Shown piece after piece: positions 1 through 61,021 of a stretch of DNA of 61,021 bases. Source of the stretch: a virus. The notes below the pieces were generated by a model. The model saw only the letters and a list, made by a program, of their open reading frames with translations. It had not been told where the DNA came from and ran no database searches. Positions within the stretch are counted from its first letter, which is position 1, and the number at the start of each line of letters is the position of its first letter. The DNA lies in IMG/VR virus record IMGVR_UViG_3300009164_002749, positions 1 through 61,021 of that record. One strand, written 5' to 3'. The position numbers and the translations under genes are program-made.

Positions 1-78
1 AAAATCTGGTTTTATCAATATCTGGGTACTTTATTTAATTTTTAGATAAGTACGGTTATACCACCCTCGAAAGCTATC

Positions 79-522
79 ATGTCACTATTACACGTTATAC
101 AGAGCCTAACTGATCCACTGTGCTCTTTAATCACAGATGATCCCGTACGACCCGAGATCCCTCTAGAGTTTCGAGTTAGCTCATCCAGTGAGATATTTGT
201 GTTGTTAGATGAACTCAGTTTGGCGCCCTTGGCTGCGGTCTGCTGTGCTTATAGAGATAGTATTCCCGAAAACACCGCCGATTTGATCTTACAACCCCTG
301 GCGGCTGGTGTGGCTGTGTTTTATACTATATGGAGTTATCAACCCGGGGCTGGACGCAGGTTGATTGTCTCTGCTCGGAATTGGATCCAGCTCAATAGAA
401 CTGAGATCACTAAATTTGTCACTTTGAGTCCGCCCACTGACATGGCCCGTGTATTCCACCTACGCAATGGTGCGGAAGTGTTTCGAGTTAACAGCGATAC
501 AGTTAACTATCTCTACCCTTGA
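79..522 (+). CDS. Conserved phage protein, possibly GNAT-like
   Basis: The 147-residue product resembles a phage family loosely related to GNAT acetyltransferases. Its C-terminal half holds the landmarks I recall: SARNWI (about 98-103), VTLSPPTDMA (113-122) and FHLRNGAEVFRVN (126-138). In GNAT folds such a segment lies near the acyl-CoA site, but I see no clear Q/RxxGxG/A loop, so enzyme activity is unproven. The start has only a weak GAAAG upstream. It converges on and overlaps the HAD gene by 20 bp. Base composition is GC-richer than most of the window. The family assignment is from memory of conserved motifs. Confidence 0.55.
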   Translation: MSLLHVIQSLTDPLCSLITDDPVRPEIPLEFRVSSSSEIFVLLDELSLAPLAAVCCAYRDSIPENTADLILQPLAAGVAVFYTIWSYQPGAGRRLIVSARNWIQLNRTEITKFVTLSPPTDMARVFHLRNGAEVFRVNSDTVNYLYP

Positions 523-1036
523 GCTCTACCAGTATAGACAGCAGTTCATCTAGGCCAGCTTGATAGTTCTGGCTCAGTATACGAACTGCTCGCTGACCGG
601 TCGCGGTCCATTGTTCACAGTTACTACTGCGATCATCTACTAATATGTCACCGTTGCGGGCATGTTTGTACTTGTCCGTTGAGTAGGGTCCAAAACACAG
701 TCTAATGCCCGGGTAGTGTTCGGCCATCCAATCAAACTTGTCCTGAAATACCTCGGGCACTTCGTTTTTTGTGGGTATGGCCGTTAATATGCGTAGGTCC
801 CAACCTAGTTCATTTTTGAATCTATAGGCCAAGTTGACCAGTTCATCAGCCAGGGGCATCTTGGGTAAGTGGCGATAAAAGTTCGGAACATCTACCAGCT
901 TGTGCCAGCTGTGCTCGGGCCAGCGGCCATTTTGTTCTGCATCTTTTTCATCGGCCTTGCTGGCGTTTAGGTAACTGCGAGCAGCCGTGTTAAAGTCGGC
1001 CAGGACGCCATCCATGTCTAGGTAAATTGTGGGCAT
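503..1036 (-). CDS. HAD-family 5'(3')-deoxyribonucleotidase-like protein
   Basis: The 177-residue product starts with HAD motif I, YLDMDGVLADF (residues 5-15), in which Asp7 would be the nucleophile and Asp9 the acid/base. ILTAIPT (about 102-108) fits motif II, and DILVDDRSSN near residue 130 fits motif IV. Length and motifs match the NT5C-like 5'(3')-deoxyribonucleotidases that phages carry, which dephosphorylate deoxynucleoside monophosphates; a role in balancing nucleotide pools is inferred. Its ATG overlaps the stop of the upstream nucleotidyltransferase gene (TAATG), so the two are translationally coupled. Substrate specificity cannot be read from the sequence. Confidence 0.8.
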   Translation of the reverse strand: MPTIYLDMDGVLADFNTAARSYLNASKADEKDAEQNGRWPEHSWHKLVDVPNFYRHLPKMPLADELVNLAYRFKNELGWDLRILTAIPTKNEVPEVFQDKFDWMAEHYPGIRLCFGPYSTDKYKHARNGDILVDDRSSNCEQWTATGQRAVRILSQNYQAGLDELLSILVELKGRDS

Positions 1037-1731
1037 TAGTTTAAACTTAATTGTTGATCGTGTAAGCGGTCAACTAGAGTATTAATACCTGCCAGGGTGT
1101 GATCATTGCGTAGCACCTTATATACTAGGTTGGCTGTGCTGAACTCACCCTGGGGTTGTTGTAACCCCAGTTTTCTATACTTACGTAACAATTGTAAACT
1201 ACTTCTGCAGGTTTGTAAATCCCCAGTTTGCATGGCATGCTTGAGTACAGTGCGCCAAACCTCGGTCATTTTTTCCACTTCTTCGCTGTCAAAGTCAGGT
1301 TGGATTTGGCTGGGTTTGGTCAGCCATTTGCCATCGAGTATGCTGTAACTGCCCGCACTAACTCCCGGATGATCTTGGTCTTCTACAAACAGGCCCACGG
1401 GTATGCCAAAGATTTCTATGTCATGTTGTTCTGCATAAAGATGTCGTTTGGTATCAAACAACTCGGCTACTTCACGATCGCAGGCTATGCTACTGTAGTC
1501 TGTGATCAGGTGTAGATCGATGTCACTGTTACTGGTGTAATTGTAGTTTACATTACTGCCCGTGATCACAATGTCTACCACTGTGAAATCAATGTCGACA
1601 AACTTTTTAAAGTCTTCTGCAATGCGTAGTAGCGCACCTTTGACCTGAGGTTTTAAATGATCGTGGTCCCATAGTTTTGGGTTCAACACCTGATTATGTT
1701 CAATGGGAGTAGAAAATTCGGTAAAGTTCAT
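1036..1731 (-). CDS. Nucleotidyltransferase-fold protein
   Basis: This 231-residue protein carries the polymerase-beta-type nucleotidyltransferase signature: TGSNVNYNYTSNSDIDLHL around residues 57-75, with the GS pair at 58-59 and the metal-binding DxD at 70-72. A hydrophobic strand with a further acid (IEIFGIPVGLFVED) follows, as expected for the third carboxylate. The C-terminal third is helical and basic. Proteins of this type occur in T4-like aquatic phages; the acceptor is unknown. A CATAAATA late box sits 7 nt before the ATG, and a divergent box serves the AlgH-like gene. It overlaps the nucleotidase gene by one base. Confidence 0.72.
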   Translation of the reverse strand: MNFTEFSTPIEHNQVLNPKLWDHDHLKPQVKGALLRIAEDFKKFVDIDFTVVDIVITGSNVNYNYTSNSDIDLHLITDYSSIACDREVAELFDTKRHLYAEQHDIEIFGIPVGLFVEDQDHPGVSAGSYSILDGKWLTKPSQIQPDFDSEEVEKMTEVWRTVLKHAMQTGDLQTCRSSLQLLRKYRKLGLQQPQGEFSTANLVYKVLRNDHTLAGINTLVDRLHDQQLSLN

Positions 1732-1738
1732 AGCTGTG

Positions 1739-1746
1739 TATTTATG
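1739..1746 (-). promoter_or_regulatory. Late promoter box CATAAATA
   Basis: CATAAATA on the minus strand lies 7 nt before the ATG at 1731. T4 late promoters (TATAAATA, read with gp55) start transcription about six bases downstream, which would put the 5' end at or next to the start codon. No Shine-Dalgarno sequence fits in the gap. Confidence 0.6.
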
Positions 1747-1748
1747 TG

Positions 1749-1756
1749 GTTAAATA
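1749..1756 (+). promoter_or_regulatory. Late promoter-like box GTTAAATA
   Basis: GTTAAATA lies 9 nt before the plus-strand ATG at 1766 and is divergent from the box at 1739-1746. It differs from TATAAATA at the first three bases; similar TTAAATA or CTAAATA forms recur before other genes here. The 34-bp intergenic space holds little else. Confidence 0.45.
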
Positions 1757-1765
1757 TCATTAGTT

Positions 1766-2317
1766 ATGACAAAGAAAAACTTTCAAGGACACCTGCTAGT
1801 AGCCAATCCCAATAATCCTCGGGATGACCTAGAAAAGGCTGTGATACTCCTAATCGGACACGGAGTTGAAAAGGTGTTTGGGCTCCAAATCAACAATCCC
1901 TATGATGATCTAAGTGTGCAAAACATATCTTCTAGTATAGGCATTGAGCTAGTAGATGATGCAAGGATCTATCGTGGTGGCAGTAACAACATGGGCAAAA
2001 TCAGCTTTATTCACAGCACAGATTGGAGTGGATTAAGCACAACATTTATCACCGAGCATCTGGCTTTGACCAATGATATATCTGTGTTAACAGCTATTAG
2101 TCGCGGAGAAGGTCCGGAGTTTTATAGGGCCTGTGCAGGACATTGGTTATGGGACAGAAACCAATTAGATCAGCAGATGGATCCGCATACCAGTACTCGT
2201 TACAAGTGGGAACCAGTGCCTGCCACAGTTGAAACAGTGTTCGACTCCGAAGGCGAAGAACAATGGCAAACAGCATTAGAAGCCAGTGCCCGCTATCAAG
2301 TATCCGCTTGGTTTTAA
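1766..2317 (+). CDS. AlgH/YqgE (UPF0301, DUF179) family protein
   Basis: The 183-residue product follows the AlgH/YqgE pattern closely: GHLLVANPN near the N-terminus (bacterial GHFLIAMP), then an ILLIGHG strand, GLQINNP, IYRGG, a KISFIHS strand followed by DW, an LTNDISVL segment, GEGPEFYRACAG, and a C-terminal segment ending EEQWQTALEAS. Bacterial family members are about 185 residues, so it is full length. They are loosely linked to transcriptional regulation, but no molecular mechanism is established. The phage role is unknown. The gene converges on helicase gp41 and overlaps it by 4 bp. Confidence 0.75.
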   Translation: MTKKNFQGHLLVANPNNPRDDLEKAVILLIGHGVEKVFGLQINNPYDDLSVQNISSSIGIELVDDARIYRGGSNNMGKISFIHSTDWSGLSTTFITEHLALTNDISVLTAISRGEGPEFYRACAGHWLWDRNQLDQQMDPHTSTRYKWEPVPATVETVFDSEGEEQWQTALEASARYQVSAWF

Positions 2318-3792
2318 TCTTTTTCCGGATTTAAGTTATTCAACATATTACGGATACTGGGTCCGGCAGTTGCTTTAACTCGGGGCTTTTCTAGATTAAA
2401 CCCTTCTTTAGGACTAGCACGCTCCCACTGTGAAGATGATGGAGTATTTTCATCCGAAGTAGCGGTACTGACTACACTGGTGCGTTTAAAAGTATTCATC
2501 ATTGAGCTCTGTCCTTGAGCCCGTTGTTGGCTAAAGCTAGATTCTTCTTCTTCACCTAGATCAGTAATACGCAGGGTGTCCACATTGAATTCTAGGTCAA
2601 CCTTTTGTCCCACACCACTACTGCTACGTGTCTTCATAAACTGGATCTGATAACGACCACGTTCCTTCATAGCACGGCTGGTAAAGATACCAATTACATT
2701 ATCTGCTGTCATAATCTTTGACAGGCCGCCACTGATGTGACTGTGATCAAACTCAATTTCTTCAACTGCACTACGGTTTAACTGACTTGCTGTAACAGTT
2801 ACACATTGGGTTTCCATGGCCAAATTACGGATCTCTTCTGATACATATTTGTCTTTAACAAACAGATCGCTAGGACTTACCTTCACTGATAAAGGCATCA
2901 TCAAATCGAGGTAATCTATTAATAAAACGTCAGCTTTTACACCTTTTTTGACCTGATATTCCTTCAAATAGGCTCGAATATCGTTACAATTTTTACCTGA
3001 GGGCATATACTTGATCTGCATACTACCCGACTTCTTTCCCATCATTTTAACCTTCAATTCCACATCGTCGATGTTCTTAAAGATCTCACGAGTTGGGATA
3101 CCTGTGGTCATAGAATCCAGTCGCATACTCACTAATTTCTCGCTCAATTCAAAAGTTAGGTACAGTACATTGAGTCCTTGTTGTGCCCAGTTTACACCCA
3201 GGTTGGCTAAGAACAAACTCTTACCGCCACCGGATCCTGCACAGAAAATGTTGAGCTCACCCCGATTAAATCCGCCATAGAGCTTTTTATCGATACTAGG
3301 CCATCCTGTGCTAATCTGCCCATTTCCGTCCTTGAGTGATTCTAGGCGTCCTCTAGGATCTTCAAAGTAATCTGTACCCATATCCTTGTTCAAGCTGATC
3401 TGTATAGCATCCTTGATCAGTTTTTCTACAGGGCCGTAGTCACCTACTTCTAGCAAATCACTGCTCTTAACAATAGCTCTTTCTAGCCCTTTATGTCGAC
3501 TAAAGTTTTCAAATTCATCCATGAGCCAATCATAGTTTTCTCTGGGCAATGTCAGTGATTGGAAGTCACTGCGTGTGGCTGCATTAACAATAGCAACCTC
3601 GGGCATGACCTTATATTCGTCCACATATTTGTAAATAAACTCTGCGGAATCTTGTAGTCTTTGATCAAAGTTTTCATAATCAAAGATATTCTGGCAACGT
3701 ACAAATGTTTCTGCATCTGACAGGAACATTTCTATATACAACTTCTGCATGGCAAAGTCATAATTTGGTTTATCGTGTTTTTCTTTATTCAT
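2314..3792 (-). CDS. 41: Replicative DNA helicase gp41 (DnaB-like)
   Basis: The 492-residue protein is a DnaB/RecA-fold hexameric helicase that unwinds DNA at the phage fork with primase gp61. Walker A is AGSGGGKS (about 185-192), Walker B is VLLIDYLDLM (about 288-297), and an SQLNR segment corresponds to the DnaB H3/H4 region. T4 gp41 is 475 residues. About 90 residues after the core form a low-complexity, Ser/Gln-rich tail ending SIRNMLNNLNPEKD, which could be a partner-binding peptide. The ATG lies inside the end of the primase gene (8-bp overlap), so the pair is coupled. Confidence 0.93.
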   Translation of the reverse strand: MNKEKHDKPNYDFAMQKLYIEMFLSDAETFVRCQNIFDYENFDQRLQDSAEFIYKYVDEYKVMPEVAIVNAATRSDFQSLTLPRENYDWLMDEFENFSRHKGLERAIVKSSDLLEVGDYGPVEKLIKDAIQISLNKDMGTDYFEDPRGRLESLKDGNGQISTGWPSIDKKLYGGFNRGELNIFCAGSGGGKSLFLANLGVNWAQQGLNVLYLTFELSEKLVSMRLDSMTTGIPTREIFKNIDDVELKVKMMGKKSGSMQIKYMPSGKNCNDIRAYLKEYQVKKGVKADVLLIDYLDLMMPLSVKVSPSDLFVKDKYVSEEIRNLAMETQCVTVTASQLNRSAVEEIEFDHSHISGGLSKIMTADNVIGIFTSRAMKERGRYQIQFMKTRSSSGVGQKVDLEFNVDTLRITDLGEEEESSFSQQRAQGQSSMMNTFKRTSVVSTATSDENTPSSSQWERASPKEGFNLEKPRVKATAGPSIRNMLNNLNPEKD

Positions 3793-4783
3793 CTTTTAGT
3801 GCTTCTAGTTTTTTCTTTAGTAAATTAATCTTAATCTCACCGTGGACTTTATAGTGAAGAATAGTACTTAGCACATAAAGTCTTCCGTACTTTTTAACTG
3901 CGTCTGCAATATCTTTAATATCGTCACCCCAGGGCGGCAAACTGGCACTCCAGCCATTCTTAATTGCCGCAGCCAACATCTTAGCCCCTGGTTTGTCTTT
4001 ATCAGGTACAACAATAACTTCACGCCCTAGGTTATTCAACCGCATGATTTGAGCATCATTAGGTTCGTTAGTCATGATACCTACACCATCTACTGCAATG
4101 GCATCGAACTGCCCTTCGGCTACAATAACAAACTTTCTATCATAGTTTTGTGCATCTATATTAAACACATAACCGCTTTGACTATCTGTGAGATACTTAG
4201 GGTTACCCGGTTTAATTTTTCGTCCAGTATACCCAACAATCTTACCTTCGTGATAGAAAGGAATGATAACTCGATCACGGAATCCTGGAGCCGCACTCCA
4301 ATGCCAGTTGTACCAATCCCAACTCATCTTACGCTCATCTACAAGATAAGAAATTACGGCAAGTAAGTCAGGTTCCTGGACACCGTTTGTAATCCAATTA
4401 TCGATAGGAAAACATTCTTCGGGTAATGGTTTTTCAAGCATTACCAAATTTAGTGTTTTCTTAAGAACAGGTTGATCGTCTTTGATCTTTAAGGCGGCTA
4501 GATTGAGTTTACCAATATCCGCTTCATTCATACCTAGCCAGCTGAATAAGTTTCTGGTATTCTTGCTTAGTAGTTTACCAGGAGTCCATCCTGCGGCAAA
4601 GTGACAATTGAAGCAGTGATATACAAATCCGTCACTTTCTACTCGTACCCCGCCACGAAGTTTAGTGTCTTGCCCTTCACCACGATGCTGACAGCAAGGT
4701 GCATTGAAACTTGTCCAACCACCTGTAGTTAGTTTTCGTTTAGACGGAAGTAATGCTAATAATGCAGATTGTATATCGTTCAC
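3785..4783 (-). CDS. 61: DNA primase gp61
   Basis: The 332-residue protein has a zinc-ribbon-like N-terminus (CC at 30-31, His33, then CFNC at 57-60) and a TOPRIM domain with the catalytic Glu in VAEGQFDAIAVDG (about 221-233) and the DxD-type acid in VVPDKDKPG (about 258-266). This is the T4 gp61 architecture (342 residues in T4), which makes short RNA primers with gp41. The 5' end appears to use a GTG start. It lies 10 bp after the stop of the structural gene upstream and overlaps gp41 downstream. Confidence 0.9.
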   Translation of the reverse strand: MNDIQSALLALLPSKRKLTTGGWTSFNAPCCQHRGEGQDTKLRGGVRVESDGFVYHCFNCHFAAGWTPGKLLSKNTRNLFSWLGMNEADIGKLNLAALKIKDDQPVLKKTLNLVMLEKPLPEECFPIDNWITNGVQEPDLLAVISYLVDERKMSWDWYNWHWSAAPGFRDRVIIPFYHEGKIVGYTGRKIKPGNPKYLTDSQSGYVFNIDAQNYDRKFVIVAEGQFDAIAVDGVGIMTNEPNDAQIMRLNNLGREVIVVPDKDKPGAKMLAAAIKNGWSASLPPWGDDIKDIADAVKKYGRLYVLSTILHYKVHGEIKINLLKKKLEALKDE

Positions 4784-4792
4784 TAATACAGT

Positions 4793-5626
4793 TTAGCATC
4801 TGTATAGAACTTTGTCAAGCGAACCGTAGAAAGCAGGATTGTCATTATTTGATTCTGCAGGAGCTGTAGCCGGGACATGTATAACTCGAACATAGGTAAA
4901 CACACCTGTAAAGTTTACACAATCAATTCCGGTAAAACCGTTATATACCTTAGTAGCAACGGTCACATAGTTACCAGAACCACCTGGACTATTATCTAAA
5001 GTACTTTGAATGTAAACTGTACCTTTGTAGGCGGCCATATAAATTGCCATTGTATGCAGAGCGTTATTTCCGTTGTATTCTGGATAAGCATAAACATTCC
5101 CACTCTTGTGCTCGTATTTGAATATAGCATCATTATAGGTAGGTAAGAATGAAGTTATCTCTTGGCTAGGTTGTAGGATAGGAAATGCGTCTTGTTGGAC
5201 ATGCAAGGTGCCAGCAACTCCGTAATAAGTGTTAGCGTATGCAGGAAGATAAGTGCCATCTGTGTCCTGCATCTTTACAGTATATTTGTAGCTGGTACGG
5301 GTTAGATCGACTGTATCACTTTCAGATAGCGTTAGTAACGCTATTCCTTTAGTACCTGTACTTTCCTCTAAAACTTCCAATCTCTTTTCAACAATTTGGC
5401 GCTGGTCTATAGCATCAAACATGGAAAAAACAAATGTCTGGGTATTACTAATAGATACTCGTTTCTGGTCGCTATTCTTAAATTGAATGCGTACCTGATT
5501 CTTGATACCCTTTTGTATTGTTAAGTCGCGTTGATACATAACCTGGTTCACTCCTCGAACTGTCGAATCCAAATCTAATATTACATCGAGTGTATTAGAA
5601 TATAAATAGATTGGTAAAATTTGCAT
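4793..5626 (-). CDS. Putative baseplate/virion structural protein (BppU-like N-terminus)
   Basis: The 277-residue protein has an N-terminal beta-rich region (about residues 30-125) with the pattern YQRDLTIQKG...RIQFKNSDQKRVSIS, resembling the N-terminal domain of phage upper-baseplate proteins such as BppU. A second beta-rich domain ends YVRVIHVPA, like small receptor-binding or discoidin-type domains. A late box (GATAAATA) lies exactly 5 nt before the ATG, so it is likely a late, virion gene despite sitting upstream of primase. Readthrough into primase and helicase is possible because no terminator is visible. The function is inferred. Confidence 0.5.
   Translation of the reverse strand: MQILPIYLYSNTLDVILDLDSTVRGVNQVMYQRDLTIQKGIKNQVRIQFKNSDQKRVSISNTQTFVFSMFDAIDQRQIVEKRLEVLEESTGTKGIALLTLSESDTVDLTRTSYKYTVKMQDTDGTYLPAYANTYYGVAGTLHVQQDAFPILQPSQEITSFLPTYNDAIFKYEHKSGNVYAYPEYNGNNALHTMAIYMAAYKGTVYIQSTLDNSPGGSGNYVTVATKVYNGFTGIDCVNFTGVFTYVRVIHVPATAPAESNNDNPAFYGSLDKVLYRC
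5601..5608 (+). promoter_or_regulatory. Late promoter box TATAAATA
   Basis: A perfect plus-strand TATAAATA lies inside the first codons of the minus-strand gene ending at 4793. It is 32 nt before the ATG at 5641 and would give a leader of about 27 nt without an obvious Shine-Dalgarno site. Confidence 0.55.
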
Positions 5627-5631
5627 ATTAG

Positions 5632-5639
5632 TATTTATC
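5632..5639 (-). promoter_or_regulatory. Late promoter box GATAAATA
   Basis: GATAAATA on the minus strand has a 5-nt spacer (CTAAT) to the ATG at 5626, predicting a leaderless transcript. The box ends 1 nt from the ATG of the divergent gene at 5641. Confidence 0.6.
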
Positions 5640-5640
5640 G

Positions 5641-6024
5641 ATGCCCTTAAACAATACCTTTCAAGAAAACTATCCTTTCGTTGCCTGCGTCAAATCTAAT
5701 GACATAGAGTATGTGGGGATTGTCATCAATTTTGACAGCTACATAGCTAGTATGTATGATATATCCGCTATTAAATCTGATGAAGAAAAGAAGATATTTT
5801 TAGAAATGGGAGAAGCATGGTGGTGGGAAAGTAATAGGAAAATACCAATCAATATTTTTCTAAAGAAAGAAATGCAGGCTTTTAGATATGCTATTAAAAC
5901 ATTTAATAGCAAGGATACAAAGATAGTATTCGGACCAGTGGTAAATCTCAGCGAAATAGCTGAGAAACGCATTAAACGAAAATCAATTCAATTAGTTAGA
6001 ATTCCTAAGAGTATTCGTAACTAA
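5641..6024 (+). CDS. Conserved phage protein of unknown function
   Basis: The 127-residue product matches a small conserved family I recall from aquatic T4-like phages. Landmarks are SMYDISAI (about 37-44), a WWWESNRKIPINIFL segment (about 59-73), an AIKTFNSKDTKIVFGPVV segment and a basic tail ending LVRIPKSIRN. There is no catalytic signature, signal peptide or membrane segment. The ATG is only 14 bp from the start of the divergent gene, and the 3' end overlaps the convergent DnaE-like gene by 20 bp. No function is proposed. Confidence 0.6.
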   Translation: MPLNNTFQENYPFVACVKSNDIEYVGIVINFDSYIASMYDISAIKSDEEKKIFLEMGEAWWWESNRKIPINIFLKKEMQAFRYAIKTFNSKDTKIVFGPVVNLSEIAEKRIKRKSIQLVRIPKSIRN

Positions 6025-6586
6025 TACCTTCACAAATTAAATTCATCTGTACCACAATAACGTGGGCATAGGCCACAGCATGGGCCTTCTTAAAATAGTA
6101 TTCGTCACCTTCTGGTTTTACCCAGACATCATTCATAACTTCGTCCCAACTCTTACCTATTAGATGTCTTTTTGCAGGACGGATCATTGCTAGAACTGCT
6201 GCCAGTTGAAGAATGTTCTTAGGTTTCATTTGTGTTAAAACACTATGATGCCCATTGACATGAAACAACATATCAGAAAATTCTTGTTGTTCTAATAAAT
6301 CCCAAAGAGGTTCTGTGTTAATTAATCTAATTAACTGTTCTTCGTTTTTTATTTGTTGGTAAAGACTAACATTAAGAAAATCAATCTTAAAATAACCTCT
6401 ATCTTCTGCAGACTTATAATCAATACTAGCTGTGCCAGTTAGTGGATTGTGCGGAATAGCAGTACAATATACACCAGTATTGTGTTTCTTAAAAGTTCCA
6501 TCTTTGTCTACTATAGTCGCAGGAACGTGCTTGATTTTGTCAAGTACATTATTTCTATCAGCAAAGTCAATATCAATATCCGGCAA
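6005..6586 (-). CDS. Miniature DnaE-like (C-family DNA polymerase palm) protein
   Basis: The 193-residue product begins PDIDIDFADR (2-11), the signature of the bacterial Pol III alpha (DnaE) palm. In order it also has KHNTGVYCTAI (34-44; DnaE KHAGGVVIA), FKIDFLNVSLYQQI (66-79; DnaE VKFDFLGLRTLTII, third catalytic Asp at 69), LAAVLAMIRPAK (128-139; DnaE IALVALFRPG) and YYFKKAHAVAYAHV (163-176; DnaE FNKSHSAAYALV). DnaE is about 1100 residues; here the PHP, fingers and thumb regions are missing while the three acids remain. Whether it polymerises DNA is unknown. The start overlaps the end of the upstream sugar-kinase gene by 14 bp. Confidence 0.65.
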   Translation of the reverse strand: MPDIDIDFADRNNVLDKIKHVPATIVDKDGTFKKHNTGVYCTAIPHNPLTGTASIDYKSAEDRGYFKIDFLNVSLYQQIKNEEQLIRLINTEPLWDLLEQQEFSDMLFHVNGHHSVLTQMKPKNILQLAAVLAMIRPAKRHLIGKSWDEVMNDVWVKPEGDEYYFKKAHAVAYAHVIVVQMNLICEGISYEYS

Positions 6587-7355
6587 TTCTAATCTCGTCG
6601 TAACTTGGTGCGTAGTTTCCGCGATGTTGTACAGTTATACCTGCCGCAACGTTAGCAAATATTATAGCTTTTTCTATGTCTTTTGTAAAGAGGTATTGAG
6701 TAACTAATGCTGCCATGAAGGTATCTCCACACCCGCACACATCCATGACTTCTACTTTTTTGGTAGGATATATTTGGTCGTTGTACATTGCACCTCGACT
6801 ACCTAGTGTAACAATTAAATTGTCATGAATGGATGTAGTATTATTGTATTCTAATTCATTAATTTTGATAAAAACATTTGGTTGATTAAACATACTTAGA
6901 TCTCGTTTTTTAGTATCAATGAATATCGGACAATCAGAATTTCTAATTACTTGATATATTTGACCATCTGATAAGAATCCTTTATTGTAATCTGAGATTA
7001 CAATAATGTCATATTCTTCTATAGGAAATGGGGTGACTCCACTCCAATTAGGTACAGTTGGTTCGTCATCTACTCGCAACAAATGTTGACCCGAACGCTC
7101 ATCAATGAATCGAGTTTTTGTTACAGGACTGTCATTGGTAACAAAATCTGCTTCAATATTTAAGTTAATCAAATTAAGATTAACATTAGCGGCCATACCC
7201 GGAAGTTCGTATGTATCAATAATTTTTAATACAGGGACCGGAGCCTCTGGACTTATCCTGTCCACTGTGCCTATATTATATTTGTCAATACAACTATCAC
7301 CGATTAGTAATACGTTGAATGATGTTTGATGTTGAGTATCCTGAGACGATTTCAT
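6573..7355 (-). CDS. PfkB-type sugar kinase, HldE N-domain-like
   Basis: The 260-residue protein resembles the kinase half of HldE/RfaE, which phosphorylates D-glycero-beta-D-manno-heptose 7-phosphate. It has the HldE-type VDRISPEAPVPVLKI (31-45), a GMAANVNLNL segment (53-62; HldE GGAANVA), IVISDYNKGFLSD (118-130) and the PfkB ATP/catalytic signature DVCGCGDTF (205-213) with Asp211 as likely base. HldE kinases are about 315 residues, so this one is trimmed. Its 5' end overlaps the nucleotidylyltransferase gene by 59 bp, and the true start may be slightly internal. The exact sugar is inferred only. Confidence 0.8.
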   Translation of the reverse strand: MKSSQDTQHQTSFNVLLIGDSCIDKYNIGTVDRISPEAPVPVLKIIDTYELPGMAANVNLNLINLNIEADFVTNDSPVTKTRFIDERSGQHLLRVDDEPTVPNWSGVTPFPIEEYDIIVISDYNKGFLSDGQIYQVIRNSDCPIFIDTKKRDLSMFNQPNVFIKINELEYNNTTSIHDNLIVTLGSRGAMYNDQIYPTKKVEVMDVCGCGDTFMAALVTQYLFTKDIEKAIIFANVAAGITVQHRGNYAPSYDEIRIAGY

Positions 7356-7695
7356 AAAATTTAATTTCTTTGCAAAGATGTTCGCCTACAATATGTTTGT
7401 GTTCGTAGTCGCTGCCTTTGACCATAATGTCTGGCTGGTATGTTTCTAAAATATATTCTAACTCTGCTTCATCGGCAAATGTCCAAACAGCATCTACACA
7501 CTTTAATCCTTGAAGCATATATGCTCTATCGCTTTGATTATTAATTGGACGGTCTGGTCCTTTAAGCTGTTTTACTCTAGTATCAGTGTCAATACAGACC
7601 AATAAATATTCTCCAAGACTTCTTGCATATTCTAACATTTCAACATGGCCGCGATGAAGAATATCAAAAGTTCCATTTACAACTATTCTACTCAT
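7297..7695 (-). CDS. Cytidylyltransferase-fold sugar nucleotidylyltransferase, HldE C-domain-like
   Basis: The 132-residue protein has VVNGTFDILHRGHVEML (5-21) with the HxGH-type nucleotide-binding motif (HRGH) and a C-terminal YSTSNIIQRI segment in place of the ISSTxII motif. Length and motifs match the ADP-heptose synthase half of HldE and TagD/GCT-like enzymes. With the adjacent kinase it forms a split version of bifunctional HldE, so a NDP-heptose-like sugar is the likely product. It overlaps the cupin gene upstream by 4 bp (ATGA) and the kinase gene downstream by 59 bp. Confidence 0.83.
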   Translation of the reverse strand: MSRIVVNGTFDILHRGHVEMLEYARSLGEYLLVCIDTDTRVKQLKGPDRPINNQSDRAYMLQGLKCVDAVWTFADEAELEYILETYQPDIMVKGSDYEHKHIVGEHLCKEIKFYEIVSGYSTSNIIQRITNR

Positions 7696-8051
7696 TGTTG
7701 ACTATCGCCTTTCATAACACGGTAATTGTCCTCTACACTATCGGGCGTACTAACTTCGATTAGTGTGCCTTCTTCTAAGCAGATAACCTGATGTGGTAGC
7801 AATGGAGGATTATGCCAAGTATCATTTGGTCCTAGTATTGTTTCATATTGAGTTGCGTTAGCAGTATTAATACAAATGACTTTAAATTTTCCGCTTAATA
7901 CAAACCATGTTTCATCTTTTACTGAATGGAAGTGCATACTAAATTTTGCACCTGCATCAAATTTCAAAAGTTTTCCACAATACTTATCGTTGGTTGCAAA
8001 GATAAATTCATTACCCCAACCTTTTTCTACAAATCCGTTTAATCTTGTCAT
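7692..8051 (-). CDS. Cupin-domain protein, possibly sugar-related
   Basis: The 119-residue single-domain cupin has a perfect first cupin motif, GAKFSMHFHSVKDETWFVLSG (G-x5-HxH-x4-E-x6-G), giving a His-His-Glu metal site. A second motif follows around PPLLPHQV with the last His. The N-terminal KGWGNEFIF resembles the mannose-6-phosphate isomerase/GMP C-terminal cupin family (KPWG.E). Position directly before HldE-like genes suggests a sugar epimerase or isomerase role; this is inference. The start overlaps the upstream gene (ATGA). Confidence 0.75.
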   Translation of the reverse strand: MTRLNGFVEKGWGNEFIFATNDKYCGKLLKFDAGAKFSMHFHSVKDETWFVLSGKFKVICINTANATQYETILGPNDTWHNPPLLPHQVICLEEGTLIEVSTPDSVEDNYRVMKGDSQQ

Positions 8052-8425
8052 AGTTCTCCGCTTTCAGCCAGTTTTAACATTAGGCTATAATGTTCGTATG
8101 CTTTTTTAACAGCAGGGTATTTGTTTTTCAAATACTTCTCTTGTTCTTTTTGTTCCATGAGCATTTCAAACATTTGGTAATGTCCTTGTTTTTTCATATT
8201 ATTAAAAACTTGTGCTTCAAAATCTGCAATACGTTCTAATTCACTTTCAGCAATCTCTACAGTATACATGGGTTCCGAATCATATACAACCTCTGAAACT
8301 ACTGCATTAAAATCTATAGGATCTTTAAAGTAATTCATATTAACTTTATGATATCGATGTGCTCGTTTGTTAGTATCGAGAATGCGTATCTTATGTTCTT
8401 CGCAGAAGTGTCTTATATTTTCCAT
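8048..8425 (-). CDS. Conserved T4-like phage protein of unknown function
   Basis: I chose the ATG at 8425, 2 nt after the stop of the zinc-finger gene, because conserved-looking sequence starts at MENIRHF; a longer reading frame to 8506 would overlap that gene by 79 bp. The 125-residue protein has NKRAHRYHKVNMNYF near residue 20, then an acidic helix (ESELERIADFEAQVFNNM) and a C-terminal helix rich in Lys/Glu ending HYSLMLKLAESGEL. It is highly charged and probably all-helical. I recall similar proteins in aquatic T4-like phages, always unnamed. Confidence 0.6.
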   Translation of the reverse strand: MENIRHFCEEHKIRILDTNKRAHRYHKVNMNYFKDPIDFNAVVSEVVYDSEPMYTVEIAESELERIADFEAQVFNNMKKQGHYQMFEMLMEQKEQEKYLKNKYPAVKKAYEHYSLMLKLAESGEL

Positions 8426-8427
8426 AC

Positions 8428-9123
8428 TTATTTGATGCCTGCCTCTTGGCATATTTCTTTTACTAATGCTACATCCGCAGGAACTTCTTTGAACTTGCGT
8501 ATCCAATAAGGAACATCAATAGCTAAAGATATCATTTCTAATTGTTCGTCACTCATGTTACGTAGCATGGTCTGACCTGTACCGCTGTTTAGAATTACCC
8601 AAGCACTAATATGGCCGTTTCTAATATCGTGTACTGCTTTATTAAGACTGGCATAGGCAAAGTAATGTGAAAAATCTGCGTTATGTTCTTCACCCCATTC
8701 CATCATAGTTTTCAATGTACGTTGAACTGCGGATTCAACTGGTTCTGTTTTAAGAATATCATATAGATATTTTTCGTACAACTCATCTCTGCACCAGAAG
8801 TCTAATTTAACACCGCTCTTAATAACATAGTCAATGAACTTGTCAGGATACAGTGGACTAACATTATTAATAAAACTACCAAACTTTACAAAGGCATTGT
8901 AGTAACTGCTGTCGGCAAAGTTGTCATAGGTCTTAAGAACTTTGGCATTTTGCGTTAATTGCCAAAAGCGATTAAAGGCCATAAAGCCTGCTTGAACACG
9001 CTTCTCATCTTTTTGTAGAGCACGCCTTTTTCTTTCGCACATGTGGGATACCAGAGTTCTCTCTTGCATAAAACTCTTTTTACAATGCACACATTTATAA
9101 GGTTGTTCTACTAATGCTATCAT
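8428..9123 (-). CDS. Zinc-finger-bearing conserved phage protein
   Basis: The 231-residue protein starts with a classical-looking finger: YKCVHCKKSFMQERTLVSHMCERKRR (about 9-34), with CxxC, a 12-residue spacer, then His and Cys in place of the usual His pair. The rest is helical with the conserved-looking segments FVKFGSF, WCRDELYEKYL, HISAWVILNSGTGQ and YWIRKFKEVPADV. The finger suggests nucleic-acid or protein binding. I recall homologues in aquatic T4-like phages without an assigned function. It overlaps the next upstream gene by 4 bp. Confidence 0.6.
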   Translation of the reverse strand: MIALVEQPYKCVHCKKSFMQERTLVSHMCERKRRALQKDEKRVQAGFMAFNRFWQLTQNAKVLKTYDNFADSSYYNAFVKFGSFINNVSPLYPDKFIDYVIKSGVKLDFWCRDELYEKYLYDILKTEPVESAVQRTLKTMMEWGEEHNADFSHYFAYASLNKAVHDIRNGHISAWVILNSGTGQTMLRNMSDEQLEMISLAIDVPYWIRKFKEVPADVALVKEICQEAGIK

Positions 9124-9329
9124 TTAATTCCGAAATGTTCTTTAATCTTTTTCACGGGAATAATATCACCTTCTTCTCGATAGGGTCCATCATATGACCA
9201 TTTGTCAACAATAACAATACATTCCCGCACAATCAACTCGGCAAGTTCATCAGCTTTATCAACTGCAATCCACTTACCACTAATGTCAGTTCCTACTTGA
9301 TTAATTAATTGTCTAATATCGTTATTCAT
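9120..9329 (-). CDS. Small hypothetical protein
   Basis: The preferred ATG at 9329 gives a 69-residue protein (MNNDIRQLINQVG...) and overlaps the upstream stop by only 8 bp; a longer frame to 9368 would add 13 residues and overlap more. The product is acidic and helical with no motif I recognise. It sits in a run of overlapping minus-strand genes, so translation is probably coupled to the gene upstream. Confidence 0.5.
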   Translation of the reverse strand: MNNDIRQLINQVGTDISGKWIAVDKADELAELIVRECIVIVDKWSYDGPYREEGDIIPVKKIKEHFGIK

Positions 9330-9789
9330 ATTCTTTTCTTTGTTTTTTGTCAAAACCCATCTTATCAAACAGTTCTTTAATATCGTTTTTATCCATCATT
9401 TTAGCTAACATTTTAATCTCGGCCATCTTCATTGCTGGATAGAGGTCAACTAAAAGTTTTTCAATCTTGTTAGCTTTTTCTTTTTTACCTGAAGCAAGAT
9501 AAGGATGATAACAGTTAACACCCGTACCGGTTGCCGCAAAGAGTTTCCACAATAGTTCTTTATGATTCTTACTGAGATCCCAGTGATTTTTATTAACCAT
9601 TTCATTAGTCATCTCTAAGTACCATTCTTGGATATCTCGGTCAGGCATTTGCACACTGGCGGTATATCGCATTAGTATATAGGGACTAAATGCTTTGCGT
9701 TCATCGTCTGTTAGTTTTGCATAGAAGTCGTAGTTCTTTTGATCTACTGCCCTAAGTTCACGCTGAATATCAAGTTTTGCGGTTGCCAT
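9322..9789 (-). CDS. Helical protein, candidate clamp-loader small subunit (gp62-like)
   Basis: The ATG at 9789 (MATAKLDI) has GAGAAAAG at Shine-Dalgarno distance and is preferred over an in-frame GTG 18 bp upstream. The 155-residue protein is all-helical with FSPYILMRYTASV, an EMTNEMVNKNHWDL segment and a C-terminal Lys-rich tail. The order (conserved R/S helix, an N/W segment, a Lys-rich stretch, an acidic C-terminal helix) is reminiscent of gp62-type clamp-loader small subunits in aquatic T4-like phages. Similarity by eye is weak, and no gp44 lies in the window to support it. Confidence 0.4.
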   Translation of the reverse strand: MATAKLDIQRELRAVDQKNYDFYAKLTDDERKAFSPYILMRYTASVQMPDRDIQEWYLEMTNEMVNKNHWDLSKNHKELLWKLFAATGTGVNCYHPYLASGKKEKANKIEKLLVDLYPAMKMAEIKMLAKMMDKNDIKELFDKMGFDKKQRKEYE

Positions 9790-10075
9790 ATCTTTTCTCG
9801 TAATCACTAGTAAGTTTGTATATTAGTATACATTGTTCTAAGGCTTTTTGCAAGGCAGGATTATCCTTTGCGGCACGACGAATATTTCCCCAAAGTTTAC
9901 CTTCCATTATATGCTCGTGCATTGGGCGTCCGTCGTCGGTCCTCGGATCCAACTTACCTTCGTATTGATAACCGATTAATTTTCTCGATTGGATAGGTGA
10001 TCCAACTTCGCGGGCGTACACTTCTTCGCCGTTACGCTCGTAAATTAAACCTGCTCCTGGTGTAAGGTTTCCCAT
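9770..10075 (-). CDS. Conserved phage protein of unknown function
   Basis: The 101-residue protein has the recognisable features MGNLTPGAGLIYERNGEEVYARE, then DPRTDDGRPMHEHIMEGKLW (about 43-62) and an IRRAAKDNPALQKAL helix. Such proteins are common in aquatic T4-like phages and remain unnamed. It begins 3 bp after the stop of the upstream gene, with GGTAAT as the only possible ribosome-binding site, and its end overlaps the next gene by 20 bp. Confidence 0.55.
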   Translation of the reverse strand: MGNLTPGAGLIYERNGEEVYAREVGSPIQSRKLIGYQYEGKLDPRTDDGRPMHEHIMEGKLWGNIRRAAKDNPALQKALEQCILIYKLTSDYEKRYGNRKT

Positions 10076-10078
10076 ATA

Positions 10079-10582
10079 TTACCAGCATCTAGTATAATCA
10101 ACTAATTCACTTTGTCTACTAACTTCTTTGACAAAGTATGCACAGGTCGGTTTAGGCCCTGTATGTAATGGAGTACATAATAATTGTCCAGGTCTCATTT
10201 TAGGAAAGTACCATTTAACATCTTGATAGATATCAATAATATCAATCTCTAAAAATTCTGGTCTAAAACTGCTTAGAGGGTTAAAACAAAATGTTTTAAA
10301 TCCGCGATCATTTAAACTTGTTAATGGAAGTATTTCCATATCAGGGCCTTCTGGATCACCGACAATAGTACACCAATCTAATGGCATTACTAATTCGTGT
10401 TTGCCAATTTTCAGTGCGGCTGCTGGTCCAGTAAAACTTTCTAAAAATATTAGTGGAACAAAGAAATAATCCGGGTTAGAACTATCACTGTTATCTAGTA
10501 CAGAAAATCTTAGATCATCATCTATCTCTTCTGGTAGGTCGTTGAGATAAAATACTTTATCCTCTAGTGTTAAAATTTGCAT
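10079..10582 (-). CDS. Conserved phage protein next to uvsW
   Basis: The 167-residue protein contains the distinctive blocks GKHELVMPLDWCTIVGD, EILPLTSLNDRGFKTFCFNP and KMRPGQLLCTPL, then CAYFVKEVSRQSE near the C-terminus. I recall a family with these blocks in aquatic T4-like phages; none has a known role. No nucleotide-binding or metal motif is evident. Its ATG overlaps the stop of uvsW, so it is cotranslated with that helicase gene. Confidence 0.55.
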   Translation of the reverse strand: MQILTLEDKVFYLNDLPEEIDDDLRFSVLDNSDSSNPDYFFVPLIFLESFTGPAAALKIGKHELVMPLDWCTIVGDPEGPDMEILPLTSLNDRGFKTFCFNPLSSFRPEFLEIDIIDIYQDVKWYFPKMRPGQLLCTPLHTGPKPTCAYFVKEVSRQSELVDYTRCW

Positions 10583-12084
10583 TATTGATATTTTACCTTT
10601 TCGATTGTAAAGGGGTACTTAGCCTCTTTATAAAATTTCTTACGCTCTGTTAAATGACGTTTTGCGTATTTTGTACTTGCTGTGAAGTCCCATATCTGTA
10701 CGAAGTCCTTGTCGTCTGCTTTTCGAATACCTCGGCCAATCGACTGTATAACTCGTACAAAGCTCTTTCCGGGTTCCAAAAGAACCAGATTAAAAATCCT
10801 AGGGATATTAATACCCACAGCGGCCACACCGTAAGTCGCCACAATAATCTTGTTATCAGCCGTTTTAATTTCATCGTATTCTTCTTTTCTATCTTTAGTT
10901 TTTACTTTTCCAGAAATGAATACGCAGTCTGTTAAATTCTTTGTTAAGAATTCGCCACTTTCAATTCTGTCTACTAACACTAGTGTATTGCCCGAATCAG
11001 CAATACCATTAATTAATGAAGCAATATAAGTCATCCTATCTTCATTGGTAACAAGGAACTTTAATTCTTCAGCATAGCCGCCGAACTCTTTCCATTCAGC
11101 AGTTTGGATAACATTAACATGACAACCACTTAATACGCCTGCTTCTTGTAATTCGTGTGCCTTAACACGATGAACAACTTCTCCTAGGCTAGCACGAATA
11201 CTTTGAAATTCGTGGTCTGCTTTTGGCACAGTTCCTGTTAATCCCCAACGAATAGGTGCGTTAGCTAGGTTACGGGTTAATAAAGTTTTTAGTACGTCGG
11301 CTTTGGCCATATGCACCTCGTCAACCATGACACAGCTAACGCCGTCTAACAATTCTGTTAATCGGGCTAACTGTGTGCCGCCGTCAAATTCCTTGGAACC
11401 TTTGTCTAAAATATTCAAACTTTGCCAGGTGCAAATAGTATGTGTTTTATCTAGATTTTTTCTGTCTCCGTAGTACACACCGACATCTAATCCACAGTTA
11501 ACAAAGTCTTCTTCTGTTTGTTCGACAAGTGATTTGTTGGGAACAATGGTTACTGTACGACCGTATTTTTCACAGATTTTTGCCAGTGTTGCAGTGGTAA
11601 TAGTCTTACCGAATCCTGTGGCAATTTCTTGAATGCACTGAGGATTCTCAAGAAATTTATTGATAACTTCTACCTGGTCATCGCGTAATCTGATTTTTTC
11701 TCCAGCAAATCGATGTCCAACTGGCCATGTTTGATCACCCCAAAAATCCTCAAAAATTTCAGGAAAATCTAAGGCCACAGACTGTCTATGATCTTCTACC
11801 TCAATGTAATAATTTTTACTCTCAAGATATTCTAGTACCTGTGGCAGCATTGACAGATAGGTTGTTCCGCCAAGACCAAAAAAACTTATAGTACCGTCCC
11901 ATCTACCTAATTTATAGGCTGGTCGATACCGTGCTGTAGGGTCCTCGTATTTGAATTTTTTGACCAATGCCTTACGGGCATCAAGATCTAAATTTTCAAT
12001 CTTAATGTTAACTTCGTCTTTGATTATAATTTTACACGATGACAAAATTAAATTCCCGCTGTAATGTTTTTTCTGAATATACAA
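10582..12084 (-). CDS. uvsW: UvsW-like DNA helicase
   Basis: The 500-residue protein is an SF2 helicase like T4 UvsW, which remodels stalled forks and dissolves R-loops and branched recombination intermediates. Residues 30-75 match the UvsW N-terminal domain (RYRPAYKLGRWDGTI). Walker A is ATGFGKT (155-161), the DEAD-box variant is DEVH (255-258), and motif VI is QSIGRGIRK near residue 450. The start appears to be TTG at 12084. An in-frame ATG four codons earlier is followed by a stop, and the next internal ATG would delete the N-terminal domain. It overlaps the upstream gene by 53 bp. Confidence 0.9.
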   Translation of the reverse strand: MYIQKKHYSGNLILSSCKIIIKDEVNIKIENLDLDARKALVKKFKYEDPTARYRPAYKLGRWDGTISFFGLGGTTYLSMLPQVLEYLESKNYYIEVEDHRQSVALDFPEIFEDFWGDQTWPVGHRFAGEKIRLRDDQVEVINKFLENPQCIQEIATGFGKTITTATLAKICEKYGRTVTIVPNKSLVEQTEEDFVNCGLDVGVYYGDRKNLDKTHTICTWQSLNILDKGSKEFDGGTQLARLTELLDGVSCVMVDEVHMAKADVLKTLLTRNLANAPIRWGLTGTVPKADHEFQSIRASLGEVVHRVKAHELQEAGVLSGCHVNVIQTAEWKEFGGYAEELKFLVTNEDRMTYIASLINGIADSGNTLVLVDRIESGEFLTKNLTDCVFISGKVKTKDRKEEYDEIKTADNKIIVATYGVAAVGINIPRIFNLVLLEPGKSFVRVIQSIGRGIRKADDKDFVQIWDFTASTKYAKRHLTERKKFYKEAKYPFTIEKVKYQ

Positions 12085-13216
12085 TTAAATTTTCATGATT
12101 TTGCATGAAATCTCTAATTGAGTAATGTGGTGCTTCGAACCCCATATTAATTATGGAATGAAATCTTATATTAGATTTTAGCACAGGCTTAGGCATTTTG
12201 CTACTGATAAAGACAATCTTAGTGTTTTCTCCTAGTGGAGAATTTAGATCATTTTCTTTGACAAAATTATTGAAATTTCGGTCAATTTCGGCACCTAGCC
12301 TAAACATCACAGACATGTCATAATTTTCAATACCTAGTGATTTCAAAAAATTATAGGCAACTCGAAGTTTTGCTAATTCATTGCCTCCCGGAATAACAAA
12401 CAGAGTAGGGCCTAGATATTTTATAAAGGTAGAGAGGCAAGAAATTGGATCTTTTTCACTGTTAATGTGAAATTGTACTCCGGGATCCGAATCTAGAAAA
12501 CTTTTAACAATTGGATCAATACCTAAACTGTCAAACTGATCAAAAATTTCATTTGACCATGTAGTGACGCCTTTTTGTCGTGCTTCAAACAAAGCCTGTA
12601 TGGTGTCTGTGGCCTCTAATTTTGGCAAATTTCTGGTAATATTCTTAAAAACTGGTCTACCGTTTTCAATAGCCAACATGGGTATAAATTCTTCCATGTG
12701 TTCTTTGATAGAGGTTACCTGTTCGAGGTAATTTTGAAATATTTCGTCAAGTTCAAATTGCTCGCTGGAAAATAATCCCGATAAAACTTGTATGGAATTT
12801 TCAGTTAATGCGAAAATCCATGCTTTTTCTTCAGGTGACCATTGTGCATACTCTAATTGATCTCTATTTTTTCTAATTATGTTAACATAGGTTTCATTGT
12901 ACGGAAATTCTACCTTAATAATTTTTCCAAACTGAGGATGTTCATGTACACTAATTTTTTTAGTGTTATTAATTTGTCTAAATGGCAATCTATAGGTGGG
13001 ATTTTTCAGAAAGATTTGAATATCCTTGCCTAATGCCGTAGTGAGTTGTACTGAGTATGTTTTTATGATCCGTAGTGCTACGTTACCTTGTTTTTCGGTG
13101 AAGCCGAGACCTCGACCAATTTGGTCTGTAAAACTATAGACAAGTTTTTCGTCCCATTGATTAGGTTTTACTGCACCAGTAAGGGCTATTGCAATGATTA
13201 AATCTTCTACGTTCAT
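12032..13216 (-). CDS. HARP-domain-like protein, possible degenerate helicase partner of UvsW
   Basis: The 394-residue protein contains a segment at about 97-148 (GKIIKVEFPYNETYVNIIR, then WSPEEKAWIFAL) with the spacing and W/K/W residues of the HARP domain of SMARCAL1, which binds forked DNA. The C-terminal half alternates hydrophobic strands and helices (TLFVIPGGNEL, TKIVFISSKMPKP, HSIINMGFE, ENLIVYSE) like a RecA-type fold, but I find no Walker A or DEAD box, so it may be an inactive helicase. It lies between UvsY and UvsW and overlaps uvsW by 53 bp, which fits a role in fork or recombination processing. The function is inferred. Confidence 0.5.
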   Translation of the reverse strand: MNVEDLIIAIALTGAVKPNQWDEKLVYSFTDQIGRGLGFTEKQGNVALRIIKTYSVQLTTALGKDIQIFLKNPTYRLPFRQINNTKKISVHEHPQFGKIIKVEFPYNETYVNIIRKNRDQLEYAQWSPEEKAWIFALTENSIQVLSGLFSSEQFELDEIFQNYLEQVTSIKEHMEEFIPMLAIENGRPVFKNITRNLPKLEATDTIQALFEARQKGVTTWSNEIFDQFDSLGIDPIVKSFLDSDPGVQFHINSEKDPISCLSTFIKYLGPTLFVIPGGNELAKLRVAYNFLKSLGIENYDMSVMFRLGAEIDRNFNNFVKENDLNSPLGENTKIVFISSKMPKPVLKSNIRFHSIINMGFEAPHYSIRDFMQNHENLIVYSEKTLQREFNFVIV

Positions 13217-13266
13217 AATCTAGTATAACATAAAATAAGTAAGAACACAAGTCCTTACCTATTAAA

Positions 13267-13722
13267 TTATAAAGTGATATCTTCAAGACCGGCTGCACGG
13301 AGTTTGATAATATTGCTTAGTTGCCACTGTTTAATGTCTAGACCTTTGATAATACCCAGCCATTGATTTCGGAGCATGGCAAATTCATTGATAATTTTTT
13401 CCATATCAACAACATCTGCTTCTCCTTCAACGTACTTTTCACAATCTCTGCTACTTAGGGCACGTTGATAGTTTTCTAAATATTTCTTAAAGGCTTTTGA
13501 ACGAATACGCCTAAGCTCAATGTTGAGATATTCTAGAATAGCTTCAATCTCTTGTAATTGATTAAATCGTTGTTCAACAATACCTGGCAAAGAAGCAGAG
13601 GCCCGTTCCACGTTACCATGAATCTTAACCTCTTTTCTTGCTTCTTCGATTTCGTTGTAGAAGTGATCTAAACAACTTGGGAGATGCGCTATGTCTTTAC
13701 TGACTTTAGCGTACCAGGACAT
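13267..13722 (-). CDS. uvsY: UvsY-like recombination mediator
   Basis: The 151-residue, all-helical, charged protein matches UvsY in size (137 in T4), helical pattern and gene neighbourhood. UvsY loads UvsX on gp32-coated single-stranded DNA. Recognisable parts are a central basic helix (IELRRIRSKAFKKYLENY), the VDMEKIINEFAMLRNQWLGII stretch and the C-terminal WQLSNIIKLRAAGLEDI, comparable to the T4 IKHIQDMRAFEAGK end. Its ATG lies 2 bp after the stop of the small acidic gene, in one transcript with uvsX. Confidence 0.8.
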   Translation of the reverse strand: MSWYAKVSKDIAHLPSCLDHFYNEIEEARKEVKIHGNVERASASLPGIVEQRFNQLQEIEAILEYLNIELRRIRSKAFKKYLENYQRALSSRDCEKYVEGEADVVDMEKIINEFAMLRNQWLGIIKGLDIKQWQLSNIIKLRAAGLEDITL

Positions 13723-13724
13723 AA

Positions 13725-13976
13725 TTAGTCCTCGTCTTCACCGTAGTCGTAATCTTCTTCGTCGATGTCATCATCTTCGTCTTTGTTTTCGTCAATGACT
13801 AATTGGATTGCATCATCTAAATGGGTATCGTAACCCATTAATCCTTCAAGTACCGATAACTCAACATCTTTGCCGATAAGGAAATCAACATAGTGATTGG
13901 CTGCGGTTTCTTTGTTTTTATCAGATACATATTCTCGAAATGTATCCCATACTTCAATGATTAGATCTTCTTCCAT
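13725..13976 (-). CDS. Small acidic protein between uvsX and uvsY
   Basis: The 83-residue protein has a helical N-terminal 60 residues and a strongly acidic tail (about 20 Asp/Glu from residue 64, ending YDYGEDED). No motif identifies it. Its ATG overlaps the uvsX stop (TAATG) and it sits between the recombinase and its mediator, so it may modulate that complex, perhaps as a DNA mimic or binding partner. This is inferred from position and charge only. Confidence 0.55.
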   Translation of the reverse strand: MEEDLIIEVWDTFREYVSDKNKETAANHYVDFLIGKDVELSVLEGLMGYDTHLDDAIQLVIDENKDEDDDIDEEDYDYGEDED

Positions 13977-15043
13977 TATGCTTCCTCGCTGTCTTCTGTT
14001 ACTACTGTAGTTTCAGTTTTCATACCATTCTTGGAAATATCTTCCATAATGATAGACAACCCTTCTTTTTCATTGCGATCCCATGCTTTGCGGAATTGTT
14101 TGATTACTTCGCCTTCAGCTGTTGTGTAAACAAGACTATTGCCTTCTTTTTTCAACATACCTTTGGCTTCAAACAAATCAACTAACCCACTATGAGGACT
14201 CATACCTGTTGTATATGGAATTTCAACTTGTACACTCTCAAATGGCTTTGCATAACGAGTTTTCATAATCTTACAAGCAGAACGAATACCGTTAACTGTT
14301 GTAGTTTTGTTACCATCTGCATCTGTTTTTAATTTTAACTTACGCATAGCAACAACAATAGATGACGCATAAATGAAGCCTTGGCCGCCACTAATTTTGT
14401 CATCTGGATCAAACATATCTTGGCTAGCGTATGTGTGATTTGTACAAACCATACCTACATTCCATGAACCAAACATGTTAACACAGTTACGAACAAGACT
14501 TGTAAGTGCTTTAGGTTTACGACCCATATCACCCTTCATCTCACCTGCTTCAAACTGATTAACGTCTGTAGGTGTTAACAACATACCCAACGAATCGATT
14601 ACAAATAACACCTTTGGTCGTTCACCGTCGGGCATAACTTTATATTCTTTCATGAATTCTGAGATAGTTTTAGCTACATCATCAATCATAGCCATGTTAA
14701 GTTTTAAAAGTTTATCATCGCTGGTATTAACACCTAGATCTTTTAACCATTTTTCATCGAGGGCGTTTTCACTATCAACTAAGATAACAAAGATGCCTTG
14801 TTCCTGTGCTGCCTTAACAATGTTTCCGGAGCAGATATAAGATTTACCTGCGCCAGATTCACCAGCAAATACAGTTACCTTACCAAGCGGAACTCCTTTG
14901 TAGAAGTCGCCGCTGATAAGATAGTTCAAAGCAAAGTTACCTGTTGATATCCAGTCTGTAGGATCATTAAATCCAATTCCTAAGCCGTCGATAGACTTAG
15001 TGATAGATTTACGAAACTTTGAAATATCAAAGGCTTTTCCCAT
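13976..15043 (-). CDS. uvsX: UvsX recombinase (RecA/Rad51 family)
   Basis: The 355-residue protein is the T4-type RecA homologue that catalyses strand exchange and drives recombination-dependent replication. Walker A is GESGAGKS (61-68), Walker B is VLFVIDSLG (about 145-153), and an SGGQGFIYASSIVV segment corresponds to the L2-side region. T4 UvsX is 391 residues; the C-terminal tail is acidic as expected. A good TAGGAGATA Shine-Dalgarno site lies before the ATG, 12 bp after the gp32 stop. It is cotranscribed with gene 32 and followed by the acidic gene and uvsY. Confidence 0.93.
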   Translation of the reverse strand: MGKAFDISKFRKSITKSIDGLGIGFNDPTDWISTGNFALNYLISGDFYKGVPLGKVTVFAGESGAGKSYICSGNIVKAAQEQGIFVILVDSENALDEKWLKDLGVNTSDDKLLKLNMAMIDDVAKTISEFMKEYKVMPDGERPKVLFVIDSLGMLLTPTDVNQFEAGEMKGDMGRKPKALTSLVRNCVNMFGSWNVGMVCTNHTYASQDMFDPDDKISGGQGFIYASSIVVAMRKLKLKTDADGNKTTTVNGIRSACKIMKTRYAKPFESVQVEIPYTTGMSPHSGLVDLFEAKGMLKKEGNSLVYTTAEGEVIKQFRKAWDRNEKEGLSIIMEDISKNGMKTETTVVTEDSEEA

Positions 15044-15055
15044 GTTTATCTCCTA

Positions 15056-16054
15056 TTATTGCTTGTTGCGATTACGAATCATCGCAATAATATCGGCTGC
15101 ACGAGATCCTGCATCACCAGTTGCTGGAGCAGATGTTTCTGCCGCAACATCTTTAGCGGGTGTTGCTGCCGCAGATTCAAAAGGGATATCGTCTTCATCT
15201 ACTGAAGCAGATGCCTTTGGTGTTGGTGTTGACGCACGTGGGGCAGATCCGGTTGCTTGTCCACTGCCACCGTAGCCCGCTGGCTTAAAGTATTGACCCC
15301 AGCGATCGCCATCATACGCTTCGCCATCAACTGATGCCGCAAACATTTCTGCGATAACTTTGAGTTCAACTTCGCCTGGCTTCTTAGGTAGGAAACTCTT
15401 CAAATCATGAAGACCGTATTGTTGAATAGCCGCATTTTCTGCTTCGCTTAAAGCACGTTCACGACGAGCCCAAGTACTAGTAGAGTAGTCAGCGTAACCG
15501 CCTTTGCTAGTTTTAGCAATTTTAAAATCCAAGCCACGGACATAGTCTGTTGGCAATTCTTCAATTTCACTATCCATCAATGCGTTTTTAACAATGTTAA
15601 AAATCTGGCTACCGATGATGAATCGACGAATTGGATTCTCGGGAGTCTTATCTTCCTGTAGTTTGCTGTCGCCAACAAAGCCTTGGAAAATATAAGATTT
15701 CTTTTTCCAGTACTTACGACCCATGTCTTCCAAAGACTTGTCTTTGAACCATGGACGAACTTCTGTCAATACTGGACATGTTTCGCCCCACATTTCCATA
15801 CAAGGAACTTGCACAGTCACTGGCTTGGAATTGGTTTCACCTTTAACACCGGCAAAGGGCAATTTGATCATTGCTCTTTCAATCCAGAAAAAAGTGTTAT
15901 TTGGATCAGCGTCTGGAAGGAAGCGAACTGTTGTAGTCGAACCTTCTGGCATATTCCAGTGAGGGTAAATTGCGTTGTCTCCACCGCTTGCGCTACCGGT
16001 GTTTTGTTGAGATGATGCTTGAAGTTTTGCGCGAATTTCTGCTAACGTTGCCAT
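15056..16054 (-). CDS. 32: Single-stranded DNA-binding protein gp32
   Basis: The 332-residue protein coats single-stranded DNA in replication and recombination. The core resembles gp32 (YPHWNMPEGSTTTVRFLPD, FFWIERAMIKLPFAG, CMEMWGETCPVL, KYWKKKSYIFQGFV). T4 gp32 binds zinc with His and three Cys; only two Cys appear in the equivalent stretch, so zinc binding is probably lost. A Gly/Ala/Ser-rich linker leads to DEDDIPF, which resembles the bacterial SSB tail tip but is about 45 residues from the C-terminus, and the protein ends RAADIIAMIRNRNKQ. An AAGGAAAAA Shine-Dalgarno site precedes the ATG. Confidence 0.9.
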   Translation of the reverse strand: MATLAEIRAKLQASSQQNTGSASGGDNAIYPHWNMPEGSTTTVRFLPDADPNNTFFWIERAMIKLPFAGVKGETNSKPVTVQVPCMEMWGETCPVLTEVRPWFKDKSLEDMGRKYWKKKSYIFQGFVGDSKLQEDKTPENPIRRFIIGSQIFNIVKNALMDSEIEELPTDYVRGLDFKIAKTSKGGYADYSTSTWARRERALSEAENAAIQQYGLHDLKSFLPKKPGEVELKVIAEMFAASVDGEAYDGDRWGQYFKPAGYGGSGQATGSAPRASTPTPKASASVDEDDIPFESAAATPAKDVAAETSAPATGDAGSRAADIIAMIRNRNKQ

Positions 16055-16118
16055 AATGTTTTTCCTTAATGTTGATTTATTATGCCTCTTCTTTAAAGCC
16101 TACTGACTAAAAAGAAAA

Positions 16119-16146
16119 TGTGTGCATACGGTTAAGTATACACACA
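16119..16146 (-). ncRNA. Hairpin at the 5' end of the gene 32 leader
   Basis: An inverted repeat forms an 11-bp stem with one C/A mismatch and a 6-nt loop (5' arm TGTGTGTATAC on the minus strand). It would lie at or within a few bases of the 5' end of a transcript from the late box at 16149-16156, about 65-92 nt before the gp32 ATG. T4 gp32 represses its own translation through a structured leader; a similar role here is inference. I found no pseudoknot partner for the loop. Confidence 0.5.
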
Positions 16147-16148
16147 TC

Positions 16149-16156
16149 TATTTATA
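16149..16156 (-). promoter_or_regulatory. Late promoter box TATAAATA before gene 32
   Basis: A perfect TATAAATA on the minus strand lies 94 nt before the gp32 ATG, giving a leader of about 90 nt that includes the hairpin at 16119-16146. Confidence 0.6.
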
Positions 16157-16187
16157 CACGCAACCTAAAAGGCTGCAATAATATGGT

Positions 16188-18413
16188 TTATTTTGCCAAT
16201 CCAGCTAACTTCAAAATACTTTCCATTTCTAGTGAAGCTAGTGGAACAAATTGTTTACCATTCCATTGCATCACTGGAATTCCAGTTATCATTTCTTCAG
16301 GGTGTCCTTGGAATATTTCATGTTTTGCTTCTTCGGCTTCTTCAGCTGAGTCAAATCCTCCAGGTGGGTTGTATGGAGATTCACCTTCTTTGCCACTTGG
16401 ACTGCTCATTACATAAAATTTTCCAGGTACTAAATTACCATCAGCTTCTATATCTTCTTCAGCTGGCATAATGTTATTATTAAAATCTTTTCCACTTGTG
16501 CCTTGATCGCCAATGCCTTCTATTTTTGCCTTGATGTTGCCTACTAGTTCTTTTAGTCTTGCTAGCCCATCATCACCGTGACCGTTGGCTACTTTCCATT
16601 CCTGATTTTTCTTTTCCATGAATGCCAAAGCCATTTCTCTTGCTTGTTCTCCTGCTTGTTCACCAAATTGTTCTTCAACATCTTTCTTAATTTCTGTTGC
16701 TATATTTTCTTCAGCTCGGAAAGGAGCAACATCTTCGTTGGATATGTTATAGAAACTTTTAACTTTTTCTGCAATCATCCTAGTCATTTCTGTTTGACTG
16801 CCCTTACCTTCTTCCATCGTACCAGACGGGGGTTCTTCCGGTGCTGGCTCAGCAGGGGCTGGCTCAGCAGGGGCCTGTGTTCCGCTCATGCCTAATGCTA
16901 CTAATAATTCTGGATAACTTTCTTTTGCCCATAATTGAAATATCTGAACAGGGTCTGCTGTGTTGTCTAATGCTTTTGCCTGTTGGAATTTATCTGCTAG
17001 ATCTTCGTCATTAATACCAAACTCGTTAAAGAAACTGTAAGCAGTGTCTAAGTCTAGTTGGCCTTCTGGTAAATCTGCCAATGCCTGTTTTAATGCCGCA
17101 ACTTGATCATCTGTTAGTTTGCCTTGTTCAGTAGCATCTGCCCATTCTTCAAATTGAGCGAATCCTTCTTTCTTAGGAATGCCTTTTTGTGCTAATGCTC
17201 GAGCAGCATCGGTTCCGGTACGATTAGGATTATTTGGTTTGCTAAAATTAGATTTTTCGTCTGGGTCAAATGGAGGGTCTTCATTATCTTCCTTGTCTTT
17301 GTCAGGAAAGTTTTGAGCGAACCTAGGGTTACCTCTTTGTATAGAAGCGCCCTTCAGCAAGCCTTCTTCTACATCTTGTTCTGATACATAATCTTCAAGG
17401 TTTACTTTATTAGCTTCACGCATGATGCTGTGTAGTAGGGGAAAGAAACCAGCTAGTTCTTCTTTGAAATTTGTTTCTGTAAATTTAGACTTGTATTCTT
17501 CCATTGTGACAGCATCTAACTCTTGTAGATCGTCTCCTGGCATTTCTTGTTCATTAAATTCTGCAATCCAAGACTCATAATGATGACGCTTGCTCAACGC
17601 TTCTACTCTTAATTTTAATTCTTGTAATCGGCCTACGGCCCTTTCTGTAATTCCCATAGCGTCATCATGTAAACTTGTACGTTGGATTTTTCTTTGAAAT
17701 TCTTGTAGTTGAGCAATTTGCTCGCTCATTTGAATAATTGCTTTGCCTGCCGGATCATGCGGAATGCCACCGTGATCTACGTGTTGTGCCATGGCAAACG
17801 CACCCGCTGGATGAATAAATGGGTATTTAAAACGTTCACCGTCTTTGTTTTGAATAAAAATTGCCTTGATGTTTTTACGTTGACTTCGTGAGCCTGCATA
17901 TTCTTCGTCTACTGGATTTGCGTGTCTTACAATAACTTCTGTGTTGCCTTTAACTGCTCTGCTAGTTTTTGTTGTGCTTTTTTGACTCCAGCGGGATTCG
18001 TTCATTGTTGTATTCATTTCGGGTTCTTCCTTGGGGCCTTGTGTTGCGGCCAAATGTTGAAAATCGTTTTTATCAAGATTTGTTTTAGCAATATCGCGTG
18101 TATCAAACCGTAGTAATCTACGCATGGCAAACATACGCATTTCTTTTAAGAAACTATACCAGATTTTCTTGGCAGGATCATCTTGATTTTCAGTAATTCC
18201 TTGACTGTAATAAATCTTTAAGCTACCCAAATCATTTAAGCTAATGCTAACACGGCCTAGATCAGTGCCTTCGCTGACAAAGTCAAAATCAAAGAAACGT
18301 GCTTCTGCAGGGTCAATGGTAACAGCACCTGCTTCGTCACCCATTTCTAAGTTAGAGAAACGGCTGCGAATTTTGTCAAACAGGTCTTGGGCAATAATTT
18401 GGATGGCTTTCAT
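16188..18413 (-). CDS. Large putative head/virion protein with C-terminal KLAGL tag
   Basis: The 741-residue product is not assigned to a known family. The N-terminal 130 residues look folded (MKAIQIIAQDLFDKIRSRF...), then come charged helices (about 240-350), a disordered region with Pro-Ala-Glu repeats (PAEPAPAEPAPEEPP, about 525-540), a Glu-rich helix and a small C-terminal domain (PGKFYVMSSPSGKEG... WNGKQFVPLASLE). It ends ESILKLAGLAK, almost the same as the end of scaffold gp22 and of the acidic protein at 20078-21049. It follows terminase gp17 and has its own perfect TATAAATA 6 nt before the ATG. A late virion or prohead role is inferred. Confidence 0.6.
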   Translation of the reverse strand: MKAIQIIAQDLFDKIRSRFSNLEMGDEAGAVTIDPAEARFFDFDFVSEGTDLGRVSISLNDLGSLKIYYSQGITENQDDPAKKIWYSFLKEMRMFAMRRLLRFDTRDIAKTNLDKNDFQHLAATQGPKEEPEMNTTMNESRWSQKSTTKTSRAVKGNTEVIVRHANPVDEEYAGSRSQRKNIKAIFIQNKDGERFKYPFIHPAGAFAMAQHVDHGGIPHDPAGKAIIQMSEQIAQLQEFQRKIQRTSLHDDAMGITERAVGRLQELKLRVEALSKRHHYESWIAEFNEQEMPGDDLQELDAVTMEEYKSKFTETNFKEELAGFFPLLHSIMREANKVNLEDYVSEQDVEEGLLKGASIQRGNPRFAQNFPDKDKEDNEDPPFDPDEKSNFSKPNNPNRTGTDAARALAQKGIPKKEGFAQFEEWADATEQGKLTDDQVAALKQALADLPEGQLDLDTAYSFFNEFGINDEDLADKFQQAKALDNTADPVQIFQLWAKESYPELLVALGMSGTQAPAEPAPAEPAPEEPPSGTMEEGKGSQTEMTRMIAEKVKSFYNISNEDVAPFRAEENIATEIKKDVEEQFGEQAGEQAREMALAFMEKKNQEWKVANGHGDDGLARLKELVGNIKAKIEGIGDQGTSGKDFNNNIMPAEEDIEADGNLVPGKFYVMSSPSGKEGESPYNPPGGFDSAEEAEEAKHEIFQGHPEEMITGIPVMQWNGKQFVPLASLEMESILKLAGLAK

Positions 18414-18419
18414 ATGCTA

Positions 18420-18427
18420 TATTTATA
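18420..18427 (-). promoter_or_regulatory. Late promoter box TATAAATA
   Basis: A perfect late box has a 6-nt spacer (TAGCAT) to the ATG at 18413. The predicted transcript begins at or one base from the start codon. Confidence 0.65.
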
Positions 18428-20017
18428 TCAATAAGTACTGATGTAGATGGGCATGGGAAGGTCGTGATCTTCCATTCCTGTGTGATCTCGCATTTTATCG
18501 TAGATTGTTGGGTCCCATTCTTGCAACACTAAAACCATACGCATTACTAACAATAATGCAGAAACTAGGTCATCGTGCTGTCCTACTTTAGCTTTAAAAG
18601 TTATGCCCTGTGCAACAAATGTCTTCAATTCACTGACCAAGGTCTTACTGTTTACTTTAATTTGTTTGGATTCAATTAACTGTTTTAATTTGGCACAGGC
18701 ATTAATTTTGGCGGCATGCGTAGTGTTAAATCCCTTACGGAAACGACGAACATGGCCTTTCTTAATTGGTTCGCTTAGGAACAATCCCGGGAATGTTTCT
18801 TCACCTAATTCGTTCATAGAAACTAAGGCAGCTTCACCTAATGTGTTGTTTTCAACGCTGTAGTATATGCTAGATTGCGTACCTGCTGCTTGACATTTTT
18901 CGTCAATATGCTTTAATAAATCTCGTAAAATTCTAGCTTGGGCTTGTACAGGAGTTAGGTTATGCTGCCATTCACATACTTGATCCATGCTAGGTAATTC
19001 CATAATCTGGATGGCTGCATAATCCCCACCTGTACCTAAGCTAGGATCTAGTGCCACAATATATGTGCTACTAGGATTGATCTTTTTATACCAACGTGCT
19101 TGTCCCATCTTCATAATAGGCTCGCGTCCTTCCATGTCTGAAAGACTAATACTGTTGATCAATGTTTCATCAAAGATCAAGAATTCACATTCGTGTTCTC
19201 GTTGGAACCGCTCATATCCCACACGCGACACCTCTTCGTTTTTCCACTTTTCATCGCGGTCTGGATGCTCTGACCAAATAGCAATGCAAGGGTAAAATCC
19301 GTTTTTACCTAGTTCAGTGGAGTTACCGTGTTCGTCAAACCGTTTATTGGCTTCGTTCCAAATTTGTGCAAATTGATCTTCGTCACTGTTAGGAGTAGAG
19401 GTAATAATTGCTTTACCACCAGTTGCTAGTGTAGGTGAAATAGAAGTCCAAAACTCAACAGCAATATTAGGTTCAACATAAGCAAACTCGTCGCAGTATA
19501 GTAATGATACAGACATACCACGACCTGTTGTTTCGGTTGTTGTCTGTGCAACAATACGCGAGCCGTTGTCAAACTCTAAACTTTGTTTGTTATAACTTGT
19601 AACACCTGCACGGATAAAGTCAGGACAAGTTTCATATGCATACCGCAGGCGTTGCATAATCTCTTGGGCACCTGTGTATTTGTGCGCCGAGATAAGAATT
19701 GTACTATCGGGTACAAACATAGCGTACCATAGCAAATAGCCTACGGCTGTTGTGGTCTTTCCCATCTGGCGCCCAAGCATATTTACACTGAATCTATGTC
19801 CGTGATAACTGTCTAACAAACGCTTCTGATAAACAAAAGGTTTGTACTGTATCTTACCTTTTGTAGGATGTTGGATAAAGAAAAAGTTATCTAGGAAATA
19901 TGCTGGACCGTCAATTATGTCGCTACATTTAAGCATGTGCTCAATGTCTTCTTCAGTCCAACGCTGTGTAGCATTGGCTTTTTTTACTAAATTACCGTCT
20001 AAACTTCTTGTGGCCAT
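18428..20017 (-). CDS. 17: Terminase large subunit gp17
   Basis: The 529-residue protein is the DNA-packaging motor. Its ATPase domain has Walker A GRQMGKTT (82-89), Walker B LLYCDE (172-177) and coupling motif TSTPN (207-211). The RNase H-like nuclease has ALDPSLGTGGD (322-332) and a later acidic pair in QHDDLVSALL near the C-terminus. T4 gp17 is 610 residues, so this is compact, mostly at both ends. A terminator precedes it, and a late box (AGTAAATA) lies 5 nt before the ATG, so it seems to be separately transcribed. The small subunit gp16 is encoded upstream in the same direction. Confidence 0.95.
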   Translation of the reverse strand: MATRSLDGNLVKKANATQRWTEEDIEHMLKCSDIIDGPAYFLDNFFFIQHPTKGKIQYKPFVYQKRLLDSYHGHRFSVNMLGRQMGKTTTAVGYLLWYAMFVPDSTILISAHKYTGAQEIMQRLRYAYETCPDFIRAGVTSYNKQSLEFDNGSRIVAQTTTETTGRGMSVSLLYCDEFAYVEPNIAVEFWTSISPTLATGGKAIITSTPNSDEDQFAQIWNEANKRFDEHGNSTELGKNGFYPCIAIWSEHPDRDEKWKNEEVSRVGYERFQREHECEFLIFDETLINSISLSDMEGREPIMKMGQARWYKKINPSSTYIVALDPSLGTGGDYAAIQIMELPSMDQVCEWQHNLTPVQAQARILRDLLKHIDEKCQAAGTQSSIYYSVENNTLGEAALVSMNELGEETFPGLFLSEPIKKGHVRRFRKGFNTTHAAKINACAKLKQLIESKQIKVNSKTLVSELKTFVAQGITFKAKVGQHDDLVSALLLVMRMVLVLQEWDPTIYDKMRDHTGMEDHDLPMPIYISTY

Positions 20018-20022
20018 AATCT

Positions 20023-20030
20023 TATTTACT
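20023..20030 (-). promoter_or_regulatory. Late promoter box AGTAAATA before gene 17
   Basis: The box is squeezed between the terminator at 20032-20059 and the gp17 ATG, with a 5-nt spacer (AGATT). It predicts a leaderless gp17 transcript. Confidence 0.55.
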
Positions 20031-20031
20031 G

Positions 20032-20059
20032 AAAAAAATAGCCTCCGAAGAGGCTATTT
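20032..20059 (-). terminator. Rho-independent terminator after the acidic head-protein gene
   Basis: A 10-bp perfect stem (AAATAGCCTC / GAGGCTATTT) with a TTCG loop is followed on the minus strand by a run of T (20032-20038). It lies between the stop at 20078 and gene 17. Confidence 0.88.
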
Positions 20060-20077
20060 GGATTACATCCTAATGTA

Positions 20078-21049
20078 TTATTTTAGGCCTGCTAACTTTA
20101 GAATATCATCAGTTTCGATACTTTCTTTAGTGTTTTTTGCTGCTGTAGCAGAGTCGCCTGAGGCGGCCTTGCGTTGATATGCAGGCATATTAACTGGGTT
20201 CTTTGGATCTAGATCCTTCAAACGATCTTCAATACCTTCTTCCATATCATCTTCTACTTCTTCTTCCACTTCTTCTGATTCACCTATGAAAGATTTGTAT
20301 TCTTTCATTAGGCTTTCAAATGCTGAAGGCTTGCCTTGTGGTTGTGTAGTATGGCGTCCATTACCATCTCCTGAATTGGAGTTATAATTTGTACCAAACC
20401 CATCTTGACCGTAACCCTGACGATCTTTATTAGGATCGTTTGGTGTAGTAGAATACTGAGGACCATCATATGTTTCGTCAGTTTCTTCTTTGTCATCTTC
20501 TTCGCTGTCATCTGGTCCAGCTTCTGGTTCAGATTTTTCAGCATTGTGATCAGCTATGTCGTGATCCCCATCGTTGTCAATGTCACCGTGTGATTGACTA
20601 ACACCATCATCGCTGCCTTGCTCGCTGCCAAATGGTGTTTCTTCTTCTCCATCTTCTGGATTTAATTTGTCTAAAACAGAACGCATAACTTCGCCGTCTG
20701 TTGCACCAGGGCCTGCGCCTGCATCTGGACCAACTTCTGGCTCAGCAGTTAGTGCCATCATTGGCTCAACATCAATACCAGTGTGTTCTGGTTCAGCTTT
20801 GTTAATTCCTGCTAGAGACATAATATCTTTTAGCATGCCACTTAGTTCGTCGCCTGTAGCGGCAGTCATATTGATACTGGCAGGAGAGTGAGGTTGACTC
20901 ATTCCACCCATACCGTCCATCATACCCATTGGGCCACATTCAGAAAGGCTTACACCTTGAACTGGTTTAACAACGGCAGCGCCTGTGTCAATTGCTGGAT
21001 TAGTTGCATCTAGTTGAGCTAAACGCTTGATTACATCGATCATTTGCAT
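20078..21049 (-). CDS. Acidic, low-complexity putative head protein with C-terminal KLAGL tag
   Basis: The 323-residue protein has a short helical N-terminus (MIDVIKRLAQLDATNPA), a Met/Gly-rich stretch (CGPMGMMDGMGGMSQP), a helix DELSGMLKDIMSLAGI, then a long Asp/Glu/Gly/Pro-rich, probably disordered region (about 110-240). It ends TDDILKLAGLK. The same ending occurs in scaffold gp22 and the 741-residue protein, and a related SLAGI appears at about residue 93. Similar proteins occur in aquatic T4-like phages and are probably virion or prohead-core components. An AAGGA site overlaps the upstream stop region. Confidence 0.6.
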   Translation of the reverse strand: MQMIDVIKRLAQLDATNPAIDTGAAVVKPVQGVSLSECGPMGMMDGMGGMSQPHSPASINMTAATGDELSGMLKDIMSLAGINKAEPEHTGIDVEPMMALTAEPEVGPDAGAGPGATDGEVMRSVLDKLNPEDGEEETPFGSEQGSDDGVSQSHGDIDNDGDHDIADHNAEKSEPEAGPDDSEEDDKEETDETYDGPQYSTTPNDPNKDRQGYGQDGFGTNYNSNSGDGNGRHTTQPQGKPSAFESLMKEYKSFIGESEEVEEEVEDDMEEGIEDRLKDLDPKNPVNMPAYQRKAASGDSATAAKNTKESIETDDILKLAGLK

Positions 21050-21051
21050 AA

Positions 21052-21642
21052 TTATTTCTTCCTTGGGTCAGCAGCTTGTTTCAAAACAGATTGTGTACTG
21101 GCTGGTGAATCAACACTAAATGTTGCTGCTTCAGTTGTAGGAATCTCTTCCCCACGAGCCTTTCTCTGTAATTTTAGGATATCGTTTAATTCTTTAACAA
21201 ATCCTGTATTATATTTGTCGCCATAGTAATCTTCAAATTGAGGACTGCCTGCTTCTTTATAATCTGGGTCATCTAGTAAAGCGCCTTCGCGTGGCTCACT
21301 AGGTTCTTGATAATCTTCTGTAGCTTCGAACGGACTACGAACTACCAAGTTTTGTTTGTTAACACCTAAGCCTGCTGTTAGGTATTCGGTTAGTTCAAAT
21401 TGTGTAGTAGGGTAATCTAATGTAACTTCATAGATACTCACTTCACAATTTCTAACCTGCGGAAAATCTAAAGGTAATGCTTGGATTGGAGTTGTAGCAG
21501 TTTTTTTGAATCCGCTGATTGCAAATTTTTCTAACATTGTTTTCAACGTAGATTCTTGCTCAGTGGAAAAGCCGCCTGCAACTTTAACACGAAAGTCATA
21601 CTTCTTTTTAGATTCGGAAAGGTATTCTTTGAAGTTTTTCAT
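21052..21642 (-). CDS. Putative head protein with capsid-targeting-like N-terminus
   Basis: The 196-residue protein begins MKNFKEYLSESKKKYDF, very like the capsid-targeting N-termini of T4 internal proteins (MKTYQEFI...). This suggests packaging into the prohead core. Residues 15-95 look like a small alpha/beta domain (KYDFRVKVAGGFSTEQ... CEVSIYEVTLDYP); the rest is acidic and Pro-rich. There is no enzyme motif. A late box (AATAAATA) overlaps the end of gene 16 and lies 5 nt before the ATG. A head role is inferred from the N-terminus and the neighbours. Confidence 0.55.
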   Translation of the reverse strand: MKNFKEYLSESKKKYDFRVKVAGGFSTEQESTLKTMLEKFAISGFKKTATTPIQALPLDFPQVRNCEVSIYEVTLDYPTTQFELTEYLTAGLGVNKQNLVVRSPFEATEDYQEPSEPREGALLDDPDYKEAGSPQFEDYYGDKYNTGFVKELNDILKLQRKARGEEIPTTEAATFSVDSPASTQSVLKQAADPRKK

Positions 21643-21646
21643 AGTA

Positions 21647-22126
21647 TTATTTATTCAGATTCTTAAGTTTTTCTAGGATGCTGTTGCGATCTGTGACAAT
21701 AACTCCTTGTGCATCTATGGTATCGACGCCGCCTTCATTGCCGTGTTTTTTGTCAATTGCTAACTTCTTTAATTGCAAATCAACCATTTTTAGCTTTTTG
21801 TCAATCTTATTTGTCTTGGCTGTAATTGCGGCATTCATCATTTGTGCGGCAATTTCAAACATGCGCGACCCGTATCTAGGGTCTACATTCATACCTAGAT
21901 CCATTAGATCGTCGTAGGCTTGTTCTGCTTTATGTGCAAGTGCATCTAACTCAGTATCTGCCATATCTCCTAGCCCCTTAACTCTAGGTAGTGCAGAAGC
22001 AATTTTATCAAATTCTTCTAAACGTTCCTCTAAATTAATCATAGGAACAGATTCTGCAGGAGTGGGAGAGATAAGGGGCTCTTCTTCTGTAGAAATATTT
22101 AGAACTTCTTCAAGTCGTTTAGTCAT
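21647..22126 (-). CDS. 16: Terminase small subunit gp16
   Basis: The 159-residue protein matches T4 gp16 (164 residues) in length and central pattern: an acidic disordered N-terminus, an oligomerisation helix pair with NVDPRYGSRMFEIAAQMMNAAI (compare T4 SPRHMEVFATLMGQM) then a TNKIDKKLKMVDLQLKKL helix (compare T4 TNREILKLHKDM). Small terminase rings recognise DNA and stimulate gp17. The gene lies between head completion gp4 and other head genes, upstream of gp17, as expected. Similarity was judged by eye. Confidence 0.75.
   Translation of the reverse strand: MTKRLEEVLNISTEEEPLISPTPAESVPMINLEERLEEFDKIASALPRVKGLGDMADTELDALAHKAEQAYDDLMDLGMNVDPRYGSRMFEIAAQMMNAAITAKTNKIDKKLKMVDLQLKKLAIDKKHGNEGGVDTIDAQGVIVTDRNSILEKLKNLNK
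21648..21655 (-). promoter_or_regulatory. Late promoter box AATAAATA
   Basis: The box overlaps the stop codon of gene 16 and has a 5-nt spacer (ATACT) to the ATG at 21642, predicting a leaderless transcript. Confidence 0.55.
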
Positions 22127-22134
22127 ATTATTAC

Positions 22135-22575
22135 TTATTTCTTTTTACCACCACCGTAAATATCTGTTTCATTCATGATACGAAACTTGATACCTTGTTG
22201 TTGGCACCAGGCAGCAGCCGCAGCCCATTTGGCTTGGTTCTTGATAAACTGAGCTTGATTGTAGGGATTTTTACCTACTTTTTCTTTGAGCATTTGATTG
22301 GCTGGTTTAATTTCAATTAGCTCTACATGCTTCTTATGATGTGTATCAACATATGTTATAAGGAAATCGGGCACATAAACTGTTTGTTTACCAGTTAGTG
22401 GGTCGCGGTATGGGATCTTAACACATTCGCTGGCCCATTGCTGTATGCTGGGATTGTTGTCACAAAATGACATGAAAGTAAATTCCCAACCTGATCTATA
22501 TGTGGGGTTTCTTCCACCTACATATTTTTCAGGGTTTTTTACTTTATAAATCCCTTGGCTAAACTTTAAGCTCAT
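22135..22575 (-). CDS. 4: Head completion protein gp4
   Basis: The 146-residue protein matches T4 gp4 (150 residues): YVGGRNPTYRSGWEFTFMSFCDNNPSIQQWASE is comparable to T4 YRGDPKKITYRSNWEKFFFEWLDKNPEIIAWGSE. VPDFLITYVD and VELIEIKPANQ carry the Asp and the E-x-K of a TnsA/restriction-endonuclease-like fold, and WAAAAAWCQQQGIKFRIMNETD closes it. gp4 acts in head completion after packaging. It overlaps the upstream gene by 4 bp (ATGA). The nuclease-like residues are retained. Confidence 0.85.
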   Translation of the reverse strand: MSLKFSQGIYKVKNPEKYVGGRNPTYRSGWEFTFMSFCDNNPSIQQWASECVKIPYRDPLTGKQTVYVPDFLITYVDTHHKKHVELIEIKPANQMLKEKVGKNPYNQAQFIKNQAKWAAAAAWCQQQGIKFRIMNETDIYGGGKKK

Positions 22576-22946
22576 GCTATGACGTTGCGCTGTACTTCGT
22601 CGTGTGGTGTAAACTCTTTAGAATATCCTAAGAAGCTGGTTTTAATTCTGTTGTAGTTTAAAATTTCTGCAACAAGGGCAGAAATCTCTACGCTATCAAT
22701 ACCACCTAAGGTATCTAAAATCTGCATAGGATTGTATCCGTCTTTCTTAGCCTGCTTCATAATGATAACTGCAACAGTTTCTGCAGAAGTAGGATCAAAA
22801 CCTTTTTGAGTAAAAAATCCAATCATTGCCGCTAACGTTGCCGCATTTAATTCTAAAGGAGCAGTGTAGTATGCGTCAAATGCTTGTACAGTAGCATCTG
22901 ATGATATTTTTGATGTAGGTAAATTGCTGTAAATATTTTTGGCCAT
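22572..22946 (-). CDS. Conserved virion-associated protein of unknown function
   Basis: The 124-residue, helical protein has the pattern LNAATLAAMIGFFTQKGFDPTSAETVAVIIMKQAKKDGYNPMQILDTL followed by LSALVAEILNYNR-type sequence (ISALVAEILNYNRIKTSFLG). Similar small proteins sit next to tail or head-completion genes in aquatic T4-like phages. It lies between the gp54-like gene and gp4 and overlaps gp4, so it is probably structural. No specific function is known to me. Confidence 0.5.
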   Translation of the reverse strand: MAKNIYSNLPTSKISSDATVQAFDAYYTAPLELNAATLAAMIGFFTQKGFDPTSAETVAVIIMKQAKKDGYNPMQILDTLGGIDSVEISALVAEILNYNRIKTSFLGYSKEFTPHDEVQRNVIA

Positions 22947-22947
22947 A

Positions 22948-24087
22948 TTATCCGCCGGTTATTTTGCGAGGAGTAGCTTGTGTAGTGTTATTTACACTGG
23001 TATTTTTATTGGAGAATAAATTTACACCAGTCCTAGCGGAAGTACCATATCCTGTTTGGTTAAACCCTTGCTTGATAGATTGCGCTAGTCCGCCTGGTTG
23101 ATTATTTGACTGAGAAATATTACCTAGTACTCCGCCTAATATGCTGTAGCCTTCTTGCTTTAATCCCGACTTGGTTAATGCTTGCACATTTTTAGATAAC
23201 GTTTTAGCTTGTATAAAAGCACCTAACAAATTGCCTTCACTTACTGAATTCAATACGCTATTTGCACCAGCAATTGCTCCGCCGGCACCGAACAATGTAT
23301 TTGTACCTAACCCACCTATACTTAGTGGACTAGGTGTCTTATCATAGTACTTTGCTGCAAATTGACCAGAAGCGTCATTCTTTTTAATTTTGCCTTGCTT
23401 ATAAACCACATCTTCATAGGCTAATGTCATTTTGCTAGACATTATTTTGCTGCCTTCATCTTGATTAACACTATCATGTTCCCAAGCTACTACCTTGGGA
23501 TTTATTAAAGTTATTTGTGTAAATCGTTGTTGATGTAACACATAAACATCTATGCTATCAAAGAACGGGTCGTTAGTAAGACTAGTACGATCAGTACGGA
23601 ATCCGTATCTATAATCAGTTTCACCATACTTTGTGTCAACATATTCGTTAGGATGCTCTTTATTACTGCCGTACCGACCGTCCATGAAATAGAACTTGTA
23701 ATAATTTTTCCAAAGATTTGTAGTTATATCGCTGTTATCGTCATGAAATTCAACATTAACATTCCCATATGTTAATTTTGTTTGTACTACAGTTTTTCTG
23801 TTATATTGATTAAGTGTTTCGGTAGCAATATTAAATTTAGGTAAATCCATTCTCTTAACAAGAAGTCCTACACTGTCTATATGCTTTTGACTACCTGCCC
23901 AGGTAGCATCTAGTAATGCAACCTTATTAAGATTAAATTGAACAAAATATAAAAACCCAACCTTAGGAGCACGGGCATATGTGTTTGCAACATACATGCG
24001 GCTTGCATGTTGATAGTCGCTGAGTTGTGCTGTATTTCCAAACAGACCTGTAGTTACGCCACCTAAAAAATTTGTAAAAGCACTCAT
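22948..24087 (-). CDS. Baseplate-tail tube protein (gp54/gp48-like)
   Basis: The 379-residue protein carries a tail-tube-like domain at about 40-240: VGFLYFVQFNLN, VKRMDLPKFNIATETLNQYNRKTVVQTKLTYGNVNVEFHDD, WKNYYKFYFMDG and an ITLINPKVVAWEHDSVN strand pair. A Gly/Asn/Ser-rich low-complexity tail follows. T4 gp54 (320 residues) and gp48 have this arrangement: a tube-fold domain that nucleates the tube on the baseplate, then a flexible C-terminus. I cannot decide between gp54 and gp48. It is directly downstream of tube gene 19 and its terminator, with a late box 5 nt before the ATG. Confidence 0.7.
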   Translation of the reverse strand: MSAFTNFLGGVTTGLFGNTAQLSDYQHASRMYVANTYARAPKVGFLYFVQFNLNKVALLDATWAGSQKHIDSVGLLVKRMDLPKFNIATETLNQYNRKTVVQTKLTYGNVNVEFHDDNSDITTNLWKNYYKFYFMDGRYGSNKEHPNEYVDTKYGETDYRYGFRTDRTSLTNDPFFDSIDVYVLHQQRFTQITLINPKVVAWEHDSVNQDEGSKIMSSKMTLAYEDVVYKQGKIKKNDASGQFAAKYYDKTPSPLSIGGLGTNTLFGAGGAIAGANSVLNSVSEGNLLGAFIQAKTLSKNVQALTKSGLKQEGYSILGGVLGNISQSNNQPGGLAQSIKQGFNQTGYGTSARTGVNLFSNKNTSVNNTTQATPRKITGG

Positions 24088-24092
24088 AGTAA

Positions 24093-24100
24093 TATTTAGC
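24093..24100 (-). promoter_or_regulatory. Late promoter box GCTAAATA
   Basis: The box has a 5-nt spacer (TTACT) to the ATG at 24087. It lies just after the terminator at 24104-24129 and would restart transcription for the downstream genes. Confidence 0.55.
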
Positions 24101-24103
24101 CAA

Positions 24104-24129
24104 ATAAAAAGCCTGGGTTTTAGCCAGGC
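24104..24129 (-). terminator. Rho-independent terminator after tail tube gene 19
   Basis: A 6-bp stem (GCCTGG/CCAGGC) with a 7-nt loop is followed on the minus strand by TTTTTATTT. It lies 22 bp after the gp19 stop codon. Confidence 0.85.
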
Positions 24130-24150
24130 TTTGTTGGGGTAGCGTTTTTA

Positions 24151-24783
24151 TTAACCGCCTAGTGCCAGTGTACGGACTGTGCGTCCTACTGCTTCGCCTA
24201 GACCAGATAGTGCGCCGGCCGCATCAACTTGAACTGCGTTATCATAAGTGATAGTCAATGCAATATCTAGAGGATCATTACTGGTGTAATCGCCGCCTTG
24301 ATATACTGCACCTTTTAGGAAGCAACCATGGAATTCAAATGCTTCTAAAATTCCTGGCTCATAAGCACCGTTACCACCGTCTAGAACTTCGACACGCATC
24401 ATGAACTTATAGTCGATACCAGATGCAGCACCGCTTTGCTCGTAGAAGTCAAATTGCTTCTGTAGTTGTTCGCCAACTTTCTTGCTAACTGCACCAGTAA
24501 CATCATCACGCACTGTTAGTTTAGCATCAGCAAAACTATGACGTCCTGCTAGCTTAACTGTACTGTTATAGACAGCTAACTTAATTTCTTCAAAGCTAAC
24601 TTCTGGACGAGTCACGTTCATAACTTGTTTGGTCAATTCAGTAGCCGGTGTACCTGCTACGCCAAATCCGTCTAAAGTAACACGGAAGCGATATTTCAGT
24701 TTAGGCATCAACAAACCTTGAGTTGTTGAACTCTGGTCTGTTGATAAAGGTACTGTGAACCTGTTTAGACTTGCGATTGCCAT
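24151..24783 (-). CDS. 19: Tail tube protein gp19
   Basis: The 210-residue protein forms the inner tail tube. It follows sheath gp18, has the tube-fold pattern (KLKYRFRVTLDGFG, VTRPEVSFEEIKLAVYNSTVKLAGRH, LTVRDDVTGAVSKKV, then KFMMRVEVLDG, FHGCFLKGAVYQGGDYTSNDPLDIALTITYDNAVQ) and is somewhat longer than T4 gp19 (163). A strong AAGGAG Shine-Dalgarno site and a late box (GGTAAATA, 21-nt gap) precede it, and a terminator follows. This fits high expression of an abundant virion protein. Confidence 0.88.
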   Translation of the reverse strand: MAIASLNRFTVPLSTDQSSTTQGLLMPKLKYRFRVTLDGFGVAGTPATELTKQVMNVTRPEVSFEEIKLAVYNSTVKLAGRHSFADAKLTVRDDVTGAVSKKVGEQLQKQFDFYEQSGAASGIDYKFMMRVEVLDGGNGAYEPGILEAFEFHGCFLKGAVYQGGDYTSNDPLDIALTITYDNAVQVDAAGALSGLGEAVGRTVRTLALGG

Positions 24784-24804
24784 ATTAAATAGCTCCTTAT
24801 TCTT

Positions 24805-24812
24805 TATTTACC
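24805..24812 (-). promoter_or_regulatory. Late promoter box GGTAAATA before gene 19
   Basis: The box lies 21 nt before the ATG at 24783, leaving a short leader of about 15 nt containing AAGGAG. Confidence 0.6.
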
Positions 24813-24814
24813 TA

Positions 24815-27800
24815 TTATTGTCCAGCTGCAATTTCACCAGTGTTTTTAATACGAAGTGGAATGTAGATAAACTCAACTGCCTTAACTGGCTCAATAGCGA
24901 TGTCCATGTACAACTCAGAACGATCAATTCTTGCTGCTGTGTTGTTTGATGAATCGCAAACTACTAAGAAGTCATAAAGAGCACGTTGACCTACTAATTC
25001 TAATAATAGACTTTCTGCTGCCGCTTTGATTTCTCTGCGTGTTTGTGCATCATTTGGCTCAAACAGATATGGCTTAGCTAGTACGCTTAGTTGTTTACGT
25101 AGATAAGCAACTAGACGAACTACGTTAATACGATCCAGCGCACTGGCGTTCTTAGCACGAGTGTATTGACCAAAGTTAACTAGGCCAACTCCTGGCAATG
25201 TTGCGATTGGATTAATCTTAACATCATGCATTACATTGCGTAAACCTTCGTACAATGCGGCTGTTTTAAACTCGCCTTCTGCGGTAATGTAACCAACGCT
25301 GGTAGCATTATCAACACCACCACGGCGTGTACCAGCTGGTGCAAACCATTGGTAGCTCTTAGCATCACTGTTGATAATTGTACGGAGCATCATGTGACTT
25401 GGAGGAACAACAATGTTGTTGCCGCTGTTGTCGGTTGTGTAACCACTTGGATAGAACATACCAACATATTCGTCATATGTAACTGCGCCATCTTCACCGT
25501 TGTCTGTAGCAACTGCTGTGTTGTTACCCCATGCTGTTAGAGCTGTACCTGTTGGTGCTAAACGGAATGGTGTGTCTCCAACTACGAATGCAGTCTGACC
25601 GATGTCAGTGTTAAATGCAGCCATGTTAGCAATAGCTTCTGGATATCCTGGGCAAGCAATTAAGTTAAATGCTAGAGTATCGGTGTCACGGATAGCGGCA
25701 TTTGTATCAATCATAGCTTTCATCTTAGATACAACATAACTTCGTTGTGCGTGACGACCAAATGTACCTGAACCATCTACATTGTTAGGGCTTACAGTTA
25801 CCCAACGATCTGCGCTGTAAATTGGAAGACCTGTTAAATCATCAATCATAGGATCATTGGAAAATCTGATGTTCAATCCACCGTTTGCTTCTAGATTTAG
25901 GTGACCTTTAATATATTTTTTAACATTGTTTCCACTACGACGAGTATTCCATAACTTCATACCACGTGGGTATAATGCTGGATCTGGAACATCGGGATCA
26001 ACGTAGTTACTAGTTAGTAAATCAGTAATCTTTGCCGCAGAAGTAGCATTGCCACTAGCTGCCCAACGTGCATCAGCAAATACCCAACCACTAGGACTTG
26101 TTTGATCTGTGGTATCCTGTAGTATCCACTTGTATGTGCTAATACCATCAAATACATATATATCTTTACCATAACGCTCAGGATCAGCTGTAGATATCCA
26201 AATATCACCATTTGCAAGACTAGCCCCACCGCTTTGGGCAATAGGTGCTGATGCACTAATTATAGGTCCATTTGGATCTGTATTATAGCCAAAATACGGG
26301 GAATCACTATTAGCATATCCTACCCATTTTGAACCATTATGAATCATAATATCAACTTCACTTATAGAAGAATTATGCCATAATATACCATCATCTGCTA
26401 GTACTGTAGGAGTAGATGTCTTTGATTCATATACCAACGGTTTCCAGTTAGTAGCAATAAATGCAAAAGCATCACCTGTTGGTGCTGCATATAAATTTGC
26501 AGTTCCTGCCTTAGTAGTCATATTGTAGGCAGTTAGACCAATTACTGTTAATGGTGTGTTAGCACCATCAGTTAATTCGAACTCTCCACCTAATTCATGG
26601 GTAAATGTTACAGTTTTTGTTTGACTATCGTAGGCAGCAGTAACATTAACTAATCCCTGTGCAGCCAATGCCGCCGGAATTTGAGCTCCTACGGGATTGC
26701 TGTTACTACCAGTAATGGAAATAATTTTTGTAGGCCCCCAAGATCCGCTACTTGCTAGTGTTTCTCTAATAGTAAATTGACTTGTTAAACTCTGCGTTGC
26801 TATAGTCGATCCGCTAACAATAGTTGTTGCACCAGTGGCATTGCGTCTCCATAGTTTGAAATTAGCAGTTTCAACTGCGTTTTCAATATTTGTATCAACG
26901 GCTAGTATTCCAACTGGGATATTTTTTCCACCGCCAGCGTAATCTAGTTTTTCAATAGCGTTACGAGTGCTTGTGTACATAGGGGCAGCCACAGTAGTCC
27001 AGGCGTTTGTACTTCCGTTGTAATATTTTACAACTAAATTAGCACCTAGACCTGGAGAAGTAGTTTTAATCCATACACTACCGTTTAATTCTACACCTTT
27101 TGTCCATGTTGGATAGCTAGTGTGGGGACTTACTTGAACAGATTTACCGCCGGCAAACCCTTGGGCTAGTGGAGTCCATGTGTTGTCTGATTTTTTGTAG
27201 TAATACTTGTTAGTTAAATTGTCGGATGTAACAACTACGCAGTAGTCTCCCTTTTTACCAAAAGCAGGAAGTGGTGTAGTTCCGTTAAAAAACCCGGTAC
27301 CATAACGATTATCATTGTTAATAACTAATGGAGTTTTTGTAACAAAAACTGGGATATCGCCAGACGAATCCCATTCGTTAATTCCGTAGTAACTAGCATC
27401 AGTATCTAACCAGTATGTTCCAGCAACTGGTGTACCAGTTGGCTCGCTGGTTGTAGGCGCTAACGCTTTTAAGTCAACATCTGCACGGGCAACATAAGCT
27501 CTTGAGCTTACACCTAATGCACTATATGCGGCTTGTAGGCCGTATTCATTTAGTTCTCCACCGTGTAGTGGATTGTTATTTGATGTGTAAAATAACGGAG
27601 TACCAAATGTATCAACTAAATCACGTTGACTTGTGATTACATAAACATTTCCTGCATTAGCGGCAGTTGTACCTGCTGCTGTACCTGTTGCAGAAGCATT
27701 GCTCTTGTCTTGTGCAGTAGCAACGAAAATAAGTGGAATAGTGCCAGGAGCTGCGGGAGTATAAAAACTCTCGTCAATTACTGATACGCTTACGCCTGGT

Positions 27801-27817
27801 GAACCTAGTGTGGCCAT
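24815..27817 (-). CDS. 18: Tail sheath protein gp18, enlarged
   Basis: The 1000-residue protein is a contractile sheath subunit. The N-terminus (GSPGVSVSVIDESF, then IPLIFVATAQDK) and the C-terminal 200 residues (LPGVGLVNFGQYTR, YLRKQLSVLAKPYLFEPND, then VEFIYIPLRIKNTGEI) are typical sheath conserved regions. T4 gp18 is 659 residues; the extra length is a mid-protein insertion (roughly 120-600) with about five degenerate copies of a G-x-x-W...W module, e.g. GTYWLDTD, GSVWIKTT, GILWHNSS, GDIWISTA. These probably face outward. A strong AAGGAGATT site precedes the ATG. Confidence 0.93.
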   Translation of the reverse strand: MATLGSPGVSVSVIDESFYTPAAPGTIPLIFVATAQDKSNASATGTAAGTTAANAGNVYVITSQRDLVDTFGTPLFYTSNNNPLHGGELNEYGLQAAYSALGVSSRAYVARADVDLKALAPTTSEPTGTPVAGTYWLDTDASYYGINEWDSSGDIPVFVTKTPLVINNDNRYGTGFFNGTTPLPAFGKKGDYCVVVTSDNLTNKYYYKKSDNTWTPLAQGFAGGKSVQVSPHTSYPTWTKGVELNGSVWIKTTSPGLGANLVVKYYNGSTNAWTTVAAPMYTSTRNAIEKLDYAGGGKNIPVGILAVDTNIENAVETANFKLWRRNATGATTIVSGSTIATQSLTSQFTIRETLASSGSWGPTKIISITGSNSNPVGAQIPAALAAQGLVNVTAAYDSQTKTVTFTHELGGEFELTDGANTPLTVIGLTAYNMTTKAGTANLYAAPTGDAFAFIATNWKPLVYESKTSTPTVLADDGILWHNSSISEVDIMIHNGSKWVGYANSDSPYFGYNTDPNGPIISASAPIAQSGGASLANGDIWISTADPERYGKDIYVFDGISTYKWILQDTTDQTSPSGWVFADARWAASGNATSAAKITDLLTSNYVDPDVPDPALYPRGMKLWNTRRSGNNVKKYIKGHLNLEANGGLNIRFSNDPMIDDLTGLPIYSADRWVTVSPNNVDGSGTFGRHAQRSYVVSKMKAMIDTNAAIRDTDTLAFNLIACPGYPEAIANMAAFNTDIGQTAFVVGDTPFRLAPTGTALTAWGNNTAVATDNGEDGAVTYDEYVGMFYPSGYTTDNSGNNIVVPPSHMMLRTIINSDAKSYQWFAPAGTRRGGVDNATSVGYITAEGEFKTAALYEGLRNVMHDVKINPIATLPGVGLVNFGQYTRAKNASALDRINVVRLVAYLRKQLSVLAKPYLFEPNDAQTRREIKAAAESLLLELVGQRALYDFLVVCDSSNNTAARIDRSELYMDIAIEPVKAVEFIYIPLRIKNTGEIAAGQ

Positions 27818-27848
27818 TTTTCAATCTCCTTAATGGATTACTTTGTTT

Positions 27849-27856
27849 TATTTAGC
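27849..27856 (-). promoter_or_regulatory. Late promoter box GCTAAATA before gene 18
   Basis: The box lies 31 nt before the gp18 ATG and gives a leader with AAGGAG at normal spacing. A TTAAATA on the plus strand about 30 bp away may serve the divergent gene at 27917. Confidence 0.55.
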
Positions 27857-27916
27857 AGGTAACTCCAAAAAGTCCTGGTTAAATACCATTGTAAAAGGGA
27901 ACAAAAAGGGCGGGGT

Positions 27917-28252
27917 ATGAGAGATTTATGTAGTTCGTGCGGGCAACGACCAGTTGCAATTAACTATTACAAAGATAGTAAGCCTTTCTACAGATCAAAA
28001 TGTGATCATTGTGCTAAAGGTAGAGGTGTAGGAAAGCCTCTATGGGCAGTTACGGGATATAAGAAAAAAACCACATGTGATAAATGCGGTTTTAGTAGTA
28101 AGTATTCCGATCAGTTTAATGTGTTTCACATAGACGGAGAACTAACAAACTGTCGTCATACTAATTTAAAAACAGTTTGTGCTAACTGTCAACGACTACT
28201 TCACAAACTTAAATTGCCGTGGAAGCAGGGAGATCTAACTCCGGATTTTTAG
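27917..28252 (+). CDS. Small zinc protein, HNH-endonuclease-like
   Basis: The 111-residue protein has four CxxC knuckles (CSSC 5-8, CDHC about 29-32, CDKC about 54-57, CANC about 88-91) and the HNH-like core VFHIDGELTNCRHTNLKTVCANCQRLLHK, where His, Asp and the following Asn/His/Cys resemble an HNH beta-beta-alpha-metal site. I recall near-identical proteins in aquatic T4-like phages, ending in PW...DL.PDF as here. It may be a nuclease or only a zinc-binding protein. It overlaps the convergent dNMP kinase gene by 4 bp. Confidence 0.6.
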   Translation: MRDLCSSCGQRPVAINYYKDSKPFYRSKCDHCAKGRGVGKPLWAVTGYKKKTTCDKCGFSSKYSDQFNVFHIDGELTNCRHTNLKTVCANCQRLLHKLKLPWKQGDLTPDF

Positions 28253-28908
28253 ACTAAGTCTAATGCAATCCTAGTAGCAAATGGGAGTTGTTTTTTTGAC
28301 AGTAGCTCTTTAATCTGAGCAAATAAATCGTCAATAGTTGCGTTGTTGTCAACAACATGATCTATTGCGCCTCCTACCCATGCAGTTTCACTGGCATGAA
28401 TACCTTCTTTTATTAAGAAGTTTTGTGCGCTTTCTACACCTTTATTTGCTTGAATAGCTATATCATACCAATGTGGAGTAACGCCTCGATTTACTCTAAC
28501 TACAATACCGCCTGCATTATGAATAGCCTTAATTTCGTTAGGAAATCTTACATCACTGATTACAATATTATCTGTAGTCTTTCGAATCTTATTTTCTAGA
28601 CTTGCAATCCAAATGTCATCATGGAAGCCTTTACGACATACTTCTGTGCCCCACCATTGTAGTATCCATCGTGGAGTAAGATGGGGAATATTTAGGCGTT
28701 CTGCCCACCACGGATCGACCTGTTCTCGCCATGCACGAGCTTCTGCGGTGCGACCTTCTAGGAGTGTCCGGTCCCAACCAAATACATGAGATACTGCATC
28801 TTTGAGAGTATTTGCAAATGAATCTCGTCGATATCCGTGAAAGTTAACCAAATAATCTGCGGCAGTGTCTTTGCCTGAACCAATAAATCCTACAAAACCT
28901 ACAATCAT
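28249..28908 (-). CDS. 1: Deoxynucleoside monophosphate kinase (gp1-like)
   Basis: The 219-residue protein has a P-loop GFIGSGKDTAADYL (7-20), an LHL-type lid region with Arg residues (LEGRTAEARAWREQ), WILQWWGTEVCR and IVISDVRFPNEIKAI (about 115-129). These are the landmarks of T4 gp1-type dNMP kinases, which phosphorylate dTMP, dGMP and hydroxymethyl-dCMP for phage DNA synthesis. A TTAGGAGAT Shine-Dalgarno site and a sigma70-like promoter precede it, fitting early expression even though it sits among late genes. Confidence 0.88.
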   Translation of the reverse strand: MIVGFVGFIGSGKDTAADYLVNFHGYRRDSFANTLKDAVSHVFGWDRTLLEGRTAEARAWREQVDPWWAERLNIPHLTPRWILQWWGTEVCRKGFHDDIWIASLENKIRKTTDNIVISDVRFPNEIKAIHNAGGIVVRVNRGVTPHWYDIAIQANKGVESAQNFLIKEGIHASETAWVGGAIDHVVDNNATIDDLFAQIKELLSKKQLPFATRIALDLV

Positions 28909-28931
28909 AGCATCTCCTAACGTGATACTAT

Positions 28932-28960
28932 AATTTACTATAATTAGCTATAGTTGTCAA
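28932..28960 (-). promoter_or_regulatory. Sigma70-like early promoter for the dNMP kinase gene
   Basis: A perfect TTGACA (28955-28960, minus strand) is followed after 17 nt by TAAATT (28932-28937). The transcript would start about 15-20 nt before the TTAGGAG site of the kinase gene. It is the only good -35/-10 pair I noticed. Confidence 0.5.
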
Positions 28961-28967
28961 GAATTTT

Positions 28968-29726
28968 TTAGCCGATTACAAAGGTCAGTGGTTGTCCGCC
29001 TTCTTTGTAATTAATTAGATCCATCTCTAACATTTCTATTTCAGCTTTGGCTTCAGCTTTTAGTGCTGTTCCATTTAAAGTTGTACTACCCTGCGGACTA
29101 GCAATACTTCCAAACTTTTCACGAGCCTCACCTAGCATTAACTTAGCTGTCGCTAGACTATAATCTTTTAACCACTGACCTGCATATTGATCTTGCAGTA
29201 GGTTAAAATCCGGGCGATAGTTATACATCCAGGCCAGTACTTCTTCACCACCACGAGGACGTTGCATAATGGTTAACTTTTTAGTAGTCGGATTAAATGT
29301 AAAATTGATATCTGTACCAAACATTTTACCAACTTGCTTTTGATAACTGGCAAAAGCATAATATGTTGCTAGGCCGCCCATGTTTGTACTTGTTAACAAA
29401 TAGGTATTAGAGTAAGCTAGATTAAACGGCTCAAATAAAGTTCCACTGTCGCCGCCACCAGATCTACTGCCAATACTACGACGGAAGAGTTGCCGTACTC
29501 CAGTTACTTCTTTAGGTAAAATGTAATCGTTTGTATCAGTTTCTAATGTAATAAATCCAAAACTTTCTTCGCTGGCGTTGCTACTTCGTTGACGAAATTT
29601 TGCAAGGGCGCGATCAATGGCCGTATTATAATGAATAGGGTCTAATTCTACATCAACCATGCCAGCACCTAGCATAGCTTGTACATAGTCAACAACTTTT
29701 TGGCGTTCGTTTTCAGTTTCAGTCAT
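28968..29726 (-). CDS. 13: Neck protein gp13
   Basis: The 252-residue protein resembles gp13 of aquatic T4-like phages (T4 gp13 is 309). It has an N-terminal helix pair (VVDYVQAMLGAG.VDVELDPIHYNTAIDRALAKFRQR), a beta domain with ITLETDTNDYILPKEVTGVRQLF, then IMQRPRGGEEVLAWMYNYRP and a C-terminal helical arm (WLKDYSLATAKLMLGEAREKFGSI). This is the head-tail connector fold. In T4, 13 and 14 are collinear; here gp14 is divergent, 28 bp away. A late box lies 5 nt before the ATG. Confidence 0.8.
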   Translation of the reverse strand: MTETENERQKVVDYVQAMLGAGMVDVELDPIHYNTAIDRALAKFRQRSSNASEESFGFITLETDTNDYILPKEVTGVRQLFRRSIGSRSGGGDSGTLFEPFNLAYSNTYLLTSTNMGGLATYYAFASYQKQVGKMFGTDINFTFNPTTKKLTIMQRPRGGEEVLAWMYNYRPDFNLLQDQYAGQWLKDYSLATAKLMLGEAREKFGSIASPQGSTTLNGTALKAEAKAEIEMLEMDLINYKEGGQPLTFVIG

Positions 29727-29731
29727 ACGAA

Positions 29732-29739
29732 TATTTATC
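29732..29739 (-). promoter_or_regulatory. Late promoter box GATAAATA before gene 13
   Basis: GATAAATA with a 5-nt spacer (TTCGT) to the gp13 ATG. It abuts, back to back, the plus-strand box of gene 14, forming a 16-bp near-palindrome. Confidence 0.68.
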
Positions 29740-29747
29740 TATAAATA
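29740..29747 (+). promoter_or_regulatory. Late promoter box TATAAATA before gene 14
   Basis: A perfect TATAAATA with a 7-nt spacer (TAAGACT) to the gp14 ATG. The predicted transcript starts at or one base before the start codon. Confidence 0.68.
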
Positions 29748-29754
29748 TAAGACT

Positions 29755-30960
29755 ATGCCAAGACTCTCATTGTACCGCCCCGAAAAGGGCAATGATTATC
29801 GCTTTTTAGATCGTGTTATCAACGAAGAATTTCAAGTGGGCGGAACAGATGTTTATGTACACCGATACACGGGTCCGGTTAATCCCGCAACAGGAGAAGC
29901 TACTCCTAGTACTCCTAATAATACTAGCAGTATTCCAGAATTAGGAATACAAGATTTAATATTCATGGAAAACAGAGATCGTCATTATGATCCTGATATC
30001 TATGTTATGCGTGGAATTTATACCATGCAGGACTTGGATTTTAATCTAAGCCAATTTGGCCTATTTTTACAAAACGATAATATCTTTATTATGTTCCACT
30101 TAAAAAATACAGTAGATGTATTACAGCGTAAAATTATGCCTGGAGATGTTATTGAGCTTCCTCACTTAAAAGATGAATATGCGTTAGATAACAGTGTCGT
30201 AGCATTAAAGAGATTCTATGTTGTACAAGATGTTAGTCGTCCTGCGGCAGGTTATAGTCAAACATGGTATCCCCATTTGCTACGTGCCAAGTGCGTACCG
30301 TTAATTGATAGCCAAGAATTTAAAGAGATACTTGATAGTGATGCAGGTGCAGGCAATGGTAGCACATTACGTGATTTATTAAGTACATATCAACAAAGCA
30401 TTGACATTAACAATCAAATTCTAGCTCAAGCAGAAGCTGATGCACCTAGTAGTGGTTATAATACTAAAAACTTATTTGTTATTCCGTTGCGCGAAGATAG
30501 TACTGTAGATGTTGCCGATGCTTCAGATATCGACGGCGATGCAAGTATTAACAACCCTGCATTAGATGCTAGTGTTGTGCTACGTAGTCCGGATAAAGAC
30601 ATTTATGTAGGTTACCTAAACGGTGACGGAAGTCCGCCAAACGGAGCACCTTATGGGTTTGGAATTTCATTCCCATCAGTGCCTATTAAAGGTCAGTTTT
30701 ATCTAAGAACAGATTATATGCCTAACAGATTATTTAGATACGACGGCAAACATTGGATCAAATATGAGGATAATGTTCGTATGACTCTAAACAACCTTGG
30801 CAGTGAAGACGTTGCCAGTGGACCTGCGGTAGGAAAATCAGTTCGCAAAACACAAAAATCTAGCTTTATTAATAATACAAATACTGCTACTATTGCAGGA
30901 TCAGTGGTTAAGGAGCGTCAAGCATTGAGCAAGGCATTAAAACCTAAGGCGGACAATTAA
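29755..30960 (+). CDS. 14: Neck protein gp14 with extended C-terminus
   Basis: The 401-residue protein matches gp14 (256 in T4), which with gp13 seals the head-tail joint. Landmarks are GGTDVYVHRY, IQDLIFMENRDRHYDPDIYVM, LSQFGLFLQNDNIFIMFH and IMPGDVIELPHLKDEYALDN. The extra C-terminal part is Asp/Ser-rich and carries a GQFYLRTD...LFRYDGKHWIKYEDN module like those in the sheath insertion and fibres. It begins a three-gene plus-strand run with gp15 (1-bp gap) and a Nudix gene. It has a late box but no Shine-Dalgarno site. Confidence 0.82.
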   Translation: MPRLSLYRPEKGNDYRFLDRVINEEFQVGGTDVYVHRYTGPVNPATGEATPSTPNNTSSIPELGIQDLIFMENRDRHYDPDIYVMRGIYTMQDLDFNLSQFGLFLQNDNIFIMFHLKNTVDVLQRKIMPGDVIELPHLKDEYALDNSVVALKRFYVVQDVSRPAAGYSQTWYPHLLRAKCVPLIDSQEFKEILDSDAGAGNGSTLRDLLSTYQQSIDINNQILAQAEADAPSSGYNTKNLFVIPLREDSTVDVADASDIDGDASINNPALDASVVLRSPDKDIYVGYLNGDGSPPNGAPYGFGISFPSVPIKGQFYLRTDYMPNRLFRYDGKHWIKYEDNVRMTLNNLGSEDVASGPAVGKSVRKTQKSSFINNTNTATIAGSVVKERQALSKALKPKADN

Positions 30961-30961
30961 T

Positions 30962-32338
30962 ATGGCAGATCATTTTTATGATGGTCAGGTACGCAGATAT
31001 CTGACACAGTTTATGAGGATTATGAGTAACTTTAGTTATAAAGATGCTAAGGGTAAACTTACACAAATTCCAGTCCGCTACGGTGATATGAATAGACAAG
31101 TGTCTAGTCTATTAAAGAAAAACAGTGAGAACACTATCCCTAGTGCGCCATTTATTGCCTGCTATATCAAAGACATTCAGTTTGATCGTCCACGTATGCA
31201 AGATCCTACATTTGTTAGCACAGTTAATATTCGTGAACGTACTTATGATGAAACTGGTCAAGAATATTTGAATACACAAGGTGCAAACTATACCGTAGAA
31301 CGCATTATGCCTAGTCCATATCTTCTTACTTTTTCTGCAGATATTTGGACTACAAACACAGATCAAAAGTTTCAACTATGGGAACAACTTGCTGTATTAT
31401 TCAACCCTAGTTTAGAAATACAAACAACAGACAACTATATTGATTGGACAAGTTTAAGTGTCCTTACCTTAGAAAATCAAGTATGGAGTAGTCGCAGTAT
31501 TCCACAAGGTCTTGAACAAGATATTGATATTTTGAATATGACTTTTAGTGCACCTATATGGATTAGTCCACCTGCTAAAGTTAAGAAATTAGGAATTATT
31601 ACTAAAATTATTAGTAACGTATTTTCTGTACCTACGGGAAATATTCAAACAGATTACAATAATCCGTATGCAGTAGAGTTATTTGGGGAACCAGCTTCAA
31701 CAGTTACAGTAACTCTTGGAAATTATGAATTATTAGTAATGAATAACGTTGCTAAATTGATCAGCAATCAAGGCACAGATTACGATATTGCATCTGATAC
31801 TGCACAACAAACAGCGTGGACTAGATTATTAGATTTATATCCAGGCCAGTTCCGTGCAGGTCTAAGCCAATTAAGATTGACTAAGCCTGACGGTAATGAA
31901 ATTGTTGCCTATATCAGCTTAGATCCACTTGACGAGTTTAGGATGGTTATGAACATTGATCACGACACAGTTCCTAGCAATACAATTATCAGTGGCAGAG
32001 GCACCGTTGATGCTATTATTAATCCTGAAACATTTAATCCTATCTCTACTAGAGCAGCAGGAAAACGCTATCTAATATTAGAAGCTATCAATAGTACTAT
32101 TACAGAAGGTCCACTAGCGTGGCAACAGGCCAACGGTCAAGGATTTAGTGCTAATGCCAATGACATTATCGAGTGGAGCGGGACTGCTTGGTCAGTTATT
32201 TTCAATTCTCAGGCAGCTACTGCGGTGACGTATATAACTAACTCATACACAGGAGTTCAATACAAATGGGATTTAGAATCCTGGAGTAAGAGCTTTGAAG
32301 GTGTTTATACTAACCAAGCATGGCGTCTAATTCTCTAA
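30962..32338 (+). CDS. 15: Tail sheath stabiliser/tail terminator gp15, extended
   Basis: The 458-residue protein starts like gp15 (T4: 272 residues), which caps the tail and joins it to the head. MADHFYDGQVRRYLTQFMRIMSNF corresponds to T4 FYNSSFRRYATLMGDLFSN; KLTQIPVRYGDMNR, IMPSPYLLTFSADIWTTN and IDILNMTFSAPIWISPP follow the T4 order. Residues after about 210 are extra: a beta-rich domain and a Trp-containing module (NANDIIEWSGTAWSVIF, YKWDLESWSKSF) related to that in the sheath. It follows gp14 by 1 bp. Confidence 0.82.
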   Translation: MADHFYDGQVRRYLTQFMRIMSNFSYKDAKGKLTQIPVRYGDMNRQVSSLLKKNSENTIPSAPFIACYIKDIQFDRPRMQDPTFVSTVNIRERTYDETGQEYLNTQGANYTVERIMPSPYLLTFSADIWTTNTDQKFQLWEQLAVLFNPSLEIQTTDNYIDWTSLSVLTLENQVWSSRSIPQGLEQDIDILNMTFSAPIWISPPAKVKKLGIITKIISNVFSVPTGNIQTDYNNPYAVELFGEPASTVTVTLGNYELLVMNNVAKLISNQGTDYDIASDTAQQTAWTRLLDLYPGQFRAGLSQLRLTKPDGNEIVAYISLDPLDEFRMVMNIDHDTVPSNTIISGRGTVDAIINPETFNPISTRAAGKRYLILEAINSTITEGPLAWQQANGQGFSANANDIIEWSGTAWSVIFNSQAATAVTYITNSYTGVQYKWDLESWSKSFEGVYTNQAWRLIL

Positions 32339-32763
32339 ATCAAATTGTTTGCAGTGGCGGAATCTTTCTTGCTAAAGAAACACGCAGATTTTTATTCTTA
32401 CTAAGAACTCAGGGAAAAACTGCAGGCACTTGGGGATTAGTTGGGGGTAAAAAAGAACCCACTGATATTACTGCGGTTGATGCACTTAAAAGAGAAATCA
32501 CAGAAGAAGTAGGTAAGACTCCCACAATAAAAAAGATTGTTCCACTAGAATTGTTTACTAGTAACGATCAAAATTTTCAATATAACACTTATGTTTTGTT
32601 AGTTGATAAAGAATTTATTCCTACACTCAATGAAGAACATAGTGGGTATGCATGGTGTACTTACGACGAATGGCCAAAGCCCTTACATCAGGGCGTAAAA
32701 AATAGCCTTAATAACAAAAGTATTAAGGCTAAGTTAGAAATCTTACTAGAATTAATCGATTAA
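32320..32763 (+). CDS. Nudix hydrolase
   Basis: The 147-residue protein has a Nudix box: GGKKEP at 42-47, then REITEEVG (58-65), the catalytic REUxEExG core. The upstream part is unusual: Asp49 replaces the first conserved Glu and one residue is inserted before RE compared with Gx5Ex7REUxEExGU. Nudix enzymes cleave nucleoside diphosphate linkages (e.g. NADH, ADP-ribose, oxidised dNTPs, NDP-sugars); the substrate is unknown. It overlaps gp15 by 19 bp and the convergent glycosyltransferase gene by 12 bp. Confidence 0.85.
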   Translation: MASNSLNQIVCSGGIFLAKETRRFLFLLRTQGKTAGTWGLVGGKKEPTDITAVDALKREITEEVGKTPTIKKIVPLELFTSNDQNFQYNTYVLLVDKEFIPTLNEEHSGYAWCTYDEWPKPLHQGVKNSLNNKSIKAKLEILLELID

Positions 32764-33405
32764 ATCTGGGCCAAACGCCCATGTACCTAAGTGGCGCATT
32801 TCCATACTAAGCTGTGTATCAACTTTAACTGTATAACCACGTTGTGCCATCTTCTGGCATAGGATCATATCTTCACCTAAGTGATCATTGCTTTTAGGCG
32901 TCCATCCAAATTCAAACCATGGTTGAGGAATTTCTGTTAAAATTTTAGTCTTCATTAACATACATCCCATACCTATGCCTTCTACAGGAACTAAATCATC
33001 GTATGGTTTAAATGGAAGAGGATTCTGCCAATCGCCGATTGTTTCGTAAGCAACACCTTTAGCTGGTAATTGTCTGCGAATATAGTTTGCAGCAACAATA
33101 TCTTCGTTATGTGCCAGTAGTCGAAGTGCGGTAGCGGAAGGGAACACCATATCGCTGTCTAGCCATAACATGTATTCGGCGCCAACGTTCTGGGCTTCTA
33201 TAGCTAGGCGTTCTCTTTGTGTTAGTAAAATAGTACTTGCGTCATAAACAACATGGGTATCTAAGTTATTCATTGTATTAAGTTTAACAAGTTCAACTAA
33301 GCACTTGCTAAATGCACTATGTAGCATGTCTCGACAAGGAACTAATACTGCCAGTTTACCCTTTTTAAGACTCCATTTACTGGAGGCAAATACACTTTTT
33401 GTCAT
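32752..33405 (-). CDS. Glycosyltransferase-like protein (GT-A fold)
   Basis: The 217-residue protein has a GT-A pattern: LAVLVPCRDMLHSAF, a LTQRERLAIEAQNVGAEYMLWLDSDMVFP segment with the metal-binding DxD as DSD (about 78-80), then VEGIGMGCMLMKTKIL and HLGEDMILCQKMAQRGY, the acceptor-side ED motif. It probably transfers a sugar, possibly the NDP-sugar made by the HldE-like cassette at 6.6-7.7 kb, to a fibre or other virion protein encoded next door. That link is inference. The start overlaps the upstream gene by 4 bp. Confidence 0.75.
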   Translation of the reverse strand: MTKSVFASSKWSLKKGKLAVLVPCRDMLHSAFSKCLVELVKLNTMNNLDTHVVYDASTILLTQRERLAIEAQNVGAEYMLWLDSDMVFPSATALRLLAHNEDIVAANYIRRQLPAKGVAYETIGDWQNPLPFKPYDDLVPVEGIGMGCMLMKTKILTEIPQPWFEFGWTPKSNDHLGEDMILCQKMAQRGYTVKVDTQLSMEMRHLGTWAFGPDLID

Positions 33406-33872
33406 GCGCCTGCCACATCGTTGCTCAGTGTTTCACCTTGAATTACAAGTTCTTGTATAGCACTGATTAAATCTTGTGTGCGTTTAGCTGTAAGAATAAA
33501 ATCAGTAGGACTTAATTTACAGGTGATAGTCATTGTGTCAAAACCAACACGCCCGTTAGTTAGAACTTCGAGGGCACTTTGACGAGCAAGTGCTTCAATA
33601 AAGTTTTGTTGAACAACTTCATCATCGTTTGACAATAAGTTAACACACTCTTCTTCGTCTAAATCATTAGATAGGTCAACAAGTATTTCTAACTCTTGTG
33701 TTTCTAGGTCAGTAAGTTTTTCTAAGGATTCTAGTTCTTGGATTCGTGTTAAAAAATCAAACAACGTTTTTGGATTTGATGCTCGATCACTCCATTTAAT
33801 GTTGTCTAGTTCCCACCTCGATAACCCTAGTTGTGCTTTTGATAAAATGCCGTCTATGTCTAATTTTTTCAT
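33402..33872 (-). CDS. Unknown protein at the fibre locus
   Basis: The 156-residue protein is acidic and helical, with SRWELDNIKWSDRASNPKTLFDFLTRIQELE near the start, a Glu/Leu-rich helical middle and a C-terminal LTAKRTQDLISAIQELVIQ helix. No family recognised. It lies between a fibre-tip-type small protein and the glycosyltransferase, so it could be a fibre assembly or modification partner. No Shine-Dalgarno site; it starts 2 bp after the upstream stop. Confidence 0.5.
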   Translation of the reverse strand: MKKLDIDGILSKAQLGLSRWELDNIKWSDRASNPKTLFDFLTRIQELESLEKLTDLETQELEILVDLSNDLDEEECVNLLSNDDEVVQQNFIEALARQSALEVLTNGRVGFDTMTITCKLSPTDFILTAKRTQDLISAIQELVIQGETLSNDVAGA

Positions 33873-33874
33873 TG

Positions 33875-34093
33875 TTAATATGTATAAGTGGTTGTTCTAC
33901 CACCGAACGTTGACGAGAGACTAATTTGAGTACCGGCTGCACTAACACCATAGTTTGCACCAAGTGTTGCACTTAGCCTAATGTTTGACCCTCCGGCTGG
34001 GGCATTGCCTGCCGCGCCCGGAGCATTGTTATTATACGCCTGGTTGACTCTTCCAAATGTTATTGCACTTCCGGTTGCTGGTATTAATCCCAC
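33875..34093 (-). CDS. Small fibre-associated protein
   Basis: The 72-residue protein begins MGLIPATGSAITFGRVNQAY and later has NIRLSATLG and QISLSSTFG. I know this layout (IP.sGaIsfs.i... then IsLs) from short proteins at tail-fibre loci of aquatic phages, thought to be fibre tip or adhesin parts. It uses a GTG start with an AGGGGAC site, and a late box (AATAAATA) 22 nt upstream overlaps the stop of the S74 fibre gene. Confidence 0.55.
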   Translation of the reverse strand: MGLIPATGSAITFGRVNQAYNNNAPGAAGNAPAGGSNIRLSATLGANYGVSAAGTQISLSSTFGGRTTTYTY

Positions 34094-34114
34094 GGTCTTG
34101 TCCCCTGTGGCGTG

Positions 34115-36868
34115 TTATTTATTGACCAGATTGTCAATGGTCTCGGAAAGTTGAGCAATTTGTTTTTGCTGTTCTTTTATGGCTTCTACTAACAATGGTA
34201 CTAATTTCTCGTATTGAATAGTCTTGTAATCCTCTCCAGATTTACTGTTTCCATTTTCATCTTGATCAAACGGTGCTGGTCTAACTGCTTCTGGTAGAAC
34301 TGCATCTACTTCATCGGCAAATAGTCCAACGATTGTTTTATCGGATGTGTATCCAAAACTTCTTGCTAAATCGTTCGGTGTATATAAAATACCATTTAAT
34401 GATAACACCTTTTGTACAGCATTGTCAATGATTTTGACATTTTCTTTTAATCTTCTGTCCGAATAATATGCTGTAATTTCATTAGTAGCACGAATCTCAC
34501 CAGTTGTACCGCTTGGCGCTGTACCAACTCCTAATGATCCGTTAATTCTTTCGTTACCGTTAACATAACTGTTACCAGTATTGTAGATACCCCAGCTATT
34601 TGTAAATGTTACATTTGTACTTGCAACAGGAGCCTGAACATATAAGTTAATAGCATCAGTGACTGTAATTGCGTTAGTAGACGCAAAGCTAGGACTGTGA
34701 AAACTTGCACCAACTTTTCCTGATACTGTGCCTGCAATAGCAGTAGTATCAGTTAATGCTGCGGCAGCACTATGGAACACCGGACTGGTTGTTGTCCATG
34801 CAGTAGAACTAATATTACCTGTTCTAGTAAATGCTGTGGCATTAATAGTTCCCACAACTCCTAATGTACTGATAGAATTAGTCCATGTAAAGTTGCCTGA
34901 GAATGTTGTTGCACCTGCGGCACTTTGATAAGGAATTTGATTAACTAGGCCGCCAGCAATATTTGTAGCGGTAGTTGAACTGCCAGCACTTAGTCCAGAT
35001 GCCAATGACCACTGAGGAGCACTTGCACCCGCAGTTAACACGTATCCGCTTGTACCTAATGCTAGTTTAGTTAGTGCTGTACCTGAAGCATAATAAGCAA
35101 TGTCACCAGCAGTCCAAGATGATAATCCTGTACCACCGTTGTTAGTTGCAACTACACCTGTAACATTTGCAGAACTACCTGAAATATTATTTGTACTTAA
35201 TGCCGTTGCAATTTGCGCACCAGTTGCCGCAGTAAATGCACTTGTACCATTACCGTAGGCAACACCAGTTAGTGTATTAACACCTGTACCACCGTTGGCT
35301 GCACCTAATGTTTGTGTCCACTGAGGTGCCGTTGCACCTGTATTTACTGTTAAGAAATATCCTGCTGTACCAATTGCTAAGAAAGTAGTTGTGGCAGCGC
35401 CTGATTGATAAGGTAAGCTGCCTGCACTACCGCCCGCTATGTTGCCGGCAGTACCAGATGCATTTCCTGTTAGTGCTCCAACAAATGTAGTAGCTGTTAC
35501 TGATCCAGTAATTGTTGCACCTGCACTACCTGTGATTAGGCCACCTACATATAATTTGTCACCTATGCCAACGCCGCCATTGACAACTAATGCTCCAGTT
35601 GATGTAGAACTTGCAGCAATACCTGCAATAATTTTTACTGTACCGGTTGAATCAACTGTAACACGATCAATAGCATTAGTAGTTAATTTTAAAGAGTTTG
35701 TAGCAGGAAATATTGAGAATGATTCAGACCCTGCGTTATTAGTTAATGCTGCTTGATTAGCATCGGAGTACAAAACACCAATTTGGCCTGTACTAGCACC
35801 TCGGAATTTTAATATAGAATTTGCACTACTGATAATATGCAACGGTGCAGTTGGAGTATCGACACCAATACCGTGATATCCAGAGCTAGGAATAAATGTT
35901 AGTCCACTAGTAGCTGCTGTTTTGATTCCTGTGTTACCTGTACTTGTTGATACAAATGTAACATACATTGGAGTAATTGTAGCAATATCATTTGTAATAG
36001 TGACATTAGTTGCTGTACCTGCACTTAGTCCACTAATTGCAGTCCATTGAGGTGCTGTTGCGCCTGCGGTTAATACAAATCCGCTTGTACCCAAAGCCAA
36101 CATTGTTGTTGTATCTGCGGCTGTTTGATATGGCAAACTGCCAGCTACTCCGCCTACTACATTTGTTGCTTTGGAAGCTGTTCCTGTTAAACTAGCAGTA
36201 ATTGTGCCTGCTGAGAAATTGCCGCCGGCATCTCTAAATACCAAAGTACTAACTGTATTTGAGCTTGTACCGTTTGATGTAACAGTAAATGTCTGTGTCT
36301 CACCAGTTGTTGATCCACTTAGACCATAACCTGATGTAGCACCAGTTGAAACATAATCACCAGTTGTATCTGTTCCTAATACTACACTGTTAGGTTGAAT
36401 GGTTAAATTAACGCTGGTTACATCAGCACTACCATCAATACTAAATGTACCAGTTGTATCACCGGTAAATGTCACTGTTCTAGCAGTAGACCATTTTGTT
36501 GCTACTGTTGCTGTTCCTACAGATAAGGTAGACTGTGCTACATAACTAGGAGCAGAAGAGCCGTTACTGCTTAAAATAGATCCTACAGTTGATGTAGTTA
36601 CAAAACCAGTTGTACCTGGAGCACTTTGATAAACTAATTGCCCTGCTAGGCCATTGGCTATATTAGTAGCAGTGGTAACACTTCCACTTCCGGAGACTGT
36701 TCCGTATATTATTCCGCCAACATATAAATTTCCACCAACACCTGCACCACCTATTACCTGTAACGCACCGGTAATAGTCGACGATGCCGCATTGGTTCCG
36801 CTGACAAAAAGTTGGGTATCAACGGTTCCGGTACCGTATATTCTTGTTCCAGTTAATAGTTTTGCCAT
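34115..36868 (-). CDS. Tail fibre with C-terminal S74 intramolecular chaperone
   Basis: The 917-residue protein has a fibre shaft of Thr/Ser/Ala/Gly-rich beta repeats and ends in a peptidase S74 chaperone (about 801-917). Its SDRRLKEN (803-810) carries the Ser803/Lys808 self-cleavage dyad, followed by VLSLNGILYT, VGLFADEVDAVLPEAV and a coiled-coil end. S74 domains trimerise the fibre and then release themselves. The shaft repeats the TGALxVxGGxGxGG...L.VGG module seen in the other fibre genes. A late box (AATAAATA) lies 7 nt before the ATG. Confidence 0.88.
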   Translation of the reverse strand: MAKLLTGTRIYGTGTVDTQLFVSGTNAASSTITGALQVIGGAGVGGNLYVGGIIYGTVSGSGSVTTATNIANGLAGQLVYQSAPGTTGFVTTSTVGSILSSNGSSAPSYVAQSTLSVGTATVATKWSTARTVTFTGDTTGTFSIDGSADVTSVNLTIQPNSVVLGTDTTGDYVSTGATSGYGLSGSTTGETQTFTVTSNGTSSNTVSTLVFRDAGGNFSAGTITASLTGTASKATNVVGGVAGSLPYQTAADTTTMLALGTSGFVLTAGATAPQWTAISGLSAGTATNVTITNDIATITPMYVTFVSTSTGNTGIKTAATSGLTFIPSSGYHGIGVDTPTAPLHIISSANSILKFRGASTGQIGVLYSDANQAALTNNAGSESFSIFPATNSLKLTTNAIDRVTVDSTGTVKIIAGIAASSTSTGALVVNGGVGIGDKLYVGGLITGSAGATITGSVTATTFVGALTGNASGTAGNIAGGSAGSLPYQSGAATTTFLAIGTAGYFLTVNTGATAPQWTQTLGAANGGTGVNTLTGVAYGNGTSAFTAATGAQIATALSTNNISGSSANVTGVVATNNGGTGLSSWTAGDIAYYASGTALTKLALGTSGYVLTAGASAPQWSLASGLSAGSSTTATNIAGGLVNQIPYQSAAGATTFSGNFTWTNSISTLGVVGTINATAFTRTGNISSTAWTTTSPVFHSAAAALTDTTAIAGTVSGKVGASFHSPSFASTNAITVTDAINLYVQAPVASTNVTFTNSWGIYNTGNSYVNGNERINGSLGVGTAPSGTTGEIRATNEITAYYSDRRLKENVKIIDNAVQKVLSLNGILYTPNDLARSFGYTSDKTIVGLFADEVDAVLPEAVRPAPFDQDENGNSKSGEDYKTIQYEKLVPLLVEAIKEQQKQIAQLSETIDNLVNK

Positions 36869-36875
36869 AGTACTC

Positions 36876-36883
36876 TATTTATT
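36876..36883 (-). promoter_or_regulatory. Late promoter box AATAAATA
   Basis: The box has a 7-nt spacer (GAGTACT) to the ATG of the S74 fibre gene at 36868, predicting a leaderless or one-base leader. Confidence 0.55.
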
Positions 36884-36891
36884 CATTATTT

Positions 36892-37113
36892 TTAAGTTGG
36901 TTTATCCACTTCATTAAACCCATTTGATACTAACAATGTTCCTGTATTAGTTTCACGTTTTGATATGGCGCCATTGTTAATAGATACTTCATCAAACTGT
37001 GCGGCATAATACGTTGTAGTTGTTAATCTAATAGTAGAGGTTGTTACTTCGTCAAATTCTCCACTGATAAACAGTGTACCTGTTGATGTTAGTCTAGATG
37101 CAACAGTTGCCAT
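36892..37113 (-). CDS. Small repetitive protein with FDEV motifs
   Basis: The 73-residue protein contains three copies of an x-FDEV/FNEV motif (SGEFDEVT, AAQFDEVS, SNGFNEVD) spaced about 25 residues apart, each after a short Thr-rich strand. This beta-hairpin repeat family occurs at fibre loci of aquatic T4-like phages; a structural or adaptor role is likely but unproven. Its ATG overlaps the stop of the 1732-residue fibre gene (TAATG), so it is translationally coupled. Confidence 0.55.
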   Translation of the reverse strand: MATVASRLTSTGTLFISGEFDEVTTSTIRLTTTTYYAAQFDEVSINNGAISKRETNTGTLLVSNGFNEVDKPT

Positions 37114-40100
37114 TATCCAAACACCGTATCTAAACTATTTGTAGCAGCGTTATAGAATTGATAAACTGCACTTGTTCCTGTCGAAGTTCCAAATCCAACT
37201 CTGTTACCAACATAGACACTGTCTTTAACACCAACGCCACCTGTTACAGTTAATGCACCAGTATTTGTTGATGTACTTGCGGTTGTATTTGTAATACCAA
37301 TTGAATTATTAGTAGTTGCACCTCTAGTAGTAACAGTTTGTAATGTGCTAGTATTCGATACTGTTACAGCACCTGTACTTGTATTGACCGCAGTATCAGT
37401 GCCTGCAAATATTGTTGTCTGCGTTGCCTGTGTAACAAATTGATTAACTGTAGCAGTTGTTATAATCTGTGCGCCAGCAACATATGATGTGTTAAGAACA
37501 TATAATGCACCGCCTATACCAACTCCACCAGTTACCTGTAATGCACCACTGTTAGTTGATATTGCTGCGGTTGCATTTGTAATACTAATTGCGGCATTGG
37601 TAGTTGCACCACGACCAGTTACAGTCTGTAATGTACTTGTATTCCAAATTGTAATAACACCAGTGCTTGTATTAACAGCAGTATCAGTGCCAGCAAATAC
37701 AGTTGTCTGGCTGGCATATTGATTAACTGTGGCAGTTGTTATAATCTGTGCGCCGGAAACATAACTTGTCTGGCCAATATATACTGCGCCACCTATACCA
37801 ACTCCGCCAGCGACTTGTAGGACACCAGTTATAGTTGAACTAGATGCAGTAGTATCTACTAGGATAATACTACCAAGACGGAATGTTCCGTTTGTACCAG
37901 TTATGTTAATATCGTTATCAGGGCCTGCGTGAGATAACCATTCTAGATAACCTGTGGCATTATCGCGGCCTAAGAAAGAGTTGCGATCTGCAGTATCATA
38001 GTAATGGAAACGGAAACCAATATCTTTTCCGTCATTACCAAACCATTCTGGGCTGTAGTGTAGTTCAGTTATGTTATCAGTATAAACGGTGTTAGTTGAT
38101 AATATGTAAGTAGTAGTACCGCTGAATATAACATTATTTTGGAATACGGCAGGCCCATTTACAAACAATGATGAGCCAATTCCAACACCGCCTGCTACAT
38201 ACAATGCATTATTTTGTACCGTAGAAGTGCTGGCTACGGTGCTTAAAATAGTTGCACTACTGCCAACATTCAATGTCTTACCAATTCCAACACCACCTAC
38301 AACAGTAACAGCTCCTGTAATAGTTGAGCTACTATCTGTAGAGTTAGTAAAGATAAATGTGCTAGTGGTTGTAGTTGTCAATCCTTGAGCACCTGTTGCA
38401 CCTGTTGCACCTGTTGCACCCCTAGGGCCTTGTCCACCTTGTACGCTGTTTTCTAAGGCTGCATAATCAATCCATGTTCTGTGTGCTGTGTTGCCTGAAG
38501 ATACATGATATATTCTAGCAGTAACTTTACCACCTGACAAGTATGGGGCAGAATCAATAACACTTAGAATAAATTGGAACCAGTTTGTTGATCCTGAATA
38601 GGTAGTAAGTGTATCCCATGTTAGTGTCGCATAGTTGTACAAATCAATTTCTACAGTATGACCTGATGATGCTGTATAGTTGATGTTTAATACTAATCTT
38701 GTAAAATCAGTAACATTAGAGAAGCCAATGTAGACTACGTATGCTGGAGCACCTGTGGCATCATTGATGCTATAGAATCCAGTATTAGTTCCAGTATTGT
38801 AATCATTAATTGTACTAACATCATTTACGGTGCCAAAATTGTAAGTACCGTAGCTAGTGCTTGTTCCTGCTATTGTAGACAATCCTGTTTGTGATGTAGG
38901 ATCGTTGGTAATATAAGTTGCAGTAAATGTAACTGTTTCTAAATCGCCTGCTGTGAGAATCTTTGATCCGTTAACATAGCTGGTATTTGCTACATTGATT
39001 GATCCACCTATGCCTAAATAGTTTGCAAAATAGCTATCACCAGTAACACCTAAACCTCCACTACTAATTTTTAATGTTTGGCTAGTAACTGTGCCGCTGC
39101 TTGCAACACCGCCACTCAGTGTACTAGTTGTAGACCAAATAGGTGCATTGTTAACATAAGTTAACACGCTGTTTGTAGAACCACCTGCTAGCAATGCTGT
39201 TGTGTCTGTAGCAGATTGGTACACTAAACTGCCAGTGCTGCCACCTAATACATTTGTTGCATAGGTAGCAGTACTAGCAGTTAATGCCAATGTGGCAGTT
39301 GTTGCTAACAATGCTGCGGCTGCTGTGTCAGCGTATCCTACACGGATACTTGTTGTGTTTGTATATTGCGGACCGCTTGTTCCATTACTTGTTAAGATTT
39401 GACCTGCTGTGCCGGGCCCTGCAAATCCAGTAGAGCTTGTAGTTACTTGATACACTACCTGGCCAGCGGTACCACCTTTAACATTATCAGCAAATGATGT
39501 GTTTCCAGAACTTAAATTACCTAAAGATGTCCACTCTGGGGTTAACCCATTAGATGTTAAAATATAAGTTGATGTTCCTATTCCTAAGAATGTAGTAACA
39601 CCGGATGTTGTTTGATACGGGACACTTCCGCCTAATCCACCGGCAATATTAGTTGCTGTATTTGCTAACAATGCTAGAGTAGCCGTATTTGCTAACAATG
39701 CTATTGTAGCAGTATTTGCTAGTAATGCTAAAGTTGCTGTCTCAGCAGTTAGTGCATAAGTTGCTGTATTTGCTAACAATGCTATTGTAGCAGTATTTGC
39801 TAACAATGCAAAAGTGGCAGTATTTGCTAACAATGCAAAAGTGGCAGTGTCTGCTAATAATGCATGAGTAGCTGTTTCAGCAGTTAGTGCATAAGTTGCT
39901 GTATTTGCTAGCAATGCAAAAGTAGATGTTCCGCCATTCAACGCATAAGTTGCTGTTGTTGCTAACAATGCAAAAGTGGCAGTGTCTGCTAATAATGCAT
40001 GAGTAGCTGTTTCAGCAGTTAGTGCATAAGTTGCTGTATTTGCTAGCAATGCAAAAGTGGCAGTGTCTGCTAATAATGCATGAGTAGCTGTTTCAGCAGT

Positions 40101-42311
40101 TAGTGCATAAGTTGCCGTTGTTGCTAAAGATGAATAAGTGGCCGTATTTGCCAGCAATGCAAAAGTAGCCGTATTTGCTAGTAATGCTAAAGTTGCTGTT
40201 CCGGCAGTTTGTGCGTATACAGCATCAGTAACAAATTCTGCATAAGTTGCAGTAAATGCATATGTCGACGATGTGGCAAAACCGGCAGTCGTTGCAGTAA
40301 ATGCATATGTTGACGATGTAGCAAAACCAGCAGTCGTTGCATAAGTCGCTGTATTTGCTAACAATGCTAATGTAGCTGTGTTTGCAAGTAGTGCTAATGT
40401 GGCTGTATCTGCAAGCAATGCACGAGTTGCCGTGTTTGCTGATAACGCATAAGTTGCTGTGTTTGCTAACAATGCCAATGTAGCAGTGTCGGCTAACAAT
40501 GCACGAGTTGCTGTATTTGCAAATAATGCTGTAGTGGCTGTATCTGCAAGCAATGCACGAGTTGCTGTGGTAGCCAATAATGCTGTGGTAGCGGTATTTG
40601 CTAGTAATGCGTAAGTTGCTGTATCTGCAAGTAAAGCACGAGTTGCTGTATTTGCAAATAATGCTGTAGTGGCAGTAGTTGCATATCCTACAGTTAATGT
40701 ACTAGCAGTAGTCCATTGAGGAACAGATGAAGTAGCGTTAAATGTTAATACACTGCCATTTGCGCCATTTGCTAAGAATGTTGTTCGTCCGACAGAAGTT
40801 TGATATACTATATTTCCTGCTAGACCGGCGGCTAAATGACTTGCAGTAGATGAAAACTCTACAGACCCTTGAGTTGCATATCCCCATTCTGCTGTATTAG
40901 ACCCCAAGTTCCATAATAACACCTGGCCTTGAGAACTACCAGGAGTAATGAAAGTTGTAACGCCATTATTTGTTTGGATTGGAATTGATCCATTTTGTCC
41001 GCCAGTTAAATTCTGCGAACGAGAAATTGTACCAATTAATATCTGTGTTAGAGTATTGTAAAATATATTTGATTGGCTGGCCAGTCTGCTATCGGAAGTT
41101 TGATAAACTAATCCATTGTTAGTAACTGTACTGTAGAAAGATACATTGGTTGCGGTAACTGTGCCGCCTACTCTCAAATCTTTGCCAATACCAACGCCGC
41201 CAACAACAGTTAGTGCGCCTGTGTTTGTAGTCCCGTTGTTTGAGGTAGTATTTGCTACCTGAATTGCACCAGTCTTAAATTCTCCATAGACTGTATTAGA
41301 AATTACACCATCAAATTCAGTTGAATCACTAAAAAATTCTAACTTCTTAGAATTGTTAGATAATAGTAGCAATGCATTTTTGTCACTGCTATTGTAATAA
41401 TTAAATCTAAAACCAATATCTTTGCCGTCATCGGCAATCCAGGTACCGTCAATACCAGTTAGTGGCACATGTAAATCTATTAAATTATCTGTATAGATTG
41501 TATTTGTACTGTAAACGTAGGTTGTTGCACCTTGAAAATACACATCATTCTTAAAGACTGCTGTTCCACTAACTGCCAGGCCACCGTATATTCCAACACC
41601 GCCTTCTACATATAACGCATTAGATTGTAATGTTCCAGTATTTGATGCGGTGCTTAAAATAATAGCATTTCTAGCTACGCGAATGCCGCCTGCTATTTTG
41701 ACTGCACCTGAACCTGCATAAGATGCAAGTGTGCCATCATCAAATGTTGATTGTCCTTGTACAGACAGTGTAGATAATAAACTAGCAGCACCAGTTAGTA
41801 ATGAATTAACACCAACAGTTAAATTGTTGCCTACATATAAATTCTTAGCAACACCTATTCCGCCATTGACAACCAATGCTCCGGTGTTAGTTGATGTAGA
41901 ATTAGTAGTATCTGTAAATTGTGCAGATGCTGTAACTAACTTAACTGAGCTTATTGTACTAGAAAATAATACAGTAGTACCAGTTGATGATAATACAACA
42001 TTACCAATGTATAAAGAACTACCGCTTAAATATAAATCGCTAAATGGGTTAGATGCTGAGCCAAGACTTAGACCGGATGTTATAGGAACTAACGGTCCAC
42101 CTAAATTTGTTTGTCCAGTTACAGTTAGAGAGTTTTGTAGAAGCGTATTTCCAAAAATAGTTGCAGTTGTTCCTACAATTAAATTCTTAGCAATAGCAAC
42201 TCCGCCTGCAACTTGTAAGGCGTCTGTTTGATTTGTAGCACTGGTAACGGCACTATCGCCCTCGATAATTACACCGTTCTTGACTACAAAATCTCTATTA
42301 ATCGCCACCAT
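37113..42311 (-). CDS. Giant fibre-like protein with 9-residue Ala-rich repeats
   Basis: The 1732-residue protein is a long fibre. In order: an N-terminal part with GGVGIGK-type modules and two similar folded segments (IDLHVPLTGIDGTWIADDGKDIGFRF; a second related one later at HYSPEWFGNDGKDIGFRF); a region (about 540-890) of more than 30 tandem 9-residue units such as TATRALLAD and TATFALLAN; more beta modules; a Gly-x-Ala/Thr collagen-like stretch (GPRGATGATGATGAQG, near 1300); and repeated TNTGALTVTGGVGV modules to the end. The repeats place Ala at every third residue. It has a GGAGAGAA Shine-Dalgarno site. It probably binds receptors. Confidence 0.82.
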   Translation of the reverse strand: MVAINRDFVVKNGVIIEGDSAVTSATNQTDALQVAGGVAIAKNLIVGTTATIFGNTLLQNSLTVTGQTNLGGPLVPITSGLSLGSASNPFSDLYLSGSSLYIGNVVLSSTGTTVLFSSTISSVKLVTASAQFTDTTNSTSTNTGALVVNGGIGVAKNLYVGNNLTVGVNSLLTGAASLLSTLSVQGQSTFDDGTLASYAGSGAVKIAGGIRVARNAIILSTASNTGTLQSNALYVEGGVGIYGGLAVSGTAVFKNDVYFQGATTYVYSTNTIYTDNLIDLHVPLTGIDGTWIADDGKDIGFRFNYYNSSDKNALLLLSNNSKKLEFFSDSTEFDGVISNTVYGEFKTGAIQVANTTSNNGTTNTGALTVVGGVGIGKDLRVGGTVTATNVSFYSTVTNNGLVYQTSDSRLASQSNIFYNTLTQILIGTISRSQNLTGGQNGSIPIQTNNGVTTFITPGSSQGQVLLWNLGSNTAEWGYATQGSVEFSSTASHLAAGLAGNIVYQTSVGRTTFLANGANGSVLTFNATSSVPQWTTASTLTVGYATTATTALFANTATRALLADTATYALLANTATTALLATTATRALLADTATTALFANTATRALLADTATLALLANTATYALSANTATRALLADTATLALLANTATLALLANTATYATTAGFATSSTYAFTATTAGFATSSTYAFTATYAEFVTDAVYAQTAGTATLALLANTATFALLANTATYSSLATTATYALTAETATHALLADTATFALLANTATYALTAETATHALLADTATFALLATTATYALNGGTSTFALLANTATYALTAETATHALLADTATFALLANTATFALLANTATIALLANTATYALTAETATLALLANTATIALLANTATLALLANTATNIAGGLGGSVPYQTTSGVTTFLGIGTSTYILTSNGLTPEWTSLGNLSSGNTSFADNVKGGTAGQVVYQVTTSSTGFAGPGTAGQILTSNGTSGPQYTNTTSIRVGYADTAAAALLATTATLALTASTATYATNVLGGSTGSLVYQSATDTTALLAGGSTNSVLTYVNNAPIWSTTSTLSGGVASSGTVTSQTLKISSGGLGVTGDSYFANYLGIGGSINVANTSYVNGSKILTAGDLETVTFTATYITNDPTSQTGLSTIAGTSTSYGTYNFGTVNDVSTINDYNTGTNTGFYSINDATGAPAYVVYIGFSNVTDFTRLVLNINYTASSGHTVEIDLYNYATLTWDTLTTYSGSTNWFQFILSVIDSAPYLSGGKVTARIYHVSSGNTAHRTWIDYAALENSVQGGQGPRGATGATGATGAQGLTTTTTSTFIFTNSTDSSSTITGAVTVVGGVGIGKTLNVGSSATILSTVASTSTVQNNALYVAGGVGIGSSLFVNGPAVFQNNVIFSGTTTYILSTNTVYTDNITELHYSPEWFGNDGKDIGFRFHYYDTADRNSFLGRDNATGYLEWLSHAGPDNDINITGTNGTFRLGSIILVDTTASSSTITGVLQVAGGVGIGGAVYIGQTSYVSGAQIITTATVNQYASQTTVFAGTDTAVNTSTGVITIWNTSTLQTVTGRGATTNAAISITNATAAISTNSGALQVTGGVGIGGALYVLNTSYVAGAQIITTATVNQFVTQATQTTIFAGTDTAVNTSTGAVTVSNTSTLQTVTTRGATTNNSIGITNTTASTSTNTGALTVTGGVGVKDSVYVGNRVGFGTSTGTSAVYQFYNAATNSLDTVFG
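39645..40690 (-). repeat. Tandem 27-bp coding repeats (9-residue units)
   Basis: About 32 units of 27 bp encode (T-A-T)(x-A-L)(L-A-N/D/E), in a run of about 12 units, a divergent break near 40.2-40.35 kb, and about 20 more. Unit variants are shuffled (ALTAETATHALLAD occurs several times), suggesting unequal exchange. Confidence 0.85.
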
Positions 42312-42325
42312 TTAATTCTCTCCAG

Positions 42326-43411
42326 TTATACAGACATAGCTGTTCTTAGTACTTTAACAGTTTTAGGAGTAGCATCACTGGCAATAAATTTCAGCGAAAC
42401 TACAAAATCTCCTCCAGTATTTTGAAAATCTGCATCAAAATCTCCTAGATCTCCATCTGGGAATATGTTAGCATATTCTGTAATACTTACGGTTCCTGCG
42501 TTAGTTACTAATAACAAAAGTTCAGTTACCTGACAACGAGAGTTTATAATATCTCCTTCATCAATTTGTATCATATATTTTGCTGATCTAAATTGTTTGA
42601 ATGAGAATGTATCGATAACTGTCGGTGCTGTACTATTTACCATGACTGAAGATGAATCAAAAATGGCATCTGAAATTTTAACACTTTCGGCGTTTACTCG
42701 GCCTCCTACTCCAACACCACCTGTAACTACTAATGCACCAGTTGTGGTGCTAGTAGAAGAAGAAGTATTTGTAATGCGGAGTGTTCCAGTAATAGTACCA
42801 CCGTTATAGTTAGTCACTGGGGTAGCCCAAACAACTCCTGTAGCAGTAGTTGTTAGAACTTGTCCTGTTGTGCCGGTGGACCCTGCTGCATATAAGTATC
42901 CACCTAATGCTAAATTGCCGCCTAGGCCTAGGCCGCCTTTGACTACAACTGCACCTGTTACGGTAGAAATAGAGTTTGTTGTATTAAAGAATGAAACTCG
43001 ATTTGTTGTAGTAGATCCACGGCCTGTTACAGATTGTAAAGTAGATGTATTGGAAATAATTACTGCACCTGAACCCGGTTCAATGAATGCACTAATATCA
43101 GGGCCTTCAACAATGCCATCTGCAAAAGTTGCTGTTGTTAAGACATAATGGCCTTTAGCATATAAGTCGCCACCTAACCATAAGTCGCCACCAATACCAA
43201 CACCACCAAACACTACTAGAGATCCAGTAATAGTTGAAGTAGCATTTGTAGCTGATGAAATAATAACGCTGGTCGCTGTCAACGTACCAAACGTTGTACT
43301 CGGGTTTGGTGCTTTAATCCAAGCGTATCCTGTCCACTGATATATAATACCACCTACAGTATATCGATCGCCCGGATTAGGATTTGTGGGGAAATTTAAT
43401 GAAGTTGCCAT
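42326..43411 (-). CDS. Fibre/virion protein with GGVG modules
   Basis: The 361-residue protein starts with a small domain (NPNPGDRYTVGGIIYQWTGYAWIKAP) of the W-module type seen in the sheath and other fibres. It has three copies of the TITGSLVVFGGVGIGGDLWLGG-type module and ends in a folded beta domain from about residue 245 (SAKYMIQIDEGDIINSRCQ... TPKTVKVLRTAMSV). It probably forms part of a fibre or spike. There is no good Shine-Dalgarno site, and it is downstream of a related fibre gene by 16 bp. Confidence 0.65.
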   Translation of the reverse strand: MATSLNFPTNPNPGDRYTVGGIIYQWTGYAWIKAPNPSTTFGTLTATSVIISSATNATSTITGSLVVFGGVGIGGDLWLGGDLYAKGHYVLTTATFADGIVEGPDISAFIEPGSGAVIISNTSTLQSVTGRGSTTTNRVSFFNTTNSISTVTGAVVVKGGLGLGGNLALGGYLYAAGSTGTTGQVLTTTATGVVWATPVTNYNGGTITGTLRITNTSSSTSTTTGALVVTGGVGVGGRVNAESVKISDAIFDSSSVMVNSTAPTVIDTFSFKQFRSAKYMIQIDEGDIINSRCQVTELLLLVTNAGTVSITEYANIFPDGDLGDFDADFQNTGGDFVVSLKFIASDATPKTVKVLRTAMSV

Positions 43412-43427
43412 AGTTGTAATCTTTTAA

Positions 43428-45326
43428 TTATATACCTGTAAGTTGTAGCCAAATTCTATTGGTACCATCTTTTATCCACTGTAGCACTACGCCATTTACA
43501 GTATCAACCCAGGTATCACCTATTCTAGGATTTGCAGGAGGTGTATCACTTACGGTCACACGAGGTGAATATAGTAAATTTCCTTCATCTGGATTTCCAC
43601 TTGCACTATAAATATTTCCTGGAACATTTAATAAGTTTGTACCGGATGAATAATAAGAACTTGTAGATGTCGCAGATGTGACATAGTTTAATTTTGCGTT
43701 ACTGTATTCTGGAGAATAAGAACCTATTATGTCTGTTAATCCTAGATAATATACATGACTTGCAGTGGTCTGATTGACAAAAATAGCGTTACTAGCAGTA
43801 GATGCTCCACCACCTAAAGCCAATCCGCCAATATCTCCCCAATATGGAACATCTCCGTTTGATAATAAAACAGTATTTGTGCTGCCTATTGGTAAAAGTA
43901 AAGTAGTACTAGTTCCTGTTTGGTACGGAACACTACCCCTTGCACCACCTCTAATATTTGTTGCAGTATTAATTGCGCCATTGATGTTTCCTAATACTGT
44001 TAAGTCTTGCCCAACGAATACATCTTTTCCAAATGCTGCTCCGCCGGCAACTACTACTGCGCCTGTTGTAGTACTTGTAGAAGTTACTGTTGACTCAACA
44101 CATATATTATCTTCTACATGAACTCCACCTATAACCCATAATGCCGCAGTGCTGGTTCCGCACGGTGTTCCTAATCCAACTTCAACATCAGCCATTAATT
44201 CTAAATTACCTAGACCGTTGTAATAAAATACGCTGCCAATATTAACTTGATTGTCTACGCCATCTACAATGTTATCACCACCTATAGCAATAATTCCACT
44301 GGCATTTGTAATATTTTGACCAACTTCGTGACCAATAAAGAAATTGTAAGAACCAGTTGTTAAATTTGCAGCAACACCGTCACCGAATAAAAAGTTTTGT
44401 TTGCCGTCGATGAGTTTTGAACCTGCATTAGTACCAATAGCAATGTTATTGTCTCTTTCTAATAATCTAGAAACAGTACCGCTAGAAATATAAGTTGAAA
44501 AACCGGTCCCGTCAACTGGAATACTAACGTTAATATTTGAATATAATTCTATTTGAAATGTAGATATAGGTTTTGCATAGCATCTAAGTTGATTAATCTC
44601 AGTCATGCCTGTTACACCAGTTATGATAATATGTGTACCAGTTGTGACACCGTGATCTACTGCTTCTATAATAATAGGATTAGTCTTTGAAATTGCTGCA
44701 ATTAGTGCAATAGGAACATACTGAATAGATCCAGTTGCCTTAAGAGCACTGTCACCTATTGCAATAGTGTTTCTAATTTCAGTACCAGAATTTAATGCAA
44801 AACGCCCTAGTGCAATACTCTTATAAGAAGTTGATAAACCTAATAAAGAATCATTACCGATTGCAATGCTTGCTTGTCCTTCACTGTAGGTATTAACTTG
44901 AGGAACTGCTGTACCACGAACAACAATATTGTTAACGCCTTCGTAACCTTGTCCAATAGTTAAACCATTAACAACAATGTCATCATAAATGTTCATTGCG
45001 CCGCCAACACCTACACCCCCTTTAACTACAAGAGCGCCAGTCGTTGTGCTTGTGGATGCAGTACTACTAGTAACATAAACAAAACCAGTTCCAGTTCCTG
45101 CAAGTCTAATCATGCCGTCTGGAAGATTACTATAAACAGTTCCAGAATTTATTTCTAAATTACCTAAACTAGAACGATACGATGTTCTTAACAGCGCATC
45201 AGTAACAACAGTATAACCTGTGCTAGTTGTAGGTGATTCTGGCAGCTGTGGTTGTGCAGTTGCTAGAGTAATAAACTCATTGCTACCTCCAGCACGTAAT
45301 GTTGATCCACTTAATAGTTTAGACAT
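43428..45326 (-). CDS. Fibre protein with trimeric-adhesin-like head repeats
   Basis: The 632-residue protein has GGVGVGG modules, then a stretch (about 150-360) with motifs like ASIAIGNDSLLG, SIALGRFALNSG, IAIGDSALKATG, NNIAIGTNAGSKL and FFIGHEVGQNI. This resembles the YadA-type head repeat (x-AIG-x-A) of trimeric adhesins, a left-handed beta-roll. It ends with a W-module (IGDTWVDTVNGVVLQWIKDG...WLQLTGI). Likely a trimeric fibre. An AGAGAGAAA Shine-Dalgarno-like site precedes the ATG. Confidence 0.7.
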   Translation of the reverse strand: MSKLLSGSTLRAGGSNEFITLATAQPQLPESPTTSTGYTVVTDALLRTSYRSSLGNLEINSGTVYSNLPDGMIRLAGTGTGFVYVTSSTASTSTTTGALVVKGGVGVGGAMNIYDDIVVNGLTIGQGYEGVNNIVVRGTAVPQVNTYSEGQASIAIGNDSLLGLSTSYKSIALGRFALNSGTEIRNTIAIGDSALKATGSIQYVPIALIAAISKTNPIIIEAVDHGVTTGTHIIITGVTGMTEINQLRCYAKPISTFQIELYSNINVSIPVDGTGFSTYISSGTVSRLLERDNNIAIGTNAGSKLIDGKQNFLFGDGVAANLTTGSYNFFIGHEVGQNITNASGIIAIGGDNIVDGVDNQVNIGSVFYYNGLGNLELMADVEVGLGTPCGTSTAALWVIGGVHVEDNICVESTVTSTSTTTGAVVVAGGAAFGKDVFVGQDLTVLGNINGAINTATNIRGGARGSVPYQTGTSTTLLLPIGSTNTVLLSNGDVPYWGDIGGLALGGGASTASNAIFVNQTTASHVYYLGLTDIIGSYSPEYSNAKLNYVTSATSTSSYYSSGTNLLNVPGNIYSASGNPDEGNLLYSPRVTVSDTPPANPRIGDTWVDTVNGVVLQWIKDGTNRIWLQLTGI

Positions 45327-45340
45327 TGTTTCTCTCTGTA

Positions 45341-45721
45341 TTATTCGTTAGCAGTTTCTAAAATACTTAGTGTTAACTGTAATGTACTCGTAGTTGAACT
45401 ATAAGCTCGTATACTATCAAAACTTTCAATAATTAACTTTCCTGTTAGTATACTTGCGGCATCACTGGCCGGTACTGCAAAATTTCTAACTAGGTAAGAA
45501 GTACCAGTTGATTGCCCTCCATTACCTTGAGCATCAGCTAACACAGGCCGATTTCTTGAATGAACAAAAGTCACTATTTGAGTTTGTGTGCTTATGTTAG
45601 CTACTTGTGCCATTAGCACAATTGAAGTTACACCAACTGGAGCAACATATACATTAGTACTGGGACTATTACCGAGTAATGCAGTTTTAGTTTTGAATGT
45701 GTTTAATGGAATTAATGCCAT
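45341..45721 (-). CDS. Small virion-type protein
   Basis: The 126-residue, beta-rich protein begins MALIPLNTFKTKTALLG and contains VYVAPVGVTSIVLMAQVANIS, with the rest in alternating strands ending LTLSILETANE. I recall comparable proteins beside long fibre genes of aquatic T4-like phages. It has an AAAGGAAAG Shine-Dalgarno site and sits 10 bp after the giant fibre gene. No specific role is known. Confidence 0.5.
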   Translation of the reverse strand: MALIPLNTFKTKTALLGNSPSTNVYVAPVGVTSIVLMAQVANISTQTQIVTFVHSRNRPVLADAQGNGGQSTGTSYLVRNFAVPASDAASILTGKLIIESFDSIRAYSSTTSTLQLTLSILETANE

Positions 45722-45731
45722 AATCTTTCCT

Positions 45732-48700
45732 TTATAGGTTTCCGCCTTCGATGGCTAAGATGAACGGTGTCATGTTAGCAAATAACGATTTAGTAAATGT
45801 TCTACCACTTAGAACACCTGTTGCTTGACTGATAACTAGGCCCGGACCAATACGGAAATCACCGTTCTGATCAGTGCTTGTAAAGAATACTTTACCACTG
45901 CCTAATTGAACAGTCTCTTTTCCTTGTACGGGATCAGCAATACCAAACTGTGGTAATGCTCCGTAATTGGTACCTGCTCCAACATACTCAAATACATAAC
46001 CCGACGCACTAATATAACTGCGTTGATAAAAATTAATTTCTGAACCATCTGGAAACAAATCATTACGTCTTACATTTTCACCCAATGAAACAATGTGATG
46101 TGTACCACTACGAGACCAATAACTTAACCCAGTCATAACAGAATTGTATCTTCCACCTGTTTCAATATCATATATTAAACGTTGTAGAATAATCTTAACA
46201 TCTCGTTTACATTTATTTTCATCATATACAAATCCAGGATTTGTAGATTTAACATAACAATTTATTTCATCGATGATAAAATCAGTGTTATGTTCAAGTA
46301 AAGCAATTGCAGAACCACCTCCCTGAACATCAGGCCCTGTTCTAGTTCTTATCTTCTCAGGAATAATTGCTTCAGCTTGGGTAACAGTTGCAGTACTTAC
46401 AATACTGATAATTTCACCAAATCTTAAATTAATAAATGTTTGTGCGGCAGCACCACCGGTTACTAAATTATCAATAAGTTGATGTGTAGTCACTCCTGTA
46501 CTTGTTGTCACAACAGTGTTAGAAATAATCTGATTAACAACAGTGTTCATTCTTGTCAATGCGGTTACGTGTTGCGCTACTTGATCAGTTCCGCCTGTAG
46601 CGGCAGCAGACAATAAATTAACACCGTTTGTTTTTGGATTTTCTGCAACTTCACTGCTTAAAACTGTATAATAAGCATTTCCACAGAAATATAAGTTAAA
46701 GAAATTATCATTTCCTACTTCGCCACCACCGCTGGTTAATGCATAATTTAATGTAACGCTTCTATACCCTAAATCACTAACAATTGTACCTGTGGCGGCA
46801 TATAGCAATCCGTTAGTACCAGTTTGACTTCCGTATTGATCTCTAACATACAATGCATTACCAATTGCAATACCATCGGTATTAATATTAGAAATTGTAA
46901 TAGAGCCGGTGGTTAAACTTGATAAACTTGGTACAGCATTTAAGAATCCAGGGAATGCTTGTTCATTAAGGTGGCCTGTCGGAGGCAATACCTCCATGAC
47001 TAAAGAAATATGCGGTCTGTCATTTAGATCAGGAATGAATGCTTCTACTCTTGCATTGTTTGGCCAGTAACCATTTGGATAGTATTGGTCTAAATCTGTG
47101 CCTTTAGGGTATGCTTTGTATGCGGGGTTATATATAGTTCCGGTAAATTTACGGGTTCCGTAACCTTTAGCTACTAAGCATAGATCACCGAAGTTAGCGT
47201 TACTATTAACAATAGAAGCGATACCACCATTGTCAACTTGAACACCTACACTTGAGAAAATTGTAAACACCGAAACTAACTGTGCATATCCATCATTGGT
47301 AATTCTAACACCGCGTCCGCCTTGTGTCAATTGTGTAAACGCATCATAAACAAAAGAGTTAATAGGACTGCGTGTACTAATAACAGCACCGTCAACTAAA
47401 CTTCCACCCATACCACCTATTGGATCAACTCTTCGTTGCGCCCATTGGTCTGGAACATCTTTATCTTGTTTAGGGAACACTAATGTGTCACCAAAATACA
47501 ATGTTGAATTTGTTCCAAATCCTATAGTTGCGGTATTCAGCCCGATCAAATAAGTGCCAGTTGATATGTTAGTTACAGATGTAACTTTTGGAGATAGCTT
47601 AACGTCAAGACCATTAATTCCAGTTAACGCATATAATCCGCCACCTTGATATACCGGTGGAGCATATTCTTTACCGCGTGTAATAATATCAGAAATAATA
47701 TGGAAGTTACGAGCAACAGCTTGTTGTGGCATATAATCTCCACCATACTGGAAGAATGTATTAATTACCTGCGTTGACTGTGTTCCTGTTTGTGGAGTAA
47801 TTGGAGTGTTTGCAATAATCTGTAAGGCAATATCTTTAATATAAGTAATTGCCATTGTAGTAGTTGTCTCTTGTCCTGCTACATAGTTATATCCTTGATT
47901 CCAATACGCAACGCCTGCTTCAACAGATTTACTATTTCCACCTAATAAAATATCCTGGCTTACTGCATCAATTAACAGGCCGGTATCTCGATAACATAGT
48001 TCCTCGTCGTATTTGAAAGAATTAGGATTATACTTATTATCAATGTATGCAACTACTTCAGCTTGTAAGAATGATTTATTTGCTATTAAATTATTAAAAG
48101 CTGTTAATACAGTTGTGCTTGATGAAGCAGTTAGCCCAATTGGACTATACAAATATCCAACTGGGCCATTAGATATAATATTAGTAACTGTGGATATTGC
48201 TTTAGAAATTAAAGTCGATTCACTTGCTGTTGCAGTAGTGGCTCCAAATACTTGGTCAATCTTAGTTTGCAACGGAGTAACCGCAATGTTTTGTATTACA
48301 TTTCCTGCTATTGTTGCTAGATATTGAAATGCATCTGTAGTTTCAGCCTCTTCATTTTCAATTGTAATCTGTGTAGTGTTTGCAGCATAGTATGCAAGGC
48401 CAGATTGTACAGCTTGTCTGTTTCCTCCATGCAATAAATCAAACGATACAGAGTCAATCATATAACCAATATCACGTTTACATTTAACAGGATCATAATG
48501 TCCAACAAATGTAGGATACGTTTGATCAATGTAGGCTACTACTTCATTTTTCATATACGTTTTATTAGCCTGTAATAGATCTACAGCATTTTCTACACTG
48601 AATAAATTTGATTTATTTCCGTTAGTAATAATCTTATCGGACCATCCTAGACTATTGCCACCTAATATATCAAGAATAATATTAAATTCATTGGCAATGA

Positions 48701-50990
48701 TTAAGGCTTCATCTGCGGTTGCTGCTTCTAGGCTTGTATTTTGTAGCGGAGCTCCGGACTGATATCTATCAACTAAATCTTCAGTCGGCGTAATATTTTG
48801 AATAATTTTTATTGCTAGGTCTCTTAGATATGTAACCGCAGCAGTAGTAGTTGTAAGTTCGTTAGCAATATCTCCCACATACCCATCTTGATTCCAATAT
48901 TGAATACCTGCAAATGTACTTTGACTAAAAGTTGATGTAGAGTATACTATATCAAATGCAATAGAGTCAATGATTAAACCTACATCTCTTTTACATTTTA
49001 TTTTATTGTAAGGAAGAGCTTTGGGTGGAAAACATAAACTATTATTAATATAGTTTAATGTATTTTCTTGCATAAATGCTCTGTTTGCCTGCATTAAAAT
49101 TTCTGCACTAACAAATGCTGCATCTGGTCCTGTACTATTATAGATTGCTGGCGCCACATCTGGGCCGTTGTTAATAATGTTGGTAACAATTCCAAAACAA
49201 TTTGTTATAGAAGCGGATGCAATACTACCGCCAAGTAAGACTGTGTTTCTTACTTGTGGATTTAAACTTGCTACAGTAAATGTACAAGTGGTATTTGTAA
49301 TAACTTCTAAGCATCGATCTCTTAGATAATTAATAGCCGCAACAGTCTGAGTTTCTTGGCCAGCAATAGCACTAATAACACCGTTGTAATATGCTAGACC
49401 GCTCTGAACAGATTTTTCGTTACCACCAAATGCAACATCATAAGCACAGTTCTCAATAAGAATAGCAACGTCACGCTTACATTTTTCTTGATTGTAATCA
49501 AAAGTAGGAAACTGAGCATTAATTCTAGAAATAACTTGTTCTTGTAAGAATGATTTATTTGCCAGCATTAATGTTCTTGCATTAAAAAATCCAGGATTTT
49601 GTTGTCCTACATCAACACTCATTCCTTGTACAATTGTTCCTGAGCTAACTGAAAGAATAATGCTAGTTGTATTTGCAATCCATGTGCCTGTACCAACTGC
49701 ATCGGGAATCTGAACAGTTTGATTAGGTGTAAACAATGTACCGTCACGAAGCCACGGACCGGAAAGATTAGTACAGTTCTGAATGTATGGTGAGTGGAAC
49801 AAGTCAATTCTATCATCACCCTCTTGTGGAGGAAACGCTGTACAGAAAGCACCGCGATTAAATCTATCTTGGTAAGGACCTTCTAGTAACCCACTTCGAC
49901 CATTTAAGAACTGCATGAATGCTAGATAGCAACCAGATTCAACATGGAACAAGTCTTGAGTTTTATTAATAGGTTCAACGCCTGTTGTACGAATGTCTGA
50001 TCCCATAACACTAGTATATGGCTTTAATCTAATCGGGTTATCTTCTAAATAATGTCCTGGACTAACTTGAATTTGTGTACCGGGTTGATAATAAGGACTG
50101 TTAACAGCACCTGTAATTGTACGACATGCACGACTTGCATCTAATGCACGACCATCGTTAGTGTCGTCTCCGTCCATGGTAACATATAGAACATTAGTAA
50201 CTACCGGAGCAGTACCAATTGGTTTTGTACCTCGTACACGGATATCGCCGATAACATCAGTTAGGCCGCCTTCCGGTGCTAGTGTTAAGTTACTGGCTGT
50301 TGTTGAAATAAATGGAGAATAAATCTTTTCTAAATATGCTTCAGCCCATTGTGTTGATGTATTGCCAATCTTAGAATGACTGTTTAATGTAGGAAGAATG
50401 TTTTCTGTTACATTTAAATTTTTACCTAAATAAACATCCCCTAAAATTCCAACTCCACCTGTGGCAGTAAATGCACCAGTGGTAGGGGATGTTGACGATG
50501 CTGTAGATGATACAAATATTTTGTCAGTTTTTAATTTTCCGGTAGCAGGATTGTATGTTAGACCAAACCCAACACCCGCGCCTGCTTCACTAGAATTGTC
50601 ACCGCGCAGTTCCTGTGCTCTAATAGTACCAATTTCGTCAACAAACGTAAGGAAAAAAGATGAGTCAATATTAGTAGCTGTTACAATTACTTTGGTAGAT
50701 GTAAAAGCCGCATCAATAATTCCGTGAATAATACCGCCTACCCACAAGTCTTTTCCAATGCCAACACCGCCGTCGACAACTAAGGCGCCAGTTTGTGTGT
50801 TAAATGCTTGATTTTGTCCTGTGAATCTGGTATTTGGTGTCTGAATAGTTAAAATACCGTTAGGACTACTACTAATAATACTAGTGTTAGTAGAACTAAT
50901 AATGACACTACCGTCAGGCGCGGAAATAGTATACGATGCACCAGGTGTCGGATTTGTTGATATTGTGCCTGATACTCTTATTGTAGCCAT
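45732..50990 (-). CDS. Giant fibre/adhesin with beta-helix and five CKRD modules
   Basis: I chose the ATG at 50990 (MATIRVSGTIS): it has AAAGGAATA at Shine-Dalgarno distance and a late box 17 nt upstream, while a longer frame to 51044 overlaps the upstream gene. The 1752-residue protein has GGVGIGK fibre modules, a beta-helix-like part (VLYVTMDGDDTNDGRALDAS... GTQIQVSPGHYLEDNPI) and then five copies of a helical module, consensus (ANK.FLQ.EV..YI)...(Y...KCKRD.g.iid...fDi..GGN..sv.sGlaYw). It ends FTKSLFANMTPFILAIEGGNL. A fibre or adhesin role is inferred. Confidence 0.78.
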   Translation of the reverse strand: MATIRVSGTISTNPTPGASYTISAPDGSVIISSTNTSIISSSPNGILTIQTPNTRFTGQNQAFNTQTGALVVDGGVGIGKDLWVGGIIHGIIDAAFTSTKVIVTATNIDSSFFLTFVDEIGTIRAQELRGDNSSEAGAGVGFGLTYNPATGKLKTDKIFVSSTASSTSPTTGAFTATGGVGILGDVYLGKNLNVTENILPTLNSHSKIGNTSTQWAEAYLEKIYSPFISTTASNLTLAPEGGLTDVIGDIRVRGTKPIGTAPVVTNVLYVTMDGDDTNDGRALDASRACRTITGAVNSPYYQPGTQIQVSPGHYLEDNPIRLKPYTSVMGSDIRTTGVEPINKTQDLFHVESGCYLAFMQFLNGRSGLLEGPYQDRFNRGAFCTAFPPQEGDDRIDLFHSPYIQNCTNLSGPWLRDGTLFTPNQTVQIPDAVGTGTWIANTTSIILSVSSGTIVQGMSVDVGQQNPGFFNARTLMLANKSFLQEQVISRINAQFPTFDYNQEKCKRDVAILIENCAYDVAFGGNEKSVQSGLAYYNGVISAIAGQETQTVAAINYLRDRCLEVITNTTCTFTVASLNPQVRNTVLLGGSIASASITNCFGIVTNIINNGPDVAPAIYNSTGPDAAFVSAEILMQANRAFMQENTLNYINNSLCFPPKALPYNKIKCKRDVGLIIDSIAFDIVYSTSTFSQSTFAGIQYWNQDGYVGDIANELTTTTAAVTYLRDLAIKIIQNITPTEDLVDRYQSGAPLQNTSLEAATADEALIIANEFNIILDILGGNSLGWSDKIITNGNKSNLFSVENAVDLLQANKTYMKNEVVAYIDQTYPTFVGHYDPVKCKRDIGYMIDSVSFDLLHGGNRQAVQSGLAYYAANTTQITIENEEAETTDAFQYLATIAGNVIQNIAVTPLQTKIDQVFGATTATASESTLISKAISTVTNIISNGPVGYLYSPIGLTASSSTTVLTAFNNLIANKSFLQAEVVAYIDNKYNPNSFKYDEELCYRDTGLLIDAVSQDILLGGNSKSVEAGVAYWNQGYNYVAGQETTTTMAITYIKDIALQIIANTPITPQTGTQSTQVINTFFQYGGDYMPQQAVARNFHIISDIITRGKEYAPPVYQGGGLYALTGINGLDVKLSPKVTSVTNISTGTYLIGLNTATIGFGTNSTLYFGDTLVFPKQDKDVPDQWAQRRVDPIGGMGGSLVDGAVISTRSPINSFVYDAFTQLTQGGRGVRITNDGYAQLVSVFTIFSSVGVQVDNGGIASIVNSNANFGDLCLVAKGYGTRKFTGTIYNPAYKAYPKGTDLDQYYPNGYWPNNARVEAFIPDLNDRPHISLVMEVLPPTGHLNEQAFPGFLNAVPSLSSLTTGSITISNINTDGIAIGNALYVRDQYGSQTGTNGLLYAATGTIVSDLGYRSVTLNYALTSGGGEVGNDNFFNLYFCGNAYYTVLSSEVAENPKTNGVNLLSAAATGGTDQVAQHVTALTRMNTVVNQIISNTVVTTSTGVTTHQLIDNLVTGGAAAQTFINLRFGEIISIVSTATVTQAEAIIPEKIRTRTGPDVQGGGSAIALLEHNTDFIIDEINCYVKSTNPGFVYDENKCKRDVKIILQRLIYDIETGGRYNSVMTGLSYWSRSGTHHIVSLGENVRRNDLFPDGSEINFYQRSYISASGYVFEYVGAGTNYGALPQFGIADPVQGKETVQLGSGKVFFTSTDQNGDFRIGPGLVISQATGVLSGRTFTKSLFANMTPFILAIEGGNL
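46110..49580 (-). repeat. Five dispersed copies of a helical CKRD module
   Basis: Coding copies lie near 49.38-49.58, 48.89-49.09, 48.40-48.59, 47.90-48.09 and 46.11-46.29 kb. Each encodes an ANK-type helix, Tyr, then C(K/Y)RD and a Gly-Tyr end. The fourth copy reads CYRD. Confidence 0.72.
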
Positions 50991-51007
50991 TTTATATTCC
51001 TTTAGAG

Positions 51008-51015
51008 TATTTATT
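51008..51015 (-). promoter_or_regulatory. Late promoter box AATAAATA before the giant fibre gene
   Basis: The box lies 17 nt before the ATG at 50990. The short leader would begin almost at the AAAGGA Shine-Dalgarno site. Confidence 0.6.
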
Positions 51016-51018
51016 AGT

Positions 51019-51504
51019 TTAATGAATTCGTAATTCCACAGCATCTATAAATGCTGGATCTTTGTGCGGCCAATGTAGATGTGCCTGTAATCTAATTACA
51101 ACTCCAAAATTATTATCTAATGTTTCTATTGATAAATTTTCCATTGCCCATACATCTGTTTTGTTGCCGTACAATTTAGTAGGTGCTAGATCTAATGTTG
51201 CACGATTTTCACTTACTTGGTCATTAATAACTAAACTGATTGTTTCATCAGTAACTCGTCCTCGTCTTTTAACCGACAACCTTAATTCAACTCCTGAAAT
51301 AGTTTCAGGTAAGTTTTGAAAATTAAAGCCAGTTGCTTTTAAGTAATAAGTCTTTGTTCGTAAATCATGTTTAGGACTTCTTGCGATATGTTCTAAACAT
51401 CCATTGGTCGATTTTAAAGAATTATCCCACTGTACATGCACTGATTCAGCACCTTCTTCGGCATATTGAGTCAATGTGGTTGGATTAGTCCATGGAGTGG
51501 TCAT
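51019..51504 (-). CDS. Putative virion structural protein
   Basis: The 161-residue protein is a single beta-sandwich-like domain: YYLKATGFNFQNLPETISGVELRLSVKRRGRVTDETISLVIN, later a VVIRLQAHLHWPHKDPAFIDAVELRIH end. Such domains occur next to long fibre genes in aquatic T4-like phages. Its late box (GGTAAATA) is 5 nt from the ATG, predicting a leaderless mRNA, and a terminator isolates it from the upstream gene. Confidence 0.5.
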   Translation of the reverse strand: MTTPWTNPTTLTQYAEEGAESVHVQWDNSLKSTNGCLEHIARSPKHDLRTKTYYLKATGFNFQNLPETISGVELRLSVKRRGRVTDETISLVINDQVSENRATLDLAPTKLYGNKTDVWAMENLSIETLDNNFGVVIRLQAHLHWPHKDPAFIDAVELRIH

Positions 51505-51509
51505 ACCTA

Positions 51510-51517
51510 TATTTACC
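51510..51517 (-). promoter_or_regulatory. Late promoter box GGTAAATA
   Basis: The box has a 5-nt spacer (TAGGT) to the ATG at 51504. Confidence 0.55.
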
Positions 51518-51543
51518 TAAATAGATTTTATACATATTAAATG

Positions 51544-51568
51544 AAAAAAGAACCCAAGGTTCTTTTTT
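51544..51568 (-). terminator. Rho-independent terminator (potentially bidirectional)
   Basis: An 11-bp stem (AAAAAAGAACC / GGTTCTTTTTT) with a 3-nt loop (CAA; TTG on the minus strand) has A/T runs on both sides. It follows the gene at 51605-52300. Confidence 0.82.
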
Positions 51569-51604
51569 CATTCTTCCTGTTAGGACCTAAGTCCCTATTC
51601 TTAA

Positions 51605-52300
51605 TTATTGGTTATCAATAGTTACTGTAGTATTGGCTACAGCACTACCAAAAGTCCATCCAGCAGTTGCACCAGATGCAAATTGTGAACCAATAGTTGT
51701 TGTGCCGCCATGTACGTTGGCAGCAGGAACTAATACAACTTTGCGAGATGTTAGTTTAGCAACAAAATATGTGTTACCGGCACTGTCAGTGGCTTTGATA
51801 CTCATCTCGCCTGCACTTTTGGCTTCTGTAGTTACTAGTGTGAAAAAACCAGTACCTTGACTTGTTTGTACTTTATAACGACGCGATCCTTGTTGTTTAA
51901 CAACGTCGCCTGTAAGAATTTCAGCATCACCTGAACCAAGTTGCGTTTCGCACTTAATGCCGTTAACTCTAGTTGAACTTAATGTTGCAGTTGGTGTTAC
52001 AGTAGTAGAGCCGCCTGCAAGCGAGCCACGAACTGTTACAGTTGGGGCTGCTGTATAGCCTGAGCCAGCTGATACAACTGAAACACTACCTGTAGTAGTG
52101 CTTAATGCAGTAAATGCTAATACTGGTTTTGCTCCGCCAGTAATTTGTGGTGCAGTAATATCTGCGGCTAAAATTGTGAATGGACCGCCTGCGGCCATTC
52201 CAGCTAAACCAGTTACTGCGGCAACTGACGCTACACCTTCACCGCCTACACCTACTGCGTTAGTATTAGCAAAAAATTTCTTATTTAAAGGACGTCCCAT
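51605..52300 (-). CDS. Putative capsid decoration/head surface protein
   Basis: The 231-residue protein begins MGRPLNKKFFAN, a start I recall from abundant structural proteins of aquatic T4-like phages. It has an SVSVVSAGSGYTAAPTVTVRGS beta repeat of the kind in decoration proteins, and a second domain with RRYKVQTSQGTGFFTLVTTE. It has a strong AAGGAGAAAA site, its own late box and terminators on both sides, and is next to gp23. This suggests a highly expressed virion protein. The decoration role is inferred. Confidence 0.6.
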   Translation of the reverse strand: MGRPLNKKFFANTNAVGVGGEGVASVAAVTGLAGMAAGGPFTILAADITAPQITGGAKPVLAFTALSTTTGSVSVVSAGSGYTAAPTVTVRGSLAGGSTTVTPTATLSSTRVNGIKCETQLGSGDAEILTGDVVKQQGSRRYKVQTSQGTGFFTLVTTEAKSAGEMSIKATDSAGNTYFVAKLTSRKVVLVPAANVHGGTTTIGSQFASGATAGWTFGSAVANTTVTIDNQ

Positions 52301-52388
52301 TTTATTTTCTCCTTGATGAAAAACAGCGTTCTAGGCTGTACGCGGTTGGATTTCCGCATAAAACTTACCCTATGTAAGTTATACCATT

Positions 52389-52396
52389 TATTTATG
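52389..52396 (-). promoter_or_regulatory. Late promoter box CATAAATA
   Basis: The box lies 88 nt before the ATG at 52300 and gives a leader of about 80 nt that can form a 7-bp hairpin (AACTTAC/GTAAGTT, near 52367-52385). It directly follows the gp23 terminator. Confidence 0.55.
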
Positions 52397-52431
52397 CGTT
52401 CCAACATTAACTGTAACTATACTTAATCAAC

Positions 52432-52453
52432 AAAAAACCCGCCGAAGCGGGTT
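52432..52453 (-). terminator. Rho-independent terminator after capsid gene 23
   Basis: A 7-bp stem (AACCCGC/GCGGGTT) with a TTCG loop, followed on the minus strand by a T run, 32 bp after the gp23 stop. Confidence 0.9.
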
Positions 52454-52484
52454 AATTGTTTGCTTTTTTAAGACAAGTAACGGA

Positions 52485-53669
52485 TTACTTGAAGCTTACT
52501 TTTGCGCTAGTGATAGCAACTTTACCTAAGTAGTCAGCTGCATTACCTAGAGAAGAAGCAGTGTTGCTTAACTCTACATAACCGTAACGTGTTAGGAAGC
52601 CAACTACTGGCTCAAATGTTGCTGGGTCTAAAACAACACCAGAAGACATTAGAGGAATGTAAGGGCAATAGAAAGCAGCGGCATCAGCTTCGCTAGAACC
52701 TTTGTAACCGATCAATACTTGGTTAGCATCTTGAGCAGTTGCATCAGTCATGTAAGCGTCAACATAGATACGCATTGCACCGTTTAGTGTACCAACAAAC
52801 TTAGTGTTTGTAGGTGCTTCGAATGTACCTTCTGTAGTACGAGCAAAAGCAGATGTTGTTGCAGACTGAAGGATCGTTAGAGCCTGGTTAGAAACAACAG
52901 CCCAGTTACCTGAACCACGACGTGTACGTTGAGCGATCAAGTTGCTTACGCGATTGATCTGGATGGCTAGAGCGGCATGCTCGTCACCAACGAATGTAGC
53001 TGTACCAGAAACTAATGACTGGTCATATGTTTCTTCAACAGAAGCCAAGCTACGTAAAGAAGCTAGGATCTCTTGATCGATTTCAGCTGTGATTTCTTGT
53101 GCTAGAGCAGCCATGATTTCTGCTTCGATGTCAATGCCTTGTTGGGCTTGTGCATCTTGAGCAGCTTCAAAAGTCCAACGTGCGCTTAGTTTACGAGACT
53201 TAGCTTCGACTGGGCTCTTCAAGATTTGAATGCTCATACGCTTGCCTGGACGACCTTCAAGGGCAGCAGTTGAAGTTGCTCTTGGAGATGTTGTGCTATC
53301 ACCGTTACCAGAATAACCAGCAGCGATTTTGAATGGGCTTAGTGCCTCTTCACCAGCTTGTACTTGGTCGTCAGCGTCAGCATAACGAACACGTAAAGTG
53401 TGGATCTGTGCAACTGGGCCTGTCATTGGCTGAACACCAATGATTTCGTTAGCAATAACTGTAGGCATAACACGACGGATAACTGGTAGAATAACACGGT
53501 TAAGTGTAGCTACGTTACCTGCAGATGTTGCACCAGCTGTTGCGCTCTCAGCCAAGTGGCGACGAGTGTTTTCTAGGCAAACTGCCATAGAAGACTTACG
53601 GTTACCGGATAGGCCTTCAAGCAGAGCTTCTTTGGTCTCTGACCATCTTTCATTTAATAATTGTGACAT
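52485..53669 (-). CDS. 23: Major capsid protein gp23
   Basis: The 394-residue protein is the HK97-fold capsid subunit, recognisable by VILPVIRRVMPTVIANEIIGVQPMTGPVAQIHTLRVRY, ALAQEITAEIDQEILASLRS and the C-terminal CPYIPLMSSGVVLDPATFEPVVGFLTRYGY. T4 gp23 is 521 residues, so this is compact. A likely gp21 cleavage site (consensus I/L-x-E) is HLAE|S after residue 41, close to the length of the T4 propeptide (65). AAGGAGACA and a late box 24 nt upstream fit high expression, and a terminator follows. Confidence 0.95.
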   Translation of the reverse strand: MSQLLNERWSETKEALLEGLSGNRKSSMAVCLENTRRHLAESATAGATSAGNVATLNRVILPVIRRVMPTVIANEIIGVQPMTGPVAQIHTLRVRYADADDQVQAGEEALSPFKIAAGYSGNGDSTTSPRATSTAALEGRPGKRMSIQILKSPVEAKSRKLSARWTFEAAQDAQAQQGIDIEAEIMAALAQEITAEIDQEILASLRSLASVEETYDQSLVSGTATFVGDEHAALAIQINRVSNLIAQRTRRGSGNWAVVSNQALTILQSATTSAFARTTEGTFEAPTNTKFVGTLNGAMRIYVDAYMTDATAQDANQVLIGYKGSSEADAAAFYCPYIPLMSSGVVLDPATFEPVVGFLTRYGYVELSNTASSLGNAADYLGKVAITSAKVSFK

Positions 53670-53692
53670 TTTAATTGTCTCCTTGAATATAA

Positions 53693-54787
53693 TTATTTAG
53701 ATAAACCCGCTAACTTGCGGATATCTAAGATGTTATCTAAGCCTACCTCAGGCTTGCTTTCACGATTTCCAGTTACGGCTGAACTTTCTGCTAGCATTGC
53801 TTTCTTAGGAGCAGGTTTGCGTGATTGTCCGTCCATTACAGCTGGTAGGTACTTATCGAAAGCTTCATTTAGTTTCTGAGTCTGTACAGACTCAAGAAGT
53901 TCTTTCATGATCTCTCTCTTGCTAGCGTCCAATGGACCTAACAACTCGCCCATAACAACTTTACGTTCCATCAAATCTTTCTGAATACGAATTTCGCGAT
54001 CTTTGGATTCTACGATAGTAGTTTTTTCTGTTACTGCTTGTTTTGCTTCGGATAATTCTTGATCTTTCTTAGCGATGATCTTTAACAATTTACTTGTTTC
54101 AGATTTCTCATTTAGATAAGAACTAGAATATTCTTGTGCAAATGCTTCATAAATTTTACGACCAAAATCATTTGTACGAGCACTGTCAATATCTTCTTTC
54201 AATTGCTTGATTTCAGATGTTAACTTTTTAGTTACTACGTTTTCGACAACTTTAGCACTATGCTTGATGAAGTTTGTTTTAATATCTTCAAATTTGCTCT
54301 TTGCTTCACGGACTAACTTAACTTTCGTTTCAGCTAGGTCACGTTTGTCTACAGCAAACTCACCGATCTCTTTAGCTAGAGCGTGAACTACGAATTGCTC
54401 TAACTTGCTGAAATTCTCAGAAACTTTCTTACGGTCTCCTTGGAACTCAACTAATTCTTTGCCTAATTGATTAATAACAAATCCTTCTAACTTTTTAGCA
54501 TCTTCAGCAATACGAGTTTGGTATTGTGCTTTTGCTTCAGCTAGAGCTTTTTTGTCATTGTGCAATTCAGCCATTTCTACGGCCAATCTATCGCTTAACA
54601 TCTTGTCGATTGCTTCAACCATAACAGTCTTATCATGACTGTATTTTTGTGCAAACTCTTCACGAAGTTCTGCGGTGACTTGGTCGCGATTCTCTTGAAG
54701 TTTAGCGGCAAGGGCAATTTCGACAACTTGTTGTGTCTCTACTGTCATTACGCCTGACTCTACTAATTGTTTGAATGCGTCCAACAT
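53693..54787 (-). CDS. 22: Prohead scaffold protein gp22
   Basis: The 364-residue protein is almost wholly coiled-coil and charged, as expected for the T4-type scaffold (T4 gp22 269 residues), and is located between protease gp21 and capsid gp23 as in T4. Repeated F-V-x-x-L-x-K-E-L/I heptads run from about 90 to 300. The C-terminus is VGLDNILDIRKLAGLSK. This KLAGL ending is shared with the 741- and 323-residue proteins elsewhere. A GAGGAGAAA site precedes the ATG. Confidence 0.85.
   Translation of the reverse strand: MLDAFKQLVESGVMTVETQQVVEIALAAKLQENRDQVTAELREEFAQKYSHDKTVMVEAIDKMLSDRLAVEMAELHNDKKALAEAKAQYQTRIAEDAKKLEGFVINQLGKELVEFQGDRKKVSENFSKLEQFVVHALAKEIGEFAVDKRDLAETKVKLVREAKSKFEDIKTNFIKHSAKVVENVVTKKLTSEIKQLKEDIDSARTNDFGRKIYEAFAQEYSSSYLNEKSETSKLLKIIAKKDQELSEAKQAVTEKTTIVESKDREIRIQKDLMERKVVMGELLGPLDASKREIMKELLESVQTQKLNEAFDKYLPAVMDGQSRKPAPKKAMLAESSAVTGNRESKPEVGLDNILDIRKLAGLSK
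53694..53701 (-). promoter_or_regulatory. Late promoter box TCTAAATA before gene 23
   Basis: The box overlaps the last codons of gene 22 and lies 24 nt before the gp23 ATG, leaving a short leader with AAGGAG. Confidence 0.6.
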
Positions 54788-54804
54788 TTATTTCTCCTCG
54801 GGCT

Positions 54805-55437
54805 TTATTTTAGACCTTTAATAATATTCAAAAGAGACTCTTGAATATATTTCTGGGCCTTTGGATCTTCTTTTACTTCTGTTGCTACCTTGAATGCTCT
54901 CATCCCGCCTCTAGTGTTCATAATATGCTCATAAACAGGAGTAGGATAAGCGCCAGGAGCACTTGGCTGTGCAACTACGTCTACAGTAATAATTTCGAAA
55001 TCTGATACATGGCCGTTTCCGTCGTTAACGTTGCCGCTACCACGAGAACTAACACCAAGTTTTACACCGCTTTCGAGCATTGTGCGTACTAAGTTACCCA
55101 TCGGTGTAGGAAGGATTTTCATCTTTCCATAACCGTTAGGACCTTCCATCCACATTTGAGTGATCATATGGGATACACGGTCCAAATTTACTTTAAGATC
55201 ATCTGGGTGATCAACTTCGCCTAGAACGCTATACCCGTTTTGAATTTGATCGTTAAGTGTTTTCACAGCACGTTCAATTTCATCTACAGGGTAGACACGT
55301 TGATTAGCATTGCGAATACCACCTTGGATAGCAATACCTTTTAAGTAAAGGCTCTTGCCATCCTTGTCGTCAGACTCAAGTACTACTCCAGCCTGATCAA
55401 AACTTAGGTTTTCACGAAGATAGGAAATCTGTCTCAT
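54805..55437 (-). CDS. 21: Prohead protease gp21
   Basis: The 210-residue protein (T4: 212) is the serine protease that digests the scaffold and trims capsid proteins. The catalytic His is His77 in LGEVDHP, and the Ser lies in KLGVSSRGSG (Ser130/131), the order seen in herpesvirus-like phage proteases. NANQRVYP upstream is also typical. A weak AGAGAAA precedes the ATG. It follows the gp67-like gene and precedes gp22, as in T4. Confidence 0.9.
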   Translation of the reverse strand: MRQISYLRENLSFDQAGVVLESDDKDGKSLYLKGIAIQGGIRNANQRVYPVDEIERAVKTLNDQIQNGYSVLGEVDHPDDLKVNLDRVSHMITQMWMEGPNGYGKMKILPTPMGNLVRTMLESGVKLGVSSRGSGNVNDGNGHVSDFEIITVDVVAQPSAPGAYPTPVYEHIMNTRGGMRAFKVATEVKEDPKAQKYIQESLLNIIKGLK

Positions 55438-55450
55438 CCAGTTTCTCTAA

Positions 55451-56446
55451 TTAAGCGTTACGATTAGGAGCACCGTTTAGTGGGCTCTTAGCTTGACCAA
55501 CGCTTGTTTGTCCAGCTTTGTCACCTGTACCAGAACCAACTGGTCCAGCTGTCTTGCTGTTTTGTGTAACTTTGCTTAGGTTCTTAACGCCCATCTTTCC
55601 GCCAGGAACGTTACCGTTACCAGTTTTCATGTCTTGTGCGTTTTTAACAAACCCGCCAACTTTACCGTTGGGGCTTGTTCCGTCCATAGCGCCTTCACCT
55701 GTAGCACTTTGATTAATGCCACCTGCGCCTGCACCTGTTACTGGCTTACCTTTGCCAGAACTTACTGGGCTTTTGCCTTCTACAGGAGCCGGCATGCCTT
55801 CACCTGTGTTAGCACCAGCGTATTGACCTTGTGTCTTTTGGCTGTTCTTTTCCCAGTCGTTTCCAACTTTCTCAGTGTACTCGCGTGTCATACGACGACC
55901 TTCGCGCATACCCATCATTTCGTCTTCTGGTTTGTCGTCACCGCCAAATGCTGGCGTATCGCCCATGTCTTTGTCCATGTCGTCACCGGAAGGTCCCATT
56001 CCGCCCTTAGCTTGTTCTAGATCGGCAAAAGCAGCTTCTAGTTCGGCAATAGCGTTCTTGATGTCAAAGATTGCAGACGCTTCGCTGCCTTCTTCTCCAC
56101 CCATTTCGGGTTCTGTAGCACCGACGTCACCGCCGAAGTCACCTGTTTTTTCCATTCCGCCGGCTTCTGGGTCTTCACCTTCGTCATCGGCTTCCATGCT
56201 ATATGAATCTTCTAGATCCACGTTTTCATCAACTGATTCGTCTGCATCTTCTTCAGCTTCGTCAACTGATTCTTCTGCATCTTCATCTTCTGCTTCATCA
56301 ACAGATTCTTCTTGCTCTTCTTCAGCAATCAGATTTTCGTATATATCTCTAGATTTCTCAACAACGATTTCATGGAAAAGTTCATTGGCTTTATCCATTT
56401 CTTCGTTTACTAAAAGATCTAGGAGTTGTTCAAATTTTGTAGACAT
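55451..56446 (-). CDS. Prohead core protein (gp67/gp68-like)
   Basis: The 331-residue protein starts with a helical segment FEQLLDLLVNEEMDKANELFHEIVVEKSRDIYENLIAEEE that follows T4 gp67 (helix, then K/R, then acid tract). It continues with a long Glu/Asp-rich tract with VDEAE repeats (about 46-100) and ends in a basic Gly/Lys/Asn-rich tail of about 140 residues, mostly disordered. T4 gp67 is 80 residues, so this is an enlarged version. It sits between portal and protease genes as T4 67/68 do. Strong AAGGAG; a hairpin-rich leader precedes it. Confidence 0.7.
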   Translation of the reverse strand: MSTKFEQLLDLLVNEEMDKANELFHEIVVEKSRDIYENLIAEEEQEESVDEAEDEDAEESVDEAEEDADESVDENVDLEDSYSMEADDEGEDPEAGGMEKTGDFGGDVGATEPEMGGEEGSEASAIFDIKNAIAELEAAFADLEQAKGGMGPSGDDMDKDMGDTPAFGGDDKPEDEMMGMREGRRMTREYTEKVGNDWEKNSQKTQGQYAGANTGEGMPAPVEGKSPVSSGKGKPVTGAGAGGINQSATGEGAMDGTSPNGKVGGFVKNAQDMKTGNGNVPGGKMGVKNLSKVTQNSKTAGPVGSGTGDKAGQTSVGQAKSPLNGAPNRNA

Positions 56447-56475
56447 TAATAATTCTCCTTAATTGGTAGCGGCAA

Positions 56476-56569
56476 GGCTGTAATGTTATTTACAGCCGTT
56501 CTGATATACTTATGTGAAATAGGCCTAAAACGAGCCGTTTTAGGCAAATAGACGCAGAGTTTTGCTCTG
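56476..56569 (-). ncRNA. Three consecutive hairpins in the core-protein leader
   Basis: Perfect inverted repeats: 8 bp with a 6-nt loop (56476-56497), 9 bp with a 5-nt loop (56523-56545, GCCTAAAAC/GTTTTAGGC), and 5 bp with a 5-nt loop (56555-56569). None is followed by a clear T run on the minus strand, so they look like leader structure rather than terminators. Confidence 0.5.
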
Positions 56570-56592
56570 GATTGACAAATTTTTGTTAAAAA

Positions 56593-56600
56593 TATTTAGT
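56593..56600 (-). promoter_or_regulatory. Late promoter box ACTAAATA
   Basis: This box lies 146 nt before the ATG at 56446 and upstream of the three hairpins, so the transcript would carry a long structured leader. Confidence 0.45.
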
Positions 56601-56630
56601 TTCTGTTCTAAAATATTAAACATACAGTTA

Positions 56631-56873
56631 TTATACGGCCGCTTCGGGCGGCGGCATAGCATACATTTTACGAACTAGACCTAATTCTTCTTTCTTTTCT
56701 TGCTCACGAGAATCGCCTGCTTTGCGTAGATCATTCAACATCCGTAGTGTTAAACGAGTCTTACGAAGATCAGATTTGCGTAAAACGCTGGTATCGTTTT
56801 GACTTAGATAGCGATTATCCTCAATGGGATCGGCGCTTTTATTATCAAAATAAGTAAATTCTCTTAGTAGCAT
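56631..56873 (-). CDS. Small conserved protein between portal and core genes
   Basis: The 80-residue protein begins MLLREFTYFDNKSADPIEDNRYL and has a basic helical middle (LRKSDLRKTRLTLRMLNDLRKAG) and EELGLVRKMYA near the end. I recall homologues between genes 20 and 21 of aquatic T4-like phages, in the place of T4 gp68; a prohead core role is plausible but unproven. A late box (CATAAATA) lies 5 nt before the ATG, overlapping the gp20 stop. Confidence 0.6.
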   Translation of the reverse strand: MLLREFTYFDNKSADPIEDNRYLSQNDTSVLRKSDLRKTRLTLRMLNDLRKAGDSREQEKKEELGLVRKMYAMPPPEAAV

Positions 56874-56878
56874 GATGT

Positions 56879-56886
56879 TATTTATG
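56879..56886 (-). promoter_or_regulatory. Late promoter box CATAAATA
   Basis: The box overlaps the gp20 stop codon and has a 5-nt spacer (ACATC) to the ATG at 56873. Confidence 0.58.
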
Positions 56887-58609
56887 CGGCTGGTGCTACA
56901 GGAGCTTCGGCACCAGTTTCGCCGCCAGGCATTGGTTCTTCACCTGGTGCAGGTGGAGGAGGAGCTGTAGAACTTAGACCGCTTACATCGCCGGCCATAC
57001 CGTTTGCTGTGATACCTGCTGTTCGTAGTTCAGCATTTGCACTTAAACTTGTATCTTCGTCGATGTTTTCTTCTTTCCACTGTGTTTCGTTTTCTGCAAT
57101 TTCTTCTTGAGTTAGTCCTAAGAAGCGTTTCATAGCAAATCGTTTGCTTAAGAAAGGAACACCAACCATGGTAGCAAATGTGTTTACACGGGCTGTATCC
57201 ATTTCAGCTTGACGATAACTGGCAAAGTTTTGTGGAGGATTAAACTTAACATCAAAAATATTGCTGTCAATATTAATACCTTTGGCATGTAGATACATTT
57301 TAAATTCTGTATCAAACGGACCATTCATTAAACTTTGCAGTCGTTCGCAGTACTTGTTGAATCTAAGTTCTTGAATGTAGGCTGTTCCAACTCTACCATC
57401 ATTAAAGTTAGATCCACCGTCGTCGGAACCAGTAGGTAGATAACTGCTAGGAATGCGTAAAGCCCTAAACAGCTTATTAGTAAAATATTTAAGATCATCA
57501 ATTTCTCCTAGGTTAGTTCCACCTGGTAGGATTTCAACTTTACTTCCACGACCTTCAGCTGTCTGCGGAAAGAAATAGTCTTCGTTGATGCTCAGTGGAT
57601 TGTATCCTGCATCAACTACTGTTTGGCCTCCACCGGTTGTACTAGGAATACGACGTTGGTTTACTTCGTTTTTAACACGCTCAACAAAGCTCATTGCCAA
57701 GTGACTGGGCATGTTACCGACATCAATATAGAATACTCTGCGCTCAGGTGCTCGTTGTACCCGATAGATAATAATAGCATCTTCTAGCAATTCTTTTTGT
57801 TTGAATACTTTAAAAATACTTTCCATTAAGCTGTTACCAAACGGGAAGTTGTTATCTAAACCCTCGCTCATCGAAATATGAATTACATGTTTTGCATCAA
57901 TTGCATATTGGTTTTGATTTTCACTAAATCTACTACCGTTAGTACTTGTTGGAAATGATCCAACCATGCCGCGTGATCCACCTGCGCCACCTTGACCTGT
58001 ACCGTAGCTACCACCAAACTGGCTACCGCCACCCTGCAAGTTACTAGGATTAATAGCAGTAGTTGCTAGTGTTTCTAAATTAGGATTGAAGTCACGAATC
58101 ATGTATTGTTCGGGCTTCTTGCCCTCTGATTCGTTGACAATAATTTTATCTACTTTGGCAGGATCAATGTACATCCATGACTGTGTTTCTGGATCACGAA
58201 CAAAAAATACATCACCGTATTTGAAAGCATTACGCACAATCTTAAAGATGCGTATGTCAAACTTGTTTAGTTTAGTCCACTGTTGTAGATACTTTTTAAT
58301 GATCTTAATTTCAGTAGCAGTAGCCTGCTCTTTAAAAAACACACTAAACGGTGTTTGATTTTCATCGTTGGTTTGACTGCAGAATTCTGCAAGGATGTCT
58401 AAGGCAGCATTAACTTCACTGTCTGTATCCATGGTATCATACTGGCCATAACGTTCAAGACGATTTGGGTGGCCGGCATAAACATCAGGCAAATAGCTTG
58501 AGTAGTTTGTGCGGGTAGGGTTACTACCGCCAGTTTGCATCGCGCCACTAATTGGACTCAATTTACCAGAAGTATTAACAGGAGTAAAGTATTTTTTCCA
58601 GGTTGCCAT
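56882..58609 (-). CDS. 20: Portal protein gp20
   Basis: The 575-residue protein (T4: 524) forms the dodecameric vertex for DNA entry and head-tail joining. Landmarks are DTDSEVNAALDILAEFC, a LKYFTNKLFRALRIPSSYLPTG segment and GRVGTAYIQELRFNKYCERLQSLMNGPFDTEFKMYLHAKGI, a stretch typical of gp20. The C-terminus is Pro/Ala/Glu-rich and probably flexible. A Gly-rich insert lies at about 195-220. The upstream region has TAAAATA 4 nt before the ATG, a poor late box. Confidence 0.94.
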   Translation of the reverse strand: MATWKKYFTPVNTSGKLSPISGAMQTGGSNPTRTNYSSYLPDVYAGHPNRLERYGQYDTMDTDSEVNAALDILAEFCSQTNDENQTPFSVFFKEQATATEIKIIKKYLQQWTKLNKFDIRIFKIVRNAFKYGDVFFVRDPETQSWMYIDPAKVDKIIVNESEGKKPEQYMIRDFNPNLETLATTAINPSNLQGGGSQFGGSYGTGQGGAGGSRGMVGSFPTSTNGSRFSENQNQYAIDAKHVIHISMSEGLDNNFPFGNSLMESIFKVFKQKELLEDAIIIYRVQRAPERRVFYIDVGNMPSHLAMSFVERVKNEVNQRRIPSTTGGGQTVVDAGYNPLSINEDYFFPQTAEGRGSKVEILPGGTNLGEIDDLKYFTNKLFRALRIPSSYLPTGSDDGGSNFNDGRVGTAYIQELRFNKYCERLQSLMNGPFDTEFKMYLHAKGINIDSNIFDVKFNPPQNFASYRQAEMDTARVNTFATMVGVPFLSKRFAMKRFLGLTQEEIAENETQWKEENIDEDTSLSANAELRTAGITANGMAGDVSGLSSTAPPPPAPGEEPMPGGETGAEAPVAPAA

Positions 58610-58617
58610 ATATTATT

Positions 58618-60897
58618 TTAAGCCCTTGCAAACAGGTTGCCATCTAAGTTTTTCGTAGCATCTACGTTTCTTCGTGCGTATTCTACAGCTTCTCTAGTGT
58701 ATTTCACCTGCAATGCCATCATGTTATTTAACTGTTGTATGCTTTCTACAAGGCTGTTCTGACCCGCTGCGCCTACAATCTGTGCCATTTGTTCTTTTGT
58801 AACTACTGATTCGCCTTCCTGGACATCTAATGTAGCATCTGATTTTTCCCACCAATTACCAGTCATTCCTATTGTACCTTTATGTCGCATAAATGTACCG
58901 TCACCTCCAACTCCTCTTACCGGTCTTGGAGATCTTGCAGCATTTGCAGCCTTATACACTTCATTCGCTTCAGCAGCTTCTCTGTTTTTTGCTATAGCTG
59001 CTGCCACTGCCGCATCAATTAATTCTTTTCTAGCCCCTTCTTTGGATAACCTTTCTGCTTCGCTAGTTAATCGCTGAGCTTCGAGATTTAATTTTTCTGC
59101 TTCTCTTTGTTTCTTTCTCATCTCGGGATCTTCTGCACCACTAGCATATCCTAATTTCTTAAATAAAATAGCATTAACATAATCTTCTACAACATTAACC
59201 ATTTCAAGTGCGTATGGTTTGAAAAACTCAATAAATTTATTAAACATACTTATTAGCGCAGGTTTAATAGCATCATATGCTACGTTTAATTGTGTGCCTA
59301 ATCTATTAAAGAAGTCTTTAGGATCTGATGATTTTTTCAAAGAGCTAAATGTTTCTGAAAACCAATTAGCAATGCCTTTAATTGCATCTTTGAAACCGTC
59401 TTTTTTTGTAAGTTCTGTTGCAAGACTTCCAAACTGTTTGACCAGATCAACTGTAAAGGTTGCAAACTTTTGTAAGTATGGAATAAAAGGACCAATAACT
59501 TGATAAGCAAGCATTAGCATTTGCTCACCGAAGTTTCTTATACCTTGTTCTGCACGTTCTAAAGCGGCAGCATTTCCTTTGGCTGCTTCGGCTATGTTTT
59601 TTCTAGCAGACATTTCATTCTTAGCTAAAGTAGGTAAGTCTTTTTGACTTTGAGCAAATTCAGCTATTTGAACCACAGGCTTGTACATCGAGCTCATAGC
59701 TGGGCCAATACCTTGGAATGCTCTACTGGTTTGATTTACAATCATACCCATTTTAACGCTTTCTTGTCTACTGTATTCAGTGAGCTGTGCTTGACTTGCA
59801 CCTGCATCTGTCATACGTCTAATGTTAGCAAGAAAATCATACAGAGGTTTTCCTATCATCACTCCGGCTCTACGCTGATCTTCTGTTCGAGCAAGAACTC
59901 CTGCGTAAGAATCTCTGTACATTTCAGCTATTTCTTTTCCTGCAGTTTTTGTTAAGGTTGTTATAACTTGCATTTCTCTTGCAGCTTTTTCACCTCCTAT
60001 AGTAGTTTTGTACATTCTATATGCATCTTCACGAGCAACAGCATCTGCTTGTTTTTGTAGTTCTTTAGCATTAGTACCTGTTAATTGACTTAACAAGTTT
60101 AATTCTTTTGCGTATTCTGCAGTGCCTTTAATAATTTCTTCAGTACTCTGTTGTTCTTCTTTGTTAACCGTAGCCTGTATTTTCATGTAGTACGCTAACA
60201 AGTCACCTGTAGTTTTTGCAGTGTACCCCATACCATACAATGTATTTGCATATTCACTCTTTGGGCCTAATAACTTATTTTGTATGTCTACAAATTTATT
60301 AATGCTGGTCATTACAGTGCCGCCCATCTGCCCAAATATTTCAGAATTTTCTTTTACTACTGTAGCAAAATCTTGCATGTTCATATAAGATCTAGTGGCA
60401 GCAAATTTCATTTGATCTAAGGAACCACTAAAACTAGCACCACTCATTGCAATTTGTTGAAAAAAGTCTAGTAACTGTTCTTGATATCTTAGTACATCGG
60501 CTAAAATACCAAAACCTATACCTAGTAAAGGAATATTTTGAAATGCCGCATAGAAATCACTCAGTTTAGTCCCGCTAATTGCTGTAGCAACTCCGAGGTC
60601 ATATAAAGATTTTACAAGTCCTGTAGCAACTCCTACTACTTTGCCTAAGATAGAACCCATTACACCAAACACTGCACCAACTGCTGATGCAGCGCCTTTA
60701 ACTACATTAAATGCCATGCTTAAAGGATTTAATGAAGAAACTACTCCTGCCACCGAACTTGCAGCAGATGCTGTTGCACCGCCTCCAGTTCCCGGTCCGG
60801 CTGATTTAGCCAACTGCTGAAGTTTAATCAAGTTGACGTTCATGGCCTGAGCCGTTGCTAATAAGTCTGCTAGTGTTGCTTCTGTTGCGCCATTCAT
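58618..60897 (-). CDS. Tail tape-measure-like protein
   Basis: The 759-residue protein has a hydrophobic, Gly/Ala/Val-rich N-terminal part (about 45-125, with AVFGVMGSILGKVVGVATGL, membrane-like), long amphipathic helices, then LAYQVIGPFIPYLQKFATFTVDLVKQFG, a Lys/Glu coiled coil and a short C-terminal domain with DGTFMRHKGTIGMTGNWWEKSDATLDVQEGESVVTKEQM. The last is a pattern I associate with ends of phage tape-measure proteins. T4 gp29 is 590 residues. A late box (GATAAATA) lies 58 nt before the ATG. Identity with gp29 is inferred. Confidence 0.6.
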   Translation of the reverse strand: MNGATEATLADLLATAQAMNVNLIKLQQLAKSAGPGTGGGATASAASSVAGVVSSLNPLSMAFNVVKGAASAVGAVFGVMGSILGKVVGVATGLVKSLYDLGVATAISGTKLSDFYAAFQNIPLLGIGFGILADVLRYQEQLLDFFQQIAMSGASFSGSLDQMKFAATRSYMNMQDFATVVKENSEIFGQMGGTVMTSINKFVDIQNKLLGPKSEYANTLYGMGYTAKTTGDLLAYYMKIQATVNKEEQQSTEEIIKGTAEYAKELNLLSQLTGTNAKELQKQADAVAREDAYRMYKTTIGGEKAAREMQVITTLTKTAGKEIAEMYRDSYAGVLARTEDQRRAGVMIGKPLYDFLANIRRMTDAGASQAQLTEYSRQESVKMGMIVNQTSRAFQGIGPAMSSMYKPVVQIAEFAQSQKDLPTLAKNEMSARKNIAEAAKGNAAALERAEQGIRNFGEQMLMLAYQVIGPFIPYLQKFATFTVDLVKQFGSLATELTKKDGFKDAIKGIANWFSETFSSLKKSSDPKDFFNRLGTQLNVAYDAIKPALISMFNKFIEFFKPYALEMVNVVEDYVNAILFKKLGYASGAEDPEMRKKQREAEKLNLEAQRLTSEAERLSKEGARKELIDAAVAAAIAKNREAAEANEVYKAANAARSPRPVRGVGGDGTFMRHKGTIGMTGNWWEKSDATLDVQEGESVVTKEQMAQIVGAAGQNSLVESIQQLNNMMALQVKYTREAVEYARRNVDATKNLDGNLFARA

Positions 60898-60924
60898 AGA
60901 TTAAAAACCACCATTAAGTGTATA

Positions 60925-60932
60925 GATAAATA
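60925..60932 (+). promoter_or_regulatory. Late promoter box GATAAATA (plus strand)
   Basis: The box lies 43 nt before the ATG at 60976; the leader would contain CGGAGAT at Shine-Dalgarno distance. It faces the minus-strand box at 60956-60963. Confidence 0.55.
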
Positions 60933-60955
60933 AAAGAGAATATCCATATATAGTT

Positions 60956-60963
60956 TATTTATC
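60956..60963 (-). promoter_or_regulatory. Late promoter box GATAAATA (minus strand)
   Basis: This box points left toward the tape-measure gene (ATG at 60897). The two predicted transcripts would overlap by about a dozen bases at their 5' ends. Confidence 0.55.
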
Positions 60964-60975
60964 GGAGATAAAAAC

Positions 60976-61021
60976 ATGCAACAAACCTTATTTCAACCAA
61001 GAATTAACCCGCTAGCTAACT
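60976..61021 (+). CDS. Start of a plus-strand gene, cut by the window edge
   Basis: An open frame MQQTLFQPRINPLAN runs from the ATG at 60976 off the end of the window. It has CGGAGAT at the right distance for a ribosome-binding site and an upstream late box, so it is likely real. Only 15 codons are visible, so no product can be named. Confidence 0.6.
   Translation, partial: MQQTLFQPRINPLAN

Follow-up and report, generated by a model that had tools for sequence, protein, structure and literature searches.

Among phage enzymes, the UvsW helicase serves as the model for fork regression, and has so far been studied as a stand-alone motor. The T4 protein has itself been reported to carry one HARP domain, a domain whose published fold is a five-stranded sheet packed on two helices (PMC4666394). 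T4 also encodes UvsW.1, a small trihelical, non-motor protein associated with uvsW, which has been proposed to be a DNA-binding partner of the helicase (PMC7824862). In SMARCAL1-type annealing helicases, the HARP domain is found in the same chain as a motor with Walker A and DEAH motifs, and PMC4035279 cites work in which fusing HARP to other SNF2 motors gave annealing helicase activity.

The window analysed here, the whole 61,021-nucleotide stretch of viral DNA, contains a gene next to uvsW, referred to below as X. We consider it reasonably likely that its product is an ATPase-dead relative of HARP/DRD-type SF2 helicases, serving as a branched-DNA-binding accessory in the UvsX/UvsY/UvsW pathway. 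None of the papers found describes the X protein, and it is probably a variant of the HARP/DRD-SF2 architecture not previously described. The reality of the gene, its conservation, its context, the predicted domain layout of its product and the absence of a Walker A motif were all established computationally, whereas the loss of ATPase activity, the binding to DNA and to partners, and the function ascribed to the protein are putative. Gene X is a single ORF starting with ATG, occupying exactly positions 12032-13216 of the minus strand and encoding 394 amino acids; the AlphaFold2 model of the whole protein has a mean pLDDT of 89.9. The genes are ordered gp32-like SSB, UvsX, an acidic 83-aa ORF, UvsY, X and UvsW, with the following features:

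15056-16054, minus strand: gp32-like ssDNA-binding protein (SSB); phrog_1192, E 9.6e-69
13976-15043, minus strand: UvsX recombinase; phrog_97, E 1.1e-68, and PF00154
13267-13722, minus strand: UvsY-like recombination mediator; phrog_231, E 8.5e-18
12032-13216, minus strand: gene X, encoding an N-terminal helical module, a HARP-like domain and a degenerate SF2 RecA-like lobe
13004-13216, minus strand: predicted all-helical module of X, residues 1-71; from the alignment and model, with an invariant Q43 in 'TEKQ'
12767-12958, minus strand: predicted HARP-like domain of X, residues 87-150; from PF07443 matches, the domain model, and alignments with XPB and a SMARCAL1-named protein
12050-12589, minus strand: predicted degenerate SF2 RecA-like lobe of X, residues 210-389; from VIA-align and profile comparison, no Walker A
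12185-12304, minus strand: most conserved patch of X, residues 305-344; from the columns of a 66-sequence alignment
10582-12045, minus strand: SF2 helicase of the UvsW type, its Walker A (GFGKT) and DEVH motifs intact; overlaps X by 14 nt from a conserved TTG start

The 83-aa ORF between uvsX and uvsY (13725-13976) is strongly acidic, and is also found at locus L001. Downstream of uvsW, at 10079-10582, lies a gene for a 167-aa phrog_11279 protein to which no function is assigned; it is found in 71 of the 75 loci carrying X described below.

Taken alone, the window X protein matched nothing in Pfam, PHROGs or PDB sequences, nor in annotated phage genomes or bacterial genome contigs; one divergent member of the family was equally without a match in annotated phages, and profile searches of the PDB returned chance matches only. 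A direct scan retrieved one close viral relative (79% identity), which together with 80 loci collected using UvsW as the anchor gives a set of 81 loci; the alignment of the X family comprises 66 members. At 75 of these 81 loci the gene just upstream of uvsW, with the same orientation, is an X homologue and, viewed from X, uvsW is directly 3' on the same strand in every one of the 75. The recombinase gene uvsX is present at 61 of the 75. In four of the six loci without X, the sequence starts at uvsW or only slightly before it, such that the upstream gene is missing from the record. The upstream sequence is present at the other two, L081 and L082, and X is absent: other genes take its place upstream of uvsW in L081, and X can be found nowhere in the 181 kb record of L082. 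The UvsW proteins of both are approximately 70% identical to that of the window, despite the lack of X upstream. By eye, the unrelated genes upstream of uvsW in L081 appear glycosyltransferase-like.

When divergent members of the X family were used as queries instead, the loci recovered came to 13 with that of the first relative included; uvsW was directly downstream at all 13, several of which sit on contigs already in the UvsW-anchored set. Gene X is under purifying selection: pairwise dN/dS values range from 0.01 to 0.19 over nine comparisons, with a value of 0.13 against the nearest relative. Therefore, given these ratios and its constant neighbour, X is functional and, in its phage group, linked to uvsW. 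The ORF is real, and belongs to a conserved phage family.

The composition of the cluster (gp32, UvsX, UvsY, X and UvsW) is also compatible with X being a recombination mediator or loader, acting on ssDNA or D-loops together with UvsX, UvsY and gp32, and positioned beside uvsW only as a consequence of sharing the cluster. Such a role would also accommodate the helical N-terminal module, which matches another phage family: phrog_21015, with no assigned function, is matched by 14 of the 66 members of the X family, at approximately residues 17-75 in two of these. As this match falls on the helical module in some of the 14, the module may be one shared between phage proteins. However, at only 31 of the 63 loci with enough sequence does uvsY adjoin X, as against 75 of 75 for uvsW, a contrast that is partly built in because the loci were collected by UvsW; furthermore, the predicted HARP-like fold suggests binding to junctions. 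A mediator or loader role consequently appears rather unlikely.

The reading of X as a relative of HARP/DRD-type helicases depends in large part on the domain at residues 87-150. The motifs originally quoted as following the SMARCAL1 HARP layout are all present in the window protein: residues 101-106 are KVEFPY, residues 110-117 YVNIIRKN and residues 126-137 WSPEEKAWIFAL. The FPY and W..K.W.F.L pattern is found in most members of the family, fading in the most divergent subgroup. PF07443 (HARP) is the Pfam family matched by the greatest number of X members, 9 of 66, compared to three for the runner-up. The best E value among members is 3.5e-5, from a sequence that was not one of those scanned singly. 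Every match that could be located lies at around residues 97-139, the highest score among these being 16.5 bits, and HARP is likewise the top Pfam match of the family consensus (residues 101-139, E 2.7e-4, 20.8 bits). The Pfam gathering cut-off for PF07443 is 25 bits, which is reached neither by the consensus nor by any member whose bit score was obtained. Scanning whole phage records with the HARP profile gave matches in 2 of 12, but also matches below the cut-off in five control genomes, and hence is weak evidence taken alone. The PF07443 matches are consistent but sub-threshold, and judged from the profiles the resemblance to HARP is beyond chance at the level of the family; a match below the cut-off exists for the family, through the nine members and the consensus, and none for the window protein by itself.

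The predicted structure is informative in the same respect. Modelled alone, the domain has a pLDDT of 89.7, and consists of strands at residues 87-93, 97-103, 124-127 and 132-136 with helices at 108-116 and 139-150. Hence X would share with the HARP of SMARCAL1-type proteins both a profile match of about 40 residues, albeit sub-threshold, and a strand-strand-helix-strand-strand-helix order placed before a helicase lobe, although the model has four strands where the published HARP fold has five. The damage-recognition domain of an archaeal XPB (AfXPB, residues 3-60) can be aligned with residues 84-161 of X over 56 residues (rmsd 2.2, Z 5.5), and XPB II of S. tokodaii gives a Z of 5.1. Small alpha/beta folds of the eIF1 type reach Z scores of up to 6.7, with higher rmsd, such that the XPB match is supportive rather than decisive. 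A 2014 study by Mason et al is cited in PMC6213257; it reportedly found a common fold for HARP and the XPB domain. In a viral structure library, the full X model matches, with a probability of 1.00 (TMt 0.75, rmsd 2.0), the entire length of a 73-aa phage protein that takes its name from SMARCAL1; because the query range is not printed, the match is putatively assigned to the HARP-like domain on account of the small size of the target. Foldseek against the PDB gave no E value below 0.001 for X. The solved SMARCAL1 HARP structure is absent from both the Foldseek and VIA lists, and this is not counted against HARP. Set against the originally suggested likeness to the HARP fold, the model has four strands and two helices along with the XPB and SMARCAL1-named matches, and no fifth strand.

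The same data can be read as nothing more than a generic beta-beta-alpha fold on which a short W..K.W motif happens to lie, X then being a phage protein of unrelated origin that binds DNA or protein. The sub-threshold nature of the matches would be explained in this way, as would the eIF1-like folds scoring equally high by structure and the matches of three members to DUF5710, a family that has the W-K-W motif too. Such a coincidence is nevertheless unlikely, as the HARP matches extend over about 40 residues in nine of the 66 members and fall in one place wherever located, while the domain also agrees with the XPB damage-recognition fold, colinearly with the RecA-like lobe, and with the SMARCAL1-named phage protein.

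If X is HARP-like, the question arises as to whether it supplies something that UvsW is missing. It had been suggested that the two form a split annealing helicase, with X providing fork targeting through HARP and UvsW the motor, acting as one enzyme and encoded with a 53-bp overlap. The strict adjacency of the genes and their short overlap would fit such an arrangement, as would the activity of the HARP fusions to other SNF2 motors. By contrast, the window UvsW is complete: its GFGKT Walker A and DEVH motifs are intact, and it has its own N-terminal domain, matched by UvsW_N at residues 23-96 with an E value of 0.0014, below the cut-off of that family. Given also the HARP domain reported within T4 UvsW, X probably does not represent a targeting half that UvsW lacks. 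Furthermore, UvsW proteins of approximately 50% identity occur without X in jumbo phages, such as vB_Pa-PAC2 (a relative of PA5oct), RaK2 and Vibrio phage 2.275.O, and X has a large additional lobe that would be needless for mere targeting. We therefore regard a split helicase as distinctly improbable. A 53-bp overlap would require UvsW to start at a TTG at 12084 that is not kept in relatives, and was dropped; the likelier overlap is of 14 bp, from the TTG at 12043-12045. At the position that overlaps the end of X by a fixed 14 nt, uvsW has the start codon TTG at 33 of 75 loci and ATG at 12 of 75. The conservation of the TTG and of the overlap suggests translational coupling and weak initiation of UvsW.

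The C-terminal half of X, in its predicted model, resembles one lobe of an SF2 helicase. VIA-align matches residues 210-389 to many SF2 lobes with Z scores of 8-10, which among RecA-like lobes exceed background by a moderate amount only; the matches include XPB residues 294-475 (Z 10.1) and T4 UvsW residues 87-267 (Z 8.4), and residues 231-389 of X align with 76-213 of AfXPB (Z 8.9). Structures of DEAD-box lobe 2 nearly tie with the lobe 1 matches, on which basis an identity with lobe 2 was entertained. Yet of 17 profile comparisons (15 with neighbouring genes or gene families, two with the UvsW lobes), that with lobe 1 of UvsW was best (P 0.004, score 25.1), ahead of the next at 17.2 and of lobe 2 at 16.8. 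In addition, with residues 84-161 falling on AfXPB 3-60 and 231-389 on 76-213, both domains of X are colinear with those of one known helicase, in which the recognition domain is followed by lobe 1. These two results favour lobe 1, from which the X lobe has quite probably originated. None of the 66 X members has a Walker A motif, which is present in 78 of 79 UvsW controls, and none has DExH/D at the position of motif II, where 78 of the 79 controls have DE.H. The original description of this half as helicase-like in fold while lacking Walker A and DEAD box is in accord with these data.

The most conserved columns of the family, invariant or at least 90% conserved over the 66 sequences, are F305, R306, N316, N325, K340, P342 and K343, all within this lobe. 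Although so polar a patch might suggest an active enzyme of another kind, such as a nuclease, on a RecA- or Rossmann-like scaffold bearing FR...N...N...K.PK, this is highly improbable, as there is no invariant acidic residue or histidine of the kind most nucleases would need, no conserved acidic set in the alignment, no Pfam nuclease match, and the closest folds are those of SF2 lobes.

Compared with the known systems, X as a putative ATPase-dead HARP/DRD-type relative is distinguished from SMARCAL1/HARP proteins in having no SNF2 motor or ATP motifs after the domain, there being only one RecA-like lobe. Although colinear with the damage-recognition domain and lobe 1 of archaeal XPB (6p66/2fwr), it is without lobe 2, Walker A or DEAH, is only 11-15% identical, and has the extra N-terminal helical module. 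With the UvsW of T4 (1rif) and of the window it shares the lobe 1 fold, the gene cluster and a comparable domain order, whereas they are complete motors with Walker A and DEVH; no significant similarity was detected between X and UvsW N-terminal domains (P 0.19). Like T4 UvsW.1 it would be a non-motor protein associated with uvsW, but its 394 residues adopt another predicted fold.

Two annotated phages encode what resembles the N-terminal half of X. Gp418 of Sinorhizobium phage Phosso matches residues 2-169 (profile E 4.7e-15), and gp083 of Agrobacterium phage Atu_ph07 gives a weak profile score against residues 2-215 (P 0.0025); a 181-aa Atu_ph07 protein, taken as gp083 by its length, has a fold match to X with an E value of 1e-5. 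Both genes are upstream of uvsW, as is X, but end after the HARP-like part, being followed by a separate, highly diverged gene (gp419 and gp082 respectively). By eye, gp419 (L083, 4381-5883) and gp082 (L085, 4462-5466) look like two-lobe SF2/SNF2 motors in which all catalytic motifs are degenerate, an appearance confirmed by none of the Pfam, SNF2, UvsW or X profiles.

The combination of a HARP-like domain with a lobe devoid of ATP-binding residues suggests a putative role in which X probably aids UvsW or its partners in finding branched DNA. The HARP-like domain would probably bind branched or fork DNA, while the RecA-like lobe, of which there is only one and which most likely corresponds to lobe 1, would have lost its nucleotide-binding motifs and kept the strongly conserved patch. 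As a non-catalytic accessory in recombination-dependent replication or fork repair, X may then act at DNA junctions, where it would position or modulate either UvsW or the filament of UvsX and UvsY. A more speculative extension, to which we attach rather low confidence, is that X and UvsW constitute a heteromeric fork-remodelling machine, in which a dead pseudo-helicase subunit reads the geometry of the junction and either regulates the hold of the live subunit on DNA or doubles it. If the accessory role is correct, an ATPase-dead HARP-like partner would be an unrecognised part of recombination-dependent replication across a T4-like phage group, and X would offer a simple system in which the role of the HARP/DRD domain could be considered apart from that of the motor.
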